This document shows positions 1 through 64,000 of a DNA stretch of 64,000 nucleotides, one piece after another (within the stretch, counting starts at the first letter, position 1; each line of letters starts with the position of its first letter). Made by a program: the position numbers and the translations under genes. The notes below the pieces were generated by a model. It saw only the letters and a list, made by a program, of their open reading frames with translations, did no database searches and was not told where the DNA came from. The DNA comes from Microbacterium testaceum StLB037 (GTDB taxonomy: Bacteria; Actinomycetota; Actinomycetes; Actinomycetales; Microbacteriaceae). The stretch covers positions 186,001-250,000 of the forward strand of contig NZ_FNJN01000005.1 in NCBI RefSeq assembly GCF_900104345.1, given 5' to 3'.

Positions 1-933
1 GATCCCCCAGGCCGCGATCAGCAGCACCAGCTGGGGAAGCGCGGCGATCCACCCCGAGGCGGGCTGGAGCTCGGTGTACGTCGCAACGAAGCTCGGGCAC
101 GGGGCGCCCGTCGAACCGATCGCGCAGACGAGCCCGTCGGCCACGTTCAGAGGGTCGTACGACAGCCAGCTGTAGACCGACAGCACGCCGGCCCCCGAAC
201 CCCAGAGGGTCGCGACGACCGGTCCGATCGCGGTGATGGCGGTGAGCGCGGCGAGCAGCACGCGCTTCTCGCGGAGAGAGCTGCGCGGGATGCCGACGGC
301 CCGCGTCCCGCCGAGCACGAGGCCGGTCGCCATGCCTACGGGCAAGGCGATGAGCGTGTACAGGTCCGAAGCCGACGCGGCGTAGAGGAACATCGTCACG
401 GCGAGGACGACCCCGCCGATGCGGATGCGACGGCGCCACAGCGGCGAGGCGAAGCAGCTCGCGACGATCGCGACGCACAGCAGCGCCGCGATGGGCGGCG
501 CTCCGGTGTCGGGGGTGACGTTCAGCGACACCTCGGGGATGACCGTGTCTTCGAACCACCCGATGACCTCGCCGATCGCGCAGACGAGAAGGCCGCCGCC
601 CACGAAGGCGGCGAGCAGTCGACGCGTGCCCATCAGCCCCTCGGCCAGACCGCAGACGACGAGGGTCAGCACGACGGTCGCGAGGAGCACGAGCGGATCG
701 TCGACGCGCACCAGGGCGAGCAGCATGTCGCGCAGGTCGAACGGGCCCGCCTCGAACGTGCTCTGCGTGACGATGGTGATCACGCTGACGACCAGGATCG
801 CCAGCGTCACCCCGAGCGTTCCGACACGACGGCGCAGGAGCCCGGGGATGTCCCACCGGGGCGCGCCGCGCTCCGGCCGCGGGGCCCGAGCCGTCTCTGG
901 CGCCGTCTGCACCTTGTCCATCACCGCGACCAT
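1..933 (-). CDS. Polytopic membrane protein, C-terminus outside window
   Basis: The frame is open from an ATG at 933 (GGGAGG about 7 bp upstream) to the left edge, 311 codons without a stop, so the C-terminal part is missing. After a basic N-terminus (PGLLRRRVG) there are at least six hydrophobic segments separated by short loops, with arginine clusters such as WRRRIRIGG. The arrangement resembles the rhomboid-like N-terminal membrane half found in actinobacterial MprF/DUF2156 lysylphosphatidylglycerol synthetases, but the diagnostic C-terminal domain is not visible, so this is a guess. It diverges from a two-component system at 1079 that may control it. Confidence 0.7.
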   Translation of the reverse strand, partial: MVAVMDKVQTAPETARAPRPERGAPRWDIPGLLRRRVGTLGVTLAILVVSVITIVTQSTFEAGPFDLRDMLLALVRVDDPLVLLATVVLTLVVCGLAEGLMGTRRLLAAFVGGGLLVCAIGEVIGWFEDTVIPEVSLNVTPDTGAPPIAALLCVAIVASCFASPLWRRRIRIGGVVLAVTMFLYAASASDLYTLIALPVGMATGLVLGGTRAVGIPRSSLREKRVLLAALTAITAIGPVVATLWGSGAGVLSVYSWLSYDPLNVADGLVCAIGSTGAPCPSFVATYTELQPASGWIAALPQLVLLIAAWGI

Positions 934-1066
934 CGGTCCTCCCCGAGCGTGCGCACGCCGACCACCGGCATCCTCTCCATGCTCGCGAGACCCCCGCGTC
1001 CGGCACATCAGCCGGTCGGCCCCGGCGGCGGGCCGATCGGGTGATCCGGGCGGCCCCCGGAGTGCC

Positions 1067-1072
1067 TAGCCT
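1067..1072 (+). promoter_or_regulatory. Leaderless -10 element for the response regulator
   Basis: TAGCCT lies 6 bp before the ATG at 1079 and no Shine-Dalgarno sequence is present. This places the transcript start at or next to the start codon, the leaderless arrangement common in actinobacteria. No clear -35 element was found. Confidence 0.5.
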
Positions 1073-1078
1073 GGTCGC

Positions 1079-1753
1079 ATGGCATCCACCGCCTCTCCGG
1101 TCATCCGCGTCGCCGTCATCGACGACGAGGCGCTCATCCGCTCGGGCTTCTCGCACATCCTCAGCGCGGCCGGCGACATCGAGGTCGTGGCGACCGCCGA
1201 CGGCGTCCACGCCATGGAGGTCCTCGCCGAGGCCCGCCCCGATGTGGTCCTCCTCGACATCCGGATGCCGGGACGAAACGGGCTCGACGTGCTCCGCGAC
1301 ATCCGCTCGGCCGGGTGGGACATGACGGTGGCGATCCTGACCACCTTCGACTCCGACGACCACATCGCCTCGGCCCTCGACGCGGGCGCGGCCGGGTTTC
1401 TGGTGAAGGACACCGATCCGCGTCAGCTCCCCCAGCTCGTGCGCACCCTCCACGGCGGCGGCGTGGTGTTCTCGCCCACCGTGAGTCGCGCGGTGGTGGC
1501 CGGGTATCTGCGCCCCGAGCCCGCCGCCGACACCCACCTGATCGACGCGCTGAGTCCGCGCGAGCGTCAGATCCTCGTGCAGCTGGGTCGGGGGCTGTCG
1601 AACATCCAGATCGGGGCGGCGATGTTCCTCAGCCCCGCCACCGTCAAGGCGCACATCAGCACGATCCTGGGCAAGCTCGACGTCGACGGTCGCGTGCAGG
1701 CGGCCCTCGTGGCGGAGCGCGCGGGGCTGCTCCGCGACGAGGAGGCGCGATGA
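1079..1753 (+). CDS. LuxR/NarL-family response regulator
   Basis: 224 residues. The N-terminal receiver domain (about 9-125) has the acidic pair IDDE, the phospho-acceptor Asp60 in VVLLDIRMPG, a conserved Thr and the Lys of FLVKD. A C-terminal LuxR-type helix-turn-helix follows (about 155-215; LSPRERQIL, then SPATVKAHISTIL). Its stop codon overlaps the start of the kinase gene in an ATGA, so the two are co-translated. The pair resembles DesKR/LiaRS-type systems that respond to envelope or membrane stress; the signal is unknown. The neighbouring divergent membrane gene is a possible target. Confidence 0.93.
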   Translation: MASTASPVIRVAVIDDEALIRSGFSHILSAAGDIEVVATADGVHAMEVLAEARPDVVLLDIRMPGRNGLDVLRDIRSAGWDMTVAILTTFDSDDHIASALDAGAAGFLVKDTDPRQLPQLVRTLHGGGVVFSPTVSRAVVAGYLRPEPAADTHLIDALSPRERQILVQLGRGLSNIQIGAAMFLSPATVKAHISTILGKLDVDGRVQAALVAERAGLLRDEEAR

Positions 1754-2835
1754 AGCGCCGCGATGTGCTGATCGACCTGGGGCTCGTCGCCGTCGCCGCG
1801 CTCGACGGGGTGCTCGGGCTCTACACCACCGACATGCTCGAGCTGGTGCTGACGCTCGTGGGGGCCGCGGGCCTGCTGCTGCGCCGGCGGCTGCCGCTGC
1901 TCTCGCTCGCCCTGGCCCTGCCCGCCCTCTTCCTCACCGGAGGGCCGATCGCCTCGGTCATCGCCCTGTACACCGTCGCCAGCGCGGCGACGGGGATGAT
2001 CTGGCTCGTCGCCGCGACCGCCATCACCTTCTTGGGCCTGGGTCTGTCGTGGGACACCTTCACCTCGGTCAACGACCATGTCCTCGCGATCGTCTACGCC
2101 ACGATGACGTCGGGCGGCGCCGTGGCGCTCGGCCGACTGCGTCGGAACCAGAGTCGGCTTTCCGCCAGCCTCGACGAACTCCGCCGCGCTCGGGCGGACG
2201 AGAACCGGCGCGTCGCCCGCGAGGCGGTCGCTGAGGAGCGCGCACACCTCGCGCGCGAGATGCACGACGTCGTCTCGCACCAGGTGAGCCTGATCACCGT
2301 GCAGGCGGGCGCTCTGATGGTGCGCGCCGACGATCCCGAGGTAGCCGAGACGGCCGACACGATCCGCACCCTCGCTTCCACGACCCTCGCGGAGTTGCGC
2401 CAGATGCTGCTCGTGCTCCGCGCCGACGGCCCCGAGGCCGCCCCGCTCGGGCCGCAGCCGACGCTGCGTCACCTCGACGAGATCCTGCATCCCGTCGACC
2501 TCGAGGTCGACGCCCGCATCGACCTGCGCGAGGGGCTGCCTCCGGCGACGCAGCGCGCGGTCTACCGCACGATCCAGGAGGGCCTCACGAACGTGCGAAA
2601 GCACGCCCCCGGGGCGCGCGTCGAGGTCACGGCCACCAGCAGCGACACGGGCGCCGTGCACGTCGCCCTCCGCAACGCCGCCTCTCCCGAGCCCCACCCC
2701 GACCCGGCTCCGACGGCGCGGCTCGGACACCTGGGGCTCTCCGAGCGCGCGCACATGCTCGGCGGGTCCTTCCGCGCGGGCCCCCTCGCCGACGGGGGGT
2801 ACGAGATCGACCTGCGCCTGCCCGCCGCGCACTGA
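1750..2835 (+). CDS. Sensor histidine kinase, HisKA_3 type
   Basis: 361 residues. The N-terminal half has about five to six membrane segments with little extracytoplasmic sequence, so the sensor is probably membrane-embedded (DesK/YxjM style). A coiled-coil-like linker leads to the HisKA_3 dimerisation box with His172 in REMHDVVSHQ. The C-terminal HATPase domain shows the N-box Asn in NVRKHA and a shortened G-box (LGHLGLSER). It starts inside the response regulator stop codon (ATGA overlap) and should phosphorylate that partner. It is convergent with the LacI gene, 8 bp away. Confidence 0.93.
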   Translation: MKRRDVLIDLGLVAVAALDGVLGLYTTDMLELVLTLVGAAGLLLRRRLPLLSLALALPALFLTGGPIASVIALYTVASAATGMIWLVAATAITFLGLGLSWDTFTSVNDHVLAIVYATMTSGGAVALGRLRRNQSRLSASLDELRRARADENRRVAREAVAEERAHLAREMHDVVSHQVSLITVQAGALMVRADDPEVAETADTIRTLASTTLAELRQMLLVLRADGPEAAPLGPQPTLRHLDEILHPVDLEVDARIDLREGLPPATQRAVYRTIQEGLTNVRKHAPGARVEVTATSSDTGAVHVALRNAASPEPHPDPAPTARLGHLGLSERAHMLGGSFRAGPLADGGYEIDLRLPAAH

Positions 2836-2843
2836 TCGCGTCC

Positions 2844-3857
2844 TCAGGCCGAGGCGCGCTCCACGACCTCGATCGGGAGGATCGTCGCGTGAGCCGCGGG
2901 ACGCCCGGCGAGGATGTCGAGCAGAACGGATGCCATGTGCCGGCCCTGCGTCAGAGAGGGCTGCCGGACCGTGGTCAGCGCCGGGGTGACGGCGGTCGAC
3001 ACCGCGGAGTCGTCGAAACCGACGACGGCGACGTCGCGGCCGGGTTCGAGGCCGTTGTCGCGCAGGACGCCGTAGACGCCGCGTGCCATGAGGTCGCTCG
3101 CGACGAAGACCGCCTCGGGGACGACCCCGCTCGACAGGATCCGCGTCATCGCGAGGGCGCCTCCCATCTCGGTGAAATCGCCGTTCTCCACGGCCGCCGG
3201 TTCGATGCCCGCCTCCGCCATCGCGTTGCGGAATCCCTGCAGGCGGTCGATGCCCGCGGGCATGTCGGACGGGCCCGAGACCGTCGCCACGCGCCGATGA
3301 CCGCGTGCGAGCAGGTACGCCGTGGCCACGCGCCCGCCTTCGACGTTGTCGACGTCGACGTAGTAGTCGTCGGCACGGATACGGGCGGGCCGACCGCCGT
3401 AGACGACGGGGACGACGTCGGCCACCCGGTCGAGGAAGGTGTCGCTCGTGTGGTGCGAAGCGACGATCGCCCCGTCGACGCTCCCGCCGCGAAGGTAGCC
3501 GAGCGCCTTGGCGCTGGCGTCGTCGCTCGCGATGAGCATGTTCATGATGTAGTCGGACTCCCCGATCACCTCGCCGATGCCCGCGACGATCGAGGCGAAG
3601 AACGGGTCGCCGAAGAAGCGATCGGTCTGCTCCGGAATCACCAGGGCGATCGCGCGGGTCTGCCTGCTGGCGAGAGAGCGTGCCGCACGGTTGGGCACGT
3701 ACTGCAGCTCGTCGATCGCCCGGCGCACGGACTCGAGGGCGGAGGGCGAGACCGCGGTGGAGCCGTTGACGACACGCGACACCGTCGATCGCGAGACTCC
3801 GGCACGCGCCGCGACCTCTTCGATCGTGGCGGCGCCGCGCACGGATGCGAGGTCCAT
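2844..3857 (-). CDS. cebR: LacI-family regulator, CelR/CebR-like
   Basis: 337 residues, starting at the ATG preceded by AAGGAGG; an upstream in-frame extension has no such signal. The N-terminal LacI helix-turn-helix (about 10-55: TIEEVAARAGVSRSTVSRVV, hinge YVPNRAARSL) is followed by a periplasmic-binding-like effector domain (VVPVVYGGRP, DVDNVEGG, VASDLMARG, VVGFDDS). Several blocks match the style of Thermobifida CelR and Streptomyces CebR, which bind TGGGAGCGCTCCCA and release it with cellobiose. Two near-copies of that operator lie in the cebE promoter 7 kb away, so this is the best local candidate repressor. That assignment is inference; the gene is separated from the operon by a DUF222 gene. 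Confidence 0.85.
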   Translation of the reverse strand: MDLASVRGAATIEEVAARAGVSRSTVSRVVNGSTAVSPSALESVRRAIDELQYVPNRAARSLASRQTRAIALVIPEQTDRFFGDPFFASIVAGIGEVIGESDYIMNMLIASDDASAKALGYLRGGSVDGAIVASHHTSDTFLDRVADVVPVVYGGRPARIRADDYYVDVDNVEGGRVATAYLLARGHRRVATVSGPSDMPAGIDRLQGFRNAMAEAGIEPAAVENGDFTEMGGALAMTRILSSGVVPEAVFVASDLMARGVYGVLRDNGLEPGRDVAVVGFDDSAVSTAVTPALTTVRQPSLTQGRHMASVLLDILAGRPAAHATILPIEVVERASA

Positions 3858-4117
3858 CGCTTCCCTCCTTCGGGACGGCGGTGTTGCACCGCGCTTCGGG
3901 TGGCCAGGTGCGCTGCGCGCTGCTGCGAGCGTACTGCGGGCGCTGCGAGCGCACGAGTTCATCGTCGCCCGACCAGGTGCATCGGCGGGTGAATCCCAGG
4001 AGCCCACTGCGTCTTTCGATGGGGGCCAAGAGCGGCCGCGCACCCGTTCCCGCCCGGTGGCGGGGGGGGAAAGGGACGAGTCGGTCCCTCACGCGCGGAG
4101 CGGGGAGGGCTGCCGCT

Positions 4118-5758
4118 TTAGAAGGGTGGTGGGTCGGTGTTATAGGTGCCGCCGAGAGGAGATATCCAGGCGGTGTCGCCGTCCGGGTGATCGTCGATGT
4201 CCCAGCGACTCTCATGTCGGAGGCGGTGGTGATGGCGACACGTGGGGTCGAGATTGTCGTCGTCGGTGGTGCCGCCGTCGGCCCAGGCGGTGAGGTGGTC
4301 GATGTCGCAGTCTCGTGCGGCGCGAGCGCAGCCGGGGAAGACGCAGGTGGGTGAGGTGATGCCCAGCCACCGCCGCAGGGCGACGGGCACCCGATACGTT
4401 CTGCGGTCGAGCACGAGCGGTGCGCCGGTCACGGGGTGGGTGAGCAGCCGGATCCACGACCTCGCGGTGCCAGCCAGGAGTCGGGCGGTGTCGAGGTCGA
4501 TCGGTCCGTAGCCCTCGAGGGTGGCGGGTTCGGCGTCGTGGCCGAGGAGGGTCAGCGCGGGAACCGTGACGATGACCGTCGCCGGCGGGGCGGAGCGGAA
4601 CGTGCGTGGGGCGTCCGGGGCCAATCCGGTTGGTGCCGCGGATGGGGCGGCTGCGTTCTCGGCCGAGGCGTCCGCGGTCGCGTTCGGGGCGGAAGTGGTG
4701 GACGAGACAGCCGGGGCGTCCGTCATCGTGATGAGGTCGGCAAACGCGTCAGCGCGGAGTTGGGCGAGGGTGCGTTCTTCGTCGGGCGCGGCGCGCAGGT
4801 GCCGGGCGGCTTTGTCGAGACGCGACATGACGGCCCGAGCCCGGTCAGCGGGGAGCAGCGCGTGGAGGGAGGCCATGCCATCCAGCTCCGCTCTCATCCA
4901 CACCCCCCGATCCACCGCGGCGCGGCGATGGCGGGCCTCGATCGATTCAGCGTGCACGCGTTCGCGGATCGCGCGCGCCGCGACAGCGAACTTCGCCGGG
5001 GTCAGCACGAGCGCCGGCGGGCACGCCTCGTCGTCGAAACGCTCGAACGCGTCGGCGTCACCGGCGGGAAGCGTCGACGCCAACCGAGCTGCATCGACGG
5101 CGTGCTTTTCGGAGAGACGCCCTTCGCTGAACGCGGCCCACAGCTTCGGGCACCCCACCGCCAAGGTCTGCGCGTGCGCCGCGCGCGTGCGGACCGTCTG
5201 CTCGGACAGGTGAAGCCGCACCGCAATCTCCGCGACCGCGGCCCGCTCGGCGAGATCGACGCGGTCCCGGCGCACCGCACCCGGGGTGCGGCCCCGGGAA
5301 TCAACCCAGGCACGGTCGAGCGTGGGGTCGGGCCCGACCCAGGGGGTGGGGTCGAACGCGGCGTCGTCGAGGATCGCCAGGATCAGGCGGTACTCCTCAG
5401 CAGTGGCCCGCTGCCGCTCGGCGACCACATTCTCCAGGTGCCCCACCCGCGCATCGACATCTGACATCGCCAGAACCGTGCTGTCGAGCGGGCGCACGAA
5501 GACGTCCCCCTCCCACGCATCGACGTCGCCGGGACCGTCGGGCGGCACATACCCGCGCGGCTCGCTCGGCACAGGAGAGGCCAATCCGTCGCCGGGCGCC
5601 GGGGTGCCGGCATCCGTCCCCCACTCGACATCGCCGCTCTCACGAAACGCCGCCCACTCCGCTTCGAACTCCAGCTCGTCATCGCTCGGCCACGGCGCTC
5701 CATCGCACTCCCGAAGCGCCGGCATCGGCCGGTGCGCGGAGGGTGCGGGGCGGGTCAT
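4118..5758 (-). CDS. DUF222 domain protein with HNH endonuclease motif
   Basis: About 546 residues from the ATG at 5758; an in-frame GTG at 5827 would add 23, and neither has a clear Shine-Dalgarno sequence. The long N-terminal and middle part is the DUF222 (13E12-repeat) domain typical of multicopy actinobacterial proteins ([35 protein letters not shown]-like helices). A low-complexity Ala/Ser/Pro stretch lies near residues 365-395. The C-terminal HNH motif contains CVFPGC, then CDIDHLTAWADGG, then CRHHHRLRH. Such genes are thought to be mobile or selfish elements or nicking nucleases; the biological role is not established. Confidence 0.9.
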   Translation of the reverse strand: MTRPAPSAHRPMPALRECDGAPWPSDDELEFEAEWAAFRESGDVEWGTDAGTPAPGDGLASPVPSEPRGYVPPDGPGDVDAWEGDVFVRPLDSTVLAMSDVDARVGHLENVVAERQRATAEEYRLILAILDDAAFDPTPWVGPDPTLDRAWVDSRGRTPGAVRRDRVDLAERAAVAEIAVRLHLSEQTVRTRAAHAQTLAVGCPKLWAAFSEGRLSEKHAVDAARLASTLPAGDADAFERFDDEACPPALVLTPAKFAVAARAIRERVHAESIEARHRRAAVDRGVWMRAELDGMASLHALLPADRARAVMSRLDKAARHLRAAPDEERTLAQLRADAFADLITMTDAPAVSSTTSAPNATADASAENAAAPSAAPTGLAPDAPRTFRSAPPATVIVTVPALTLLGHDAEPATLEGYGPIDLDTARLLAGTARSWIRLLTHPVTGAPLVLDRRTYRVPVALRRWLGITSPTCVFPGCARAARDCDIDHLTAWADGGTTDDDNLDPTCRHHHRLRHESRWDIDDHPDGDTAWISPLGGTYNTDPPPF

Positions 5759-6067
5759 GGCAGAACGATATCGCCGACCTCCGACATTGGATCGGGGCGA
5801 TATCGAGGGCCAGCTGTTCGCCGACACCCCCGCATGGTCGAGCCGTTATCCCCGGCTCGGCAACGTCCGAGACGCCTGTTCGACCCCATCGCCTGTCCCG
5901 CCGTCGAACACAGCGCGGCGCAGCCCCGCTCATGCTCCACCGTCCCGTTGCACCCGCCAGGGCGCGCGCAGCAGAACCCGCACGCCCGGCAAGGGGGCAT
6001 GCGGCTTCTGGGGCGCGTTATGCGTCGCGTATGGACCGTTGCGTGACCGGCCCCGGAGAGATGACCG
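5759..6067. other. Intergenic region, no gene supported
   Basis: 309 bp between the DUF222 start and the bglC stop. Short frames exist on both strands, including a cysteine-rich 81-codon minus frame, but none has a ribosome binding site, coupling or recognisable motif. It probably holds the DUF222 promoter (a gatatcg sequence repeats near 5768 and 5799). No convincing terminator was found. Confidence 0.4.
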
Positions 6068-7522
6068 TCAGCCGACGGTCGCCGACTCCAGCGCGCGGTC
6101 CGCGATCACGCGCGCGTACGCGAGCCCCGAGTCCTTGATCGTCCGCTCCTGCGTGGCGTAGTCGACGTAGACGATGCCGAAGCGCTTCTCGTAGCCCCAG
6201 GCCCACTCGAAGTTGTCCATGAGCGACCAGTAGAAGTAGCCGCGCACGTCGACGCCCTTGTCCACGGCATCCAGAACCGCTCCGAGGTGCGCTTCGACGA
6301 ACTCCACGCGCTCGACGTCGTGCACGCGGGCCTCGCCGCCGTCGGTGACCAGCTCGTCGTCGTACGACGCGCCGTTCTCGGTGACGTAGAGCGCCACGCC
6401 CGCGTCGGCCGAGTAGTCCTCGCTCACCCGCTCGAGGAGGCGGGTCAGCCCCTCGGGCTGCACCTCCCAGTGCATGTTGGTGCGGGCGAGGCCGCGGTCG
6501 TGCCAGTACAGGTTCTCGTGGGCCGGGAAGGGCTTGCCGACCGGGCGCGGGGTCGGCGCGTCGCCCGCGGGCGGGTCGACCTCGGGCGCCGTGCCGCCGA
6601 CGAACTCGCCGTGGTAGTAGTTCACGCCGAGCGAGTCGATGGGAGTCGAGATGACGTCGAGGTCGCCGGGCTGCACGGCCTCCTGCCAGCGCGCCACCGC
6701 CTCGGCATCCGTCGTGCGGAAGTCCTTGATGATGTCGGCCGGGTACTCCCCGCGGAACACCGGGTCGAGGAACCACCGGTTGAACTGCCCGTCGATGCGA
6801 CGCGCGGCGTCGAGGTCGGCGGGATTCGCCGGGTCGACGGGATCCGCGACCGTGAGGTTCAGGGTGAGTCCGAGGTTGAGCGACGAGTCGCGCGCGCGCA
6901 GCTCGCGCACGGTCTGGCCGTGGCCGAGCAGCAGGTGGTGAGCGGCGAGCATGCCCTCGGCCTGCGAGTAGTGGCCCGGGGCGTGGATCCCCGCGGTGTA
7001 GCTGAGGAACGACGAGCACCACGGCTCGTTCAGGGTGGTCCACACGTCGACGCGGTCGCCGAGGGCGTCGTGCATGTCGAGCGCGTACTCCGTGAAGCGG
7101 TCGCTCGTCTCGCGGACGGTCCACCCGCCCTTGTCCTGCAGCGCCTGCGGAAGGTCCCAGTGATACAGGGTGAGCCAGGGCAGGATGCCGGCATCCAGCA
7201 GCTCGTCGACGAGGCGCTTGTAGAAGTCGACGCCCTTCGCGTTGAGCTCTCCCCCGTCGGGGCGCACGCGCGACCACGAGGTCGAGAAGCGGTACGTCTG
7301 CAGGCCGAGCTTCTTCATCAGCTGCACGTCACCGGCGTAGCGGTGATAGTGATCGCACGCGACATCACCGTTGTCGGCGTTGATCACCGCATCGGGCACG
7401 CGGCTGAACGCGTCCCAGATCGAGGCCGTGCGGCCGTCTTCGAAGGCCGCCCCCTCGATCTGGTAGGCCGCGGTGGCGGCGCCGAAGAGGAAGCCTTCGG
7501 GGAACGAACGGGAGTGGGACAT
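6068..7522 (-). CDS. bglC: Beta-glucosidase, glycoside hydrolase family 1
   Basis: 484 residues, full length for GH1. It opens with the family signature FPEGFLFGAATAAYQIEGA, carries the acid/base Glu166 in TLNEPW and the nucleophile Glu382 in VTENGA, and ends with the aglycone-site WSLMDNFEWAWGY block. No signal peptide is present, so it is cytoplasmic. It is the last gene of cebE-cebF-cebG-bglC and would hydrolyse imported cellobiose and short cello-oligosaccharides to glucose. GGAAGGAA precedes the ATG. Regulation is expected from the CebR-type operators at the head of the operon. Confidence 0.95.
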   Translation of the reverse strand: MSHSRSFPEGFLFGAATAAYQIEGAAFEDGRTASIWDAFSRVPDAVINADNGDVACDHYHRYAGDVQLMKKLGLQTYRFSTSWSRVRPDGGELNAKGVDFYKRLVDELLDAGILPWLTLYHWDLPQALQDKGGWTVRETSDRFTEYALDMHDALGDRVDVWTTLNEPWCSSFLSYTAGIHAPGHYSQAEGMLAAHHLLLGHGQTVRELRARDSSLNLGLTLNLTVADPVDPANPADLDAARRIDGQFNRWFLDPVFRGEYPADIIKDFRTTDAEAVARWQEAVQPGDLDVISTPIDSLGVNYYHGEFVGGTAPEVDPPAGDAPTPRPVGKPFPAHENLYWHDRGLARTNMHWEVQPEGLTRLLERVSEDYSADAGVALYVTENGASYDDELVTDGGEARVHDVERVEFVEAHLGAVLDAVDKGVDVRGYFYWSLMDNFEWAWGYEKRFGIVYVDYATQERTIKDSGLAYARVIADRALESATVG

Positions 7523-7551
7523 GGATCGGGTTCCTTCCGTGGGCGCGAGGG

Positions 7552-8457
7552 TCATCCCTTGACCGCCCCTTGCATGATGCCACTGACCAGCTGCTTGCCC
7601 GCGAAGACGAACAGCACCAGCAGCGGAATCGTCGACAACAGCACGCCCGCGAGGACCTTCGAGTAGTCGACGAAGTAGTTGGACTGCAGGAGCGACAGGG
7701 CCACCGGCAGCGTCGGATTCTGGCGATCGAGCACGATGAACGGCCAGAAGAAGTTGTTCCACGCGCTCACGAAGGTGAACAGTCCGAGCATCGCGGCGGC
7801 CGGGCGCGCGGCGGGCACGCCCACCGTGAGGAACGTGCGGAACGAGGTCGCCCCGTCGACGCGCGCGGCCTCGATGAGCTCGTCGGGGACGGCCTGGCGC
7901 AAGTACTGGGTCATCCAGAACACCCCGAACGCGCTCGTGAGCGCCGGAACGATGATGGCACCGAGCTGACCGGTCCACCCGAGCTCGCTGAAGAGGATGT
8001 ACAGCGGCACCACGCCCAGCTGCATGGGCACCGCCATCGTGCCGACCACGAACAGCAGCAGCCACGGGCCGCCGCGGAAGGTCAGCTTCGCGAAGGCCCA
8101 CCCGGCCAGCGTCGAGAAGAAGACGACGGATGCCGCGATGATCCCGGAACTGATCACCGAGTTCATCAGCGCGGGCCAGAAGTTGACCGCCGGATCGCCC
8201 ATGACGGCCGCGGCATTGGCGAGGAAGTTCCCACCCGGGATCCACGACATGTTCGGGTCGCGGACGGTGGAGGCGTCGCCCGAGCCGATCAGCAGCGACC
8301 AGTAGAACGGGAACACGCTGGCCAGCAGCACGGCGCCGAGGGCGGCGTAGACGAACCAGCCGGGGCGCGATCCGCGCACGGCACGCGTACGGCGGCGCCC
8401 ACGGGCGGGCAGGTCGCGATCGATCACGGGCACGGGGGCCGGGGTCACGGCGGTCAT
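7552..8457 (-). CDS. cebG: Cellobiose ABC transporter permease, CebG-like
   Basis: 301 residues with six predicted membrane segments and the binding-protein-dependent permease EAA loop (ELIEAARVDGATSFRTFL). It belongs to the MalG/CebG group of CUT1 sugar permeases. The ATG overlaps the cebF stop (ATGA), so expression is coupled. No ATPase gene is in the operon; CUT1 systems of this kind in Streptomyces use a shared MsiK ATPase encoded elsewhere, and the same is inferred here. Confidence 0.9.
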   Translation of the reverse strand: MTAVTPAPVPVIDRDLPARGRRRTRAVRGSRPGWFVYAALGAVLLASVFPFYWSLLIGSGDASTVRDPNMSWIPGGNFLANAAAVMGDPAVNFWPALMNSVISSGIIAASVVFFSTLAGWAFAKLTFRGGPWLLLFVVGTMAVPMQLGVVPLYILFSELGWTGQLGAIIVPALTSAFGVFWMTQYLRQAVPDELIEAARVDGATSFRTFLTVGVPAARPAAAMLGLFTFVSAWNNFFWPFIVLDRQNPTLPVALSLLQSNYFVDYSKVLAGVLLSTIPLLVLFVFAGKQLVSGIMQGAVKG

Positions 8458-9539
8458 CGACGCGCCTCCTTCGTGGGGGTGGACAGGCGGGCGGCGTCCG
8501 CCGCGAGACGTTGCTTTGCGGCGCGCGCCTGTGCGCGTCGCTCTCGACGGGACCGCTGGTCGCGGCCGCCTTCGTCGCGGACGAGCGAGCGGGTCACGAG
8601 CATGTTCATCGCGCCGATGATGAGGATGATCAGGAAGAGGATCCACGCGAGCGCAGCCGCCCGGCCGAAGTTCCACTCACCCCACCCGATGTTGTAGAGC
8701 CACAGCGTCACGGTCAGCCACTGGTTGTCGGCTCCGCCCGTGCCGTACTGGTCGTACATGCGGGGCTCGTCGAAGATCTGCAGTCCGCCGATGGTGGAGG
8801 TGATGATGACGAAGATGAGCGTCGGCTTGAGGCTGGGCAGGGTGATCGAGAAGAACTGACGAACCTTGCCGGCACCGTCGACGGTGGCCGCCTCGTAGAA
8901 CTCCCGGGGAATGGCCTGCATCGCCGCGAGGAGGATCAGGGTGTTGTACCCGGTCCAGCGGAAGTTGACCATCGTCGCGATCGCGACGTGACTCGCGAGG
9001 GCGTCGGAGTGCCAGGGCACCGCGGGAAGACCGAGGTTCTGCAGGGTGGTGTTCACGACGCCGTACTGGTCGCCGAACATGTTGCTGAAGATGAGGGCGA
9101 CGGCGACGGGGGCCATCACGTAGGGGATGAGCACGCTCATGCGCCAGAACGTCTTGGCGCGGATGTTCTGGTCGAGCATCGCCGCGATGAAGATCGCGAG
9201 GATCAGCTGCGGAACGCTCGAGAGCAGGAAGATGCTGAAGGTGTTGCGCAGAGCGACCCAGAACTTGGGCTGCGAGAGCACCCACGCGTACTGGTCGAAG
9301 CCGATGAAGTGGCCGGAATTGCGAACCAGGTCCCAGTCCATGAACGAGATCACGGCCGTGTACGCGATGGGGAAGAGGCCCGTGATCGCGAACAGGATGA
9401 AGAACGGCGAGATGTAGAGGTACGGCGAGAACTTCAGGTCCCACGCGCTGCGGCGCTGGCCGAAGCCGATGCGTCGCGGCTGCCGCGCGCCGGCGGGCGC
9501 CGGCGCCGACCGAGTGGGCCGTTCGAGTGTGCTTGTCAC
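8454..9539 (-). CDS. cebF: Cellobiose ABC transporter permease, CebF-like
   Basis: 361 residues from the GTG at 9539, chosen because GAGGAGGAG lies just upstream; an earlier in-frame ATG at 9602 would fall inside the strong hairpin. A charged N-terminus of about 45 residues precedes six membrane segments, with the EAA loop reading EFYEAATVDGAGKVRQFF. It is the MalF/CebF-type partner of the next gene. The C-terminal tail is strongly basic (RSRRERRAQARAAKQR). Confidence 0.9.
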   Translation of the reverse strand: MTSTLERPTRSAPAPAGARQPRRIGFGQRRSAWDLKFSPYLYISPFFILFAITGLFPIAYTAVISFMDWDLVRNSGHFIGFDQYAWVLSQPKFWVALRNTFSIFLLSSVPQLILAIFIAAMLDQNIRAKTFWRMSVLIPYVMAPVAVALIFSNMFGDQYGVVNTTLQNLGLPAVPWHSDALASHVAIATMVNFRWTGYNTLILLAAMQAIPREFYEAATVDGAGKVRQFFSITLPSLKPTLIFVIITSTIGGLQIFDEPRMYDQYGTGGADNQWLTVTLWLYNIGWGEWNFGRAAALAWILFLIILIIGAMNMLVTRSLVRDEGGRDQRSRRERRAQARAAKQRLAADAARLSTPTKEARR

Positions 9540-9564
9540 GGTGGTGTCTCCTCCTCGAGACGAG

Positions 9565-9608
9565 GGGCGGATGCCGGGGGCCGGTGCTGCGACCCCCGGC
9601 ATCCGCCC
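9565..9608 (-). terminator. Intercistronic hairpin between cebE and cebF
   Basis: A perfect 16-bp stem (9565-9580 with 9593-9608) and a 12-nt loop, without a T-tract. Each arm contains one copy of the word GGATGCC in inverted orientation. Placed directly after the binding-protein gene, it likely reduces read-through or protects the cebE message so that the binding protein is made in excess over the permeases. Confidence 0.75.
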
Positions 9609-9615
9609 GCGTCGG

Positions 9616-10890
9616 TCACTTCAGGGCGTCGACCTCGGTCACCCACTGCTGCCACGAGGTGGCGGCATCCTGGGTTCCGTCTTCCACTCGTGTGAGCGCC
9701 TTCTGCATGGCGTCGTTGATCTGGAAGTAGAACGTGCCCTTGTACGGCGACACCTTCACGGCCTCGGCGCGATCGGTGAGGATCTGACCGACCGGGGCGT
9801 TGTTGAAGTAGGCGTTGGTGTTGCTCAGGAGCGTCTCGTTCTTGAGCGCGTCGGTCTGGCTGGGGAAGGTCCCCGCGTTCTCGAACGCCTTGATCTGGGT
9901 GTCGGGGCTGGTCAGCCAGTCCGCGAGCTCCTGCGCCGCGGCGACGTTCTTGCCGTTCGAGGGGACGGTCAGATACGAGCCGCCCCAGTTGCCGCCGCCG
10001 CCGGGGAAGGCGTTGGCGATGTCCCAGCCCTTGACCTCGGGGGCGTTGCCCTCGATGACGCCGAGCATCCAGCCCGGGCAGAGCATGGTCGCGAAGGCGC
10101 CGTTGGACAGTCCCGCCATCCAGTCGTCGGACCACTGGCCGAGGTGCGCCGACTGCGTGGCGCTGGCCTTGAGCACCTGGTCATAGATCTTCTTGACCTC
10201 GGGGTTCTCGGTGGCGGTGATCTCGCCGGTGTCGGGGTTCTCGTAGGCGTCCTCGACCTGGTTGATGGCCCCCTGGTAGGTGCCTCCGGCCGAGTCGAAG
10301 AACGGCTTGCCGGTCGCGGCGACGTACTTGTCGCCCGCGGCGAAGTACGTCGACCAGTCGCCCTGGAGCATCTTGGCGACCTCTTCGCGGTCGGTGGGCA
10401 GGCCCGCGGCGGCGAACAGGTCGGAGCGGTAGCAGACGCCCTCGGGGCCGATGTCGGTGCCGTAGCCGATGAGGTTGCCTTCGGAACTCGTCGCGGCCTT
10501 GACCTTGTAGTCGAGCCAGCGGCTCTTCAGGTCGTCGGGGACGGGGGCGAGCAGGTCGGCGTACTCCATGACCTCGGGGAGCCAGTCGACCTCGATGGCC
10601 TCGATGTCGGCGAGGCCGGTCTTTCCGAGCTTCTGGAAGTAGTTGGCACGGGCGTCGTTGCTCGTCGCGGCCTTGTTGTGCACGATCTTCACGTTCGGGT
10701 GCGCGTCCATGTACTCCTTGAGGAGCGCATCGGTGTACCCGAAGTCGTTGAAGGTGGCGACGGTGAGCGTCACCGGTCCGTCGCCGCCCGAGGCGGAGCC
10801 CCCGCCGCCGGAGCAGCCGGCGAGCACGAGGGCGGAGGTGGAGGCGACGGCGGCGACGAGGGCCACACGACGCAGGGCGCGGTTTTTCAC
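9616..10890 (-). CDS. cebE: Cellobiose-binding lipoprotein, CebE-like
   Basis: 424 residues, GTG start with AAAGGAG upstream. A lipoprotein signal peptide ends in the lipobox LVLAGC, followed by a Gly/Ser linker, and the rest is an extracellular CUT1 solute-binding protein. It heads the operon with cebF, cebG and bglC, and its promoter carries two CebR-type operators, which makes cellobiose or cellotriose the most likely ligand. The ligand is inferred from operator and context; the binding site itself cannot be read from the sequence. Confidence 0.9.
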   Translation of the reverse strand: MKNRALRRVALVAAVASTSALVLAGCSGGGGSASGGDGPVTLTVATFNDFGYTDALLKEYMDAHPNVKIVHNKAATSNDARANYFQKLGKTGLADIEAIEVDWLPEVMEYADLLAPVPDDLKSRWLDYKVKAATSSEGNLIGYGTDIGPEGVCYRSDLFAAAGLPTDREEVAKMLQGDWSTYFAAGDKYVAATGKPFFDSAGGTYQGAINQVEDAYENPDTGEITATENPEVKKIYDQVLKASATQSAHLGQWSDDWMAGLSNGAFATMLCPGWMLGVIEGNAPEVKGWDIANAFPGGGGNWGGSYLTVPSNGKNVAAAQELADWLTSPDTQIKAFENAGTFPSQTDALKNETLLSNTNAYFNNAPVGQILTDRAEAVKVSPYKGTFYFQINDAMQKALTRVEDGTQDAATSWQQWVTEVDALK

Positions 10891-10949
10891 AGATCACTCC
10901 TTTGTGGTGGGTGCTGACCGGCGCTGCGGAGAGCTCCACCAGCATCTCG

Positions 10950-10963
10950 TGGGAGCGCTCTCA
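10950..10963. promoter_or_regulatory. CebR/CelR-type operator, downstream copy
   Basis: TGGGAGCGCTCTCA differs at one position from the perfect palindrome TGGGAGCGCTCCCA recognised by CebR in Streptomyces and CelR in Thermobifida. It lies about 14 bp downstream of the predicted -10 of the cebE promoter, where a bound repressor would block early elongation. Its centre is 33 bp from that of the second operator. Confidence 0.88.
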
Positions 10964-10976
10964 CCGATCGGGGTAG

Positions 10977-11005
10977 ACGCTATGGGATCGCTCCCACGAG
11001 GTCAA
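10977..11005 (-). promoter_or_regulatory. cebE promoter with operator in the spacer
   Basis: On the minus strand TTGACC (11000-11005) and TAGCGT (10977-10982) are separated by 17 bp. The 17-bp spacer is almost filled by a second CebR-type operator, TGGGAGCGATCCCA on this strand (10983-10996). A repressor there would exclude RNA polymerase directly. Together with the downstream copy this is a compact two-operator switch. Confidence 0.85.
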
Positions 11006-11091
11006 GGAAAAGCATCCGGATCGTTACCTCACGTCACCCGGGGCATTGCTAGAGCGCCGAAAGCAGGGCGGAGACGAAGGCGGGCCTCCCG

Positions 11092-11097
11092 TAGACT
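11092..11097 (+). promoter_or_regulatory. Candidate -10 of purS
   Basis: TAGACT lies 35 bp before the purS start codon, leaving a short leader with GGAG. No good -35 hexamer was found at 16-18 bp. Confidence 0.4.
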
Positions 11098-11132
11098 GGC
11101 CTTCACCACGCCACCCGACTCCTGGAGCTGCA

Positions 11133-11381
11133 ATGCCCACCATCGTCGTCGACGTCATGCCCAAGGCCGAGCTCCTCGACCCCCAGGGAAAGGCCGTGGC
11201 CGGCGCCCTCTCGCGCCTGGGTGAGCACCGCTTCTCCGACGTGCGCATCGGCAAGCGCTTCGAGCTCACCGTCGAGGGTGAGGTCGACGAGGCGACTCTC
11301 GCCCGCGCCCGCGAGCTCGCGGACGAGATGCTCTCGAACGCCGTCATCGAGGACGTCGTCAACATCGAGGTGGTCGAATGA
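11133..11381 (+). CDS. purS: Phosphoribosylformylglycinamidine synthase subunit PurS
   Basis: 82 residues, the normal length for PurS (begins [18 protein letters not shown]; contains RIGKRFEL). With PurQ and PurL it forms the FGAM synthase of de novo purine synthesis, where PurS bridges the subunits and helps channel ammonia. The ATG follows CTGGAGCTGCA. Its stop overlaps the purQ start (ATGA). purL is not in the window. Confidence 0.95.
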
Positions 11382-12085
11382 TCGCTCGCATCGGGGCCAT
11401 CACCTTCCCCGGTTCCCTCGACGACCGCGACGCCCAGCGCGCCATCCGCCTCGCCGGCGGCGAGCCCGTCGCCCTCTGGCACGGCGAGCACGATCTGAAG
11501 GGCGTCGACGCTCTGGTCCTGCCCGGCGGCTTCAGCTACGGGGATTACCTGCGCGCCGGCGCCATCGCGGCCTTCGCGCCGATCATGGCCGAGGTCAAGG
11601 ACGCCGCGGGCAAGGGCATGCCGGTCCTCGGCATCTGCAACGGCTTCCAGATGCTCGTCGAGGCGCACCTGCTGCCCGGCGGCCTCATCCGCAACGCCCA
11701 CCAGCAGTTCATCCGCCGCGACCAGCGCCTGCGCGTCGAGAACGCCTCGACCGCCTGGACGAGCGACTTCACCGAGGGCGACGAGATCGTCATCCCCCTG
11801 AAGAACGCCGACGGCGGATACATCGCGGATGCCGAGACCCTGGCGCGCGTGAACGGCGAGGGGCTCGTGACCTTCCGGTACGTCGGCGTGAACCCGAACG
11901 GTTCGCTCGACGACATCGCGGGACTGACCAACGAGCGGGGCAACATCGTGGGCCTCATGCCGCACCCCGAGCACGCCGTCGAGCCCGGCTTCGGCCCGGG
12001 AACCCCCGCGGCCATGCGTTCGGGTGTCGACGGCCTGGGCTTCTTCACCTCGGCGATCGCCGCCGTGGTGGGCGCCGCGGCCTGA
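11378..12085 (+). CDS. purQ: Phosphoribosylformylglycinamidine synthase subunit PurQ
   Basis: 235 residues, a class I glutamine amidotransferase. The oxyanion segment [14 protein letters not shown] is followed by the nucleophile Cys87 in GICNGFQML, and the catalytic His and Glu lie in MPHPEH near residue 197. It supplies ammonia from glutamine to PurL. The start overlaps purS by 4 bp. The length matches the small PurQ of Gram-positive bacteria. Confidence 0.97.
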
Positions 12086-12105
12086 CGTCACCCGCGACCT
12101 CGCCC

Positions 12106-12121
12106 CCCCCGCACGGGGGGC
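12106..12121 (+). terminator. Short GC hairpin after purQ
   Basis: Six C and six G residues flank a GCAC loop about 20 bp after the purQ stop. There is no T-tract, so termination is only a possibility. Confidence 0.4.
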
Positions 12122-12211
12122 CGGGGATCGTCGCCGGAGGACGGCGCCCCCTCGGACTCCCGCGACGCGCGGGGAGTGATGGACACGGGGTCGATCAGGG
12201 AGGATGAGTGC

Positions 12212-12916
12212 GTGCGCGTACCCGATCCCGACCCGATCATCGAGGGCATCCTGGCCCTGTGGAGCAGCGAGGGAGCGCCCCTCCCCTCCGAACCGCGTCT
12301 CGCCGAGATGCTCGGGGCGAGCCGCAACTCGGTGCGCGAGGCGCTGATCCGACTCGAGGAGCGGGGTTACGTCCACCGCACCCAGGGGGCGCGGACCACG
12401 TCGAACCGTCGACTCGCGGGCGTCGGCCGCCGCATCGACCAGCAGTTCGATCATTCGCTCTCGATCCGCTCCGCGGGGTACGAGGCGTCCCTCGACCTCG
12501 TCTCGTCCGAGCGCCTCGACCTCGCCCCGGGTGCGCACCGCTTCGACGATCTCCCCGACGGCACCCGCGTACTGCGGACGGTGAAGATGTGGCGCGCGGA
12601 CGGCGCCCCCTACGCCCTGGCGGAAGATCTCGTCCCCGTGGCACGTGACGCCGCGCTCGACCCTCATCGCCCGGTCTTCGATCTCGCCGAGGCCGCGAAC
12701 GGCGTCCGCGTGGCCTGGGAGACGCTGTGGATGGAGGCGGTCGGACTGGACGCCGAGAGGGCGGGGATCCTGTCGAGCGCACCCGGCACGCCCGTGATCG
12801 AAATGACCTACTGCGGGTACGGCGCCGACGATGCGATCGGGTACTGGTCGCGCGAGGTGCAGCTGGCCGCCCCGGCGGGCCTGCGCAACGCGCTGATCCG
12901 CCGGGTGCGATCGTGA
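12212..12916 (+). CDS. GntR-family regulator with UTRA domain (HutC type)
   Basis: 234 residues from the GTG preceded by AGGGAGG; upstream GTG/ATG codons at 12176 and 12179 would extend it but have no such signal. The N-terminal winged helix reads LPSEPRLAEMLGASRNSVRE and ERGYVHRTQG. A UTRA ligand-binding domain follows (DLVSSERLDLAP, RVLRTVKMWRADGAPYA, PVIEMTYCGYG). UTRA regulators respond to small metabolites of the pathway they control. The gene sits 100 bp before a ureidoglycolate-lyase operon, and a pair of inverted-repeat sites in the gap are candidate operators. Confidence 0.88.
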   Translation: MRVPDPDPIIEGILALWSSEGAPLPSEPRLAEMLGASRNSVREALIRLEERGYVHRTQGARTTSNRRLAGVGRRIDQQFDHSLSIRSAGYEASLDLVSSERLDLAPGAHRFDDLPDGTRVLRTVKMWRADGAPYALAEDLVPVARDAALDPHRPVFDLAEAANGVRVAWETLWMEAVGLDAERAGILSSAPGTPVIEMTYCGYGADDAIGYWSREVQLAAPAGLRNALIRRVRS

Positions 12917-12945
12917 GCGTTTCCCTCGCGTAACAGCGTGGTGAA

Positions 12946-12982
12946 CATGTCGGACAAGTACTATCTCGGCTTGTTGGACAAG
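12946..12982. promoter_or_regulatory. Paired TTGT-N3-ACAA type operator sites
   Basis: Two related inverted repeats, ATGTCGGACAAG (12947-12958) and CTTGTTGGACAAG (12970-12982), share TGT-N3-ACA cores whose centres are 24 bp apart. TnGT-N3-ACnA is a common half-site geometry for GntR-family regulators. They lie between the GntR gene and the operon at 13018. A possible -10, TACTAT, lies between the two sites (12959-12964). Confidence 0.6.
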
Positions 12983-13017
12983 CGTACGGTCGAGGGACCC
13001 GACGAAAGCGAGCTCCC

Positions 13018-13512
13018 GTGTCCGACACCCTCACCGTCCACCGCCTCACCGCCGAAACCGTCACCCCCGCGACCTTCGACCCCTTCGGCGTCGTCCTGAC
13101 CCCCATGGAGGACGGCACCCCGTTCACCGCCGAAGAGGCCGTACTCGACGTGTCGAACGGCATCCCCCGCTTCTACCTCATGCACCTCGACGACAAGGCT
13201 CCCGAGTTCGTGCGCGTGACGCGCCACCTCGAGACCACCCAGACCCTCATGGCGGTCGGCGACGTCGAGTGGACCATCGCCGTGGCCGCCCCGGGCATCG
13301 ACGCCCCCGCTCTCGACGACCTGCGCGCGTTCCGCATCCCGCCGCGCACCGCCATCACGATGCGCAAGGGCACGTGGCACGCCGGTCCCTTCTTCGCCGA
13401 GCCGAGCATGGACTTCGTCAACCTCGAGCTCGATGACACCAACGTCACCGACCACCACAACCACCGCTTCGACGACACCCTCGGCGTCCGCGTCGTGGTC
13501 GACGGGGAATGA
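13018..13512 (+). CDS. allA: Ureidoglycolate lyase, AllA family
   Basis: 164 residues, the AllA size. Recognisable blocks are FDPFGVVL, VTRHLETTQTLMAVG, AFRIPPRTAITMRKGTWH and DFVNLELDD, which build the small beta-barrel with metal- and substrate-binding residues. AllA splits ureidoglycolate to glyoxylate and urea, the last step of one allantoin branch. GTG start with only a weak upstream purine stretch. It is coupled to the next gene by ATGA. This piece of purine catabolism is 40 kb from the main cluster in the window. Confidence 0.82.
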   Translation: MSDTLTVHRLTAETVTPATFDPFGVVLTPMEDGTPFTAEEAVLDVSNGIPRFYLMHLDDKAPEFVRVTRHLETTQTLMAVGDVEWTIAVAAPGIDAPALDDLRAFRIPPRTAITMRKGTWHAGPFFAEPSMDFVNLELDDTNVTDHHNHRFDDTLGVRVVVDGE

Positions 13513-14987
13513 CCGTGCTGACCCCGCTCCCCGACGCGGCGGCCCGACTCGCCGCGCTCGAACGGGAGGCCGCGCACCAGAGCGCCCTCAGCGCCGGCGA
13601 CGGACGCTCGTGGGTCGGCCAGCGAGACGGCATCCGTCCCGTGGTCATCGTCGGGGCCGGTCAGGCCGGACTCGTCCTGGCGCGCGGACTGCGTCGGCGA
13701 GGGATCGACGACGTCGTGGTGATCGACGCCGCGCCCGCCGATGCGACCGGCCCCTGGAGCACCTACGCGCGCATGCACACGCTGCGCACGCCCAAGGACA
13801 TCGCCTGGCCGACCTGGGGAACGCCCGCGGTGAGCCCGCGCGCCTGGTTCGAGGCCGTCTACGGAACCGACGCGTGGGACGCGATCGAGTACTTCCCCAC
13901 CGTCGCCTGGCAGGGCTTCCTGCGGTGGTACCGCGAGGTGTCCGCCCTCACGGTCGTCCCCTCCACGCGCGTGCGGTCGCTCACCCCGACCGGAGGGGAC
14001 GGGCCGATCGAGGTGCACCTCGAGGGCCCGGACGGCGAATGGATGCTGCCCGCTCGGCACGTCGTCCTCGCCACCGGGATCGAGGGAGCCGGGGGGCGGC
14101 ATGTCCCCGCCCTTCTGCAGGGGCTCCCCGCCGGCCGCGTGCACCACACGCACGACGAGATCGACTTCTCCTCCCTCGCGGGTCTGCGCATCGGCGTGCT
14201 GGGCGCGGGGACGGGGGCGTTCGACAACGCCGCCACCGCGCTCGAGCACGGCGCCGCGAGCGTCGAGGTGCACATGCGGCGCCCCGCCATGCCGCAGGTC
14301 AGCCCCTACCGCTGGATGGAGTTCGCCGGTCTCATCGAGAACTACGGCGCCTTCAGCGACGCGCAGAAGTGGGCCTTCAACGTGCACCTGTCGGCGGTCG
14401 ACCAGCCCGCCACGCAGAACGCCCTCTGGCGCGCCCACGCGTTCGACGCCTTCCGCTTCTTCACGTCGTCGCCGTGGCAGCACGTGCAGTGGACGGGCAG
14501 CGACATCGCGGTGACCACGCCGCACGGCATCCATCACTACGACGTCGTCCTGTCGGCGACCGGGATCGTGGCCGACCTGGAGCGGAGGCCGGAGCTGTCG
14601 GCCATCGCCGCGGATGCCACGCTGTGGAGCGACCGCCTCGCCCCGGAGGCCGCGGCGCAGAACCCCGGGCTCGCCGCGTTCCCCTACCTCGACGACGATT
14701 TCGGCCTCGTCAGCCGGAGCGCTCCCGACGCCTCGGCGCTGTCGCGGATCCACATGTTCAACCACGGCGCGCGCCTCAGCCAGGGGATGCTGAGTCACCA
14801 GATCCCCGGGCTCGTCGGCGGAGCGACCAAGCTGGCCGCCGCCCTCTCTCGGCGACTGTTCGAGCGCGACTCCGACGAACTGATGCGGGAGTACCTCGCC
14901 TACGACGTGCCCGTCGGTGTGCACATCGGGCGCCGCCCGCAACCTCCGCAGCCCGCCGAGGCGACCGGAGTAGCGTCTCTCCGGTGA
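13509..14987 (+). CDS. FAD/NAD(P)-binding flavoprotein monooxygenase-like
   Basis: 492 residues with two Rossmann motifs, VVIVGAGQAGLVLARGL near residue 45 for FAD and IGVLGAGTGAFDNA near residue 225 for NAD(P)H. The stretch between, with ATGIEG, resembles flavin monooxygenases annotated as K+-transport-like flavoproteins. It overlaps allA by ATGA and is followed with GTGA overlap by a D-2-hydroxyacid dehydrogenase. Because the FAD urate hydroxylase HpyO belongs broadly to this fold, a role in urate or another purine oxidation is possible, but no residue proves it. Confidence 0.8.
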   Translation: MTVLTPLPDAAARLAALEREAAHQSALSAGDGRSWVGQRDGIRPVVIVGAGQAGLVLARGLRRRGIDDVVVIDAAPADATGPWSTYARMHTLRTPKDIAWPTWGTPAVSPRAWFEAVYGTDAWDAIEYFPTVAWQGFLRWYREVSALTVVPSTRVRSLTPTGGDGPIEVHLEGPDGEWMLPARHVVLATGIEGAGGRHVPALLQGLPAGRVHHTHDEIDFSSLAGLRIGVLGAGTGAFDNAATALEHGAASVEVHMRRPAMPQVSPYRWMEFAGLIENYGAFSDAQKWAFNVHLSAVDQPATQNALWRAHAFDAFRFFTSSPWQHVQWTGSDIAVTTPHGIHHYDVVLSATGIVADLERRPELSAIAADATLWSDRLAPEAAAQNPGLAAFPYLDDDFGLVSRSAPDASALSRIHMFNHGARLSQGMLSHQIPGLVGGATKLAAALSRRLFERDSDELMREYLAYDVPVGVHIGRRPQPPQPAEATGVASLR

Positions 14988-15913
14988 CCACCCCGACCCC
15001 CCTCATCGTGTCCGTGCCCACCGACGAACTCCGTGACGACCTCGGCGATCTGCCCGAGGGCGTCGAGGTGGTCGTCTGGGATATGACGGGACCGGCCCCG
15101 CGCGACAGGTTCGACATGATCGTCCCGCCGTACATGTCGATGAACGACGTGATCGGGCGCCTCTCCGAGATCGAGGTCGGCCTCGTGCAGGGCCAGTCGA
15201 TCGGCTACGACAACGTCGAGGGGCGCCTGCCCGAGGGGATCGTCTTCGCCAACGCCTCGAGCGTCCACGAGACCGCCACCTCGGAGCTCGCCGTGGCCCT
15301 CGCCCTCGCGGCGCAGCGGCACCTGCCGGACTTCGTCCGCGCGCAGGATCGCGGCGAGTGGACGAGCGGCATGACCCCCGGGCTCGCCGACGCCCGCGTG
15401 ACCCTTCTCGGTTTCGGCGGCGTCGGCCGCGCGATCGCCGCCCGCCTCGCGCCGTTCGAGGTGACGCTGCGCGCCGTCGCCTCGCACGGGCGACTGCAGG
15501 ACGACGTGGAGGTGTTCCCCCTCGGCAAGCTCGAGGAGGTGCTCGCCGACACCGACATCCTGATCGCGTCCCTTCCCGGCGGCGACGCGACCCGCCACCT
15601 CCTCGACGACCGCGCGCTCTCGGCGCTCCCCGACGGCGCGCTCGTCGTGAACGTCGGCCGGGGACCGCTCATCGACACCGACGCCCTCGTCGATCACGTG
15701 CGCCGTGGCCGCATCCGCGCGGCCCTCGACGTCACCGACCCCGAGCCCCTCCCCGCGGACCACCCGCTGTGGGCTCTCGACGGGGTGCTCATCGCTCCGC
15801 ACGTGGGAGGGGCGACGGATGCCATGCGCCCGCGCATCGCCCGACTCGTGCGGCGGCAGATCGAGCGCCTGCACCGCGGCGAGAAGCCGCTGAACGTGGT
15901 GCTGGGCGGCTGA
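14984..15913 (+). CDS. D-isomer-specific 2-hydroxyacid dehydrogenase
   Basis: 309 residues from a GTG overlapping the previous stop. The NAD(P)-binding motif is LLGFGGVGRAIAARL, and the catalytic Arg, Glu and His are in VNVGRGPLID, DVTDPEPLP and IAPHVGGATD. In context with AllA, which makes glyoxylate, a glyoxylate/hydroxypyruvate reductase role is attractive. The family also includes other 2-keto acid reductases, so the substrate is inferred. Confidence 0.88.
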   Translation: MTTPTPLIVSVPTDELRDDLGDLPEGVEVVVWDMTGPAPRDRFDMIVPPYMSMNDVIGRLSEIEVGLVQGQSIGYDNVEGRLPEGIVFANASSVHETATSELAVALALAAQRHLPDFVRAQDRGEWTSGMTPGLADARVTLLGFGGVGRAIAARLAPFEVTLRAVASHGRLQDDVEVFPLGKLEEVLADTDILIASLPGGDATRHLLDDRALSALPDGALVVNVGRGPLIDTDALVDHVRRGRIRAALDVTDPEPLPADHPLWALDGVLIAPHVGGATDAMRPRIARLVRRQIERLHRGEKPLNVVLGG

Positions 15914-15950
15914 TCGCCCCCGCTTTCCGCCCGCGCGCCGCGACCCGACG

Positions 15951-16736
15951 TCAGCCGGCGAGGCGCGCGTAGGCGTTCGCGGTGGCGGCGACGTCGTCGA
16001 CGTAGCTGTCGAGGTGGTTGTACGAGAAGACGGCCCGCCGCCACCCCGCGGGGCTCGTCATCTCGCCCGCGGCGCACAGGTAGCGACCGGCCGCGAGGGC
16101 CGCGTCGTCGATCTGGTTCGGATCGGCGATTCCGTCGCCGTTCGCGTCGGCACCCCATCGTTCCCACGTCGCCGGGATGAATTGCAGCGGTCCGACGGCC
16201 CGGTCCCAGGTCGCGTCGCCGTCGAAACGGCGGCCGTCGGTGTCGGGGATCACCGCGCTCTGCGATCCGTCGAGCGCGATCCCGCGGATCGGGGGATCCG
16301 GGTAGCCCTCCGCATCCAGGGTCCCGCCGGAATGCGTGCCGTGGCCCGACTCGATCGCCCCGAGCCCGGCGAGGGTGTTCCAGCCCAGACCGCACGAGGG
16401 CTGCTCCCGCTGGACGGTGAGCGCCGCCGACGCGTACGCCCGCAGAGCCCGTTCCGGGATGCCGACGCGCCCCGCGACCGTGATGCTCCACTGCGCGTCG
16501 ACCGCGACCGCGGTCGGCGTCCGTCGCTCGGTTTGCGCGGGAACCGCCGGAACCGCGTCGGTCGCGCTCGACGAGAGGGACGCGGTCGCCGGCCACGGTG
16601 CGGCCACGCCGCCGCGCTCGGCATCGCGCGCCATCGCCTGCGCCTGAGTGAACAGGACGCCGACGGCCACCAGCGCCACGAGCAGGGCGAGCACCCACGG
16701 CCAGAACGGCCGGCGCGGAGCCTGATCGAGGTCCAC
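15951..16736 (-). CDS. Membrane-anchored lytic murein transglycosylase
   Basis: 261 residues from the GTG at 16736, chosen for GGGAGG with 5-nt spacing. A signal-anchor helix (about 13-32) is followed by a Ser/Thr-rich linker and an SLT/MltB-like domain with catalytic Glu in GLGAIESGHGTHSG. Further blocks are AVGPLQFIPATWERWG and a DANGDGIADPNQIDD calcium-like loop, typical of actinobacterial murein transglycosylases. It would cleave peptidoglycan outside the membrane. It is convergent with the dehydrogenase. Confidence 0.9.
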   Translation of the reverse strand: MDLDQAPRRPFWPWVLALLVALVAVGVLFTQAQAMARDAERGGVAAPWPATASLSSSATDAVPAVPAQTERRTPTAVAVDAQWSITVAGRVGIPERALRAYASAALTVQREQPSCGLGWNTLAGLGAIESGHGTHSGGTLDAEGYPDPPIRGIALDGSQSAVIPDTDGRRFDGDATWDRAVGPLQFIPATWERWGADANGDGIADPNQIDDAALAAGRYLCAAGEMTSPAGWRRAVFSYNHLDSYVDDVAATANAYARLAG

Positions 16737-16836
16737 GGACACCTCCCGACGCCCGTCGGGTCGAGCGCACCCCGCGACGGTAGACGCGCGCGGCGACGGC
16801 GCGGTGAACGAGCGGGATACGACGCGGGGCGCCGCG

Positions 16837-18048
16837 TCAGCCGCGGAAGCCGGCGGGGTTCGCCAGCAGGTCGGCGAACGCGAGCTCGGCCGGGCCCACG
16901 AGCATGAGGCGCGAGCGCAGATGCGCCCTCTCGAGGCGGATCGTGCGCCCCTCGGCACCGAGCGGGTGCACGCGCACCGCGTCGGCGAGGCGCTCACGAC
17001 TCACCGACAGCAGGGCTCCGAGATAGCCCGAGAGCACCACGGTCTCGGGCGCGAAGGCGTTGACGAAGTTCGTCAGGGCGAGCGAGAGCATCTCGACCTG
17101 GCGGGTCACCTCGGTCATGACCCGGGGGTTGCGGGCGACGCCGAGCTCGACGTCGAGTTCGTCCTCGTCGAGCTTGCGCCGGCCCAGGAGCGGTTCGATC
17201 AGGTCGAGGCTGACCTCGGCCTCGAGACACCCGCGCCGCCCGCACACGCACGGCCGGCCGCGGGGATCGACGACGGTGTGGCCGAGCTCGCCGGCGTAGC
17301 CCGACGTCCCGCGCAGGAGCGTGCCGTCGATGATCAGTCCCCCGCCGATGCTGTGCATCGCGCCGCCGAGGTACAGCAGGTTGCCGACGCCGACCCCCAC
17401 GCCGAACCGCGACTCCGCGAGAGCGCCGATGCTGGCGTCGTTGCCCGCGGCCACCGGCATCCCGAGCTCATCGCTCAAGCGCGCGGCGACGGGATCGCGC
17501 TTCCAGCCGAGGGTCGGCGAGACGAGGACGGAACCGTTGGCGTTGACGAGACCGGGGACCGCGAGGCCCGCCCCGACCACGCGGTAGTGCCGATCGATGT
17601 CGGCGCGCATCGCCTCGACGGACGAGGCGACGATCTGCACGAAACGCTTCGGCGACGGGGCGGTCGCGGTGTCGTGGCGGAGCCGCGCGTGGACCACCCC
17701 GCCGAGACCCACGAGAGCCACCGTGACCGCGTGCGGTTCGGCGCGGACGCTGAGCGCGGCCACGTGGTCTTCGGGCTCGAGGTCGAGGGTGGGGCGACCG
17801 ACCTTGCCCGTGCGCTCCCCGCTCGGCGCTTCGCGGACGAGGCCGAGCTCGGTCAGCTCCATCACGAGACCCGTGACGGTGGAGCGGTTCAGTCCCGTCG
17901 TCGCGCCCAATTGCGCGCGCGAGAGGGCACCCCGGGAGTGGAGGAGCGACAGGACGGACGAGAGGTTCTGCTGACGGATCAGATCGTTCGTCGTACGGCC
18001 AGCCGGCGGCGCGAGCGGGGTTGCGGGCTCGAACACGGCAGGGGTCAT
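16837..18048 (-). CDS. ROK-family transcriptional regulator (NagC/XylR type)
   Basis: 403 residues. An N-terminal winged helix (ALSRAQLGATTGLNRSTVT) precedes a ROK sugar-kinase-like domain with the zinc motif CVCGRRGCLE and the GELGH block. Start ATG preceded by GGGGGAGG. It lies directly behind the ChvE-GguAB importer on the same strand, after a strong terminator, and probably represses that operon until a monosaccharide binds. Which sugar cannot be told from sequence. Confidence 0.93.
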   Translation of the reverse strand: MTPAVFEPATPLAPPAGRTTNDLIRQQNLSSVLSLLHSRGALSRAQLGATTGLNRSTVTGLVMELTELGLVREAPSGERTGKVGRPTLDLEPEDHVAALSVRAEPHAVTVALVGLGGVVHARLRHDTATAPSPKRFVQIVASSVEAMRADIDRHYRVVGAGLAVPGLVNANGSVLVSPTLGWKRDPVAARLSDELGMPVAAGNDASIGALAESRFGVGVGVGNLLYLGGAMHSIGGGLIIDGTLLRGTSGYAGELGHTVVDPRGRPCVCGRRGCLEAEVSLDLIEPLLGRRKLDEDELDVELGVARNPRVMTEVTRQVEMLSLALTNFVNAFAPETVVLSGYLGALLSVSRERLADAVRVHPLGAEGRTIRLERAHLRSRLMLVGPAELAFADLLANPAGFRG

Positions 18049-18125
18049 GAGAGGCGCACCTCCCCCATCATCGCATCACGACGCGGTGGGGCCGAAAGCG
18101 GGGATCGCGGGGGAAACAGCAGAGC

Positions 18126-18162
18126 GGATGGGGAGCGGGCCCCGGGGCCGCGCTCCCCATCC
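18126..18162 (-). terminator. Strong hairpin ending the gguB operon
   Basis: A 12-bp stem, GGATGGGGAGCG with CGCTCCCCATCC, encloses a GC-rich 13-nt loop 3 bp after the permease stop. There is no T-run, as usual in this genome. Confidence 0.75.
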
Positions 18163-18164
18163 GA

Positions 18165-19385
18165 TCACGCACCGCCGTTGCGCCGCTTGTTGAAGATGTC
18201 GAACGCGACCGCCAGGAGCAGCACGATGCCCTTGATGGCCATCTGCCAGGCGGCGTCGACGCTGAGGATCGACAGACCCATGTTCAGCACGCCCATGACC
18301 AGACCACCGACGACCGCGCCGACGACGGTTCCGATGCCACCCTGGACCGCCGCACCGCCGATGAACACCGCCGCGATGGCATCCAGCTCGTAGTTCTGAC
18401 CGGCCGAGGCCACCGCGCCACCGGCGCGGGCCGTGCTGACCACGGCGGCGAGACCGGCGAGAGCACCCATGTTGACGAAGATGAAGAAGTTGACCCACTT
18501 CGTCTTCACGCCGCTCATCACGGCCGCGAAGAGGTTGCCGCCCATGGCGTAGATGTGACGACCGAACGTCGTGCGGTTCAGCACGAACGTGTAGGCCAGC
18601 ACGAGCACCGCGAGGATGATCAGCACGATCGGCGTGCCGTTGTACGCGGCGATCGTGAACGCGGTGGCCATGATCGCGATGACCGCGACGAGGTTCTTGG
18701 CCCAGAACGACCAGGCGACCTCGCGCGGCAGCTCGAGGCGGCGCAGCGTCGCGCGGGTGCGCAGCTGCTGCACGACCAGCAGCACGCTGGCGATGGCACC
18801 CAGCGCGAGGGTGAGGGCGTCCCAGTTGCCGAGGTAGCCGAGGAACGGCGGCAGCCAGCCCGCGCCGATCGCGGTGAAGCCGTCGGGCAGACCGCTGATG
18901 GTGCCGCCGGTGAGCAGAACGAGGGTGAGACCGCGGAACAGCAGCATGCCCGCCAGGGTCACGATGAACGCGGGTATGCCGACGAAGGCGACCCAGAAGC
19001 CCTGCCAGGCACCGACCACGGCGCCGACGACGAGCGACAGCAGGACCGCCACGTACCAGGGCAGACCCCACTGGTTCATGGCGATCGCCGCGATCGCGCC
19101 CACCATCGCCACCACCGAACCGACCGACAGGTCGATGTGTCCGGCGATGATGACCATGACCATGCCGATCGCGAGGATCAGCACGTACGCGTTCTGCTGG
19201 ATGAGGTTGTTGACGTTTCCGGGCATCAACAGGCGACCGCCGGTGAGCACCTGGAACAGCACGATGATGATGACGAGGGCGGCGAGGATGCCGAACTGCC
19301 GGAAGTTGATGCGCGACAGGATGCCGCGACGTCGCGGCCCCGGCTGGGTCGGCGCCTCGACCGTCTGGGTGGATGCGGTGGCCAT
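18165..19385 (-). CDS. gguB: Monosaccharide ABC permease, GguB/XylH type
   Basis: 406 residues, about ten membrane segments, with the BPD_transp_2 signature regions IAGHIDLSVGSVVA and YAMGGNLFAAVMSGV. The start at 19385 is preferred over a TTG three codons upstream because GGAAGGA lies 11 bp before it. It is the third gene of chvE-gguA-gguB and forms the channel for the CUT2 importer. Confidence 0.93.
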   Translation of the reverse strand: MATASTQTVEAPTQPGPRRRGILSRINFRQFGILAALVIIIVLFQVLTGGRLLMPGNVNNLIQQNAYVLILAIGMVMVIIAGHIDLSVGSVVAMVGAIAAIAMNQWGLPWYVAVLLSLVVGAVVGAWQGFWVAFVGIPAFIVTLAGMLLFRGLTLVLLTGGTISGLPDGFTAIGAGWLPPFLGYLGNWDALTLALGAIASVLLVVQQLRTRATLRRLELPREVAWSFWAKNLVAVIAIMATAFTIAAYNGTPIVLIILAVLVLAYTFVLNRTTFGRHIYAMGGNLFAAVMSGVKTKWVNFFIFVNMGALAGLAAVVSTARAGGAVASAGQNYELDAIAAVFIGGAAVQGGIGTVVGAVVGGLVMGVLNMGLSILSVDAAWQMAIKGIVLLLAVAFDIFNKRRNGGA

Positions 19386-19390
19386 TGCTG

Positions 19391-20920
19391 TCAATTCCTT
19401 CCGGCGGTCATGTGCCGCATGAGGTTCTCCTGCGTGGCGTCGTCACGGCTGACCTCGGCCGTGATGCGTCCCTCGGAGATCGTGTAGATGCGGTCGGAGA
19501 GGCCGATGACCTCGGGTAGCTCCGACGAGATGACGATGACGGCCTTACCCTGGGCCGCGAGTTCGTTGATGATGCCGTAGATCTCGTACTTCGCCCCCAC
19601 GTCGATGCCGCGGGTCGGCTCGTCGAGGATCAGTACGTCGGGTCCGGTGAACATCCACTTCGACAGGACGACCTTCTGCTGGTTGCCCCCGGACAGTCGC
19701 CCGGTGATCGCGGCGACGCTGGGCGCCTTGATGTTCATCTTGTAGCGGTACGAGTCGGCGACCTTGTACTCGCGGTAGCGGTCGACCACGCCCAGCCGCG
19801 CGAGACGGGCGAGGGCGGACGCCGAGACGTTGACCTGGATGTCGCCGATGAGGTTCAGTCCGTACTTCTTACGGTCCTCGGTGGCGTACGCGATGCCGTG
19901 CTTGATGGCGGCGTCGACGGTGCGGACGTCGATCTGCTGCCCGTTCTTGTAGACCTCGCCCGAGATGCCGGTGCCGTACATGCGGCCGAAGATGCTCATC
20001 GCGAGCTCGGTGCGACCGGCACCCATGAGGCCGGCGAAGCCGACGATCTCGCCGGCGCGCACCATGAACGAGGCGTCGTCGATGACCACGCGCTCGGTGT
20101 CGACGGGGTGATGCACGGTCCAGTTCTCGACGCGGAAGAGCTCGTCGCCGATGTCGGGTTCGCGCGGCGGGAAGAGGCTGTTCAGATCGCGACCGACCAT
20201 GGCGCGGATGATGCGCCCTTCGTCGGTGTCGGCGTCGGAGCGGTGCATCGTCTCGATCGTGCGACCGTCGCGGATGATCGTGATGCGGTCCGAGATGCGC
20301 AGCACCTCTTTGAGCTTGTGGCTGATGATGATGCAGGTGATGCCCTGGGTGCGCAGCTGGTCGATGAGGTCGAGCAGGTGGGCGGAGTCGTCGTCGTTCA
20401 GCGCGGCGGTGGGCTCGTCGAGGATGAGGAGCTTGACCTCTTTCGCGAGGGCCTTGGCGATCTCGACGAGCTGCTGCTTGCCGACACCGAGCTCGAAGAT
20501 CTTCGTCGCGGGGTTCTCACGCAGGCCCACCCGCTTGAGCAGCTCGGCTGCCGCGGTGTTGGTGGCGTTCCAGTCGATGACGCCGCGACGCGACTTCTCG
20601 TTGCCCAGGAAGATGTTCTCGGCGATCGAGAGGTACGGGCTCAGCGCCAACTCCTGGTGGATGATGACGATGCCGGCGGCCTCGCTGTCGTTGATCGAGC
20701 GGAACGCCATCTGCTCGCCCTCGAGGGTGATGCTGCCCTCGAAGCTCCCGGCGGGATAGACGCCGCTGAGGACCTTCATCAAGGTCGACTTGCCGGCGCC
20801 GTTCTCGCCGCAGATCGCGTGGACCTCGCCGCGGTAGACGTCGATCGACACGTCGGCCAGAGCGGGAACCCCGTTGAACGACTTCGAGATCCCCGACATG
20901 CGCAGGATCGGTTCGGTCAT
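19391..20920 (-). CDS. gguA: Monosaccharide ABC ATPase, two-domain (GguA/XylG type)
   Basis: 509 residues with two ABC modules. The first has Walker [10 protein letters not shown] and Walker [12 protein letters not shown]; the second has the degenerate [10 protein letters not shown] loop, [14 protein letters not shown] and [13 protein letters not shown] duplicated ATPase of this type marks CUT2 pentose/hexose importers. The start follows GGAGGG. It lies 5 bp before the permease gene and after the hairpin region that separates it from the binding protein gene. Confidence 0.96.
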
Positions 20921-20932
20921 GTGTGCTTGTCC

Positions 20933-21044
20933 CTCCGCCGCCCGCCGGGCGGCATTGTGGCTCCGCCGCCCGCCGGGCGGCACTTCGGCTCAGCCGCCCG
21001 GGGCGGCACGTGGAGCGGCGGGGCGGGCGAACCCGCCCCGCCGC
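20933..21044 (-). repeat. 28-bp tandem palindromic repeats plus hairpin
   Basis: A 22-bp GC palindrome unit starts at 20933 and 20961 as exact copies and, degenerate, at 20989, so the period is exactly 28 bp. It is followed by a 13-bp perfect stem (21015-21027 with 21032-21044) and a CGAA loop right behind the chvE stop. The hairpin probably limits read-through from chvE to gguA; the repeats may add further structure to the same leader. Confidence 0.75.
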
Positions 21045-21052
21045 AGGGTGAA

Positions 21053-22174
21053 TCAGAGTCCGACGTCGGACGCCTTCAGGAAGCCCGAGTCGATGAGCTT
21101 CGACTGCACGTCGTCCTTGGTGACCACCTCGGGGGTCAGCAGGTACGAGGGGACGACCTTCTTGCCGTTGTCGTAGGTCTTCGTGTCGTTGACCTCGACG
21201 TCCTTGCCGTCCTTGATCTCCTGGATCATCGTGAAGACGCGGTCGCCGAGGGCACGGGTGTCCTTCCAGACCGTCATCGCCTGGGCGCCGTCGAGGATCG
21301 CCTTGACGTTGGCCTTGTCGGCATCCTGACCCGTGATGATCGGGTAGTCGGCGCCGGGGGTGTAGCCGGCCGACTTCAGCGACGCCTCGATACCGATGGC
21401 GAGGCTGTCGTTGGGCGAGAGCACCACGTTGACCTTCTTACCGTCGCCGTAGAACGACGAGAGGCGGTTGTCCATCTCGGACTGCGCCTTGTCGGACGCC
21501 CAGCCCTGGATGCCGATCGACGCCCATGCGTCGTCGTTGGCGGGCGACTTGCCGCTGGGGACGACCAGCTTGCCGCTGTCGACGTAGGGCTTGAGCACGT
21601 CCCAGGCGCCGGCGAAGAAGAACTTCGCGTTGTTGTCGTCGGGGCTGCCGGCGAAGGGCTCGAGGTTGAAGGGACCCTTGCCGTCCTTCAGGCCGAGCTG
21701 CGACTCGATGTACTGACCCTGCAGCGTGCCGACCTTGTAGTTGTCGAACGTGGCGTAGTAGTCGACGTTCTCACTGCCGTTGATGAGGCGGTCGTAGGCG
21801 ATGACCTTGGCGTTCTGCGCCTTGGCCTCCTGCAGCACCGGGCCGAGCGTCGAGCCGTCGATCGCGGCGATGACGAGGATCTTCGCGCCACCCGAGATCT
21901 GGTTCTGGATCTGGCTGATCTGCTGGTCGGTCTTGTTGTCGGCGTACTGCAGGTCGACGGTGCACCCGGCATCCTGGAGCTTCTTCTGCAGCTGCTCGCC
22001 GTCGTTGATCCAGCGCTCGAGGCTGCGGGTGGGCATCGCGATGCCGACGTTGCACTCGGTCGAGCCACCGCCCGCGGCGTCTCCACCGCCGTCTGCCGGA
22101 CGCGTGGAGCTGCACGCCCCGAGACCGACGGCGAGTGCGGCGATGGCCGCACCGGTCAGGATTTTCTTCAGCAT
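21053..22174 (-). CDS. chvE: Sugar-binding lipoprotein, ChvE-like
   Basis: 373 residues. The lipoprotein signal ends at LAVGLGAC; an upstream in-frame extension is rejected because this signal starts at the ATG at 22174. The mature protein shows ChvE-type blocks NVGIAMPTRSLERWINDG, QYADNKTDQQISQIQN, YDRLI and GQDADKANVKAI. ChvE proteins bind glucose, galactose, arabinose or xylose and feed GguAB. It heads the operon and has its own promoter at 22298-22326. Confidence 0.93.
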   Translation of the reverse strand: MLKKILTGAAIAALAVGLGACSSTRPADGGGDAAGGGSTECNVGIAMPTRSLERWINDGEQLQKKLQDAGCTVDLQYADNKTDQQISQIQNQISGGAKILVIAAIDGSTLGPVLQEAKAQNAKVIAYDRLINGSENVDYYATFDNYKVGTLQGQYIESQLGLKDGKGPFNLEPFAGSPDDNNAKFFFAGAWDVLKPYVDSGKLVVPSGKSPANDDAWASIGIQGWASDKAQSEMDNRLSSFYGDGKKVNVVLSPNDSLAIGIEASLKSAGYTPGADYPIITGQDADKANVKAILDGAQAMTVWKDTRALGDRVFTMIQEIKDGKDVEVNDTKTYDNGKKVVPSYLLTPEVVTKDDVQSKLIDSGFLKASDVGL

Positions 22175-22297
22175 GTGATCTGCGTTCCTCTCTGAACAGC
22201 AGGGATCCTCGGATCCGTACCCGCGCCCTCCCCGGCGTCGGATCGGGTACGTCTTCGTTCCCGGCACTCTGGTCCGTCGAATTATGACGGCTCCGAA

Positions 22298-22326
22298 AAA
22301 ATATCCACCCGAGGGGGTTTTGTCTA
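22298..22326 (-). promoter_or_regulatory. Promoter of chvE-gguAB
   Basis: TAGACA (22321-22326) and TATTTT (22298-22303) on the minus strand are 17 bp apart. The region is unusually AT-rich for this genome. The leader to the chvE start is about 120 bp, long enough for a ROK operator, but none was recognised. Confidence 0.65.
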
Positions 22327-22435
22327 TAGCCGCGTCAAAATTGCGCACACCGTGACCGGAGCGTGATTTTCCGCCCCCGGACGCACGAGAACGGGCGGGC
22401 CGCCGAAGCGCCCCGCCCGTCACCGATGCCGGCGA

Positions 22436-23965
22436 TCAGACCCCGACGGTCTCTTTCTGCGTCGTGTTCGCCCGGCGACGCGCCACCACGCGATTGCGCC
22501 CGGCCGCGACCAGCACCACGAGCAGCACCGCGTAGATGGCGATGACGATCGGCCCCTGGAAGAGCGTCGTCAGGTCGCCGTTGGCACTCATCGCGGCATC
22601 GCGCAGGCTGGTCTCGGCCAGCGGCCCGAGCACCATGCCGATGATGAGCGGCGCCAGCGGGTAGTCGTGCGCCCGCATCACGAAGCCGAGCAGACCGACC
22701 GCGAGCAGCAGCACGAGATCGAACGTCGCACCCGAGGTGGCGTAGATGCCGAGCCCGCAGAACACCGCGATAGCGGCGTACAGGTACGGGCGCGGGATGA
22801 CCAGGAGCTTGGCCCACAGCATCGCGAACGGCAGGTTGAGGATCAGCAGCACGACCATCGCGATGAAGAAGCTCGCGATGAGCGCCCAGACCAGATCGGG
22901 TGCCCGCTCGAACAGCAGGGGTCCGGGCTGCAGACCGTACTGGCGGAAGGCGGCGAGCATGATGGCCGCCGTCGCCGACACCGGGAGCCCCAGCGCCAGG
23001 AGCGACCCCATCGCCATGCCCGTGGTCGAGTTGCCCGCGGCCTCGGGGGCGGCGAGGCCCCGGATGGCGCCGGTGCCGAAGCGCGGCTTCTTGCGCCGCC
23101 CGTCGAGGCGCTTCTCGATGCCGTAGGCGAGGAACGTGGGGATCTCGGAGCCGCCGGCGGGGATCACGCCGAACGGCAGACCGATCGCCGTTCCGCGGAG
23201 CCACGCCGGGGTGGCCTCGGCGAACTCGCGGCGGGTCAGCCACGGTCGGCCGGTCGGCCGGATCATCTGCTTGTTGCTGATGTGCCGCTCCAGGCACGCG
23301 ACGTAGATGACCTCGCCGAGGGCCAGGATGCCGACGGTCACGGTGATCAACGAGATGCCGTCGAACAGGTTGGGCGAGTCCATCGTGAAGCGCGGGGCGC
23401 CGGTGACGCCGTCGATGCCGATCACCGCGATGCCGAGCCCCAGCAGCAGGGACGCGAGGCCCTTGCCGGCGTTGTCGGTCACGACCGACGAGGTCGCCGC
23501 GAACGCGAAGATCGCGAGCGCGAAGAACTCCGCCGGTCCGAAGCTGCTCGACAGCCCCGCGAGCACGGGCGCGAAGAACACCAGCAAGATGGCGGCGATG
23601 ATGCCGCCGATGAAGGCGCCGATCGCCGCGGTGGCGAGCGCCTGCGCGGCGCGTCCGTTGAGCGCCATCTTGTGGCCCTCGAAGGTCGACGCGATCGCAG
23701 AGGCCTGGCCGGGCGTATTCAGCAGGATGCCGGTGATCGAGTCGCCGAACAGCCCGCCGAAGTAGACGCCCGAGAACATGATGAACGCGGCGGTCGGGTC
23801 GAGCGAGAAGGTCACCGGCAGAAGCAGTGCGACCGCCATCGAGGAGCCGAGGCCGGGCATGACGCCGACCGCGGTTCCGAGCACGCAGCCCACGAGCACC
23901 CAGATGAGGTTCTGGGGGGTCAGGGCACCGGCGAATCCCTCGCCGAGGAGAACGAGAACGTCCAT
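22436..23965 (-). CDS. tctA: Tripartite tricarboxylate transporter large permease TctA
   Basis: 509 residues with about 11-12 membrane segments and TctA signature blocks (GVMPGLGSSMAVALLLP, MFSGVYFGGLFGDSITGIL, PAGGSEIPTFLAYGIEK). TctA is the channel subunit of a secondary, binding-protein-dependent carboxylate importer. It is last in tctC-tctB-tctA. The operon is divergent from a CitAB-like two-component system that should sense the same carboxylate. Confidence 0.95.
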   Translation of the reverse strand: MDVLVLLGEGFAGALTPQNLIWVLVGCVLGTAVGVMPGLGSSMAVALLLPVTFSLDPTAAFIMFSGVYFGGLFGDSITGILLNTPGQASAIASTFEGHKMALNGRAAQALATAAIGAFIGGIIAAILLVFFAPVLAGLSSSFGPAEFFALAIFAFAATSSVVTDNAGKGLASLLLGLGIAVIGIDGVTGAPRFTMDSPNLFDGISLITVTVGILALGEVIYVACLERHISNKQMIRPTGRPWLTRREFAEATPAWLRGTAIGLPFGVIPAGGSEIPTFLAYGIEKRLDGRRKKPRFGTGAIRGLAAPEAAGNSTTGMAMGSLLALGLPVSATAAIMLAAFRQYGLQPGPLLFERAPDLVWALIASFFIAMVVLLILNLPFAMLWAKLLVIPRPYLYAAIAVFCGLGIYATSGATFDLVLLLAVGLLGFVMRAHDYPLAPLIIGMVLGPLAETSLRDAAMSANGDLTTLFQGPIVIAIYAVLLVVLVAAGRNRVVARRRANTTQKETVGV

Positions 23966-23966
23966 G

Positions 23967-24530
23967 TCAGAAGGCCCATCCGAGGATTCCGGAGGGCAGG
24001 GACAGACCCAACCCCATGTCGAAGGCGATGTAGCTGAGCGAGCTGATGGTCAGCCCGACCAGGAGGGCGAACAGCACCTTGCGCTGGCCGAACCCGCGGG
24101 CGATGCCCGTGAACAGCAGGGCCGCGGCGATGATCCAGCCCAGGATGCCGAGCAGGAACGCGAACGCGAGGAACGAGCCCGCGACCCAGGCGAACGAGCG
24201 CCAGTCGACGCCGACCGCGCGCCCGCCGGCCTCCTCCTCTTCGATCGAGGGGGTGACCAGCGCCGCGCGCACCGCCTGGATGCCGAGGATGATGGCGAAC
24301 GCGGAGAGCCCTGCCGCGATGATGCCGGGGAAGAACTGCGGGCCCGGGAAGGCCGCGCTCGGCGGCACCTTCATCACGACGATGCCGTACAGGAGGTACG
24401 TCGCGAAGGCGGCGAGGATCGCGGGCATGATGAGCGCCTTCGCGATGCCGCGGGGGCCGCTCCCCCGCTGGAACCGCAGGCGGTTGCCGACGGTCGCCGA
24501 GACGGAGGTGGGGTTGTTGCTCGACGGCAT
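23967..24530 (-). CDS. tctB: Tripartite tricarboxylate transporter small permease TctB
   Basis: 187 residues with four predicted membrane segments, the normal TctB topology; a charged loop (PSIEEEEAGGRAVG) lies near residue 95. The ATG overlaps the tctC stop, and the tctA start follows 1 bp after the stop. Confidence 0.9.
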   Translation of the reverse strand: MPSSNNPTSVSATVGNRLRFQRGSGPRGIAKALIMPAILAAFATYLLYGIVVMKVPPSAAFPGPQFFPGIIAAGLSAFAIILGIQAVRAALVTPSIEEEEAGGRAVGVDWRSFAWVAGSFLAFAFLLGILGWIIAAALLFTGIARGFGQRKVLFALLVGLTISSLSYIAFDMGLGLSLPSGILGWAF

Positions 24531-25591
24531 CACAGGCCCATCTCCTCGTACAGGCGCTCGATGCGCTCGCGCTCGTCGGCGAGGAACACGTCGAGCTGGT
24601 CGCCGGTGATGACGCGCTCGGTCCAGTGGTAACGGGCGCGGGCGTCGGCCCACTCGGGCGTCGCGATCGAGTCGAGGACGAGCTCGGTCAGCCCGTCGAC
24701 CTGCTCGTCGTCGAGCCCGCTCGGGGCGGCCAGCATGCGCCAGTTGGTCAGGCCCACCTGGTAGCCCTGGTCGACCGCGGTGGGGATGTCGATGCCCTCG
24801 ATGGGGTCGGACGCGACCAGGGCGAGGGCGCGCAGGCGCCCCGACTCGATCTGGTCGATGTTGTCGGGGTAGCCGCCCGCCGCCGCCCGGGCGGTGCCGT
24901 TGAGCAGGGCCTGGATGGCCTCGCCGCCACCGTCGGACGAGATGTAGGTCATGTCGACCGGCGCGATGCCCGCGGCGAGCGCGAGCTCGGCCACGACGAG
25001 CTGGTCGAACGAGCCGCCGCCGGTCCACGGCAGGGCGCGGGGGTCCTGCTTCCAGTCCTGCACGAGGTCGTCGAGGCTCTGGTAGGGCGAGTCGGCCGGG
25101 ACGACGATGACGTCGTACTCCTCGACCATGACGGCCAGCGGAGTGACGTCGTCGAGGGTTGCTGCCGAGTTGAACTGCACGGTCGCGGCGAGGAGCCCCG
25201 TGCCGCCGACCAGGAGGTTTCCGGCCTGCCCGTTGAGCACCGAGACGTTGCCGAGGGCGATGGTGCCGCCGGCGCCGGGCATGTTGACCACCTGCACGTT
25301 GTTGACCAGGCCGTTGGCCTTCTGCGCCTGCTGCAGCTCGCGGGCGACGCCGTCCCAGCCGCCGCCTGCGGCGGCGGGCGCGATGATCGTCATCGACGCG
25401 TGGATGTCGTCGCCGGCGGATGCCGAGGTGATCGACCCGTACGAGGCGACGGCGATCGCGGTTACGGCGACCGCTCCCCCCGCGAGGCGGCCGATCCAAC
25501 GGCGCCGCGGCCGGTCGACCGGTGCGCTGTCGGTCCGGGCACTGCCGGCCGGCGGATGGTCGGGGACAGATGAAGGCGTAGGCTCCGTCAT
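24530..25591 (-). CDS. tctC: Tripartite tricarboxylate transporter binding protein TctC
   Basis: 353 residues from the ATG preceded by GAGGAGGAGC. A signal/anchor helix (about 32-52) is preceded by a 30-residue polar cytoplasmic tail. The mature domain has TctC/Bug-family blocks: IIAPAAAGGGWDGVARELQQ, VVNMPGAGGT and LPWTGGGSFDQL. It captures a di- or tricarboxylate; the ligand is unknown. Confidence 0.92.
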   Translation of the reverse strand: MTEPTPSSVPDHPPAGSARTDSAPVDRPRRRWIGRLAGGAVAVTAIAVASYGSITSASAGDDIHASMTIIAPAAAGGGWDGVARELQQAQKANGLVNNVQVVNMPGAGGTIALGNVSVLNGQAGNLLVGGTGLLAATVQFNSAATLDDVTPLAVMVEEYDVIVVPADSPYQSLDDLVQDWKQDPRALPWTGGGSFDQLVVAELALAAGIAPVDMTYISSDGGGEAIQALLNGTARAAAGGYPDNIDQIESGRLRALALVASDPIEGIDIPTAVDQGYQVGLTNWRMLAAPSGLDDEQVDGLTELVLDSIATPEWADARARYHWTERVITGDQLDVFLADERERIERLYEEMGL

Positions 25592-25710
25592 CACAGCTCC
25601 TCCTCGCGGACGTCGTCGTTCCGCGGAATGTGAAGACGCTCCCAGGAGGGGTGGCACGGCGCAGCCCCCGCGCGCTTTGTGCTCATATTGCGTGCGACAG
25701 GAAGCCCACC

Positions 25711-26991
25711 ATGCGCGAGTACTCCCCGGCGCTCACCCCGCGAGCGGTGAGGCGCGTGCTCGTGGTACTGCCGAGCGTCATCGTTCTGTTCGCCGTGGGG
25801 CTGACCACCGTGATCGCCGCCTCGGTGCAGGAGCGCCGCATCCGCGACGACACCGTCGAGCGCGTGTACGACGTGGCCTCCGGGCTCGCCGAGCTCGACG
25901 ACGTGCGCCTGGCCGCGGCATCCGTGTCCCGCGCCGGAACGGCGGATGATCTCGCGGACGCCGGAGACCTCTCGCCCGCGACGGCGGTGCTGCAACCGCT
26001 GGCCGATCTCGTCGAGCGCACGACCGGGGTGTTCTACGTCGTCATCACCGACGACGAGGGCGTGCGCATCACCCACCCCGAGGTCACGCAACGCGGCGTG
26101 CTCGTCGAGACCGCCAACGCGAGCGTGCTGGCGGGGACGCCGTTCGTCGGCATCGAGACGGGACCCTCGGGCAGCACGGTGCGCGCGAAGGTCCCCATCA
26201 GCTCCGACGGCACGATCGTCGGCATGGTCGCGGTGGGGGTGCTCGAATCGCGCATGCTGGCGGACCGCGACGAGGCCCTCGGTGCCCTGCTGCCCTGGGC
26301 GCTGGGGGCGCTCGTGGCCGGCACCCTGTCGTCGTCGCTGCTGGCCGCCGCGATCGAACGGCGCTTCCGGCAGGCCGACGCGCTCGCGGCGGAGCAGGAG
26401 CAGAGCACCCGGACGATGGCGGCCCTGCGCGAGCAGGCGCACGAGTTCGGCACGCGGCTGCACGTGCTGCACGGTCTGGTCTCGCACGGAGACACGCGCG
26501 ACGCACTGGCCTACATCGCCGACGCCGCCCCGACGCTCACCGCCCGCCCGGCCTCGGACACCCGGCTCGGCCCGTCGGTGGTGGGAGCGAGTCTCGAGGC
26601 GCTGCGCGCGGAGGTCGCCGCCCTCGGGGCGCACCTCGAGGTGCAGGTCGAGCGCGACCTACCCGTCGATGAGACGGTGCTGGTCGTCCTCGCCAACCTG
26701 TGTCGCAACGCCGCCGAGGCGGGTGCCTCGCGCGTGCGCTGCACGCTCTCGCAGATCGGCGACCGGCTGCACGGAGCGGTGGACGACGACGGTCCGGGGC
26801 TCGATGCGAACGACGTCGAGCGCGCGTTCTCGGTGGGCCACTCCTCGAAGCCCGACGTCACCGGCACCGGGCGCGGACTCGGACTCGGGCTCGTCCGTCG
26901 CGCCGTCGCCGAGCGCGGGGGCGAGGTCACCGTCAGCCGATCGGCGTGGGGCGGCGCGAGCTTCTCGTTCGAGATGGCGGTGCCGCGATGA
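25711..26991 (+). CDS. Sensor kinase, CitA/DcuS type
   Basis: 426 residues. Two membrane helices (about 17-37 and 188-210) bracket an extracytoplasmic PAS-like domain (FYVVITDDEGVRITHPE, then ISSDGTIVGMVAVGVLE), the usual carboxylate sensor. The phospho-acceptor His is in LREQAHEFGTRLHVLHGL. The ATPase domain has N-box NLCRNAAEAGA, DDDGPGL and GRGLGLGLVRRA. It is coupled by ATGA to its regulator and divergent from tctCBA. Confidence 0.94.
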   Translation: MREYSPALTPRAVRRVLVVLPSVIVLFAVGLTTVIAASVQERRIRDDTVERVYDVASGLAELDDVRLAAASVSRAGTADDLADAGDLSPATAVLQPLADLVERTTGVFYVVITDDEGVRITHPEVTQRGVLVETANASVLAGTPFVGIETGPSGSTVRAKVPISSDGTIVGMVAVGVLESRMLADRDEALGALLPWALGALVAGTLSSSLLAAAIERRFRQADALAAEQEQSTRTMAALREQAHEFGTRLHVLHGLVSHGDTRDALAYIADAAPTLTARPASDTRLGPSVVGASLEALRAEVAALGAHLEVQVERDLPVDETVLVVLANLCRNAAEAGASRVRCTLSQIGDRLHGAVDDDGPGLDANDVERAFSVGHSSKPDVTGTGRGLGLGLVRRAVAERGGEVTVSRSAWGGASFSFEMAVPR

Positions 26992-27704
26992 CCGACGATC
27001 CGGTGCGGGTGCTCGTCGTCGACGACGACGGCGCGGCGCGCGCGCTGCACGGCCGCTTCGTCGACGAGACACCGGGCTTCCGGGTGATCGGCTCGGCGGC
27101 GACCGGGATCGCGGCCGTCGAACGCGCGCGACAGGACGTCGACCTGGTGCTGCTCGACATGCGACTGCCCGACATCAGCGGGGTCGAGGTGCTGCACCGC
27201 CTGCGGACGCTGGGGGCCGAGGGGCTCGACGTGCTCGTCATCAGCTCGTCGCAGGACCAGGTGACCGTGCGGCAGGCGCTCGCTGCACACGTCGTGGGCT
27301 ACCTCGTGAAGCCGTTCACGCAGGAGATGCTGCAGCGTCGCCTCGACACGTACCGCCGCGAGCGGCAGGCGCGCGCCGAGGCCGACCGCGATCGCGCTCT
27401 GACGCAGGGCGACATCGATCGCCTGCTCGGCACGGGCACGGTGCGCGTTCCCGAACGTTCGTCTCCGGCGCCGCTGCCGAAGGGCCTCGCCCAGGTCACC
27501 CTCGACCGGGTGCGGGCGAGTCTCGACCCGGTCGCCTTCGTCTCGGCATCCGACGTCGCTTCCGCCTGCGGCCTGTCGCGGGCCACGGCTCAGCGCTACC
27601 TCGAGCACCTGGTGTCGACAGGGGTCATCGACCTCGCGCACCGGTACGGCGCCCGCGGGCGCCCGCGCATCCTCTACCGACTGGCCCCGTCGCCGCCCGG
27701 CTGA
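26988..27704 (+). CDS. Response regulator, CitB/DcuR type
   Basis: 238 residues. The receiver domain contains VVDDD, the acceptor Asp in LLDMRLPDISG and Lys in VKPF. A C-terminal helix-turn-helix (ASDVASACGLSRATAQRYLEH) is typical of the CitB/DcuR group. It overlaps the kinase stop and very probably activates tctCBA in response to an external carboxylate. Confidence 0.93.
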   Translation: MTDDPVRVLVVDDDGAARALHGRFVDETPGFRVIGSAATGIAAVERARQDVDLVLLDMRLPDISGVEVLHRLRTLGAEGLDVLVISSSQDQVTVRQALAAHVVGYLVKPFTQEMLQRRLDTYRRERQARAEADRDRALTQGDIDRLLGTGTVRVPERSSPAPLPKGLAQVTLDRVRASLDPVAFVSASDVASACGLSRATAQRYLEHLVSTGVIDLAHRYGARGRPRILYRLAPSPPG

Positions 27705-27711
27705 GCCCGCG

Positions 27712-28281
27712 TCAGCGCGTGTCGCGGTCGGTTCCCGACCAGAGGTCGCCGCACTCCACGAGGTCGGCCTCCTGCGCGATGAGGTACGGGCGGGCCCCGA
27801 TGTCACCCGTCACCGCCACTGAGATCCCCGCCCAGTGCGCGCGACCGAGCAGCACCGGGTGACCGGGCGCGCCGTCGTAGGTGGCCTGCGCGAGGGCGCC
27901 GGGTTCCGCTCGGCGCGCGAGGCGGGCGACGGCTGTCGCCGGGACGTCGGGGGTGTCGACGGGCAGCACCACGACGGCGTCGGAGGACCCGGATGCCACG
28001 ACCTCGAGCCCTGCGCGCAGCGATGCGGCCACGCCGGTGGCCCACTCGTCGACGCGCACGATCGCCGTACCCGCCGGGACGAGACCCGCGGCCTCGTCGA
28101 AGCCGGCGCCGAGCGCGACCGCGACGTCGCGGCATCCCCCCTCCCGCAGGGCCCGAACGGCGAGGGCGAGCCACGGGGTGCCGGCGGAGGTGCGCGCGAG
28201 GGCCTTGGGCCCCCCGAACCGACGCCCCGCGCCCGCGGCCAGCACGAGTCCCGACACGGTTCCGGGAAGGGCGGCGGGCAT
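27712..28281 (-). CDS. mocA: Molybdenum cofactor nucleotidyltransferase, MocA-like
   Basis: 189 residues. The NTP-binding start LVLAAGAGRRFGGPKAL and the DTPDVP metal-binding block identify the MobA-like NTP transferase superfamily. In the MocA subgroup the enzyme turns Mo-molybdopterin into the cytosine dinucleotide form used by xanthine-dehydrogenase-type enzymes. It is divergent from XdhC, which fits this role. There is no Shine-Dalgarno sequence; TACGCT (28291-28296) lies 9 bp upstream of the ATG, or 3 bp before an alternative GTG two codons earlier. Confidence 0.85.
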   Translation of the reverse strand: MPAALPGTVSGLVLAAGAGRRFGGPKALARTSAGTPWLALAVRALREGGCRDVAVALGAGFDEAAGLVPAGTAIVRVDEWATGVAASLRAGLEVVASGSSDAVVVLPVDTPDVPATAVARLARRAEPGALAQATYDGAPGHPVLLGRAHWAGISVAVTGDIGARPYLIAQEADLVECGDLWSGTDRDTR

Positions 28282-28293
28282 GGTCACGACAGC

Positions 28294-28325
28294 GTAGCGT
28301 GCGCGAAACACGCCCCGATTACGGT
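28294..28325 (+). promoter_or_regulatory. GlnR-like box and leaderless promoter of xdhC
   Basis: GTAGC (28294-28298), 6 bp, GAAAC (28305-28309), exactly 10 bp, TACGGT (28320-28325), 7 bp, then the ATG. The same GAAAC-N10-TAnnnT geometry occurs at five other promoters in the window. GTAGC matches the GTnAC half-site at four of five positions. Confidence 0.65.
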
Positions 28326-28332
28326 CGCATCC

Positions 28333-29298
28333 ATGCTCGAACTGGCCGCCGACCTGGTGCCGCTGATCGACGCGGGCGTACCCGTGGCGGCCGTCACCGT
28401 CACGGCCGTCGTGCGCAGCGCCCCCCGCGGCGTGGGCGCGACGCTCGCCGTCACGCGGGACGCGCGGGTGATCGGATCCATCTCGGGTGGCTGCGTCGAG
28501 AGCGACGCGGTCATGCTCGGTCTCGACGCGCTGCGCACCGGGACCGTGCGCCGAGCGCGCTTCGGCTTCGGCGACGACGACGCGATCGCGCCCATCGCCG
28601 CCGGGCTCGCGTGCGGCGGAGCCGTCGACGTCGTCGCCTACCGGGTCGACGCCGCGCACCGCGACGCGCTGATCGCGGCGCGAGACGGTCGCGAGGCGTC
28701 GCTGCGCCTCGAGCTCGACGGCGAGCCGCTGGTGCTGCACCGCCCCGCTCCCCCGCGGCTGATCATCCTCGGCGCCGGCGAGCACGCCGCGGCCTTGTGC
28801 CGAGTGGGCGCGGCGGCCGGCTTCGCGGTGACCGTATGCGACGACTGGGCGCTGCTCGTGACGCGGGACCGCTTCCCCGACGCCACCGACCTCGTCGTCG
28901 GAGCACCCCACGAGGTCCTCGCCGCTCTCCCCGCCCCCGACGAACGGACGGCGGTGTGCGTCCTCACCCACGACGAACGCCTCGACGTCCCCGCGATCCG
29001 CGTGGCGCTGCGCCTGCCGGTGGGCTTCGTCGGCGCGATGGGAGCCCGAGCCACCGTCTCGCGCCGCGCCGCCCTGCTCCGCGCCGCCGGAGTGACGGAT
29101 GCCGAGCTCTCCCGCCTCCACTCCCCCCTGGGGCTCGACCTGGGTGGACGCTCCCCCGAAGAGACGGCCCTGTCGGTGATCGCCGAGATCGTGGCATCCC
29201 GGAACGCGGCCGACGCCCGCCCGCTCCGCGACGCCGGCGAACGCCGCCTGCACGCGATCGCGGGCGGCAGCGCGTCCTGCGCGGTGAGGAGCGCGTGA
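28333..29298 (+). CDS. xdhC: XdhC/CoxI-family molybdoenzyme maturation factor
   Basis: 321 residues. The N-terminal XdhC/CoxI domain has GSISGGCVESDAV, and the C-terminal Rossmann domain has LIILGAGEHAAALCR and a GAMGARATVSRR block. XdhC binds molybdenum cofactor and inserts its sulfurated form into xanthine dehydrogenase. It sits beside MocA and an 8-oxoguanine-deaminase-like gene; the hydroxylase it would serve is encoded at 50448-54157. Confidence 0.93.
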   Translation: MLELAADLVPLIDAGVPVAAVTVTAVVRSAPRGVGATLAVTRDARVIGSISGGCVESDAVMLGLDALRTGTVRRARFGFGDDDAIAPIAAGLACGGAVDVVAYRVDAAHRDALIAARDGREASLRLELDGEPLVLHRPAPPRLIILGAGEHAAALCRVGAAAGFAVTVCDDWALLVTRDRFPDATDLVVGAPHEVLAALPAPDERTAVCVLTHDERLDVPAIRVALRLPVGFVGAMGARATVSRRAALLRAAGVTDAELSRLHSPLGLDLGGRSPEETALSVIAEIVASRNAADARPLRDAGERRLHAIAGGSASCAVRSA

Positions 29299-30593
29299 GC
29301 GTCGTCGTCGTCCGCGGAGCGGTCGCCGTCGTGGAGGGACCCGGTCGCGTGCGCACGGGCGACGTCGTCCTCGTCGACGGGATGGTCGTCGAGGCAGCGG
29401 ACACGACGGATGCCGAGATCATCGACGCGACCGGCTGCGTCGTCACACCGGGTCTGGTCAACGCCCACCATCACCTCCTGCAGACGGCGTTCCGGACGTT
29501 GCCGGGAACCCGCGGCATCCCGATGCGCGACTGGCTCCCGGCCATGGCCGGGGCCTACGCCGAGGCGCGCGTCGATCCCGAACTGACCGGGCTCGCCGCC
29601 CGCGCCGGCCTCGCCGAAGCACTGCTGAGCGGAGTGACGACCGTGGCCGACCACCACCTGACCTGGCCCGCCGAGGCGGACGGCGTCGGGATGGCCCGAG
29701 CGGCGGCCCGCGCGGCGACCGACCTCGGCGCCCGCCTGGTGTTCGTGCGAGGAGCGGCGCGCGACGACCCGCAGACCGCGGCCGCGTCGGCGGAGGCGAT
29801 CGTCTCGGCCCTCGTCCCCGGCCGCCCCGGCGGGATCTCGGCCGACGGCATGCTCCAGGTCGCGGTGGGCCCGGCCGGTGTGCACAGCGACCCCCGCGAG
29901 ACCTTCACCCTGCTCGGCGAGGTCGCCCGGCGCCACGGACTCCGTCGGCGCACGCAGGCCAACGAGGTCGTCGACGTCGCGATCGCCCTCGAGCGCTACG
30001 GCAGGCGTCCCCTCGATCTGCTCGACGACTGGGGCTGGCTCGCCCCTGACGTCACCCTCGCCCACCTGTGCGACATCTCGGATGACGAGATCGCCCGGGT
30101 CGCGGCATCCGGAGCCTCCGCCACCCATGCGCCCGGCTGCGACGTGCCCATGGGGTGGGGGGTCGCGCCGGTGCGGCGCCTCCTCGACGCCGGCGTCGCC
30201 GTCGGACTCGGAACGAGCGGAGGGGGCAGCAACGATGCGGGGCACCTGCTCGCCGACGCGCGCTTGGCGATGCAGGTGTCGGCCCTCGTCGGTCCGCAGC
30301 TCGCGGCATCCGACGTCCTGACCATGGCCGGCGCGGGCTCGGCCGACGGGCTCGGGCGACCCGAGCTCGGCCGCCTCGTCGCGGGCTCGGCCGCAGACCT
30401 CTGCGTGTGGGACGTGTCGGGTGTCGCCGACGCCGGCGTAGCCGATCCGGTCGCGGGGCTGCTCTGGGCGGCACCCGGTCGTCGCCCCCGCACGGTCGTC
30501 GTCGGTGGACGCACGGTCGTCGACGACGGGCGACTCGTGCGCGCCGACGAGCGCGAGATCGTCGGCGCACTGTTCGAGAGGGTGGGACGATGA
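29295..30593 (+). CDS. 8-oxoguanine deaminase-like amidohydrolase
   Basis: 432 residues from GTG, preceded by GAGGAGC and overlapping xdhC by GTGA. The metal site is NAHHHLLQTAFRTLPGTRG and VADHHLTW, and near the C-terminus a long SGGGSNDAGHLL block replaces the usual Asp loop. This pattern is found in 8-oxoguanine deaminases and related hydroxy-triazine hydrolases of the AtzB/TrzN branch. Deaminating 8-oxoguanine would yield urate, which links it to the purine cluster. A different purine or triazine substrate is possible. Confidence 0.82.
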   Translation: MSVVVVRGAVAVVEGPGRVRTGDVVLVDGMVVEAADTTDAEIIDATGCVVTPGLVNAHHHLLQTAFRTLPGTRGIPMRDWLPAMAGAYAEARVDPELTGLAARAGLAEALLSGVTTVADHHLTWPAEADGVGMARAAARAATDLGARLVFVRGAARDDPQTAAASAEAIVSALVPGRPGGISADGMLQVAVGPAGVHSDPRETFTLLGEVARRHGLRRRTQANEVVDVAIALERYGRRPLDLLDDWGWLAPDVTLAHLCDISDDEIARVAASGASATHAPGCDVPMGWGVAPVRRLLDAGVAVGLGTSGGGSNDAGHLLADARLAMQVSALVGPQLAASDVLTMAGAGSADGLGRPELGRLVAGSAADLCVWDVSGVADAGVADPVAGLLWAAPGRRPRTVVVGGRTVVDDGRLVRADEREIVGALFERVGR

Positions 30594-31213
30594 CGACCAT
30601 GGCTCCCGTGATGGACACCCCGAGCAGCGACGAACGCCTGGGCGCGCACCTGCGCGGTCTGCGCAAGGCGCGCGGACTTACCCTCACCCAGCTCGCCGAG
30701 GCGGCGACCCTGTCGCACCCCTTCCTCAGCCAGTTGGAGCGGGGCCTGGCCCGGCCCAGCATGGCCAGCCTGGAACGGCTCGCCCGGGCGCTCGGGACCA
30801 GCCGCGTCGAACTGCTCGCGGGATCGGAGCCGCCGCGCGCCGACCACGACGCCGAACCCTCGTTCGTCGCCGCCGACGAGGGCGTCATCGGACCGTACGC
30901 CGAGGGCACCGCCCGGCTCCTCGCCGAGGGCCCGCGCCGTTTCGAACCCCTCGAGTTCACCGGATCGAACGCCGCGGCCGGCGACCACTACGTGCACGAC
31001 GAAGACGAGTTCCTCACGGTCCTCGAGGGGTCGATCATCATCTCGTTCGGCGGGTTCGGCGAGCGCACTCTGCGCGTCGGCGACTCGGTCTACTGCCGCT
31101 CGGGTACCCCGCACCGCTGGCACTCGCCCGACGGTTCGACGTACCGACTACTCATCGTGAAAGAGCTCGTGCACGGCGGGGCCGACGACCTGATCGAACA
31201 GGAGAACACGTGA
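30590..31213 (+). CDS. XRE-family regulator with C-terminal cupin
   Basis: 207 residues. The helix-turn-helix (LRGLRKARGLTLTQLAEAAT, HPFLSQLERG) is followed by a linker and a cupin beta-barrel (HYVHDEDEFLTVLEG, VYCRSGTPHRWHS) that may bind a metal or a small effector. It is coupled to its neighbours by ATGA and GTGA overlaps, so it likely controls this operon. Confidence 0.92.
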   Translation: MTTMAPVMDTPSSDERLGAHLRGLRKARGLTLTQLAEAATLSHPFLSQLERGLARPSMASLERLARALGTSRVELLAGSEPPRADHDAEPSFVAADEGVIGPYAEGTARLLAEGPRRFEPLEFTGSNAAAGDHYVHDEDEFLTVLEGSIIISFGGFGERTLRVGDSVYCRSGTPHRWHSPDGSTYRLLIVKELVHGGADDLIEQENT

Positions 31214-32157
31214 GCGCAGGCGTCACCTTCGAAGCCGTCGTGCGCCGGCGGCGCGATGCCGCGGACGGCGTCGTCGTCCTCGATCTCGAGCGGTCGACCG
31301 GCGCCCTGCCGCACTGGTCACCCGGGGCGCACATCGACGTCGTCCTGCCCGGTGGGATCGAACGGCAGTACTCGTTGTGCGGCTCGCCGACCGAGCGCGG
31401 CACCTGGCGGATCGGCGTCCTGCGGGAGCGCGAGGGATCGGTCTGGCTGCACGAGAACGCCCACGTCGGGTCGGCCCTGCGGGTGCGCGGGCCCGCCAAC
31501 CACTTCCTGTTCGCCCCCACCGCGGGGCGCTCGTACGTCTTCGTCGCGGGAGGCATCGGCATCACCCCGATCGTGCCGATGATCGAGGCCGCCGAGGCCG
31601 CCGGCGCCGAGTGGACCCTGCTCTACGTCGGGCGGTCGCGTTCCACCATGGCCTTCGTCGACGAGCTCGAGGCGCAGTACGGCCCGCGGGTCGAGGTGTA
31701 CGCCGCGGACGAGGGCCGCCGCCTCGACCTCGCCGCCCGTTTCGAGACGCCCGTCACACGCACCGTCGTGTACGCGTGCGGACCCGCGCGCCTTCTCGAG
31801 GGACTGGATGCCGCGATGTCGGGCTGGCCCCGCGGGAGCCTCCACGTCGAGCGGTTCGAGGCGAAGGTGCTCGGCCCTCCCGTGTGGCAGGAACCGTTCG
31901 AGGTCGACCTCATGATGTCGGGGCTGACGGTGACGGTGCCACCCGAGCGGTCGGTGCTCGACGTCATCGAGGAGCAGGGCATCGTCGTCCCCTCGAGCTG
32001 CCGCGTGGGCACCTGCGGCACGTGCGAGGTCGCCGTGATCGACGGCGACATCGAGCACCGCGATTCGGTGCTCTCCCCCGAGGAGCAGGATGCCAACCGC
32101 TCGATGATGCCGTGCGTCTCGCGCGCCGCCTGCCCGCGGATCACGCTCGAGCTGTAG
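31210..32157 (+). CDS. Phthalate-dioxygenase-reductase-like FMN/2Fe-2S protein
   Basis: 315 residues. A flavin-binding barrel (HIDVVLPGGIERQYSLCG) is followed by an NAD(P)H domain (VAGGIGITPIVPMI, VVYACGP) and a C-terminal plant-type 2Fe-2S ferredoxin (SCRVGTCGTCEV, later MMPCVSRA). This is the VanB/HpxE class, which hands electrons to a Rieske oxygenase. No oxygenase gene is adjacent or elsewhere in the window, so the partner is missing here. HpxE in Klebsiella purine catabolism is a close functional analogy. Confidence 0.9.
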   Translation: MSAGVTFEAVVRRRRDAADGVVVLDLERSTGALPHWSPGAHIDVVLPGGIERQYSLCGSPTERGTWRIGVLREREGSVWLHENAHVGSALRVRGPANHFLFAPTAGRSYVFVAGGIGITPIVPMIEAAEAAGAEWTLLYVGRSRSTMAFVDELEAQYGPRVEVYAADEGRRLDLAARFETPVTRTVVYACGPARLLEGLDAAMSGWPRGSLHVERFEAKVLGPPVWQEPFEVDLMMSGLTVTVPPERSVLDVIEEQGIVVPSSCRVGTCGTCEVAVIDGDIEHRDSVLSPEEQDANRSMMPCVSRAACPRITLEL

Positions 32158-32171
32158 GCGCTCGCGAGTGA

Positions 32172-32208
32172 GTACATTCTGTACAATTTGCACATTCGAG
32201 ACTATGCT
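32172..32208 (+). promoter_or_regulatory. Promoter and operator of the toxin-antitoxin pair
   Basis: TGTACA (32180-32185) and TATGCT (32203-32208) are 17 bp apart, and the ATG follows 6 bp later, so the mRNA is probably leaderless. The palindrome GTACATTCTGTAC (32172-32184) overlaps the -35 and is a fitting autoregulatory operator. Confidence 0.7.
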
Positions 32209-32214
32209 GTCGTC

Positions 32215-32478
32215 ATGAGTCAGATCGCCGTGACAGACGCCCGTGCTCGCCTGTCGGCGATCATCGACGACGCCCGTGACGAGCCGGTCTACCTCACTCG
32301 TCACAATCGCCCCGTCGCCGCGATCGTCGACGCGGCTCAGTTGGAGCAACTGCTCGAGGACGCCGAAGAACTGGCCGACATCCGGGCCGTGGACGCCGCG
32401 TGGGACGAGACGGACCGGCTCGCCGAGACTCCCGTTCCCTGGGATGAGGTCAAACGCGACCTCGGCCTTCTCTCGTGA
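32215..32478 (+). CDS. Antitoxin, Phd/YefM/RelB-like
   Basis: 87 residues from the ATG at 32215. The N-terminal DNA-binding part reads IAVTDARARLSAIIDDA and HNRPVAAIVD, as in the Phd/YefM fold; the acidic C-terminal tail (LEDAEELADIRAVD) would wrap the toxin. It ends in a GTGA overlap with the toxin gene. Confidence 0.88.
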   Translation: MSQIAVTDARARLSAIIDDARDEPVYLTRHNRPVAAIVDAAQLEQLLEDAEELADIRAVDAAWDETDRLAETPVPWDEVKRDLGLLS

Positions 32479-32732
32479 CGTATCGGATCGACGTCCTCCC
32501 CGCCGCTGTCCGCGCAATCCGGAAACTGCCCCCCGAGGCGAAGCGGCGCATCCAGGCCGTCATCGACGTCTTGGCCGAAGAGCCCCGGCCGCCCGCGGCG
32601 AAGAGGGTGACCGCGCGGCCGGAATGGCGAGTGCGAACAGGTGACTATCGGGTGCTGTACCGGATCGAAGACGAGGTGCTGACGATCGTGGTCGTCCACG
32701 CCGGTCATCGCCGAGACGTTTACGAGAAGTAG
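32475..32732 (+). CDS. RelE/ParE-superfamily toxin
   Basis: 85 residues (GTG start). Core motifs are LPAAVRAIRKLPPEAKRRI, EWRVRTGDYRVLYRI and VVHAGHRRDVYEK; the terminal His-Arg-x-x-x-Tyr ending is the RelE mRNA-interferase pattern. With the preceding antitoxin it forms a complete type II module. Confidence 0.9.
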   Translation: MTYRIDVLPAAVRAIRKLPPEAKRRIQAVIDVLAEEPRPPAAKRVTARPEWRVRTGDYRVLYRIEDEVLTIVVVHAGHRRDVYEK

Positions 32733-32738
32733 CCACCC

Positions 32739-33998
32739 TCAGCATCCACCCGCCTCGTTCTCGTCGCCTGACGCCCGCCCCGCGGAGGCCGCGACCGGAG
32801 GGGCCCAGACGGCGGCGACCACGAGCGGAACGGCGAGCAGCAGCCAGGCCGCGGCCGGAACCGTGGTCCAGCCGAGCAGCGCGCCGACCGCGACGTTGCC
32901 GAGGAGCACGGCCACGCCGCCGCACGTCGAGAGCAGACCGAAGAACGATCCGGTCGGCAGCATCTCGGCGAACCGTGGGACGAGTCCCTGCGCCGTGGGA
33001 TTGGTGGTCAGGTGACCGATGACGACGAGCCCCGCGGCGACGAACACGGCCACCACGCGCCCCGAGGCGTCGAGCGGAACGACGACACTCGCGGCGACCA
33101 CGACGAATCCGGCGGACGAGAGCCCGTACCCCGCCCGCAGAGCACGGGCCGCGCCCACGCGGTGGCACCAGCGCGACACCGGCAACTGCAGCACGAGCGT
33201 GAGCGCCGAGACCCACGCGAACATCGCCGCGACCACCCCCGGGCCCGCGTCGGCACGCGCGAGCTGGAGGGGAAGCGCGAGGTAGAGCTGATTGAAGGCC
33301 AGCAGGTCCGCCGCGTGCAGGGCCGAAAAGGCCACGAACCGTCGGTCGCGGAGCGACCACCAACGTCCGTGGATGCCCCGCTCCGCCGCCGCGGGCGTCC
33401 GACGCGGCAGAGCGAGGGCGAGGAACACGGCGATCAGCACGAACAGGGCGGCCCCGGCCAGAGCCACCACCACGAACCCCCACCCGAGCAGAGCGGCTCC
33501 CAGCAGCGGGCCGAGCACCGCCCCGAACTCACCCGCGACGCTCAGCCACGCGAACAGCGAGGCGCGGGACCTCACACCCGCGGGGGCGCGGCGCTGCTCG
33601 GCATCCGCCACGAGGATGTTGACCCCCGGCGAGAAGAGGGCGCCGCCGAGACCCGTGAGCACGGTCCCCCCGATGAAGAGGGCGAGCTGCGGGGCCGGCG
33701 CGAGCAGTGACAGGGCGAGCGTGGCGAAGCCGAGCACGCGCACGGCACACCCGGCGAGGATCGTCCGCCGCGCACCGAAGCGGTCGGCGAGCACCCCGCC
33801 GACCAGGAACATGCCCTGCTGCGCGAAGGTGCGCACCCCCAGGATCAGCCCGATCGCGGCGGCGGTCAGCCCGAAGTCATCGGTGAGCACGAGCGCGAGG
33901 AACGGGACGACGGCGAAGAAGCCCACGTTGAACAGCAGCTGGGTTCCCAGCAGCGCCGGCGTGCGGGCGGCACGGGGCGGGGCGGGAATGACAGGCAC
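32739..33998 (-). CDS. Major facilitator superfamily transporter
   Basis: 419 residues from the GTG at 33998 (CGGAGATCGCC upstream). Twelve hydrophobic segments, with the loop 2-3 motif GGVLADRFGARRTILAG, identify a drug-exporter-like MFS protein. The substrate is unknown. It is convergent with the toxin gene and divergent from the deaminase operon. Confidence 0.88.
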   Translation of the reverse strand: MPVIPAPPRAARTPALLGTQLLFNVGFFAVVPFLALVLTDDFGLTAAAIGLILGVRTFAQQGMFLVGGVLADRFGARRTILAGCAVRVLGFATLALSLLAPAPQLALFIGGTVLTGLGGALFSPGVNILVADAEQRRAPAGVRSRASLFAWLSVAGEFGAVLGPLLGAALLGWGFVVVALAGAALFVLIAVFLALALPRRTPAAAERGIHGRWWSLRDRRFVAFSALHAADLLAFNQLYLALPLQLARADAGPGVVAAMFAWVSALTLVLQLPVSRWCHRVGAARALRAGYGLSSAGFVVVAASVVVPLDASGRVVAVFVAAGLVVIGHLTTNPTAQGLVPRFAEMLPTGSFFGLLSTCGGVAVLLGNVAVGALLGWTTVPAAAWLLLAVPLVVAAVWAPPVAASAGRASGDENEAGGC

Positions 33999-34106
33999 GG
34001 CGATCTCCGGGGGTGGGGGCGGTGACCGCCCGGACGATCCTGCCACTTCCGCGGGCGAGCTCACCAACGCGGGGCGGCGGACGTGGTCGCGGTGCGGGCG
34101 GCGGCG

Positions 34107-34170
34107 GCGACGAGAACAGGCTGATCGAGCGAAAACAGCCTGTCGTCGTGGCATCCCCTGTTCTCGTCGC
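34107..34170. repeat. Palindromic element G (64 bp)
   Basis: A perfect 14-bp inverted repeat, GCGACGAGAACAGG at 34107-34120 and its complement at 34157-34170, with a second nested inverted repeat (ACAGGCTG at 34116-34123, CAGCCTGT at 34136-34143). It lies in the 379-bp divergent gap 33999-34377, which holds no gene. Confidence 0.75.
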
Positions 34171-34218
34171 ACCCGACACGACGGATGCCGCAGCCTGTCC
34201 GACAACTTTGTCGAGAGG

Positions 34219-34261
34219 GTCACGCGGGGGAAATACAGCGGAAACGCGCGGTTCCTAGCAT
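34219..34261 (+). promoter_or_regulatory. GlnR-like triple box and promoter of the deaminase operon
   Basis: GTCAC (34219-34223), 6 bp, GAAAT (34230-34234), 6 bp, GAAAC (34241-34245), exactly 10 bp, TAGCAT (34256-34261). The 11-bp phasing is that of GlnR direct repeats. An additional small palindrome, ACATCGCCGGATGT, follows at 34264-34280 around the predicted transcript start. Confidence 0.72.
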
Positions 34262-34377
34262 CGGAACATCGCCGGATGTTGGTCACACCAACACTGACGC
34301 CGCCGCCTCGAGCGGCTCGCCCCGCTGCTGTGGCTCCCGTCTCGACGCCTGTCTTCTCGACTCCTCCGGAGGCCCTC

Positions 34378-35628
34378 GTGTCTGCCGCTCCACCCGTCTC
34401 GATCGCCGCACTGCGCGGCGTGCGCCTGGCCTCGGGCGCCCTCGTCGACATCGCGATCGACGGCGACGAGGTGCTCGCCGTGGTGCCGGCCGGCAGCCCC
34501 CTCCCCGAGACCGACGGAGACATCCTCGACCTCGACGGGTACGTCGTCACGGCCGCGGGAGCGGAACCGCACGCGCACCTCGACAAATCCCAGTCCTGGG
34601 ATGCCATCGACCCCCCGTTCGGCGACCTCGAGCGCGCCATCGAGAGCTGGCACGCCTTCGCCCTGACCCTCGACGAGGACGACACCCTCGAGCGGGCGCG
34701 CGCCACGGCATCGCGGATGCTGGCATCGGGCATCACCGCGATTCGGACGCACGTCGATCTGCTGCGCGGAGAAGACGCGCTGACCGGCGTGCGCGCCCTC
34801 GTCCGCTTGCGCGCCGAGCTCGACGGGATCATGGACCTCGAACTCGTCGCCCTCGGCGGACCGACCGTAGCCGACGAGGTCTTCGACGCCGCGCTGGACG
34901 CGGGAGTCGACCTGGTGGGCGGAGCTCCGCACCTCGCCGAGGACCCGATCGCCGACCTCGAACGACTCATCGCCCTGGCTCGCCGCCGCGACGTCGGGCT
35001 CGACCTGCACACCGACGAGAGCCTCGCCGGAGCCGACACCCTCGCCGCCTACGCGAGCGCGGTCACCGGGTGGCATCGCCCTCGCACCGCGGGGCACTGC
35101 GTGCGCCTGAGCATGATGCCCGCGACCGACCTCGAACCCCTCGCGGCCGCCGTCAGAGCCGCCGACATCGGCATCATCGCCCTCCCCATCACGAACCTCT
35201 ACCTCCAGGGCTGGGGCGCCGACCACGCCACCCCTCGCGGTATCGCTCCGATCCGCCGCCTCAAAGACGCGGGAGTGCGCGTCGCGGCCGGCGCCGACAA
35301 CGTGCGCGACCCGTTCAACCCCGTCGGACGGTGCGACCACCTCGAGACCGCCTCCCTGCTGGTCAGCGCCGGTCACCTCGCCCCCGCGGACGCCCTCGAC
35401 GCCGTGACCGTCGGCGCCCGAGACGTGATGAACCTCCCCTTCGCCGGACCCGTCGCCGGCGCCCGTGCCGACCTCGTCGCGGTGAAGGCCGACTCGCTCG
35501 GCGACACCGTGGCCTTCGCCAGCGCCGACCGCGTGGTGCTGCACCGGGGTCGGCTCGTGAGCCGCACCACCGTATCGACCCGAACCGCCGTCCCCACCCC
35601 GACCGCCGCGCCCGCGACGGCCTCCTGA
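34378..35628 (+). CDS. Cytosine/creatinine deaminase-like amidohydrolase
   Basis: 416 residues from the GTG at 34378 with GGAGG 5 bp upstream; an ATG at 34276 would add a Pro/Ala-rich 34-residue extension. CodA-type metal motifs are present: AEPHAHLDKS, LDLHTDES, TAGHCVRLSMM and AGADNVRDPFNPVG. The family deaminates cytosine, creatinine or related ring ureides. It is first in a run with an importer, an FAD oxidase and a creatininase-family enzyme, so a nitrogen heterocycle other than cytosine is plausible. Confidence 0.85.
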   Translation: MSAAPPVSIAALRGVRLASGALVDIAIDGDEVLAVVPAGSPLPETDGDILDLDGYVVTAAGAEPHAHLDKSQSWDAIDPPFGDLERAIESWHAFALTLDEDDTLERARATASRMLASGITAIRTHVDLLRGEDALTGVRALVRLRAELDGIMDLELVALGGPTVADEVFDAALDAGVDLVGGAPHLAEDPIADLERLIALARRRDVGLDLHTDESLAGADTLAAYASAVTGWHRPRTAGHCVRLSMMPATDLEPLAAAVRAADIGIIALPITNLYLQGWGADHATPRGIAPIRRLKDAGVRVAAGADNVRDPFNPVGRCDHLETASLLVSAGHLAPADALDAVTVGARDVMNLPFAGPVAGARADLVAVKADSLGDTVAFASADRVVLHRGRLVSRTTVSTRTAVPTPTAAPATAS

Positions 35629-35655
35629 CCACCCGAACGGAAAGCGAGCGCCCCC

Positions 35656-36432
35656 GTGACCTTGGCCTCTCCCGCTCCCGCAGACGTCGCGGCATCAACC
35701 GCCCCGCTGCTGGACTTCCGCAACGTCGCCATGACGTTCCCCAACGGCACCACCGCCCTCTCCGGCGTCGACCTCACCGTCCAGCGCGGCGAGTTCGTCA
35801 GCGTCGTCGGCCCCTCCGGCTGCGGCAAGTCGACCCTGCTGCGCATCGCCTCCGGCCTCGAGACGGCGAGCGAAGGCACCGCCACCGTCGCCACCGACCG
35901 CATCGGCTACGTCTTCCAGGACGCGACCCTGCTGCCGTGGCGCGATGTGCGCTCCAACGTCGAGCTGCTCGCCGAGCTCAACTGGCAGCCCAAGCGCGTC
36001 CGCGCGCCGAAAGCGCAGTGGGCGATCGACCTCGTCGGCCTCAACGGCTTCGAGAAGCACCTGCCCAAGCAGATGTCGGGCGGCATGAAGATGCGCACCT
36101 CGCTCGCCCGCTCCCTGACGCTCGACCCCGAACTGTTCCTCTTCGACGAGCCGTTCGGCGCGCTCGACGAGATCACCCGCGAACGCCTGAACGACGAACT
36201 GCTGAAGATCTTCGTCGCGCAGAAGTTCGGGGGGCTGTTCATCACCCACTCGGTCTCTGAGGCCGTCTACCTCTCCACCAAGGTCGTCGTGATGTCGGGC
36301 CGCCCCGGTCACCTCGTCGACACCTTCGAGGTCCCCTTCGACATGCCCCGCGATCCCGAGATCCGCTACACCGGCGAATTCGCGAAGCTCGTCGGCGAGG
36401 TCTCCCACGCCCTCCGGGAAGGACACTCATGA
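35656..36432 (+). CDS. ABC transporter ATPase, SsuB/TauB-like
   Basis: 258 residues. Walker A GPSGCGKSTL, Q-loop YVFQDATLLPW, a slightly altered signature (QMSGGMKMRTSLAR), Walker B LFLFDEPFGALDE and switch His in FITHSV. It forms an importer with the permease (ATGA overlap) and the binding protein at 37442. SsuB-like ATPases energise uptake of sulfonates, thiamin precursors and pyrimidine-like compounds. Confidence 0.93.
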   Translation: MTLASPAPADVAASTAPLLDFRNVAMTFPNGTTALSGVDLTVQRGEFVSVVGPSGCGKSTLLRIASGLETASEGTATVATDRIGYVFQDATLLPWRDVRSNVELLAELNWQPKRVRAPKAQWAIDLVGLNGFEKHLPKQMSGGMKMRTSLARSLTLDPELFLFDEPFGALDEITRERLNDELLKIFVAQKFGGLFITHSVSEAVYLSTKVVVMSGRPGHLVDTFEVPFDMPRDPEIRYTGEFAKLVGEVSHALREGHS

Positions 36433-37319
36433 GCACCACCTCCGCAGAGCCCGTCGTCTCCGACACGGCCGAGTCCTCGGCATCCGTTCCCCCCGTCGAG
36501 CCGCCCCGCCCCCGCGTGGCGAAGACCCGACGCGGGTTCGGGGCCCGGGCAGCGCTCCTGGGCCCGCCCCTCGGCGTCCTCGTCGTGCTGCTGGGCATCT
36601 GGTACGCGATCTCGCTCACCCTGAGCGCCTCGGGCAAGGGCTTCCTCATGCCCATGCCGCACGAGATGTTCACCTCGGGCTTCTTCGACCCGCAGGTGAG
36701 CAGCGACATCTGGGTCGCCCTGTTCCGCACCACGGGTGTCGCCCTCGCCGGCCTCGGCATCGCGATGATCATCGGCATCGGATGGGCCATCGCGATGTCG
36801 CTGGCCCGGTGGGTCGAGCGCTCCACGTACGCCTACGCGGTGGTGCTCCAGTGCATCCCGATCCTCGCGCTCGTGCCCCTGGTGGGCTTCTGGTTCGGCT
36901 ACGAATTCCTCGCCCGCGTGATCGTCTGCGTCCTGATCGCCCTGTTCCCGATGGTCTCGAACACGCTCTTCGGTCTGCAGTCGGTCGACAAGTCGCAGCG
37001 CGAACTCTTCCGCCTGCAGAAGGCCGACAAGTGGACGGTGCTCACCAAGCTCACCCTGCCGGCCGCGCTCCCCTCGATCTTCGTCGGCATGCGCACCTCC
37101 GCGGGACTGTCGGTCATCGGCGCGATCGTCGGCGACTACTTCTTCCGTCGCGGCGAGCCGGGCATCGGCTCGCTCATCGCCAACTACCAGTCGCGCCTGC
37201 AGAGCGCCGAACTGTTCGCGGCGATCCTGGCCGCCTGCCTGCTGGGAGTTGCGATCTTCGCCTTCTTCGGCTGGTTGTCGAAGGTGGCCGTCGGTCGCTG
37301 GTACGACAGCACCCTCTGA
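36429..37319 (+). CDS. ABC transporter permease, SsuC-like
   Basis: 296 residues. A 45-residue Pro/Ser-rich cytoplasmic tail precedes six membrane segments with the permease loop ELFRLQKADKWTVLTKLTLP. It is the partner of the preceding ATPase, which it overlaps by 4 bp. Confidence 0.92.
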   Translation: MSTTSAEPVVSDTAESSASVPPVEPPRPRVAKTRRGFGARAALLGPPLGVLVVLLGIWYAISLTLSASGKGFLMPMPHEMFTSGFFDPQVSSDIWVALFRTTGVALAGLGIAMIIGIGWAIAMSLARWVERSTYAYAVVLQCIPILALVPLVGFWFGYEFLARVIVCVLIALFPMVSNTLFGLQSVDKSQRELFRLQKADKWTVLTKLTLPAALPSIFVGMRTSAGLSVIGAIVGDYFFRRGEPGIGSLIANYQSRLQSAELFAAILAACLLGVAIFAFFGWLSKVAVGRWYDSTL

Positions 37320-37335
37320 CCAGACCCTCCGACCT

Positions 37336-37385
37336 CCGGATGCCACGCCCTCCGCTCGCGCCACAGCGCGGGTGGCGGCATCCGG
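37336..37385 (+). terminator. Intercistronic hairpin with inverted GGATGCC words
   Basis: CCGGATGCCACGCCC (37336-37350) pairs imperfectly with GGGTGGCGGCATCCGG (37370-37385). Like the cebE-cebF hairpin it is built on an inverted pair of GGATGCC and separates a binding-protein gene from the permease gene. Confidence 0.65.
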
Positions 37386-37441
37386 CGTACCCGAAACACC
37401 CCGCACCCGAGAGCTCCACCCGTCACAGAAAGCGAACCAGC

Positions 37442-38617
37442 ATGCAGCGCTCCACCCTTCTTCGCGGCACCGCCGTCACCGGCGCCGTCGCGATCGCCCT
37501 CACGCTCAGCTCCTGCGCCGGCAGCGCCGCGGAGACCGCTCCCTCGACCGACCTGAAGATCGGCTCCGTCGACCTCTCGGCCGACTGCCCCTCGACGGTC
37601 GTCATCCAGACCGACTGGAACCCCGAGGCCGAACACGGTCACCTCTACGAGATGATCAAGGACGACTACACGATCGACGCCAACACCAAGGCGGTCACCG
37701 GGCCGCTGATGTCGGACGGCGAGTACACGGGCGTGAACCTCGAGATCCGCGCGGGCGGCCCCGCGATCGGCTTCCAGACGGTCTCGGCGCAGATGTACCA
37801 GGACGACAAGATCACCCTCGGCTACGTCAGCACCGACGAGGCGATCCAGCTCTCGGGAACCACGCCCACCAAGGCCGTCTTCGCCCCGCTGGACATCAGC
37901 CCGACCATGGTCATGTGGGACCCGGCGACCTACCCCGACGTCAAGACCATCCAGGACGTCAAGCCCGCCCTCGAGAAGAACAAGGGCGTGTGGCGCTACT
38001 TCGACGGCTCGGCCTACATCGAGTACCTCAAGAGCTCCGGCCTCGCGTCGTCGGACGTGCTCGACGGTTCGTACGACGGCACCCCGTCGAACTTCGTCGC
38101 CGCCGGCGGCAAGGACATGCAGCAGGGCTTCGCCTCGGCCGAGCCGTACGTCTACCAGAACGAGGTCTCGGCCTGGGGCAAGCCGGTGAAGTTCGCCCTC
38201 ATCCACGACTCCGGATGGCAGACCTACCAGTCGTCGGTGTCGGTCAAGGCGGACAAGTTCGACGAGCTCTCGCCGTGCCTGTCGAAGCTGGTCCCCGTGC
38301 TGCAGAAGGCCGGCGTCGCGTACTACAAGGACCCGAAGGCCGCGAACGACCTGATCCTCAAGCTCGTCGACGAGTACGCCACCGGCTGGACCTACACGCA
38401 GGGCGTGGCGGACTACTCCGACAAGACGCAGGTCGACCTGGGCCTGGTCGGCAACGGCCCCGACTCGACCTACGGCAACTTCGACGACAGCCGCTTCTCG
38501 GACTTCTTCACCAAGGCGAGCAAGGTCTACACCGACCTGGGCACCCCGCCCGCGTCGGGCTACACCCCGGCCGACCTCTACACGAACGAGTTCATCGACA
38601 AGAGCATCTCGTTCTGA
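37442..38617 (+). CDS. ABC substrate-binding lipoprotein, SsuA/THI5-like
   Basis: 391 residues. The signal peptide ends in LTLSSCAG, a likely lipobox. The body resembles THI5/NMT1-like binding proteins (VIQTDWNPEAEHGHLYEM, VNLEIRAGGPAIGFQTVSAQ, YVSTDEAIQLSG, LIHDSGWQTYQSSV). Because the neighbours are deaminase and creatininase-type enzymes, the ligand is probably a small nitrogen heterocycle. A strong hairpin follows the stop. Confidence 0.88.
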   Translation: MQRSTLLRGTAVTGAVAIALTLSSCAGSAAETAPSTDLKIGSVDLSADCPSTVVIQTDWNPEAEHGHLYEMIKDDYTIDANTKAVTGPLMSDGEYTGVNLEIRAGGPAIGFQTVSAQMYQDDKITLGYVSTDEAIQLSGTTPTKAVFAPLDISPTMVMWDPATYPDVKTIQDVKPALEKNKGVWRYFDGSAYIEYLKSSGLASSDVLDGSYDGTPSNFVAAGGKDMQQGFASAEPYVYQNEVSAWGKPVKFALIHDSGWQTYQSSVSVKADKFDELSPCLSKLVPVLQKAGVAYYKDPKAANDLILKLVDEYATGWTYTQGVADYSDKTQVDLGLVGNGPDSTYGNFDDSRFSDFFTKASKVYTDLGTPPASGYTPADLYTNEFIDKSISF

Positions 38618-38622
38618 CCGAC

Positions 38623-38653
38623 CGGCCCGGTCCGCCTCGTGCGGGCCGGGCCG
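38623..38653 (+). terminator. Hairpin terminator after the binding-protein gene
   Basis: A 13-bp stem (38623-38635 with 38641-38653, one G-T pair) and a CTCGT loop start 6 bp after the stop codon. Confidence 0.75.
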
Positions 38654-38710
38654 CTGGGGGCGGTCCGGCCGCACCCGCGCACCGAAACCCGGTCACCGCT
38701 CCGTCGCGTA

Positions 38711-38789
38711 CACAACGCAGGAGATCCGCTGCCCCGCGCCGACTGACACGCGAAATCGGGCCAGTCGGTCGGAGAACTCCTGCGTTGTG
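38711..38789. repeat. Palindromic element B1 (79 bp)
   Basis: Bounded by CACAACGCAGGAG and its exact complement CTCCTGCGTTGTG; the interior does not match copies B2 and B3. It lies behind a terminator and 62 bp before the FAD-oxidase gene. Confidence 0.8.
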
Positions 38790-38851
38790 CACCGCTGCTC
38801 GGCGCCCCCAGCGGCACCCACCCCCGCCCGTTCCACCCGGAGACACACCCC

Positions 38852-40183
38852 ATGAGCGACACCGCCACCCGCGTCCTCTCCCTCGAGGACGAACTGCTCG
38901 ACCTGCTCGGCCCCGCCGCCGTCAGCACCGAACCGCGCGTGCGCGAACGCGCCAGCGTCGACGGCTCGCCGATGTCGCCGATCATCGCCGCGAAGCTCCC
39001 GCTGGGCCTGGCCGACCTCGTCGTCTTCGCCGCGGATGCCGAGCAGATCGCCACGGCCATCGCAGCGGCATCCCGTCACGGTGTTCCGATCACGGTGCGC
39101 GGCAAGGGCACCGGCAACTACGGACAGGGCATTCCGATGCAGGGCGGCCTCGTCATCGACACCACGCGGGCCAAGGCGATCGTCGAGGTCGGCGACGGCT
39201 TCATCACCGCCGAGGCCGGCACCCCGATGGTCATGCTCGAGCAGGCCGCGTGGGCGAGCGGCCAGGCGCTGTGGATGTATCCCTCGACCGCGCAGTCGAC
39301 GATCGGCGGCTTCCTCTCCGGCGGATCCGGAGGCACCGGATCGATCGAGCACGGCTCGAACGACCGCGGTTTCGTCGCCGCCCTCGACGTCGTGCACGCC
39401 GACGGCAGCGACGAGATCCACCACGTCGAGGGCGACGAGGCCCAGAAGTACGTGCACAACTACGGCACCGCGGGCGTCATCGTCCGCGCCACGGTCCGCC
39501 TCGAGCCGCTGCGCGAGTGGCGCGGCCTCTGGGCGAGCTTCCCCGACTTCGCCGGGACCCTCTCCGTCGTGCAGACGATCGGCAACCTCACCCCCACCCC
39601 GCGCCTGGTTTCGGGCGACGGCGTCGAGATCTCGGCGGCCCTTCCCGCCGACGAGGCGATCCCCGAGGGGCGCTCGAGCCTGCGCGCGATCATCGACGCC
39701 TCGCTCATCGACGAGGTCACCGCCATCATCGAGGGTGCCGGAGGTCGCGTCGAAGCGGTGCGCGAGGGCCCGCAGGCGAGCATCCGCCTGTCGATGCTGA
39801 GCTACAACCACCCGATCGAGTGGTACCAGAAGAGCCAGCCGCACGAGGTGTTCCACCTCGAGGTCGCGGGCGCCCCGCTGGCCGACGACGTCGAAGCCGT
39901 CGAGTCGGTGTTCGCGGGGGGCAAGCTCCACATCGAGTCGACGAAGGCCTTCCCGATCGGCATGCTCGCCGCTCCGTACGTGAGCGAAGAGGACGTGTAC
40001 CGCGGCATCGCCGAGCTCAACGCGATCGGTGTCGGCGTGCACAACCCGCACCAGTGGAACGTCGACTTCAACGTCGAGCAGACCGCCGAGACCGCCGCCG
40101 TCACCGACCCGAACGGCCTGTTGAACCCCGGAAAGCTCAACCCCGACTACAACGGAGCGCGCAAGGGAGCGATCATCTCATGA
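38852..40183 (+). CDS. FAD-linked oxidase, VAO/GlcD type
   Basis: 443 residues. The PCMH FAD-binding domain is visible (VPITVRGKGTGNYGQGIPM, AEAGTPMVMLEQAAW, STIGGFLSGGSGG, NYGTAGVIVRATVRLEP), and the C-terminus has the NPHQWNVDF and LNPGKLNPDY blocks typical of glycolate-oxidase-like enzymes. It would oxidise an alcohol, amine or hydroxy acid. It is coupled by ATGA to the creatininase-family gene, so the two probably act in sequence on the same compound. Confidence 0.88.
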   Translation: MSDTATRVLSLEDELLDLLGPAAVSTEPRVRERASVDGSPMSPIIAAKLPLGLADLVVFAADAEQIATAIAAASRHGVPITVRGKGTGNYGQGIPMQGGLVIDTTRAKAIVEVGDGFITAEAGTPMVMLEQAAWASGQALWMYPSTAQSTIGGFLSGGSGGTGSIEHGSNDRGFVAALDVVHADGSDEIHHVEGDEAQKYVHNYGTAGVIVRATVRLEPLREWRGLWASFPDFAGTLSVVQTIGNLTPTPRLVSGDGVEISAALPADEAIPEGRSSLRAIIDASLIDEVTAIIEGAGGRVEAVREGPQASIRLSMLSYNHPIEWYQKSQPHEVFHLEVAGAPLADDVEAVESVFAGGKLHIESTKAFPIGMLAAPYVSEEDVYRGIAELNAIGVGVHNPHQWNVDFNVEQTAETAAVTDPNGLLNPGKLNPDYNGARKGAIIS

Positions 40184-40959
40184 CCCGTCTGCTGGCCGAA
40201 CTGAGCGGCCCCGCGGCCGCCGAGGCCCTCACCGAGAAGTCGATCGTCGTGCTGCCCACCGGCGCGATCGAGCACCATGGACCCCACCTCCCCTTGGCGA
40301 CGGATGCCATCGTCGCCGAGGCCTCCGCAACGGCCGCCGTCGCGCGGGCCGCCGCGCAGGGCCTCGACGTGTGGCAGCTGCCGACCCTGTCGATCACGAA
40401 GTCCGACGAGCACTCGTGGGCGCCGGGCACCCTGTGGCTGACCCCCGAGACGATGATGCAGACGATCGTCGACATCGGCCGGTCGCTCTTGACCACCCGG
40501 GCCCGCACCCTCGTGTTCCTCAACGGCCACGGCGGAAACGTCGCGCTGCTCAACGTCGCCAACCGCGAGCTGCGGCGCCGCTTCGGGCTGCGCACGTTCT
40601 TCATGCCCGCGGCCCGCGTGCCCTCGTTCGACGGCACCGACGGCGGACCCGATGAGCACGGCACCGGCATCCACGCCGGCCACGGCGAGACGAGCATGAT
40701 CATGCACCTGCGCCCCGAACTCGTGGACGCCTCGAAATTCGAGGCCACGGTCCCGGCGCACATCGGCGACTTCCGCCACATCGGCTTCAACGGCAAACCC
40801 GTGACCTTCGGGTGGCTCTCGAACGACTTCGGCCCCACCGGCGTGCTCGGCGACCCGACCGGAGCGAACGCCGCGCACGGCGCGCAGCTGTTCGAGGACA
40901 GCGTGTCGTTCGTCGTCGAAGCGCTCGAGGAGATCAGCCGATTCGACTACACCGCGTGA
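40180..40959 (+). CDS. Creatininase-family amidohydrolase
   Basis: 259 residues. The metal-binding pattern of the family is complete: VLPTGAIEHHGPHLPLATDA, FLNGHGGN and HAGHGETSM. Members open cyclic amides (creatinine) or hydrolyse formamides (FAPy deformylase). Together with a cytosine/creatinine-deaminase-like enzyme upstream it suggests two routes into, or successive steps of, one heterocycle pathway. The exact substrate is unknown. Confidence 0.9.
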   Translation: MTRLLAELSGPAAAEALTEKSIVVLPTGAIEHHGPHLPLATDAIVAEASATAAVARAAAQGLDVWQLPTLSITKSDEHSWAPGTLWLTPETMMQTIVDIGRSLLTTRARTLVFLNGHGGNVALLNVANRELRRRFGLRTFFMPAARVPSFDGTDGGPDEHGTGIHAGHGETSMIMHLRPELVDASKFEATVPAHIGDFRHIGFNGKPVTFGWLSNDFGPTGVLGDPTGANAAHGAQLFEDSVSFVVEALEEISRFDYTA

Positions 40960-41037
40960 CCGCGACGTCGGCTGCGGCGGCACCGCGGCCCGGCCCGTCC
41001 GCGCCTCGCGCTGGCGCCCGCGCATGCCGTCTGCGGG

Positions 41038-41127
41038 CACAACGCAGGAGAGGGGCAGCTGCGGCGCGACCGATCCCCAGGACTCGGCGGATTGGCGGCG
41101 TCACGGGGCGCAATCTCCTGCATTGTG
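41038..41127. repeat. Palindromic element B2 (90 bp)
   Basis: Left end CACAACGCAGGAG (41038-41050), right end CTCCTGCATTGTG (41115-41127), one mismatch between arms. Together with B3 it fills most of the gene-free interval 40960-41335, in which nothing else was seen. Confidence 0.8.
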
Positions 41128-41217
41128 TCGCGCTGCGGGTCGGAGGCTGCAGAGCGGGTGCGGGCGCTCCGGCCGGGGCTGCGGACCGGAACCCGCCTCG
41201 CGCCGCGGCCTCCGGCC

Positions 41218-41313
41218 GGACACGACGCAGGACGTCCGCCGAAGCGGCGCACGCAGGGCAGCGATCCGCGCGGACGCGCGCCGGCGGCCCGGCCGATCTC
41301 CTGCGTTGTGTCC
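41218..41313. repeat. Palindromic element B3 (96 bp)
   Basis: Left end GGACACGACGCAGGA, right end TCCTGCGTTGTGTCC (41299-41313), one mismatch. It ends 22 bp before the MFS start codon. Confidence 0.78.
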
Positions 41314-41335
41314 GAGGTCCACGGGAGGGAGGCGC

Positions 41336-42550
41336 GTGAGCGTCGCCGCCGAGACGGGCCAGGGCGTCCGCGCCTACGGACAGGTGCTGCGTCTGCCCGG
41401 GGCTCGCAGCTTCGTCGCCGCCGGCATCCTCGCGCGCTTCCCCCGGGCGACGCTGTCGCTCGGCATCATCCTGCTCGTGTCGGCCGCGACCGGCAGCTTC
41501 GCCTCGGCCGGGCTCGTCGTCGCTCCCCTCGTCGGCGGCATGGCGATCGCGGCACCCCTGTGGTCATCGCGCATGGACCGCCACGGCCAGGCCCGCGTGA
41601 TCCTGGTGTCGCTCGCATGCCTCGTGCTCGCGGCATCCGGGTTGCTCGCCCTCGTGCTCACGGGTGCACCGTTCTGGACGTGGCTCGTGGCCGCGTTCGT
41701 CACGGGGGCGGCGACCCCGGACCTCACCTCCGCCGTCCGCGCGCGGTGGACCGTGCTGGCACCGCCGGCTCAGCGCACCCCCGCTCTGGCGCTCGAGACG
41801 ATCGCCGACCAGATGGTGTTCATCTCGGGGCCGCCCGCCATCACCGCGGTGGCCGCCGCCCTCGACCCCGCGGTGGCAGTCCTCGGCTCGCTCGGGCTCG
41901 GAGTGATCGGCGGCGTGTGGCTCGCATCGCAGCGCGCGACGCAGCCCGCACCGACACCGCGCGGGCCGCGCCGAGGGCTCGTCCTGCCGCCCGCCGGGGT
42001 GATCCCCATCGCGGTGGCCTGCATCGCCTTCGGCGGAGTCTTCGGCGCCTTCGACGTGAGCCTCGTCGGCTGGGCCGAGCTGAGCGAGCGGCCGTGGCTC
42101 GCGGGGCCGGCGTTCAGTGCCTTGGCCGTGGCCATCGCGATCGGGTCGGTGGTCACCGGAGCGCGGACGTGGAAACTCTCCCCCGCCGCGCGATACATCC
42201 TCTTTGCCGCGCTCGCCTGCGCGGTCGCCCTCGCCCTGCCGTTCGCGCAGGGATCCGCTCCCGCGCTGTTCGGGGTGATCCTCATCCTCGGGCTCGCGCT
42301 GTCGCCGGTGATGGTGTCGGGAATCCTCGTGGCATCCGGCCGCGCGCCCGAGGGCCGCGTGACCGAAACCCTCGCCTACCCGACCGCGGCAATGTCGCTC
42401 GGCGTGCCGATCGGAGGGGTGATCGCCGGAGCCGCCCTGGATTCGACGGGCCCCGCGGCCGCTCTCGTCACGATCGCCGTCTCGCTGGCGTGCGCAGCGG
42501 CGATCGCCGCGGTCGGCGAAGCGCTGCTGCGGATCGCGCAGCGTCGCTGA
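41336..42550 (+). CDS. Major facilitator superfamily transporter
   Basis: 404 residues from the GTG preceded by GGGAGGGAGG. Twelve hydrophobic segments; WSSRMDRHGQARVILVS is a variant of the loop 2-3 motif. The substrate is unknown; transport of the heterocycle handled by the upstream operon is possible but unsupported. It is convergent with the hydrolase gene. Confidence 0.85.
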   Translation: MSVAAETGQGVRAYGQVLRLPGARSFVAAGILARFPRATLSLGIILLVSAATGSFASAGLVVAPLVGGMAIAAPLWSSRMDRHGQARVILVSLACLVLAASGLLALVLTGAPFWTWLVAAFVTGAATPDLTSAVRARWTVLAPPAQRTPALALETIADQMVFISGPPAITAVAAALDPAVAVLGSLGLGVIGGVWLASQRATQPAPTPRGPRRGLVLPPAGVIPIAVACIAFGGVFGAFDVSLVGWAELSERPWLAGPAFSALAVAIAIGSVVTGARTWKLSPAARYILFAALACAVALALPFAQGSAPALFGVILILGLALSPVMVSGILVASGRAPEGRVTETLAYPTAAMSLGVPIGGVIAGAALDSTGPAAALVTIAVSLACAAAIAAVGEALLRIAQRR

Positions 42551-42565
42551 CGTCTCGCGCGTCGG

Positions 42566-43360
42566 TCAACGGGAGAGCGCGGCACCCAGGTGGCGCAGCA
42601 CCGAGACGTGGCCGTCGTCGGCGTGCAGGTCGAGCGTCGCGTGCGGGAGGGCGGCCTCGAGCATCCGAGCGTGAGCGGGAGGGATGACGCGATCGCGCTC
42701 GCCCTGGACGAGCAGAACGGATGCCGCGACCTCGGCGAGCGCGAACCCCCAGGGCCGGGTGAACGCGAGGTCGTCGTCGATGACGCCCTCGGGTCCGTCG
42801 GCTCCGGCCGCGCCGGCGTCGGCTCCGAGAGACGCCCACTCGCCCTCGAGCGCCGCGAAGTCGGCATCCGTGAACTGCTCCGGATCGAACTCGTCGGTCT
42901 CGGCGAAGCGGCGACGTGCGGCTTCGCCGTCGACGGCCGATCGCAGCCCACCCGGCGCCTGCATGCCGGTGAACCACGCGTCATCGCCGGTGAACGGCGC
43001 GGGGCTCGCGAAGGTCACGACGCCGCGGACCAGCTTCGGCATCGCCGCCGCGCACGCTATGGCGTGAGGCCCGCCACCGGACGCGCCGACCGAGACGACG
43101 GATGCCACGCCGAGGGCGTCGAGCGCCGGAACGAGCCCCGCGGCGACGTCGGCGACGGTGCGGCCGGGCTGTCGCGGTGACCCGGCGTAGGCGGGGCGGG
43201 CGACGGAGACGACGGCGAGACCGTGGGCGTCGGCCGCCCGCTTCACCGGCGGCAGGATCGCCCCGGTCTGGGGTGACCCGTGGTGCCACAACAGCACGTC
43301 GCGCCCCGCGACCTCGGCGACGGAGGTGTGGACATCGAGCCCCGCGATGCGTCTGCGCAT
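42566..43360 (-). CDS. Alpha/beta hydrolase
   Basis: 264 residues. Oxyanion region WHHGSPQTG, nucleophile Ser in SVGASGGGPHA, late acid in LLVQGERDRVIPP and catalytic His in ADDGHVSVL. It is cytoplasmic. The substrate cannot be read from the sequence. It lies directly downstream of a TetR regulator on the same strand. Confidence 0.88.
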   Translation of the reverse strand: MRRRIAGLDVHTSVAEVAGRDVLLWHHGSPQTGAILPPVKRAADAHGLAVVSVARPAYAGSPRQPGRTVADVAAGLVPALDALGVASVVSVGASGGGPHAIACAAAMPKLVRGVVTFASPAPFTGDDAWFTGMQAPGGLRSAVDGEAARRRFAETDEFDPEQFTDADFAALEGEWASLGADAGAAGADGPEGVIDDDLAFTRPWGFALAEVAASVLLVQGERDRVIPPAHARMLEAALPHATLDLHADDGHVSVLRHLGAALSR

Positions 43361-43399
43361 GCCCTCACGCTGTCACGGAGTCCCGTCGCGCGCGAGGGC

Positions 43400-44020
43400 T
43401 TACGCCGGCTCTCCGAAGCCGTCCTGTCCGCTGTCGTCGAACGACACGAGGGCGAACGCGCGTCGGACGACGGCCACCGGGGATTCGTCGCCTCCGTGGA
43501 ACGCCCACCAGAAGAGGGCGGCGTTCGAGGCTCCGGCCAGGGCGTGGGCGCGAACGGCCGTCTGCAGGGCGTCACTCGGCGAGGCATCGCGCTGGGCGGC
43601 GAACCGCACCACAGCGTCGGTCATCGTTCCGATCGTCGAGGCACCGTCGGCGGCGAGCGCCGGGTTCGCCTGGATGACGTGCAATCGGCGACGGGTGACC
43701 TCGAGCAGCTCCTCCGGAATGTCCACGGCGGCGGCGTAGGCGGTGCGGATGACATCCCACAGGTCGTCGTCCGGGGCGCTGCCCGCGAGGGACGCCCGGA
43801 ATCGGTCGGCCGACTCATCGAGACCGCCCCAGACGAGCGCGGCTTTGCTGGGGAACAGCCGGAACAGCGATCGTCGGCTCACCTCGGCCGCCGCCGCCAC
43901 GTCGTCCATCGACACGGATTCGAACCCGCGCTCGTCGAAGAGCCGCAGGGCGATGAGCGAGACCCGATCGGGATCGATCGAGCGAGGGCGGCCCGTGGGA
44001 CGGTCGTTCGCGGAGTTCAT
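43400..44020 (-). CDS. TetR-family regulator
   Basis: 206 residues from the ATG with AAAGG 5 bp upstream; a GTG two codons earlier is the alternative. The helix-turn-helix reads SMDDVAAAAEVSRRSLFRLFPSK. It is divergent from a short-chain dehydrogenase, with a palindrome in the 68-bp gap, and likely represses both directions. Confidence 0.93.
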   Translation of the reverse strand: MNSANDRPTGRPRSIDPDRVSLIALRLFDERGFESVSMDDVAAAAEVSRRSLFRLFPSKAALVWGGLDESADRFRASLAGSAPDDDLWDVIRTAYAAAVDIPEELLEVTRRRLHVIQANPALAADGASTIGTMTDAVVRFAAQRDASPSDALQTAVRAHALAGASNAALFWWAFHGGDESPVAVVRRAFALVSFDDSGQDGFGEPA

Positions 44021-44027
44021 AGACACC

Positions 44028-44048
44028 TTTCGGCACTGAGTGCTAAAA
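44028..44048. promoter_or_regulatory. Candidate TetR operator
   Basis: A 21-bp palindrome, TTT-CG-GCACT-G-AGTGC-TA-AAA, lies between the divergent TetR and dehydrogenase genes. Spacing and symmetry are typical for TetR dimers. Confidence 0.7.
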
Positions 44049-44088
44049 CTGTATCGACGCGGCGGGCGCCGCGCGTGAGGGAGGAATC

Positions 44089-44847
44089 ATGACCGACACG
44101 AGCATCGACCGATTCGCCGGCAAGACCATCATCGTCACGGGCGCGGGATCCGGCATCGGGCGCGCCACGGCCGCGCGGATCGCGCGCGAGGGCGGACGGG
44201 TGATCGCCACCGACGTCGCCGCCGAACGCCTCGACGAGGTGCGCGCGGAACTCGCGGACTTCTCGATCGAGACGGTCGTCGGAGACGTGTCGCAGGCCGA
44301 GACGATCGAGCGCATCATGCAGGCCGCCGGAGACCGGATCGACGGGCTCGCCAACGTCGCCGGCATCATGGACGCCTTCCTCCCGCCGAGCGAGGTCGAC
44401 GACGCCACCTGGGACCGCGTGCTCACCGTCAACCTCACCGCTCCGATGCGTCTGACCCGCGCCGTCCTGCCCGTGATGATCGCCGCGGGGGCGGGATCGA
44501 TCGTCAACGTCGCCTCCGAGGCGGCACTGCGCGGATCCGCCGCGGGAGCCGCGTACACCTCGTCGAAGCACGGGATCGCAGGCTTCACGAAGAGCGTCGC
44601 GTTCTTCCACGGGCCGCAGGGCATCCGCGCGAACGCCGTCGCCCCGGGCGCCGTGGCCACCAACATCGAGGCCCCGATGCGCAGCGACTACGCGGCCGGG
44701 CGGATCGGGCCGATCATGCAGGTCGTCATTCCCCCCGTGGCCCAGCCCGAGCAGCTCGCCGCAGCCCTCACCTGGCTGCTCAGCGACGACTCCGCCAACG
44801 TCAACGGTGCGCTTCTGCCGAGCGACGGCGGGTGGTCGGCGGTCTGA
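44089..44847 (+). CDS. Short-chain dehydrogenase/reductase
   Basis: 252 residues. Cofactor motif TGAGSGIGRATA, NVAG-type segment VAGIM, catalytic Ser-Tyr-Lys in NVASEAA and YTSSKHG. GGGAGGAATC precedes the ATG. The substrate is unknown; regulation by the divergent TetR is likely. Confidence 0.92.
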   Translation: MTDTSIDRFAGKTIIVTGAGSGIGRATAARIAREGGRVIATDVAAERLDEVRAELADFSIETVVGDVSQAETIERIMQAAGDRIDGLANVAGIMDAFLPPSEVDDATWDRVLTVNLTAPMRLTRAVLPVMIAAGAGSIVNVASEAALRGSAAGAAYTSSKHGIAGFTKSVAFFHGPQGIRANAVAPGAVATNIEAPMRSDYAAGRIGPIMQVVIPPVAQPEQLAAALTWLLSDDSANVNGALLPSDGGWSAV

Positions 44848-44851
44848 CTCC

Positions 44852-44872
44852 CCCGGGCCGGTTCGGCCCGGG
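44852..44872 (+). terminator. Hairpin after the dehydrogenase gene
   Basis: A perfect 9-bp stem, CCCGGGCCG with CGGCCCGGG, and a GTT loop start 4 bp after the stop; no T-tract. Confidence 0.7.
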
Positions 44873-44910
44873 CGCCAAAGCCACATACCGGCGGGCGCCC
44901 GCGAGCCGCC

Positions 44911-44966
44911 GAGCGTCCAAGAAACCCGGACGGCCGCGGCATCCCGTCCGGGTGTTTCGGACACTC
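44911..44966. repeat. Palindromic element E1 (56 bp)
   Basis: A long imperfect stem runs from GAGCGTCC to GGACACTC with the inner arms CCCGGACGG and CCGTCCGGG. The same ends and the same inner arms recur in E3 at 59363-59417. It lies between convergent genes. Confidence 0.78.
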
Positions 44967-44990
44967 GAAAGGGTAGGGGCCAAGGCAGGT

Positions 44991-45042
44991 TGAGCGTCCG
45001 GAACACGCCACCCCGGCGCGCGGGACGCGGAGTGGACGCTCA
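44991..45042. repeat. Palindromic element E2 (52 bp)
   Basis: TGAGCGTCC (44991-44999) and GGACGCTCA (45034-45042) form a perfect 9-bp inverted repeat with the same terminal word as E1, but a different interior. Confidence 0.65.
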
Positions 45043-45059
45043 GCAGGAAAGACGCGGGG

Positions 45060-46436
45060 TCAGAGAATGACGCCGAACTCCTCGGCCAGCGCCGGGAGCT
45101 CCTCGTGCAGCACGCGCGAGGCCTCGACCGCGAGCGGGTTGGTCGAGACGCCCCGGTCGTTGACGAGCTCTCCGCCGACGTAGACCTGCTGCAGGTTGCG
45201 CGGGCCGCAGGCGAGGACGTAGCTGCGCACGGGGTTCCACAGCGGTCCGATGTCGGGCGTGCGCGGGTCGACGACCACGAAGTCGGCGAACTTGCCCACC
45301 TCGAGGCTGCCGACGCGGTCGTCGACGCCCATGATCTCGGCCCCGCCGAGGGTGTGCAGGCGCAGCACGCGCTCGGGCATCATCGACAGCGGGTCGTGGG
45401 TGCGGGCGCGCTGCATGAACATGCCCATGCGCATGTTCTGCCACGGGTCGGCGACGTCGGTGCAGGCCTGGTCGTCGAGGCCCATGCCGACCTTCATGCC
45501 CTGCTCGAGCATCTCGGGTACGTGGGCGATGCCCGACGCCAGACGCCCGTTCGACGCGGGCTGCCACGACATGGATGCGCCGCCGGCGGCGGCATCCGCG
45601 ATGATCTCGGGCGTCGTCTGGATGAAGTGGCCGAACATCATGCCCGGACGCAGTGCTCCGGCGTTCTTGTACAGCTGGAACTTCGTCTGCTGGTGCTCGA
45701 TCGCCTCGTACGTCTCGAGGAAGTGCGCCTGGTTGGTCACGCCGAAGCGGTCCATGACGGCGACCTCGATCTCGGCGGCATCCGGACGCGTCGACCACTG
45801 CACCTGGCCCATGATCGAGGCCCCGAGGGCGATGTCGGGATCCATCGCGAGCACGTGATCGAGGGAGGCCTCGAAGCGCGCGAAGATCTCTTCGTCGGTG
45901 CCGACGGTGGCATCCAGGGCGATCGAGTCGACGAAACGGAGCCCCGCGTCATGGCATCCGTCGGCCTGTCGGGTGTGCCAGGCGTGATCGCGGAGCTGCC
46001 CGCCGCCGTCGGCGCGCTTGCCCTCGACCATCGGCTCCCAGGGCAGCAGCGGGTCGGTGAAGTTGTACGCCGTCGTCACGCCGTTGGCGAGGAAGTCGAG
46101 CGAGCCGTGCAGCGTCGCCCAGTAGATCTGGTCGGGCGAGGCGTTGTTGAGCACGCTGAACATCGATGTGCACCAGCCGTAGAGCGTCTGGTCGACGCCG
46201 AGTCCGCGCGAGCCGCTCGTGAACAGGTGACTGTGCGACGAGACGAAGCCGGGGGCGACGAACTTGCCGTCGACGTCGAGGATCTCGTCAGCCGTCATCC
46301 CCGGAGCCGGGTCTCCCGCACCGATAGCCGCGATGCGACCGTCGCGGACGAGCATGTATCCGCGCTCGATGTAGCCGGGGTCGTCGGTGCCCGCGGGGAC
46401 CGTGATGAGACGTGCGTTCGTGACCAGGAGCGACAT
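45060..46436 (-). CDS. Amidohydrolase, guanine/purine deaminase-like
   Basis: 458 residues. Metal motif SSHSHLFTSG; further blocks LANGVTTAYNFTD, MGLDDQACTDVADPWQNM and a C-terminal IMGVDDRVGSLEVGKFADFVV typical of the SsnA/MtaD/AtzB amidohydrolases. The family deaminates or dechlorinates purine- and triazine-like rings. The ATG has no Shine-Dalgarno sequence and is 7 bp from a TACCGT, so it is read as leaderless and under the GlnR-like box at 46460. Confidence 0.86.
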   Translation of the reverse strand: MSLLVTNARLITVPAGTDDPGYIERGYMLVRDGRIAAIGAGDPAPGMTADEILDVDGKFVAPGFVSSHSHLFTSGSRGLGVDQTLYGWCTSMFSVLNNASPDQIYWATLHGSLDFLANGVTTAYNFTDPLLPWEPMVEGKRADGGGQLRDHAWHTRQADGCHDAGLRFVDSIALDATVGTDEEIFARFEASLDHVLAMDPDIALGASIMGQVQWSTRPDAAEIEVAVMDRFGVTNQAHFLETYEAIEHQQTKFQLYKNAGALRPGMMFGHFIQTTPEIIADAAAGGASMSWQPASNGRLASGIAHVPEMLEQGMKVGMGLDDQACTDVADPWQNMRMGMFMQRARTHDPLSMMPERVLRLHTLGGAEIMGVDDRVGSLEVGKFADFVVVDPRTPDIGPLWNPVRSYVLACGPRNLQQVYVGGELVNDRGVSTNPLAVEASRVLHEELPALAEEFGVIL

Positions 46437-46443
46437 GTTGATG

Positions 46444-46475
46444 ACGGTAACAATGGCGTGTTTCCGCGGTGTTCC
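46444..46475 (-). promoter_or_regulatory. GlnR-like box and leaderless promoter
   Basis: On the minus strand: GGAAC (46471-46475), 6 bp, GAAAC (46460-46464), exactly 10 bp, TACCGT (46444-46449), 7 bp, then ATG. It is identical in layout to the xdhC and allantoinase promoters. The same word TGTTACCGTCATCAACAT, with one change, is present at 62124. Confidence 0.68.
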
Positions 46476-46516
46476 GGGCGTGGGGCGGGTTGTTTGCGGG
46501 GCGGCGGGGGCGTACC

Positions 46517-46598
46517 CATGTCCCGAAAATGGTCACCTGCACGGGTCGCAGGCCGCACAAAGTGGGACATGATCCCGCCGAAAGTGGGACGAGGTCAG
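46517..46598. repeat. Palindromic element D1 (82 bp)
   Basis: Begins CATGTCCCGAAAATGG, has the facing arm AAAGTGGGACATG near 46560-46571, and ends GACGAGGTCAG. It is a direct repeat of D2, with the same length. Confidence 0.82.
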
Positions 46599-46639
46599 CT
46601 ACCGCCCGCCACCACCACCGCCACCGCCCGCTACCCGGC

Positions 46640-46721
46640 CATGTCCCAAAAGTGGCTGCCTGGACGCCCCTCAGACCGCACGAAGTGGGACATGACCCCA
46701 CCGAAAGGGGGACGAGGTCAG
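46640..46721. repeat. Palindromic element D2 (82 bp)
   Basis: A second copy of D1 in the same orientation after 41 bp of CCACC-rich spacer; the ends and the arms are conserved while the loop has diverged. It stops 4 bp from the esterase stop codon. Confidence 0.82.
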
Positions 46722-46725
46722 GCCC

Positions 46726-47670
46726 TCACGCGAACGCCGCGCGCACCGCCGGCGCGATCTGCGCGAGCACCTCGTCGCGCGCGGGCGTCGAGGGGAAGAC
46801 CAGGAAGAGGTGCGGCACGCCCTCGCGCCGCACGAAGGTCGTCGGAACGTCCGAGGCCGTGAGGCGATCGGCGTACTCCTCCGCTTCGTCCGACAGCGGA
46901 TCCACCGCCGCGGCGACGATCACGGCGGGGGCCGACCCGGCCACCTCGGGGGCGCGCAGGGGCGCCGCCTCGACGGGCACGGCGCCCGCGGCATCCGGAA
47001 CGTAGAGCCCCCAGTACCACTCCATTCCGCGCGCGGTCAGCGGCAGATCGTCGGTGTGCGCGCGATAGCTGGGGCGTGACGGATCGGGGGCGTCGAGCAC
47101 CGGGCAGAGCAGAACCTGACACCGGATGCCGGGAGCCCGACCGTCCCGCGCGCGCAGCGCGAGCGCGGCGGCGAGGTTGCCGCCCGCGCTGTGCCCGGCG
47201 ACACCGAGCAGCGACGGGTCGATGAGTCCGTCGGCACCCGACGCGGCGAAGCGCAGCGCGCGGTCGAGGTCGTCGAGACCCGCCGGGAAGGGGTGCTCGG
47301 GCGCGAGGCGGTAGTCGACGCTGAGCACCTGGGTACCGGTGGCGAGAGCGAGGGCACGGCACAGGGCGTCGTTGTTGTCGAGGTTCCCGGCGACCCACCC
47401 GCCGCCGTGGGCGAACACGAGGGTCCCCCGGTGCCCGGCGCGCGGGCGGTAGAGACGCAGGCCCCGGCCCGCGGCATCCAGGTCGATCGACTCGAGGGTC
47501 TCGTCGTCGGGCATCCGCACCCACGAGGGGTTCGCGCGCAGCTCGGCGATCCGCGCGGTGTCGTCGCCCTCGGCATCCGTCGCCCCCGAGGGGATCGTGC
47601 CGGCCCGCGCCGCGAGTCTTTCGAGGTGCGCGCGCACGGCGGGGTCGGTGATGGCGGGGTGAACGGGCAC
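46726..47670 (-). CDS. Alpha/beta hydrolase, hormone-sensitive-lipase type esterase
   Basis: 314 residues, GTG start with CAGGAGAG upstream. Oxyanion motif FAHGGGW, YRLAPEHPFPAG and the nucleophile Ser in GHSAGG identify the HSL (family IV) esterases; catalytic Asp and His are in DPLSDE and GVPHLF. It is cytoplasmic and cleaves short esters. It is divergent from the dehydrogenase at 47844; no pathway link is visible. Confidence 0.9.
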   Translation of the reverse strand: MPVHPAITDPAVRAHLERLAARAGTIPSGATDAEGDDTARIAELRANPSWVRMPDDETLESIDLDAAGRGLRLYRPRAGHRGTLVFAHGGGWVAGNLDNNDALCRALALATGTQVLSVDYRLAPEHPFPAGLDDLDRALRFAASGADGLIDPSLLGVAGHSAGGNLAAALALRARDGRAPGIRCQVLLCPVLDAPDPSRPSYRAHTDDLPLTARGMEWYWGLYVPDAAGAVPVEAAPLRAPEVAGSAPAVIVAAAVDPLSDEAEEYADRLTASDVPTTFVRREGVPHLFLVFPSTPARDEVLAQIAPAVRAAFA

Positions 47671-47749
47671 GTCTCTCCTGAGGCTTCGGGCGGGCGATGA
47701 GCCGAGCGTACGACCCCGGATGCCGACGACCCGGCGCGACCGCAGAAGC

Positions 47750-47765
47750 GTTACGCCTCGGAAAC
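47750..47765 (+). promoter_or_regulatory. Exact GTTAC-N6-GAAAC box upstream of a dehydrogenase gene
   Basis: GTTAC (47750-47754), GCCTCG, GAAAC (47761-47765). Unlike the other boxes there is no TAnnnT 10 bp downstream; the next candidate -10, TACGGT, is at 47799-47804. It could serve the gene at 47844 from a more distal position, or be chance. Confidence 0.4.
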
Positions 47766-47843
47766 ACGGGCGTCTCCGGGGGGTGCACCCGCCGGGCGTA
47801 CGGTGCCGCCGAGGGCGACCCGACGCCCCGCGGAAGGAGCCTC

Positions 47844-48551
47844 ATGTCTCAGCGCGTGATCGTCACGGGCGGGTCCGGCGGCATCGGCGCCGCCATCGTC
47901 GAGCGGTTCGTCTCGGACGGCGCCCGGGTCGCGGTGCTCGATCGTCGTGCTCCCGCCGGGGATACGGCATCCCTCTTCTTCTCCGTCGACCTGCGCGACC
48001 CCCTCGACACGCGCCGCGCGGTCGGAGAGGCGATCGAGGCACTCGGGGGCGTCGACGTGCTCGTGAATTGCGCGGGGGTGTTCCAGCACGTGTCGCTGCT
48101 CGACATCTCGGTCGACGACTGGGATCTCGTGCTCGACATCAACGCGCGCGCGACGCTCGTGACGATGCAGGCTGTCGCCCCGGTCATGCTCGAGGCGCGC
48201 GCGGGCTCGATCGTCAACATCGCCAGCATGGCCGCCAAGCAGGGCGGTGGCGGCGAGGGGCACTACGCCGCGTCGAAGGCCGCTGTCGTCGCGCTCACGC
48301 GCGCGGGAGCGCAAGAGTGGGGATGCCACGGTGTCCGCGTCAACGCCGTGTGCCCCGGGTACGTGCTCACCGACATGGGCGCCGACACCCGATCCGAGGA
48401 CGATGTGCGCACGTGGAGCGCGAAGTCGCCGCTCGGGCGACTGGGCGCGCCGGAGGACGTGGCGGGGGTGACACACTTCCTCGCGTCGCCCGCGGGCGGA
48501 TACCTGACCGGTCAGGCGATCAACGTCACCGGCGGGATGATCATGCACTGA
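47844..48551 (+). CDS. Short-chain dehydrogenase/reductase
   Basis: 235 residues, ATG after GGAAGGAGC. Cofactor motif TGGSGGIGAAI, NCAGVF, catalytic Ser in NIASMAA and Tyr-Lys in HYAASKA; ends YLTGQAINVTGGM. Function beyond an alcohol/ketone oxidoreductase cannot be assigned. Confidence 0.92.
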   Translation: MSQRVIVTGGSGGIGAAIVERFVSDGARVAVLDRRAPAGDTASLFFSVDLRDPLDTRRAVGEAIEALGGVDVLVNCAGVFQHVSLLDISVDDWDLVLDINARATLVTMQAVAPVMLEARAGSIVNIASMAAKQGGGGEGHYAASKAAVVALTRAGAQEWGCHGVRVNAVCPGYVLTDMGADTRSEDDVRTWSAKSPLGRLGAPEDVAGVTHFLASPAGGYLTGQAINVTGGMIMH

Positions 48552-48580
48552 GGCGCGCACGGTGATCCGCCCAGGGTGCG

Positions 48581-48670
48581 CGAAACTCCTGAGAACCGTC
48601 GGCGGCGCCGGCTCGGCCCGCGGGGACTCGGCGTGCCGAGGCACCCGAGCGGCGAAATCTCAGGAGTTCG
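48581..48670. repeat. Palindromic element A1 (90 bp)
   Basis: Ends CGAAACTCCTGAGA and TCTCAGGAGTTCG (perfect 11-bp inverted core). It is oriented opposite to A2 and A3. It lies between two convergent genes, where a bidirectional terminator would be expected. Confidence 0.8.
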
Positions 48671-48697
48671 GCCCGCCCGAGGCCCACGACCGGGCCG

Positions 48698-49720
48698 TCA
48701 CCGCAGCCGCCGCGCCACCTCGACGAGCGCCTCGGCGTACGAGTCCTCGGCGCCGTCGCGCCCGCCCGAGAGGTTGACGCCGACGACCCCGGGCAGCGCG
48801 AGCATCTCCTCGGCGAGAGCGACGGCGAGGGCGATCCCCTCGGCCCGTGGGTCTCGGGCGCCGCGCACGCGCTCGAGGAACCCCTCGGGCAGCACCAGCG
48901 CGGTGAACGACTCCAGCAGGTCGGCCGAGGCGTGGTCGACGACGACGGGGACGCACGGGATGAACCGGAGGCCGCCTCCCACGTCCTCGACGAAACGCCG
49001 GACGGGCTCCGCACCCCCGGCGTGGTTCACGAAGCAGACGTCGGCCCCGGCCCGCACCTTTTCGCGCAGGCGCGCGGCGCGGCGGTCGACCGGCGGCGCC
49101 GCGGGTGAGGCGGCGACCGAGACGACGTGGCCGGCGGCGCGGGCGAGAGCGGCGGCCTCGGTCGAGTCCAGGTCGAAGACGGGCGCGGCGTCGGGGCGGT
49201 GACCGGTGCGCGTGTGGTCACCGGTGACGCAGTGCACGCCCGCCACCCCCTCGACAGCGAGAGCGGCGAGCTCCCCCTCGATCGCGACACGGTTGCGGTC
49301 GCGCATGTTCAGGCCGGTCCACACGCGCAGCCCGCGCCGCTGCAGCAGGTGTGCGCGGTACGCGGGAGGGAATTGGACCCGCGCGCTTCCCGCGTCGCCG
49401 GCGAGGACGGCATCCACTTCTCCGGCGAGGATCTCCGCGCACGCGTCGATCGACGAGACGCTGAGGGCGCGTGCGGGCAGATCCGCCACCACCCAGGGCC
49501 GGGTGTCGAGGGCCGCGAGCGTCTGCGTTGCCGCGGCCGTCCGCGGCGACGGCCCCGGAACCACCGCACGGTCGACCCCCGTCCACGGCACGGTCGGTCG
49601 GTGCAGGAACGCGCAGCGGTGCGTCGCATCGATCTCGCACGACCCGTCGAAGCCGACCCCGCCGCAGGGCCCGTACTCCATCCGTTTGGGGCAGGCGTCG
49701 ATCAGCGGCAGCGAGGTCAT
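48698..49720 (-). CDS. Methylenetetrahydrofolate-reductase-like protein with N-terminal MTHFR_C domain
   Basis: 340 residues. The N-terminus has the cysteine-rich MTHFR_C (PF12225-like) block [20 protein letters not shown], followed by a MetF-like barrel with [22 protein letters not shown] and [10 protein letters not shown]. The MTHFR_C domain is normally C-terminal or a separate protein, so the order is unusual. The protein may link one-carbon units to folate during N-heterocycle breakdown, which is inference from the shared promoter region. It is leaderless: TACACT lies 6 bp before the ATG. Confidence 0.78.
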
Positions 49721-49726
49721 GGCCGG

Positions 49727-49796
49727 AGTGTAGGAAGCGCGTGTTTCGGCGAATGTTCATGGCGGCAACATCGCCGAAACGCGCCGTCCCTACGCT
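49727..49796. promoter_or_regulatory. Bidirectional GlnR-like promoter region
   Basis: Leftward: GAAAC (49743-49747, minus strand), 10 bp, TACACT (49727-49732), 6 bp, ATG at 49720. Rightward: GCAAC (49765-49769), 6 bp, GAAAC (49776-49780), 10 bp, TACGCT (49791-49796). The two half-boxes form a near-perfect inverted repeat of about 14 bp per arm centred on 49761. On the left arm the upstream half-site is 7 bp rather than 6 bp away. Confidence 0.72.
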
Positions 49797-49829
49797 CGGC
49801 CCTACCCGCTGCAGCCCCCGGAGGTGGCC

Positions 49830-50444
49830 ATGATCACGGCCGGCACCACGTTCGGTTCCGACGTCGCCGACATCGACGTGCTCGTCGACGACCCGCTCGC
49901 GCTGATGCAACGGTGGCTCCCTCCCCACGACGGCGAACTGCGGCCCCTCGCGGCCCTGTCGACCATCGGGCTGGACGGCATCCCCTCGCTCCGTCACGTG
50001 CTCATCAGCGACAGGGATGCCGCGGGCCTCACGTTCCACACCGATTCGGCCAGCGCGAAGGTCGCCGAGATCGCCGCGAACCCGGTCGCCGCGATGGCGG
50101 TGGCGTGGCCCGAGATCGGTCGACAGCTCGTCGTGCGCGGGATCGTCGAGCGGGTCGGCGCGGCGGAGGCCGCCGCGGTGTACCGCCAGCGGTCCCGGTA
50201 CCTGCAGATGCTCGCGTGGATCAACACGCACGAGAACGCCCACCTGCCCGTCGAGGCGCGGCACCATCTCTGGGCGGAGTTCGGCGACGCCCACCCCGAG
50301 CTGGAACCGCCGGAGCGGTGGGCGGGGTTCCGCCTGCGCCCCCTCACCCTGACGTTCTGGCGCGGCGACCCGATCGGGCAGAGCACGCGCCAGCACTACA
50401 CGCTCGCCGACGGCCGCTGGTCGGGCCGGATCCTGGCGGGCTGA
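49830..50444 (+). CDS. Pyridoxamine-phosphate-oxidase-like FMN protein
   Basis: 204 residues from the ATG, with GGAGG 5 bp upstream; a GTG two codons earlier is too close to it. PdxH-fold blocks are present: [52 protein letters not shown] and [11 protein letters not shown]. It binds FMN and may be a flavin reductase or an oxidase rather than true PdxH. It is 3 bp ahead of the molybdenum hydroxylase genes and shares their promoter. Confidence 0.85.
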
Positions 50445-50447
50445 GTC

Positions 50448-51281
50448 GTGGACATCACCACCGTCACCTCGTACCGCGCCGCGCGGACGCGCTCCGACCT
50501 GGCGCTCGCGCCCGGCGAGGTCGTCATCGCCGGCGGCACCTGGATCATGAGCGAGCCGCAGCCCGGCACCACCGGCTTCGTCGACCTGATCACGCTCGGG
50601 TGGCCCGACCTCGAGATCACCGACGAGGGCCTGCGGATCGGCGCCACCTGCACGATCGCCCGCCTGCTCGCGTGGGTCGAGACCGAGGCTCCGTCCGCGT
50701 GGACCTCGCTCGCTCTCGCCCGCCCCTCGGCGGATGCCCTGCTCGCGTCGTTCAAGATCTGGAACACCGCCACCGTCGGCGGCAACGTCTGCCAGGCCTT
50801 CGCGGCCGGCGCGATGATCGCCCTACTGTCGACCCTCGATGCCACGGCCCTCGTGTGGACGCCCGACGGCGGCGAACGGCGCATCGCGGTCGCCGAGCTC
50901 GTCGTCGACAACGCCGCGACCTCCCTGGCGCCCGGCGAGGTCGTGCGCGCCCTCGACATTCCCGCGCGGGCCCTGGAGGCGCGGGTCGGGCTGCAGAAGA
51001 TCGCCCTGGCCGAACTCGGCCGCTCCGGCGCCGTGGTCACGGCCCGGGTCGACCCCGACGGCACCGCGGTGTTCGTCGTGACGGCCGCGGTGCGTCGGCC
51101 CCGCGTGCTGCGCTTTCCGCACGTGCCGGGGGCGGGAGAGCTGCGGGATGCCGTGGCCGCCGCCAGCGACTTCTACACGGACCCGCTCGGAAGCGCCGAC
51201 TGGCGTGTGGGTGTGAGCGTCGTGCTCGCAGAGCGCCTGCGGGCGCGCTTCGTGCGGGAAATGCAGGACGGCGCGGCGTGA
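50448..51281 (+). CDS. Molybdenum hydroxylase FAD subunit (XdhB/CoxM type)
   Basis: 277 residues. The FAD-binding part shows [20 protein letters not shown] and [14 protein letters not shown]; a CO-dehydrogenase-flavoprotein-like C-terminal domain follows. It passes electrons from the 2Fe-2S clusters of the next protein to NAD+ or another acceptor. The stop overlaps the next start (GTGA). Confidence 0.9.
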
Positions 51282-54157
51282 GGTTCGAGGTCAACGGAAC
51301 CGCCGTCGAGGCCGACCCGCGCCCCGGTCAGAGTGCGCGCACGCTGCTGCGCGAGGCGGGCCACGTCGAGGTGAAGAAGGGGTGCGACGCGGGCGACTGC
51401 GGCGCGTGCTCGGTGCTGCTCGACGGCACGCCGACGCACTCGTGCATCATCCCCGCGATGCGGCTCGAGGGCCGCGCGATCACAACCGCGGCCGGCCTTG
51501 CCCCGGGCGACGAGCTCCACCCCGTGCAGGAAGCCCTCGCGACCGGCTTCGGCTTCCAGTGCGGGTTCTGCACGCCCGGCATGAGCGTGACGGCCTCGAC
51601 CCTGACCCCGGACGACCTGGGCGACCTCGACCGGCGCATGAAGGGAAACCTCTGCCGGTGCACGGGGTACCGTCCGATCCGCGAGGCGATCCGGGCGTCG
51701 GTGCGGGGGCCCGTGCGTGAGACCGGTTCGGCAGCGCCGGCCGCGGCCCCCGCCGGCTGCGGCGGTGCCTGCGCGGGGCACGACACACCTCCTGCAGATC
51801 CGTCCCTCACGGCTGCCTCGACGCCCGCGCCCGCCGATCTGCAGGAGGTGTGCACGCCGACCGGCGCAGCGGCATCCGTCACCGGCCGCGTCGGCACCTC
51901 GGTCATCCCCGAGGCGGCCCGCCGCATCGTCCAGGGGCGCGAACCGTTCACCTTCGACGAACCCGTGCCCGGCGGCCCGCCGCTCATCCTGCGGGTCGTG
52001 ACGTCGCCGCACGCCCACGCCCGGGTGGTCTCGATCGACACGACGGCCGCGCGGGCAGTCCCGGGCGTCGTGGCCGTGTTCACCCACGACGACGTGCCCG
52101 ACCTGCGCTATTCGACCGGCCGCCACGAGCACCGCACCGACGACCCCGACGACACGCGCATGCTGGACGACGTCGTGCGTCACGTCGGTCAGCGGGTCGC
52201 CGCGGTCGTCGCCGAGACGGCCGAGGCGGCGGATGCCGGATGCCGTGCCGTGCAGGTCGAGTACGACGTGCTGCCCGCGGTGTTCGATCCCGAAGAGGCG
52301 CGCCGGCACGGAGCCCCGCTGCTGCACCCCGACCGCACGCCCGACGAACGCGTGATGGACGCCGGCCGCAACGTCGTGGCGGGCTTCCACGTCGGCCACG
52401 GCGGCGATATCGACGCGGCCCTCGCCGCGAGCCACACCACGGTGACGGGCGAGTGGCGCTCGTCGCGCGTGACCCACGCGGCGCTCGAGACGCACGGCGC
52501 CGTCGGCTGGATCGACGACGGCGGTCGCCTCGTGATCCGCTCGTCGACGCAGGTGCCCTTCCTCGTGCGAAACGAACTCGCGCACGTGTTCGACCTGGAG
52601 CGCGATCGCGTGCGCGTGTACGCGGCCCGCGTGGGCGGCGGCTTCGGCGGCAAGCAGGAGCTCTTCACCGAAGACCTCACCGCGCTCGCGGTGCTGCGCC
52701 TCGGTCGTCCCGTCGCCTACGAGTTCTCGCGCACCGACCAGTTCGTCCGGGCGTCCCTGCGGCATCCGATGCGCGTCCGCACGACACTGGGGGCGGATGC
52801 CGACGGCACCCTCACCGCGATGAAGCTCGACGTGTTGAGCGACACCGGCGCCTACGGCAACCACGCGATCGGCGTGCTGTTCCACTCGTGCGCCGAGTCG
52901 ACGACCCTCTACCGTGTGCCGACGAAGTGGATCGACGCCGAGGCGGTCTATACGAACAACCCGCCCTCTGGGGCGTTCCGCGGCTACGGGCTCGGGCAGG
53001 TGGTCTTCGCCGTCGAGTCGGCGATGGACGCCCTCGCTCAGGAACTCGACATCGACCCCTTCGACCTGCGCCGCATCAACGCCGTGCGCGAGGGCGATTC
53101 CCTGCACCCCGACAACGGCGAGGAGCCCCACGAGGAAGACCTGATCTGGGGCAGCTACGGCCTCGACCAGTGCCTCGACCTCGCGCAGGACGCGCTGCGG
53201 CGCGGCAACGGGGTGACGGCGCCCGAGGGCTGGGTGGTCGGCGAAGGGATGGCCGCGGCCATGATCGCGACCATGGCCCCGCGCGGACACATCGCCCACA
53301 CCAGCGCGACTCTGCGCCCCGACGGCACGTACCTGCTGCGCGTCGGCACCGCCGAGTTCGGCAACGGCACCGCGACCGTGCACCGCCAGATCGCGGCGAC
53401 GGTCCTCGACGCCACCCCCGACCGTCTCGAGCTGTGGGCCGCCGACACCGACGCGGTGCGCCACGACACCGGTGCGTTCGCCTCCGCGGGGACGGTCGTC
53501 GCCGGCAAGGCGCTGTACGGCGCCTGCCTCTCGCTGAAGCGCCGGATGATCGCCATCGCCGCCGAGCTGTCGGGGGCGGACGCCGCGGAGGCCGAGGTCA
53601 CGGCATCCGGAATCTCGTTCGCGGGCGAGACCGTGACGTGGGCGCGCATCGTCGAGGCCGGGGGCGCCGACGGCCTCACCGCCGACGGGGCGGAGTTCGG
53701 CGAGGTCCGCTCGCTCGCGTTCAACGTGCACGCGGTGCGCGTGGCCGTCGACCCCGAGACGGGGACGGTGAAGGTGCTGCAGTCGATCCAGTCGGCGGAT
53801 GCCGGAGTCGTGATCAACCCGGCGCAGTGCCGCGGCCAGATCGAGGGCGGCGCCGCGCAGGCGCTCGGCGGAGCGCTGTACGAAGAGGTGTACCTCGAGG
53901 ATGGCGTCGTGCAGAACCCGGTGTTCCGCACGTACCGCGTGCCGCAGTTCGCCGACGTGCCCGACACCGAGGTGTACTTCGCCGCGACCGACGACACCCT
54001 CGGCCCGTTCGGCGCCAAGTCGATGAGCGAGTCGCCGTACAACCCGGTGGGCGCGGCGATCGGCAACGCCGTCTCGCGCGCCCTCGGCTGCCGCGGGTAC
54101 GAGCTGCCGTTCTCGCGCGACCGCGTGTGGAGGCTCGCCGGCGGGGGTGCCGCGTAG
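51278..54157 (+). CDS. Xanthine-dehydrogenase-like protein: 2Fe-2S and molybdopterin domains fused
   Basis: 959 residues. Residues 1-145 carry both 2Fe-2S clusters (Cys36, 41, 44, 56; Cys95, 98, 126, 128). A 55-residue Ala/Pro/Thr linker, partly encoded by the palindromic element at 51784-51852, joins them to the molybdopterin-binding part (about 205-959), with [19 protein letters not shown] and the catalytic Glu region GAKSMSESP. In most bacteria these are separate XdhC/CoxS- and XdhA/CoxL-type subunits. Together with the FAD subunit, the maturation genes at 27712-29298 and the purine cluster, it is probably a purine hydroxylase; xanthine is the likely but unproven substrate. Confidence 0.88.
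51784..51852. repeat. Palindromic element C (69 bp) inside the hydroxylase gene
   Basis: A perfect 17-bp inverted repeat, CACACCTCCTGCAGATC at 51784-51800 and its complement at 51836-51852. It is in frame and encodes about residues 169-192, exactly in the linker between the iron-sulfur and molybdopterin domains. The arm shares CTCCTG with families A and B. Confidence 0.82.
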
Positions 54158-54167
54158 GCTGACCGCC

Positions 54168-54524
54168 GTGTACGGGATCACCGCGGGCGAGACGTTCGGC
54201 TTCTTCGAGGGACGGCGCCTGGATGCCGTGACCTACGGCCGCTACAAGGTGTCGCTGTTCTTCGACGAGGGCGTGGGTCTCGACGTCGAGGGGGTGCTCG
54301 CCGTGACCGTCACGGGAGGCGACGAGAGATCGGCCGAAGATGCCCGCGACCTCGCCGCGCCGCTCCTCGACCTGCTCTCGCTGACCGTGACGGCGGTGCG
54401 AGTCGACGCGCCCTCGAGCCTCGCGCTGGAGTTCGAGAACGGGACGGTCGTCCGCGCGATCGACGACCTCGGCCCGTACGAGTGCTTCGACGTGCACCAC
54501 GGCGGGCACATCTGGATCATGTGA
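54168..54524 (+). CDS. Hypothetical protein
   Basis: 118 residues from the GTG at 54168; an in-frame GTG at 54147 would overlap the hydroxylase stop by 11 bp. It is acidic and predicted soluble, with alternating beta-type segments (VTYGRYKVSLFFDEGVGLDV, LTVTAVRVD, SSLALEFENGTVVRAID) and a C-terminal HHGGHIWIM. No family was recognised with certainty. Codon usage is like its neighbours, so it is probably real, and it may be co-transcribed with the hydroxylase genes. Confidence 0.65.
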   Translation: MYGITAGETFGFFEGRRLDAVTYGRYKVSLFFDEGVGLDVEGVLAVTVTGGDERSAEDARDLAAPLLDLLSLTVTAVRVDAPSSLALEFENGTVVRAIDDLGPYECFDVHHGGHIWIM

Positions 54525-54596
54525 GGCACGGCCCGGGCGGCGCCGGTTCGCCGCTGTCACGGTCGCGGTTCAGGCGGTGCGGCAGTCCCTGACCGT

Positions 54597-54688
54597 TCGT
54601 GGCCCCGGGGCCACGAAGCTCGCCCCGGGTCCACGTCCGACGCCCCACCTCCGACCGCGCCCGCGCGCACCGCGCCCCGGGGCCACGA
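54597..54688. repeat. Palindromic element F (92 bp)
   Basis: TCGTGGCCCCGGGGC (54597-54611) faces its exact complement (54674-54688). Each arm is itself part of a palindrome, and a third degenerate copy, GCCCCGGGTCCACG, lies near 54622. It is situated between convergent genes. Confidence 0.72.
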
Positions 54689-54749
54689 CCGGCGCCCCGA
54701 AACGCCGCGCACCGGGCGGCGGCGTCAGCGTCAGCTCCGCGCCCGCGCC

Positions 54750-56033
54750 TCAGCGCGGCTCGGCGCCCAGGTGCAGCACGGCCTCGGCCAGGGCGCGGAT
54801 GCCCGCGGCCACATCCGCCCCGGCCACGGCCTCGGCGGGGTGGTGGCTGATGCCGTCCGGGTTGCGCAGGAACAGCATGCCCACGTCGGTGATCGCACCG
54901 ATCGCCATGGCGTCGTGACCGGCGCGGCTGAAGAGGGTGGGGGCGTCGCCGCCGATGCCCGCGCGGACGACGTCCTGCAGCAGCGGAGCGCAGAACACGG
55001 CGGGCGCGCTGTGCACCTCGCGGGCGCGCCAGCGCAGGTTCCGGCGCCCCATGATCGCGTCGAGTTCGCGCGAGATCTCCCTCCACACGTGGTCACGCGT
55101 GGCGTCGAACTCTCCGCGCAGGTCGAGCGAGAGGTGCGCCTCGCCGGGCACGACGTTGACCGCGCCGGGGAAGGCCTCGAGCTGGCCGACGGTGCCCACG
55201 ATGTGGTGCTCGCCACGGCAGATGCGCTCGACCGCCAGCGCCGCCTCGCTCGCGCCGAGCAGGGCGTCGCGCCGCATGTCGTAGGGCGTGCCGCCCGCGT
55301 GCCGCGCCTCACCCTCGACGACGAGCTGGAACCGCCGCGCCGACGCGATCGACGACACCGCGGCGAGAGCCTGTCCGCTGCGGTGCAGCTCGGGCCCTTG
55401 CTCGATGTGCGCCTCGAGGTACGCCACGAGCTGGTCGGGCCGGCGGGCGGCCTCGCCCACGCGGCCCGGGTCGAGCCCGAAGTCGCGGAAGGCTTCGCGC
55501 AGGGTGAGCCCGTCGGCATCCGTCAGATCCCACCACGCGGGATCCCACTGACCGGCCACGGCCGACGAGCCCAGCAGGGCCTTGCCGAACCGCGTGCCCT
55601 CCTCGTCGCTGAAGGCGATGACCTCGAGGGCGAAGGGGAAGGGGCTGGATGCCGTGCCCTCATCGTCGACGCGGCGCAGCAGCCGCACGACCTCGAGCGC
55701 CATCAGCACCCCGACGATGCCGTCGAAGCGTCCCGCGTCGGGCACCGTGTCGAGGTGCGAGCCGAGCAGCAGGGCGGGAGCATCGGGCATCCCGGCCGGA
55801 GCGAGGCGGCCGACCTGGTTGCCCGCGGCGTCCTGCCGGGTGGTCATGCCGAGCTCGCGCATCCATTCGGCCGCCAGGCGGTTCACCCGCGCGTGCTCGG
55901 GGGAGAGGTAGACGCGGGTGATCGAGCCGGGCGTCGAGGTGACGCGCGCGAGCTCTTCGCAGCGTCCCATGACGCGGCGCGCCGCCGAGGCGATGCGCTC
56001 CTGCGAGACCTGGAGGCGGGCGGATGCCGTCAC
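54750..56033 (-). CDS. allC: Allantoate amidohydrolase-like M20 peptidase
   Basis: 427 residues from a GTG without a clear Shine-Dalgarno sequence. M20 dizinc motifs: GSHLDTVPDAGRFDGI, DEEGTRFG, HIEQGP, the lid-domain sequence GEARHAGGTPYDMRRDA and SRAGHDAMA near the C-terminus. This is the HyuC/AllC group, which hydrolyses allantoate, ureidoglycine or N-carbamoyl amino acids. Next to PucG and allantoinase, allantoate or ureidoglycolate is the most likely substrate. Confidence 0.87.
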   Translation of the reverse strand: MTASARLQVSQERIASAARRVMGRCEELARVTSTPGSITRVYLSPEHARVNRLAAEWMRELGMTTRQDAAGNQVGRLAPAGMPDAPALLLGSHLDTVPDAGRFDGIVGVLMALEVVRLLRRVDDEGTASSPFPFALEVIAFSDEEGTRFGKALLGSSAVAGQWDPAWWDLTDADGLTLREAFRDFGLDPGRVGEAARRPDQLVAYLEAHIEQGPELHRSGQALAAVSSIASARRFQLVVEGEARHAGGTPYDMRRDALLGASEAALAVERICRGEHHIVGTVGQLEAFPGAVNVVPGEAHLSLDLRGEFDATRDHVWREISRELDAIMGRRNLRWRAREVHSAPAVFCAPLLQDVVRAGIGGDAPTLFSRAGHDAMAIGAITDVGMLFLRNPDGISHHPAEAVAGADVAAGIRALAEAVLHLGAEPR

Positions 56034-56100
56034 GCGCGGGCCCCGCGCCCGCCGCAACCCGTCGCGGGATCGCTCACGCCGATCTCGGCCCCGGTCGCCC

Positions 56101-57333
56101 TCACGCCCTCGCCCCCGCGTACACGCCCTGCGCGGCCTCGACCCCGCCGCCGGACGCGACCGCGGCACCGTGGCGGCGCAGCACCGCCTCGAGGGCGGCG
56201 AGGGTGGTGAGCACGGCATCTTTCCGCGCGTTGTAGCCCATCGTGCCGATCCGCCAGACGCGGCCGTGCAGGGGTCCGAACGACGTGCCGATCTCGATGC
56301 CGAAATTGCTCAGCAGCTCGCTGCGCACGGCGTCGCCCACGACGGCATCCGGGATCTCCACCGCCACCACGTTCGTCATCTTGTGCGCGACGTCGCCGAA
56401 CACGGTCAGGCCGAGGCCCTCGACCCCCGCGAGCATCGCGTCGCCGTGCAGCTGGTGACGCGCGATGACCTCGTCGCGCCCCTCGAGCAGCAGCACTCGG
56501 GCGCACTCGCGCGCGCCGTAGAGCATGGTCGTCGCCTCGGTGTGGTGGTTGAGGCGGCGCGGCCCCCAGTAGTCGAGGATCATCGCGAGGTCGAAGTAAT
56601 TCGAGCGGATGAAGTCGGATGCCGAGGCGTCGCCCTCTTCGCGGATGCCGGCCTCGACGCGGGCGCGCGAGCGCACCACCTCGACGGCGCGGTCCGAGAG
56701 GCTCAGCGGCGCGGATCCCGACGGCCCGCCGAGGCATTTCTGCAGGCCGGCGGTCGCGGCATCCAGACCCCAGGCGTCCATCTCGAAGGGGTTGCCGCCG
56801 AGCGAGGCGGTGGCGTCGGTGTAGAACAGGGCGCCGTGCGCGCGGCAGATCTCGCCGATCTCCTCCAGCGGCTGGAGCATCGTGGTCGAGGTGTCGCCCT
56901 GCACGCACGCGACGAGGTGCGGCTTCACCCGCTCGATCGCCTCGCGGATCGCCGACACCGGGAACACCTGCCCCCACGGCACCTCGATCGTGTGCACCTC
57001 GGCGAGCGCGCGCTCGGCGATCTCGGCCAGCAGGTGCCCGAAGCGGCCGAACACGGGGACGAGCACCCGATCGCCCGGGCGGATCAGCGAGACCATCGCG
57101 GCCTCGATGCCCGCGCGCGAGGTGCCGTCGATGAGCAGGGTCGCGTCGTTCTCGGTGCCCCAGACCTGCCGGTACAGCTCTTGTGTCTCGGTCATTGTCG
57201 CCGTCATGAACGGGTCGTACTGGCCGACCAGCGGGGCGCCCATCGCGCGCAACACGCTCGGGTAGGCCGAGATGGGGCCGGGGCCCATCAGCAGGCGCGC
57301 GGGCGGGTCGATCGGGCCGGGGAGGTGGGACAT
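56101..57333 (-). CDS. pucG: Ureidoglycine-glyoxylate aminotransferase, PucG-like
   Basis: 410 residues, a class V PLP aminotransferase. Substrate-side LLMGPGPISAYPSVL, cofactor Asp in YTDATASLGG and PLP lysine Lys199 in AGLQKCLGGPSG. PucG proteins transfer the amino group of (S)-ureidoglycine to glyoxylate, giving glycine; serine- and alanine-glyoxylate aminotransferases are close relatives. CGGAG lies before the ATG. The purine context favours PucG. Confidence 0.87.
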   Translation of the reverse strand: MSHLPGPIDPPARLLMGPGPISAYPSVLRAMGAPLVGQYDPFMTATMTETQELYRQVWGTENDATLLIDGTSRAGIEAAMVSLIRPGDRVLVPVFGRFGHLLAEIAERALAEVHTIEVPWGQVFPVSAIREAIERVKPHLVACVQGDTSTTMLQPLEEIGEICRAHGALFYTDATASLGGNPFEMDAWGLDAATAGLQKCLGGPSGSAPLSLSDRAVEVVRSRARVEAGIREEGDASASDFIRSNYFDLAMILDYWGPRRLNHHTEATTMLYGARECARVLLLEGRDEVIARHQLHGDAMLAGVEGLGLTVFGDVAHKMTNVVAVEIPDAVVGDAVRSELLSNFGIEIGTSFGPLHGRVWRIGTMGYNARKDAVLTTLAALEAVLRRHGAAVASGGGVEAAQGVYAGARA

Positions 57334-57402
57334 CAGGACTCCGTGGTGCGGGGGCGGGACTTCGGGCGGGCTGGAGGACACGGTGCGGGCGGCGGAGTGG
57401 GC

Positions 57403-57481
57403 CGAACTCCTGAAAGACCGGCGGCGACAGCCCCCGGCACCGGTGTCGCGGCGCGACGGCGCCGAGGTTTCAGGAGTTTCG
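57403..57481. repeat. Palindromic element A2 (79 bp)
   Basis: Left end CGAACTCCTGAAA, right end TTTCAGGAGTTTCG. Same length and orientation as A3, 150 bp away. With A3 it fills most of the 325-bp gap 57334-57658, where no gene was found. Confidence 0.82.
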
Positions 57482-57552
57482 CTCGGGACGGGTTGCCGAG
57501 GGGCGCGGATGGGCGGCGCCGGCCGCGGGGCCACCCACGGCCTGCTGCGGGC

Positions 57553-57631
57553 CGAACTCCTGAAGAACCAGCGGCGGCCGCCGACCCGGGGAGGGCCGTC
57601 GCCGTCGCGGGGGAGAAAGTCAGGAGTTTCG
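57553..57631. repeat. Palindromic element A3 (79 bp)
   Basis: Left end CGAACTCCTGA, right end TCAGGAGTTTCG, preceded by the same GGGC as A2. The interiors of A2 and A3 share only the left 20 bp or so. Confidence 0.82.
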
Positions 57632-57658
57632 CACGGCCCGACGACGGGACGACGCGAC

Positions 57659-59335
57659 TCACCGGGCGACCCCCGCCCGGGCGAGTGAGGCGAAACGCCG
57701 AGCCAGGCGGACGAGGGCGATGTCGGTGCCGGCGCGCGAGACGAGGCAGACGCCGACCGGGGCGCCCCCGACGCGCAGCAGCGGAATCGACACGGCGGGG
57801 AGCCCTGCCGCGGCGGCCGGCGCGGTCATACGCAGAGTCGCGGCGCGAACCGCGTCGACGTCAGCAGTGCGCAGTGGCGCGGGTCCGGGCACGGTCGGGA
57901 ACACCATCACGGCCCCGTCGACGACCTCGGCGAGATGGGCGGCGATCGGCTCGAGCTCGGCGCGCGCGGCGGCCTCGTCGCTCGCGGTGATCTGCGACGC
58001 GATGCGGAAGCGCTCGGCCACGGCCGGCCCCACGGCGCCGGGGTGCGCGCGCAGCCACTCGCCGTCGTTGCGCCACGCCTCGGCGCCCTGCACGGTGCGG
58101 AAGGCCGAGAACGTCGCATCCAGATCGCCCGTGTGCACCGCGCGGAACGAGGGAGGATCGTCGGATGCCGCGAGGGCGGCGAGCAGTCGGCTGAACGCCT
58201 CACGGGTCGCCGGCTCCACGCAGCCGAGGATCTCTTCGGGGACGACGAAGCGCCAGGGCAGGTCGTCGGCCGAGGCCCCGAGCGCGTTCTCGGTGGACGT
58301 CGAGCCGTCGTAGCTCAGGCACCAATCCGCGACCCGTTGCAGGGTCTCGCCGTCGCGCGTGAGCCAGCCGATCGTGTCGAACGACTGCGCGAGCGGCAGC
58401 ATGCCCTGCCGCGGTACGAGGTCGTGGGTCGTGCGCAGGCCCCAGAGTCCTTGGTACGACGCAGGCACGCGGATGGAACCGGCGGTGTCGGTGGCGAGGC
58501 CGATGTCGGCGTGGCCGAGGGCGACGGCGGAGGCGGGTCCGCTCGATGATCCGCCGGGGAGGGCACCCACCACCGCGCCGTTGGGCGGGGTGCCGTAGTG
58601 CACGTTGTCGCCGGCGATCGAGTAGGCGAACTCGTCGGTCCGCGCGATGCCGCGCAGCGACGCTCCTGCGCGCAGCAGGTCGGCGACGGCCGGGGCCGTG
58701 GCCTTCTCGGGCCGCGCCTCTTCGAGGTAGGTCGGGATGCCCGCGCCGATGCGGAACCCGGCGATCGCGAAGAGGTCCTTCACGGCGACGGTGAGCCCTG
58801 CCAGCGGCCCCTCCCACGATCCCTGGAGGAAGGGGTCGCCGACGCTGCGCCAGATGGTGCGATCGAGTGCCGGAGTGCGGGGCGTGACGTGCGCGGCGGT
58901 GATGAGCCACCGGCCGTCGAAGCGCTGCCACACCTGGGTCTGGAGGCCCCGGCCTCCGCCGACGAACTGCGACACCGACATGAGCAGGGCGCTGTCGGGA
59001 CCGAGCGGGCGGTAGTGGATCTCGGCGATCTCGCGCGGGGGCACTCCCCCGCGCAGGGCCCGGAACCCGCTGATCGCGTCGTGCCCGACGAGCAGTCCCG
59101 CGGTGTCGCCGCGCAGGGTGTCGGGTCCGGGTGCGAAGAAGTCGTCGAGCGCGTCGAGGTCGTTCGCCACGATCGCCCGCTCGTACGCGTCGAAGGCCGC
59201 GCGCAGGTCGGCGGGGATCGCCGGGGCGCCGGTGGGCGAGGCGGGCTCGGGCGTCGCGGGCACGGTCACGGCGGGCTCGGGCGTCGCGGGCACGGGCGTG
59301 TCCGTCTCGTTCGCCGCCGTCGTGGCATCCGTCAT
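57659..59335 (-). CDS. Fusion of AtzH-like (DUF3225) domain and amidase-signature enzyme
   Basis: 558 residues, start ATG after GGCGGAGATC. Residues 1-38 contain two copies of VPATPEPA; about 42-155 form a SnoaL-like AtzH/HpxZ domain (AFDAYERAIVANDLDALDDF, QTQVWQRFDGRWLITAAHV). The rest is an amidase-signature enzyme with catalytic Lys186 in TVAVKDLF, GGSSSGPASAVA and the nucleophile Ser in DTAGSIRVP near residue 287. In Klebsiella (HpxY/HpxZ) and Pseudomonas ADP (AtzE/AtzH) these are separate proteins acting on oxalurate- or carboxybiuret-like intermediates, so a ureide-derived amide is the likely substrate. Confidence 0.86.
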   Translation of the reverse strand: MTDATTAANETDTPVPATPEPAVTVPATPEPASPTGAPAIPADLRAAFDAYERAIVANDLDALDDFFAPGPDTLRGDTAGLLVGHDAISGFRALRGGVPPREIAEIHYRPLGPDSALLMSVSQFVGGGRGLQTQVWQRFDGRWLITAAHVTPRTPALDRTIWRSVGDPFLQGSWEGPLAGLTVAVKDLFAIAGFRIGAGIPTYLEEARPEKATAPAVADLLRAGASLRGIARTDEFAYSIAGDNVHYGTPPNGAVVGALPGGSSSGPASAVALGHADIGLATDTAGSIRVPASYQGLWGLRTTHDLVPRQGMLPLAQSFDTIGWLTRDGETLQRVADWCLSYDGSTSTENALGASADDLPWRFVVPEEILGCVEPATREAFSRLLAALAASDDPPSFRAVHTGDLDATFSAFRTVQGAEAWRNDGEWLRAHPGAVGPAVAERFRIASQITASDEAAARAELEPIAAHLAEVVDGAVMVFPTVPGPAPLRTADVDAVRAATLRMTAPAAAAGLPAVSIPLLRVGGAPVGVCLVSRAGTDIALVRLARRFASLARAGVAR

Positions 59336-59529
59336 GATCTCCGCCCCTCTCCGCGCCGCGCTGAGTGTCCGAACCACCCGGACGATCCGAACGATCGTCC
59401 GGGCGTTCTGGACGCTCGACGGGGAGGGGCGGCCGCGTCTGCGGCGAAGCCCGACGCGAAGTCGGCGTCGAAGGGCAGGGCATCGGCCGCCTCGGCGCGG
59501 GCCAGGGCGGCGGCGAGGACGGGGCTCAT
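59332..59529 (-). CDS. Small translationally coupled ORF, possibly AtzG/HpxX position
   Basis: 65 codons. The start ATG overlaps the acetamidase stop, and the stop overlaps the amidase start, both as ATGA; such double coupling is rarely accidental. The first 30 residues (ALARAEAADALPFDADFASG) look like ordinary coding sequence. The second half is translated from the palindromic element E3 and is Arg/Ser/Gly-rich. AtzG/HpxX small subunits occupy this position in related operons, but no sequence match to that family can be claimed. Confidence 0.55.
   Translation of the reverse strand: MSPVLAAALARAEAADALPFDADFASGFAADAAAPPRRASRTPGRSFGSSGWFGHSARRGEGRRS
59363..59417. repeat. Palindromic element E3 (55 bp) inside the small ORF
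   Basis: GAGTGTCC to GGACGCTC, with inner arms CCCGGACGATC and GATCGTCCGGG. Reading the minus strand it matches E1 at both ends and in the inner arms, 14 kb away. Confidence 0.8.
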
Positions 59530-60761
59530 GCGGCGTCTCTTTCTTCGTGCGTCGCCGAACCGTCAACGGGCTCGGGTTCCGCGGCAGCATCGGGGGCGGA
59601 TGCCAGCGCCACCGGCTCCACGGCTGCGACCCCCGCGAAGTCGGCCTCGCGGATGCGCGCGTGCACCCCCGAGACGATGTCGACGACCTGCGAGATGTCG
59701 AAGTCCGTCGCGGCGGATAGATAGGCGTAAGCGAGGTGCTCGTCCATGCCCCAGCGCCCGTTCAGCAGCGCCAGCGACGAGCGCACGCACGCGCGCATCG
59801 CGGCGTCGAGGTCGGGGTCCATCCCGGTCGGGACGAGGTGGTCGGGGGTGCGCACGAGCGGCCCGGTCACCTCGCCGAACGCTGCGCGGGCGGCATCCGC
59901 GGGGATCACCTCGAAGCGCAGGGTGGCGCGCAGCGAGGCCTCGAGAGCGGTGAGCGCCACCTCGCCGTCGCCCTGTGCGAAGTGCGGGTCGCCGACGTAG
60001 GCCAGCGCCCCCTCGACCTGCACGGGGAGGAAGAGCGTCGTCCCCTCGACGAGCAGGTTGATGTCGATGTTGCCGCCGTGCACCCCCGGCGGCACCGAGT
60101 GCGGGCGCTCCTCCCCCGCGACGGCGACGCCCATCGTGCCGAGGAACGGCGCGAGCGGGAACGACACCACGGGATCACCGCCCTCGACCACGGGCAGAGT
60201 GCCGTGCAGGATGCCGTCGCGCTCGACGACGGCCGAGAACACGCTGACGTTGTGCTCGCCCCGCGGAAGTTCGCCGACCAGGGCGCCCTTGCCGTGGCGG
60301 TTCGAGATCACGCCGTACGGCACGCGCGGCACGAGGGTCTCGACCGTGATCTTGAGCAGGTCGCCGGGGTGCGCTCCGCGCACGTGCACGGGTCCGACGA
60401 CCACGTGGGGGCCGTCGGCGAAGGGGTCTCGGGGGGCGGATGCCGCGATCTCGACCGCATCGTCGAGCACCTGCTCGGCGGGCACGCCGTGGCCCGCGAA
60501 GAACGCGCGCGGATCCTTGCCCTGGTCGTCGAGGATGCCCTCGTGACTCACGGTGTCGAACGTGACGCTCTCGCCCGAGGAGATCTCGAGCACGGGGGTG
60601 TCGGCCGCGCACGGGAGGCGCCCCCACAGGACGGTGTCGAGGGTCGCGGCGACGTAGCGATCCCCGGGGATCGGCCCGGCGTGGGGCTGCAGGATCGGGA
60701 ACGGGCGGGTGCCGGCTCCTTCGACAGGCTCAGGAACCTCGACGGGCTCGACCACGCTCAC
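59526..60761 (-). CDS. Acetamidase/formamidase family protein
   Basis: 411 residues from the GTG overlapping the allantoinase stop (GTGA). FmdA_AmdA blocks: PVLEISSGESVTFDT, VVVGPVHVRGAHPGDLLKI, GVHGGNIDINLL, LPVQVEGALAYVGDPHFAQGDGE. It would hydrolyse a small amide such as formamide or an acyl amide released from the ureide. The first 20 or so residues (VEPVEVPEPVEG) come from a REP-like repeat and are probably not part of the fold. A C-terminal tail of about 30 residues is Ala/Pro/Glu-rich. Confidence 0.88.
   Translation of the reverse strand: MSVVEPVEVPEPVEGAGTRPFPILQPHAGPIPGDRYVAATLDTVLWGRLPCAADTPVLEISSGESVTFDTVSHEGILDDQGKDPRAFFAGHGVPAEQVLDDAVEIAASAPRDPFADGPHVVVGPVHVRGAHPGDLLKITVETLVPRVPYGVISNRHGKGALVGELPRGEHNVSVFSAVVERDGILHGTLPVVEGGDPVVSFPLAPFLGTMGVAVAGEERPHSVPPGVHGGNIDINLLVEGTTLFLPVQVEGALAYVGDPHFAQGDGEVALTALEASLRATLRFEVIPADAARAAFGEVTGPLVRTPDHLVPTGMDPDLDAAMRACVRSSLALLNGRWGMDEHLAYAYLSAATDFDISQVVDIVSGVHARIREADFAGVAAVEPVALASAPDAAAEPEPVDGSATHEERDAA
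60714..60753. repeat. REP-like sequence forming the acetamidase N-terminus
   Basis: Reading the minus strand: GAGCCCGTCGAGG, then TTCCTGAGCCTGTCGAAGG, then AGCC. The core CCTGAGCCTGTCGAAGG is a repeat seen between genes in many high-GC bacteria (established knowledge from memory). Here it is translated as PVEVPEPVEGAG. Confidence 0.7.
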
Positions 60762-62092
60762 GCCTCCACCACCGCTGTCGCGCGCAGCAGCTCTCGGCCC
60801 TCGCGCTCGGTGACCGGGGCTCCGCGTCGGTAGACGGATTCTCCGCGGAGCCACGTCTCACGGACGACGCCGGTGAGCGTCTGCCCGTGCCACGGAGATA
60901 CGGGATTGCGGTACTCGAGCGCCGCGGCATCCACCGTGAACTGCTCGTCGGGGGCGAAGGCCACCAGGTGCGCGGGAGCCCCCACCTCGATCACACCCAG
61001 CCCCTCGAGACCCGCGACGCGAGCGGGGCCGGTCGTCATCAGGGGCAGCAACGACTCGAACGCGAGCCCCCTCCCTCGGGCCGTGGAGTGGATCGCCGAA
61101 AGACCGGTCTGCAGTCCCGCGATTCCGCCCCACGCGAGACCGAAGTCGGGGTTGCCCTTCAGCTCGACGGTGGCGGGCGAGTGGTCGCTGACGATCGCAT
61201 CGATCGTGCTGTCGATGACCCCGGCCCACAGCAGGTCGCTGTTGTCTCCCCCGCGGATCGGCGGGCAGCACTTGAACGCCCCGGCGCCATCGGGCACGGC
61301 CGCGGCGTCGAGGGTGAGGTAGTGGGGGCACGTCTCGACCGTGAGGCGCACACCCTCGGCCTTGGCGGTGCGCACCGCATCCAGCGCTCCCCCGTCGGAC
61401 ACGTGGACGATGTGCGCCCGAGCGCCCGTGCGGCGAGCGGCGTCGATGACCCGTTCGATCGCGGCACGCTCGCTCAGCGGCGGACGACTGGCCTCGAAGT
61501 CGCGATAGCGCGGGCCGAGCGCGCCGTCGGCGTGCAGATGGGCCGGATCTTCGGCATGGACGATGAGCAGTCCGTCGAACGCCGCGAGCTCGGCGAGGCA
61601 TCGCTCCAGCTGCTCGGCGTCGAGGTGGCCGAACTCGTCGATCCCGCTCGGCGACAGGAAGCACTTGAACCCCACGACTCCGGCGTCGGCGAGCTCTCGC
61701 AGCGATCCGAGGTTCTCGGGAACCGCGCCACCCCAGTAGGCGACGTCGACGGCGAGCTTTCCCACGGCGGCCCGGCGCTTGGCATCCAGAGCCTCGACGC
61801 TCGTCGTGACCGGGAGGCTGTTCAGCGGCATGTCGACGACGGTCGTCACGCCCCCCGCGGCCGCCGCGGCCGTGCCCGTGGCGAAGCCCTCCCACTCGGT
61901 GCGGCCGGGCTCGTCGAGGTGCACGTGCGAATCCACGAGGCCCGGAAGCAGCACCGCGTCGGCGGGGAGCACCGTGTCGGCCGAGGCGTCGAACGGCTCG
62001 AGCGCGGCGATCACCCCCTCCTCGATGACGACCGTGGCGGGAGCGAAGGCCCCGTCGACGAAGACGCGGCGAGCGGCGATCCGGGTGGTCAT
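60758..62092 (-). CDS. allB: Allantoinase (cyclic amidohydrolase)
   Basis: 444 residues. Dizinc motifs VDSHVHLDEPGRTEWEGF, carbamylated Lys in GVVGFKCFLSPSG, and further His and Asp in VHAEDP, AHIVHVSDG and IVSDHSPAT. Allantoinase opens allantoin to allantoate. The ATG has no Shine-Dalgarno sequence; TACCGT 6 bp upstream and the GlnR-type box indicate a leaderless nitrogen-regulated mRNA. It is followed by the coupled acetamidase gene. Confidence 0.93.
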   Translation of the reverse strand: MTTRIAARRVFVDGAFAPATVVIEEGVIAALEPFDASADTVLPADAVLLPGLVDSHVHLDEPGRTEWEGFATGTAAAAAGGVTTVVDMPLNSLPVTTSVEALDAKRRAAVGKLAVDVAYWGGAVPENLGSLRELADAGVVGFKCFLSPSGIDEFGHLDAEQLERCLAELAAFDGLLIVHAEDPAHLHADGALGPRYRDFEASRPPLSERAAIERVIDAARRTGARAHIVHVSDGGALDAVRTAKAEGVRLTVETCPHYLTLDAAAVPDGAGAFKCCPPIRGGDNSDLLWAGVIDSTIDAIVSDHSPATVELKGNPDFGLAWGGIAGLQTGLSAIHSTARGRGLAFESLLPLMTTGPARVAGLEGLGVIEVGAPAHLVAFAPDEQFTVDAAALEYRNPVSPWHGQTLTGVVRETWLRGESVYRRGAPVTEREGRELLRATAVVEA

Positions 62093-62098
62093 GGCGTC

Positions 62099-62130
62099 AC
62101 GGTAGGACGCTCGCGTTTCGCGAATGTAAC
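62099..62130 (-). promoter_or_regulatory. GlnR-type box and leaderless promoter of allantoinase
   Basis: Minus strand: GTTAC (62126-62130), ATTCGC, GAAAC (62115-62119), exactly 10 bp, TACCGT (62099-62104), 6 bp, ATG. This is a full match to the GTnAC-N6-GAAAC unit described for actinobacterial GlnR. There is no -35 consensus at 17 bp, which fits activator dependence. Confidence 0.75.
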
Positions 62131-62142
62131 CGTCATCAACAT

Positions 62143-62976
62143 TCATGCGAACACCTCGGCGCCGCGAGTTACGTCGTCGCGGTGTGGGGCGGATTCCGTC
62201 GTTCGGGGCGCGCGATTTCCGCCCCGAGTGACGGGATCCGCCCCGAACCCGGGATGACCGGCGGCCGCACCCGCGAACTCGCGCGGAGGCCGCGCGTACT
62301 CGTCGCGTTTGCTCGTGCCCAGGCCCATGCGCACCATTCCGGATGCCATGCCCACCCCGGCCGCGACCCCGTCGACGACCGGCACCCCGACGCGTGCCGT
62401 GAGCTCGGCGCACAGGTCGGCCATGCCCGCGCAGCCGAGCACGATGACGTCCGCGCCGGACGCCGCGGCATCCGCGCTGAGTTCGGCGATGGTGGTGACG
62501 GCGGCGGATGCCGTGTCCTCGAGGTCGAGCACCGGAATGCCCGTCGCCGCGAGCGACACGCAGGCCCGCTCCATGCCGTACCGCGCGACGAGATCGTGCG
62601 CGCGCCCGAGCGTCCGGCTGAGCGTCGTGACGACCCCGAAGTGCCGCCCCGACACCGCCGCCAGGTGCATCGCCGCCTCGGCGATCCCGACCACGGGCAC
62701 CTCGACCAGCTCACGGGCCGCGTCGAGCCCCGGGTCGCCGAAGCACGCGATCACGTAGGCGTCCGCGGGGTCGGAGCCGTCGCGGTCGGCGTCGATCAAC
62801 TCGACCACGGCCGCGGCGGCCGCGATCTCGTCGACGTGGCTCTCGATCGCGGCAGCACCGGCGGAAGGGCACGCGGCGTCGATGACGACGTCGGGCCCCG
62901 CCACCTCCCGGGCGGCGTCCGCGATCTTCGCGGTCATCGCCCGGGAGGTGTTGGGGTTGATGAGCAGGATCCTCAC
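62143..62976 (-). CDS. Hydantoin/allantoin racemase family (HpxA/HyuE-like)
   Basis: 277 residues, GTG start overlapping the permease stop. Begins ILLINPNTSRAMTAKI; the two catalytic Cys lie in VIACFGDPGLDAA and VLGCAGMADL. Allantoin racemase (HpxA) feeds both isomers into allantoinase, the next gene. The family is usually near 240 residues; the extra C-terminal 35-40 residues are encoded by a palindromic element and are unlike the rest. Confidence 0.88.
   Translation of the reverse strand: MRILLINPNTSRAMTAKIADAAREVAGPDVVIDAACPSAGAAAIESHVDEIAAAAAVVELIDADRDGSDPADAYVIACFGDPGLDAARELVEVPVVGIAEAAMHLAAVSGRHFGVVTTLSRTLGRAHDLVARYGMERACVSLAATGIPVLDLEDTASAAVTTIAELSADAAASGADVIVLGCAGMADLCAELTARVGVPVVDGVAAGVGMASGMVRMGLGTSKRDEYARPPREFAGAAAGHPGFGADPVTRGGNRAPRTTESAPHRDDVTRGAEVFA
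62186..62244. repeat. Palindromic element H (59 bp) in the racemase C-terminus
   Basis: GGGGCGGATTCCGTC (62186-62200) faces GACGGGATCCGCCCC (62230-62244) with one mismatch, and inner arms CGGGGCG and CGCCCCG are nested inside. It is translated in the C-terminal extension of the racemase. Confidence 0.72.
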
Positions 62977-64000
62977 GCGAGCGCCTCGCGCGGGGGTGCG
63001 GCCGCGGTCTCGGCATCCCGAGCTTTCTGGGCGAGCACGGGAACCTCTTCGACGACCGGGGCCTCGGCGACCGCGTCGACCGTGCCGTCGGAGATGCCCT
63101 CGGTCTCACCGTCGAAGGTCGGGACGCGGGGATCGAGCCGCTCGAAGAGCAGGAAGAGCACGTAGCCCAGACCGCATCCGATGAACCAGCTGTAGTCGCT
63201 GACCCACGAGACGTTGAACAGCCCCAGGTCGGCGAAGAGCTTCGGGAACACGGCGATCAGCACGGTGGGAACCCCCGCGGCGATGACGGCCTTGACCGCG
63301 TTCGGGTTGAAACCGTTGCGGTACCAGTAAGGCCCGGCGGCATCCATCGTGAACATCGCATCGACCTTCACGCGCTGGCGGGCCGCGATGTAGTAGCCGG
63401 CGATCAGGATGCCGAAGAGCGGGCCGATCAGCGCACCCAGCACGCCCAGCGAGTAGTGGATGGCGTCGCTGTTGGAGTACCAGTTCCAGGGCATGAGGAA
63501 GGTGGAGCCGACGGCGGCGATCATGCCGCCCGCGCGCCACGAGATCTTCTTCGGGGCGACGTTGGAGAAGTCGAACGCGGGCGAGATGAAGTTCGCGACG
63601 ATGTTGATGCCGACGGTGGCCGTGACGAAGGTGAGCCCGCCCAGCAGGATCGCGAAGGGCGTGTCGATCTGCTCGACCGTCTTGATGGGGTCGGTGATGA
63701 GCGAGCCGAACACCGGGACGGTGGCCGACGCGGTGATGACGGTCAGCAGCGAGAAGAAGACGAAGTTGATCGGCAGGCCCCAGAGGTTGCCCTTCTTCAC
63801 CGCGGCGAAGCTCTTGCCGTAGCGGGCGAAGTCGCCGAAGTTCAGCATCGGGCCCGAGAAGTACGACACGACCAGGGCGATCGCGGCGAACATCACCGGG
63901 ATCGAGGCCCAGAAGTCGAGCTGCACCGTCGACAGGGTGAACGAGATGTTCTGGATGCCGGCCTGCGACACGAGGTACACGGCGAGCACGATCATGACGA
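62973..64000 (-). CDS. NCS1-family nucleobase/allantoin permease, N-terminus outside window
   Basis: The C-terminal 342 codons or so are present; the frame is open to the right edge. About eight membrane segments, with NCS1 blocks MLNFGDFARYGKSF, LWGLPINFVFFSLL, GINIVANFISPAFDF, WRAGGMIAAVGS and MPWNWYSNSDAIHYSLG. The family includes PucI/allantoin, hydantoin and uracil symporters. Position ahead of racemase and allantoinase favours allantoin or a hydantoin. The C-terminal tail is acidic and Ala/Pro/Glu-rich. Confidence 0.9.
   Translation of the reverse strand, partial: VMIVLAVYLVSQAGIQNISFTLSTVQLDFWASIPVMFAAIALVVSYFSGPMLNFGDFARYGKSFAAVKKGNLWGLPINFVFFSLLTVITASATVPVFGSLITDPIKTVEQIDTPFAILLGGLTFVTATVGINIVANFISPAFDFSNVAPKKISWRAGGMIAAVGSTFLMPWNWYSNSDAIHYSLGVLGALIGPLFGILIAGYYIAARQRVKVDAMFTMDAAGPYWYRNGFNPNAVKAVIAAGVPTVLIAVFPKLFADLGLFNVSWVSDYSWFIGCGLGYVLFLLFERLDPRVPTFDGETEGISDGTVDAVAEAPVVEEVPVLAQKARDAETAAAPPREALA

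Follow-up and report, generated by a model that had tools for sequence, protein, structure and literature searches.

A palindrome in the linker of a Microbacterium molybdenum hydroxylase is a stray copy of a dispersed repeat family associated with nuclease genes

A fused molybdenum hydroxylase gene of Microbacterium testaceum StLB037 carries a perfect palindrome within its reading frame, at the junction between the 2Fe-2S and the molybdopterin domains, which raises the question of where such an element comes from and whether it had a part in the fusion of the two. The gene lies in a stretch of 64,000 nt (contig NZ_FNJN01000005.1), hereafter the window, and the features concerned are as follows.

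51278..54157, + strand: fused molybdenum hydroxylase (2Fe-2S plus molybdopterin) with the element in its linker; domain matches Fer2, Fer2_2, Ald_Xan_dh_C, MoCoBD_1 and MoCoBD_2; the GTG start at 51278 is inferred and overlaps the stop of the upstream ORF
51695..51934, + strand: variable linker between Fer2_2 and Ald_Xan_dh_C, host site of the element, from domain matches and the linkers of homologues
51784..51800, + strand: left arm, CACACCTCCTGCAGATC, from the inverted-repeat search (family consensus CACAACTCCTGCA.. from 63 copies)
51801..51835, no strand: interior of 35 nt, fixed in length and unconserved among unlinked copies, from copy comparison
51836..51852, + strand: right arm, GATCTGCAGGAGGTGTG, perfect complement of the left arm, from the inverted-repeat search

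The initial annotation had described a perfect 17-bp palindromic element lying in frame at the domain junction, and this description held in both respects. The element spans 69 bp (51784-51852), with 17-nt arms that are 100% complementary and 35 nt apart; the reading frame is uninterrupted across it, and it makes up codons 169-192, counted from the GTG at 51278, between Fer2_2 (residues 69-138 of the protein, P0001) and Ald_Xan_dh_C (residues 219-332). Among the 10 perfect inverted repeats in the window (arm of at least 12, loop of 3-70) it has the longest arms; an arm of 17 or more was reached in 1 of 60 first-order simulations of the window, and the RNA strand from 51774 to 51862 has a folding z of -3.94. 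Another perfect inverted repeat, of 15 bp and 92 bp overall, lies 3' of the hydroxylase gene (54597-54688).

As to the origin of the element, it had been proposed that its insertion joined two formerly separate subunits. We compared the best 80 of 234 confirmed hydroxylase loci, ranging from Microbacterium out to Gordonia, Pseudonocardia and Isoptericola. In all 80, a single stop-free frame leads from the LCRCTGY motif to FGGKQ in the molybdopterin domain, and 72 of them have variable linkers free of the element, an outcome that the initial annotation had itself named as refuting the proposal. That the repeat created the 2Fe-2S/molybdopterin fusion, an idea that its place at the domain junction had recommended, is thus ruled out for all practical purposes; what stands of the proposal is a repeat carried in frame in the linker. 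The remaining 154 weaker loci may include unfused forms, the scan ranking full matches first; such relatives would not change this conclusion on the age of the fusion.

The linker itself is variable, with 51-150 residues between LCRCTGY and the EPF/EPY motif in the 76 homologues that have both anchors. Other repeats were seen in it by eye: PEPVEG in L090, GTGAA runs in L088, NLGSTG-like repeats in L116-L119, L121, L124 and L125, and duplicated blocks in L110 and L112. The element was found in 8 of the 80 homologues in addition to the window and a relative, G058, at up to 4 mismatches per arm, a search that may overlook decayed copies; all ten copies are 69 bp long and, by eye, share one open frame. 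In a tree built from 81 of the 82 proteins (L112 left out), presence of the element requires 5 changes, all inside one clade. Because the homologues are fused and the changes are confined to that clade, the element entered, or was lost from, a pre-existing linker. The anchor-to-anchor span, counted by eye, is 34 codons in the window protein and in L051 and 11 in L113, the closest element-free homologue on the tree; this difference of 23 codons, or 69 nt, is only suggestive as a trace of insertion, the spans of L050 and L052 differing from that of L113 by other amounts and the DNA alignments giving no clean insertion junction at a site where the neighboring linker is too variable. Within the linker copies of L050-L052, compared with the window, 4 of 102 arm positions have changed and 20 of 105 interior positions (p = 0.0008, the three comparisons sharing branches), and six more distant comparisons likewise give fewer changes in the arms than in the interior. 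The hydroxylase linker looks like a general landing place for inserts, and the copy found there is probably without function for the enzyme; it has lasted because the linker in which it landed is variable and because its 69 bp amount to 23 codons in an open frame.

Beyond the hydroxylase, the palindrome belongs to a dispersed repeat family, found mainly between genes, of which it is a stray copy. Members are composed of two conserved inverted arms of 13-17 bp, CACAACTCCTGCA..TGCAGGAGTTGTG, and the arm is found repeatedly in the window's genome, paired at a distance of 52-53 bp. The strict pattern CTCCTGCA-N38..50-TGCAGGAG is matched in 12 of 59 genus genomes, with 12 matches in the window's genome and up to 22 per genome, and the reversed-pattern control gave one match in each of 4 of the 59. 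Nine named relatives have 0 to 25 strict matches, and the copy number can vary strongly between relatives (2, 10 and 25). A motif scan of 44 stretches, with a permitted length of 66-73 bp, returned 63 copies with their flanks, which are a sample in that the scan missed the known copies C2:101016 (left of the nuclease, see below) and C2:84736, among others. Their length is 69 bp in 45 and 70 bp in 18. Some stand in local arrays and have interiors in common; the interiors of unlinked copies of one genome are 0.39-0.41 identical, no more alike than shuffled sequence (0.39), so that they give no trace of the full 69 bp having been copied. According to a crude gene caller, 60 of the 63 lie between genes (27 convergent, 24 tandem and 9 divergent), whereas the 155 background gaps of at least 80 nt comprise 38 convergent, 71 tandem and 46 divergent ones. 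The three genic copies are two in the same hydroxylase gene (window and G058) and a doubtful one, in an ORF of L149 that by eye is probably a mis-called extension, which leaves the parallel drawn in the initial annotation with the palindromic elements of Rickettsia a weak one.

Such hairpins might be terminators or mRNA-stabilizing structures that are alike in sequence by chance, which would agree with the strong stem and with convergent gaps being commoner among the copies than in the background. We regard this as very improbable, since a fixed, random loop of 35-36 nt and lineage-specific arms are not expected of terminators, one copy lies inside an open reading frame, and the region 51000-52700 matches no Rfam family at gathering score (one miRNA-family match reached 23.9 bits for a cut-off of 90). 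The pattern of covariation also speaks against it. The arms show 62 double changes, a number reached in 0 of 1000 full shuffles but in 240 of 1000 within-genome shuffles, and the paired count within copies was reached by 481 of 1000 within-genome shuffles; there is therefore no sign of selection on hairpin pairing once the arm make-up of each genome is kept. The arm thus seems to follow the motif of its lineage rather than its partner, which fits recognition by a protein better than selection on the hairpin. Conserved arms, fixed spacing and a free interior together argue for a protein that touches both arms.

A candidate for this protein stands between copies of the repeat. In the window's genome (G000, gene at C2:101163-101966) and in G007, G034 and G035, homologous genes lie between two copies spaced by about 1 kb. 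They encode a protein of about 270 aa that combines an AbiEi-like N-terminal portion with a C-terminal nuclease of the EDxHD type (MTES_1575/DUF559). Among these four proteins, PF18741 (REase_MTES_1575) scores above cut-off in one and DUF559 (PF04480) in three, and the AbiEi_4 N-terminus is above cut-off in one, below it in two and absent in one. Across 30 nucleases, E173, D200, D212 and H217 (numbering of the first sequence) are invariant and E210 is nearly so, in line with an EDxHD-type core; this label is our own reading of the residues. A profile search of the PDB matched the endonuclease-like protein 3hrl (E 2.1e-6) and, weakly, the mobile intron protein 3r3p (E 0.024); 1qtr (E 0.57) was taken as chance, as were the two matches of a single-sequence search (E 0.79 and 0.88). 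NCBIfam gave nothing above cut-off for the four nucleases, and phage protein families gave nothing for the three of them that were searched; in a defence library, searched with the same three, P0002 had no match and P0003 and P0005 matched AbiEi models and, weakly, PDC-S37 and Hhe. Homologues of the nuclease at E 1e-20 occur in 56 of the 59 genus genomes, up to nine in each. The element is present in 6 of the 7 genomes with a close nuclease (at least 398 bits) versus 4 of the 52 others, a count that is partly circular, in that copies in the nuclease flanks are included, and from which G038 and G043 were left out, their only match having an odd span (63 versus 59-60 bp) and being probably due to chance. 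Copies without a close nuclease are found in G058, G016, G009 and G024, the last of which has no nuclease match at E 1e-20. A search of the open-access literature found no paper tying DUF559/MTES_1575 nucleases to palindromes, and such work may still exist.

The link between palindrome and nuclease extends well beyond these four genes. We tested 50 nuclease loci of the genus (30 returned by the search plus 20 chosen) for matching inverted repeats in both 450-bp flanks. Matching arms were present on both sides of 38 at 12/15 or better and of 34 at 13/15, 12 loci failing the test. Control positions taken at random in hydroxylase loci gave 1 of 150 at 12/15 and 0 of 150 at 13/15; these, like the 200 positions of the order-wide control given below, are mostly coding DNA, a weakness from which a control with swapped flanks is free. 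When flanks were swapped between the nucleases of one genome, 0 of 62 pairs matched at 12/15, versus 22 of 27 own pairs in the same genomes. Swapping over all loci gave 152 of 2450 at 12/15 and 72 of 2450 at 13/15, as expected if sister nucleases share arms. Over 39 loci, arm similarity tracks protein identity (Mantel r 0.383, 0 of 9999 permutations): arms agree among sister nucleases and differ among lineages, following the nuclease and not the host genome. In G011, the nuclease of L185 is bracketed by palindromes that have the arm core of the window family, CACAACTCCTGCA, and are 84-86 bp long; arm sequence and length can therefore vary independently. Taken together, the link between palindrome and nuclease is well supported.

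The site of the nuclease cassette of the window's genome was then compared in 11 relatives. A similar nuclease is found at the orthologous site in G060, G061 and G007, and a more diverged one in G064 (72% over 771 nt). The cassette is missing from G059, where 69 bp separate the flanks and, by eye, a single remnant arm is left, and from G062, where the left flank is partly gone as well; in G067 and G024 the nuclease is missing, with 122 and 109 bp between the flanks, whereas G063 (flanks at contig ends) and G034 (one flank matching beside its nuclease) were uninformative. By eye, other imperfect palindromes stand at the cassette-free sites of G067 (L241) and G024 (L243). The same site holds, in G058, a different nuclease with different arms, so that at one site a difference in the enzyme goes with a difference in the arms, which may reflect either exchange or in-place divergence.

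The same layout recurs with other repeats. The window itself contains a palindrome of a second family:

34107..34170, no strand: second palindrome, other family, arms GCGACGAGAACAGG / CCTGTTCTCGTCGC, probably between divergent genes (ORFs, by eye)

This family is nuclease-linked as well, having 32 strict matches in G058 (overlapping ones counted), including both sides of the nuclease L199. Besides the family of the hydroxylase element, two families have copies that flank a nuclease on both sides and copies elsewhere. A second nuclease of the window's genome, G000:C8:259989, has its own palindrome at both flanks, the only two strict matches of that genome, and this palindrome recurs five times in G044 (once adjoining a nuclease) and once in G007. 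The family CGAGAACAGG..CCTGTTCTCG is present in 15 of 59 genomes (control 0), flanks a nuclease of G058 on both sides and also adjoins nucleases in G007 and G033. Within the TCCTGCGGAGT family, copies of G044 (L216, L219 and others) and G007:C1:3345562 (L218) hold an inner palindrome like ACACGCCG..CGGCGTGT, which is absent in the two copies of the window's genome. Another family has 6 matches in 4 of 59 genomes, that of G016 with an odd span, its strict pattern missing the flank copies of L177 and L184, and for several nuclease lineages strict copies are scarce outside the flanks. Across the order, a homologue at E 1e-30 is present in at least 57 of 149 genomes and at least 23 of 62 genera, a lower bound, since no more than 17 candidates in each genome were scored in the initial round. 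The search returned 30 loci, two of which had been counted already, and the remaining 28 were tested. Outside the genus, 10 of 24 loci pass at 13/15 and 14 fail, and in all ten the left and right palindromes have the same length (59 to 105 bp); inside the genus, 1 of 4 further loci passes and 3 fail; among 200 control positions, none passed at 13/15 and 3 passed at 12/15.

What, then, do the palindromes do? One answer is that they are operators bound by the AbiEi-like part of the protein, which would thereby shut down its own gene along with a small regulon, in which case the dispersed copies would be selected rather than mobile. AbiEi-type winged-helix proteins, as in the AbiE type IV toxin-antitoxin system, do autoregulate through inverted repeats (PMC7319586, in excerpt), and conserved arms, fixed spacing, a free interior and a site on both flanks of the nuclease gene would all suit operators. 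Against this stand the preference for convergent gaps with only 9 of 63 copies in divergent ones, the local arrays with common interiors, the widely differing copy numbers among relatives and the copy inside a coding linker, and we hold regulation of this kind to be unlikely. A non-autonomous transposon (MITE) mobilized by a conventional transposase, next to nuclease genes that simply put up with such insertions, would equally be a short inverted-repeat element of patchy distribution; the arms, however, vary with the nuclease and occur on either side of it, the interior is unconserved and inspection of the flanks by eye showed no target-site duplication, so that we consider a MITE improbable. 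The search for transposases was confined to Y1 (PF01797), which is lacking in 58 of the 59 genus genomes, the one carrier not being the window's genome.

Our preferred reading, to which we give a probability of roughly 60%, is that of a REPIN/RAYT-like system with an EDxHD-type nuclease in place of the Y1 transposase, the element in the hydroxylase being one of its dispersed copies. That the same layout occurs with other repeats in related bacteria suggests that nuclease and repeat form one system, and we infer that the nuclease binds the repeat and spreads it. Two nuclease molecules may attach to the pair of arms by way of their winged-helix domains, in the manner of AbiEi on inverted repeats; this would account for a constant spacing and an unconstrained interior. 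The nuclease could cut or nick bound or extruded palindromes, and repair after the cut might copy the palindrome to new places, as is thought for RAYT with REPINs. Counting against this reading are the dissimilar interiors of unlinked copies, pairing within copies that does not exceed the within-genome shuffle, the lack of a target-site duplication by eye, the copies in genomes without a close nuclease, the loci that fail the paired-arm test and the lineages with few strict copies outside their flanks. The broader proposition is that of a widespread actinobacterial class of systems, selfish or self-marking, in which a long-spaced palindrome co-evolves by lineage with a nuclease of the AbiEi-type winged-helix/EDxHD kind that recognizes two inverted half-sites at a measured distance and spreads them, a counterpart of REPIN-RAYT without an HUH enzyme; for this the arguments seem to us evenly balanced. 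Pairs of cognate nucleases and palindromes, together with a DNA-binding module of a known type, provide material for testing the spread of palindromes and the measurement of half-site spacing. The findings also suggest a role for nucleases named only DUF559 or MTES_1575 in Pfam, and the hydroxylase linker preserves a record of a nuclease-linked palindrome inside a protein.

Among known systems, the palindromic elements of Rickettsia are inserted into many unrelated genes. They resemble the present case in that a palindromic element is carried in frame in a protein, but here a single host gene was seen, and the family is mostly intergenic and tied to a nuclease. EDxHD or Vsr-like homing endonucleases share the nuclease core by profile (3r3p, a weak match) and a cassette that is present or absent at a conserved site (absent in G059, G067 and G024); the palindromes described here are, on the other hand, kept intact on both sides. 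With AbiE, the nuclease appears to share a winged-helix part, to judge from the AbiEi_4 matches given above (over the cut-off in one of four proteins), and it shares paired inverted repeats at a spacing characteristic of the protein. According to excerpts of PMC7319586, AbiEi binds two 23-bp inverted repeats 3 bp apart and the spacing for Rv2827c is 13 bp, a wider spacing for which its authors suggest that the larger C-terminal domain may account; in our case, the C-terminal part is a nuclease, and the sites are on both sides of the gene as well as dispersed. The closest resemblance in layout is to REPIN-RAYT, in which, as excerpts of Bertels and Rainey (2011, PMC3116915) have it, inverted ends of about 16 bp enclose a spacer, the repeats are mostly extragenic, form tandem clusters and occur in the DNA flanking each enzyme gene, and compensatory changes are common. 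The present element likewise has two conserved inverted ends and a spacer and is multi-copy, mostly extragenic and clustered, and its cognate palindromes flank the nuclease gene and follow its lineage. It differs in that the flanked gene encodes an EDxHD-type nuclease with an AbiEi-like N-terminus (PF18741/PF04480) instead of a Y1 transposase, in that copies number tens and not hundreds, with a random interior of strict length, and in that covariation, though above the full shuffle, does not exceed the within-genome shuffle. Because a Y1 transposase occurs in 1 of 59 genomes, the system is like REPIN-RAYT in layout but not a member of it. Enzyme-linked dispersed palindromes have been described for RAYT, a Y1 enzyme; here the pattern recurs with an unrelated nuclease and many lineage-specific palindromes.
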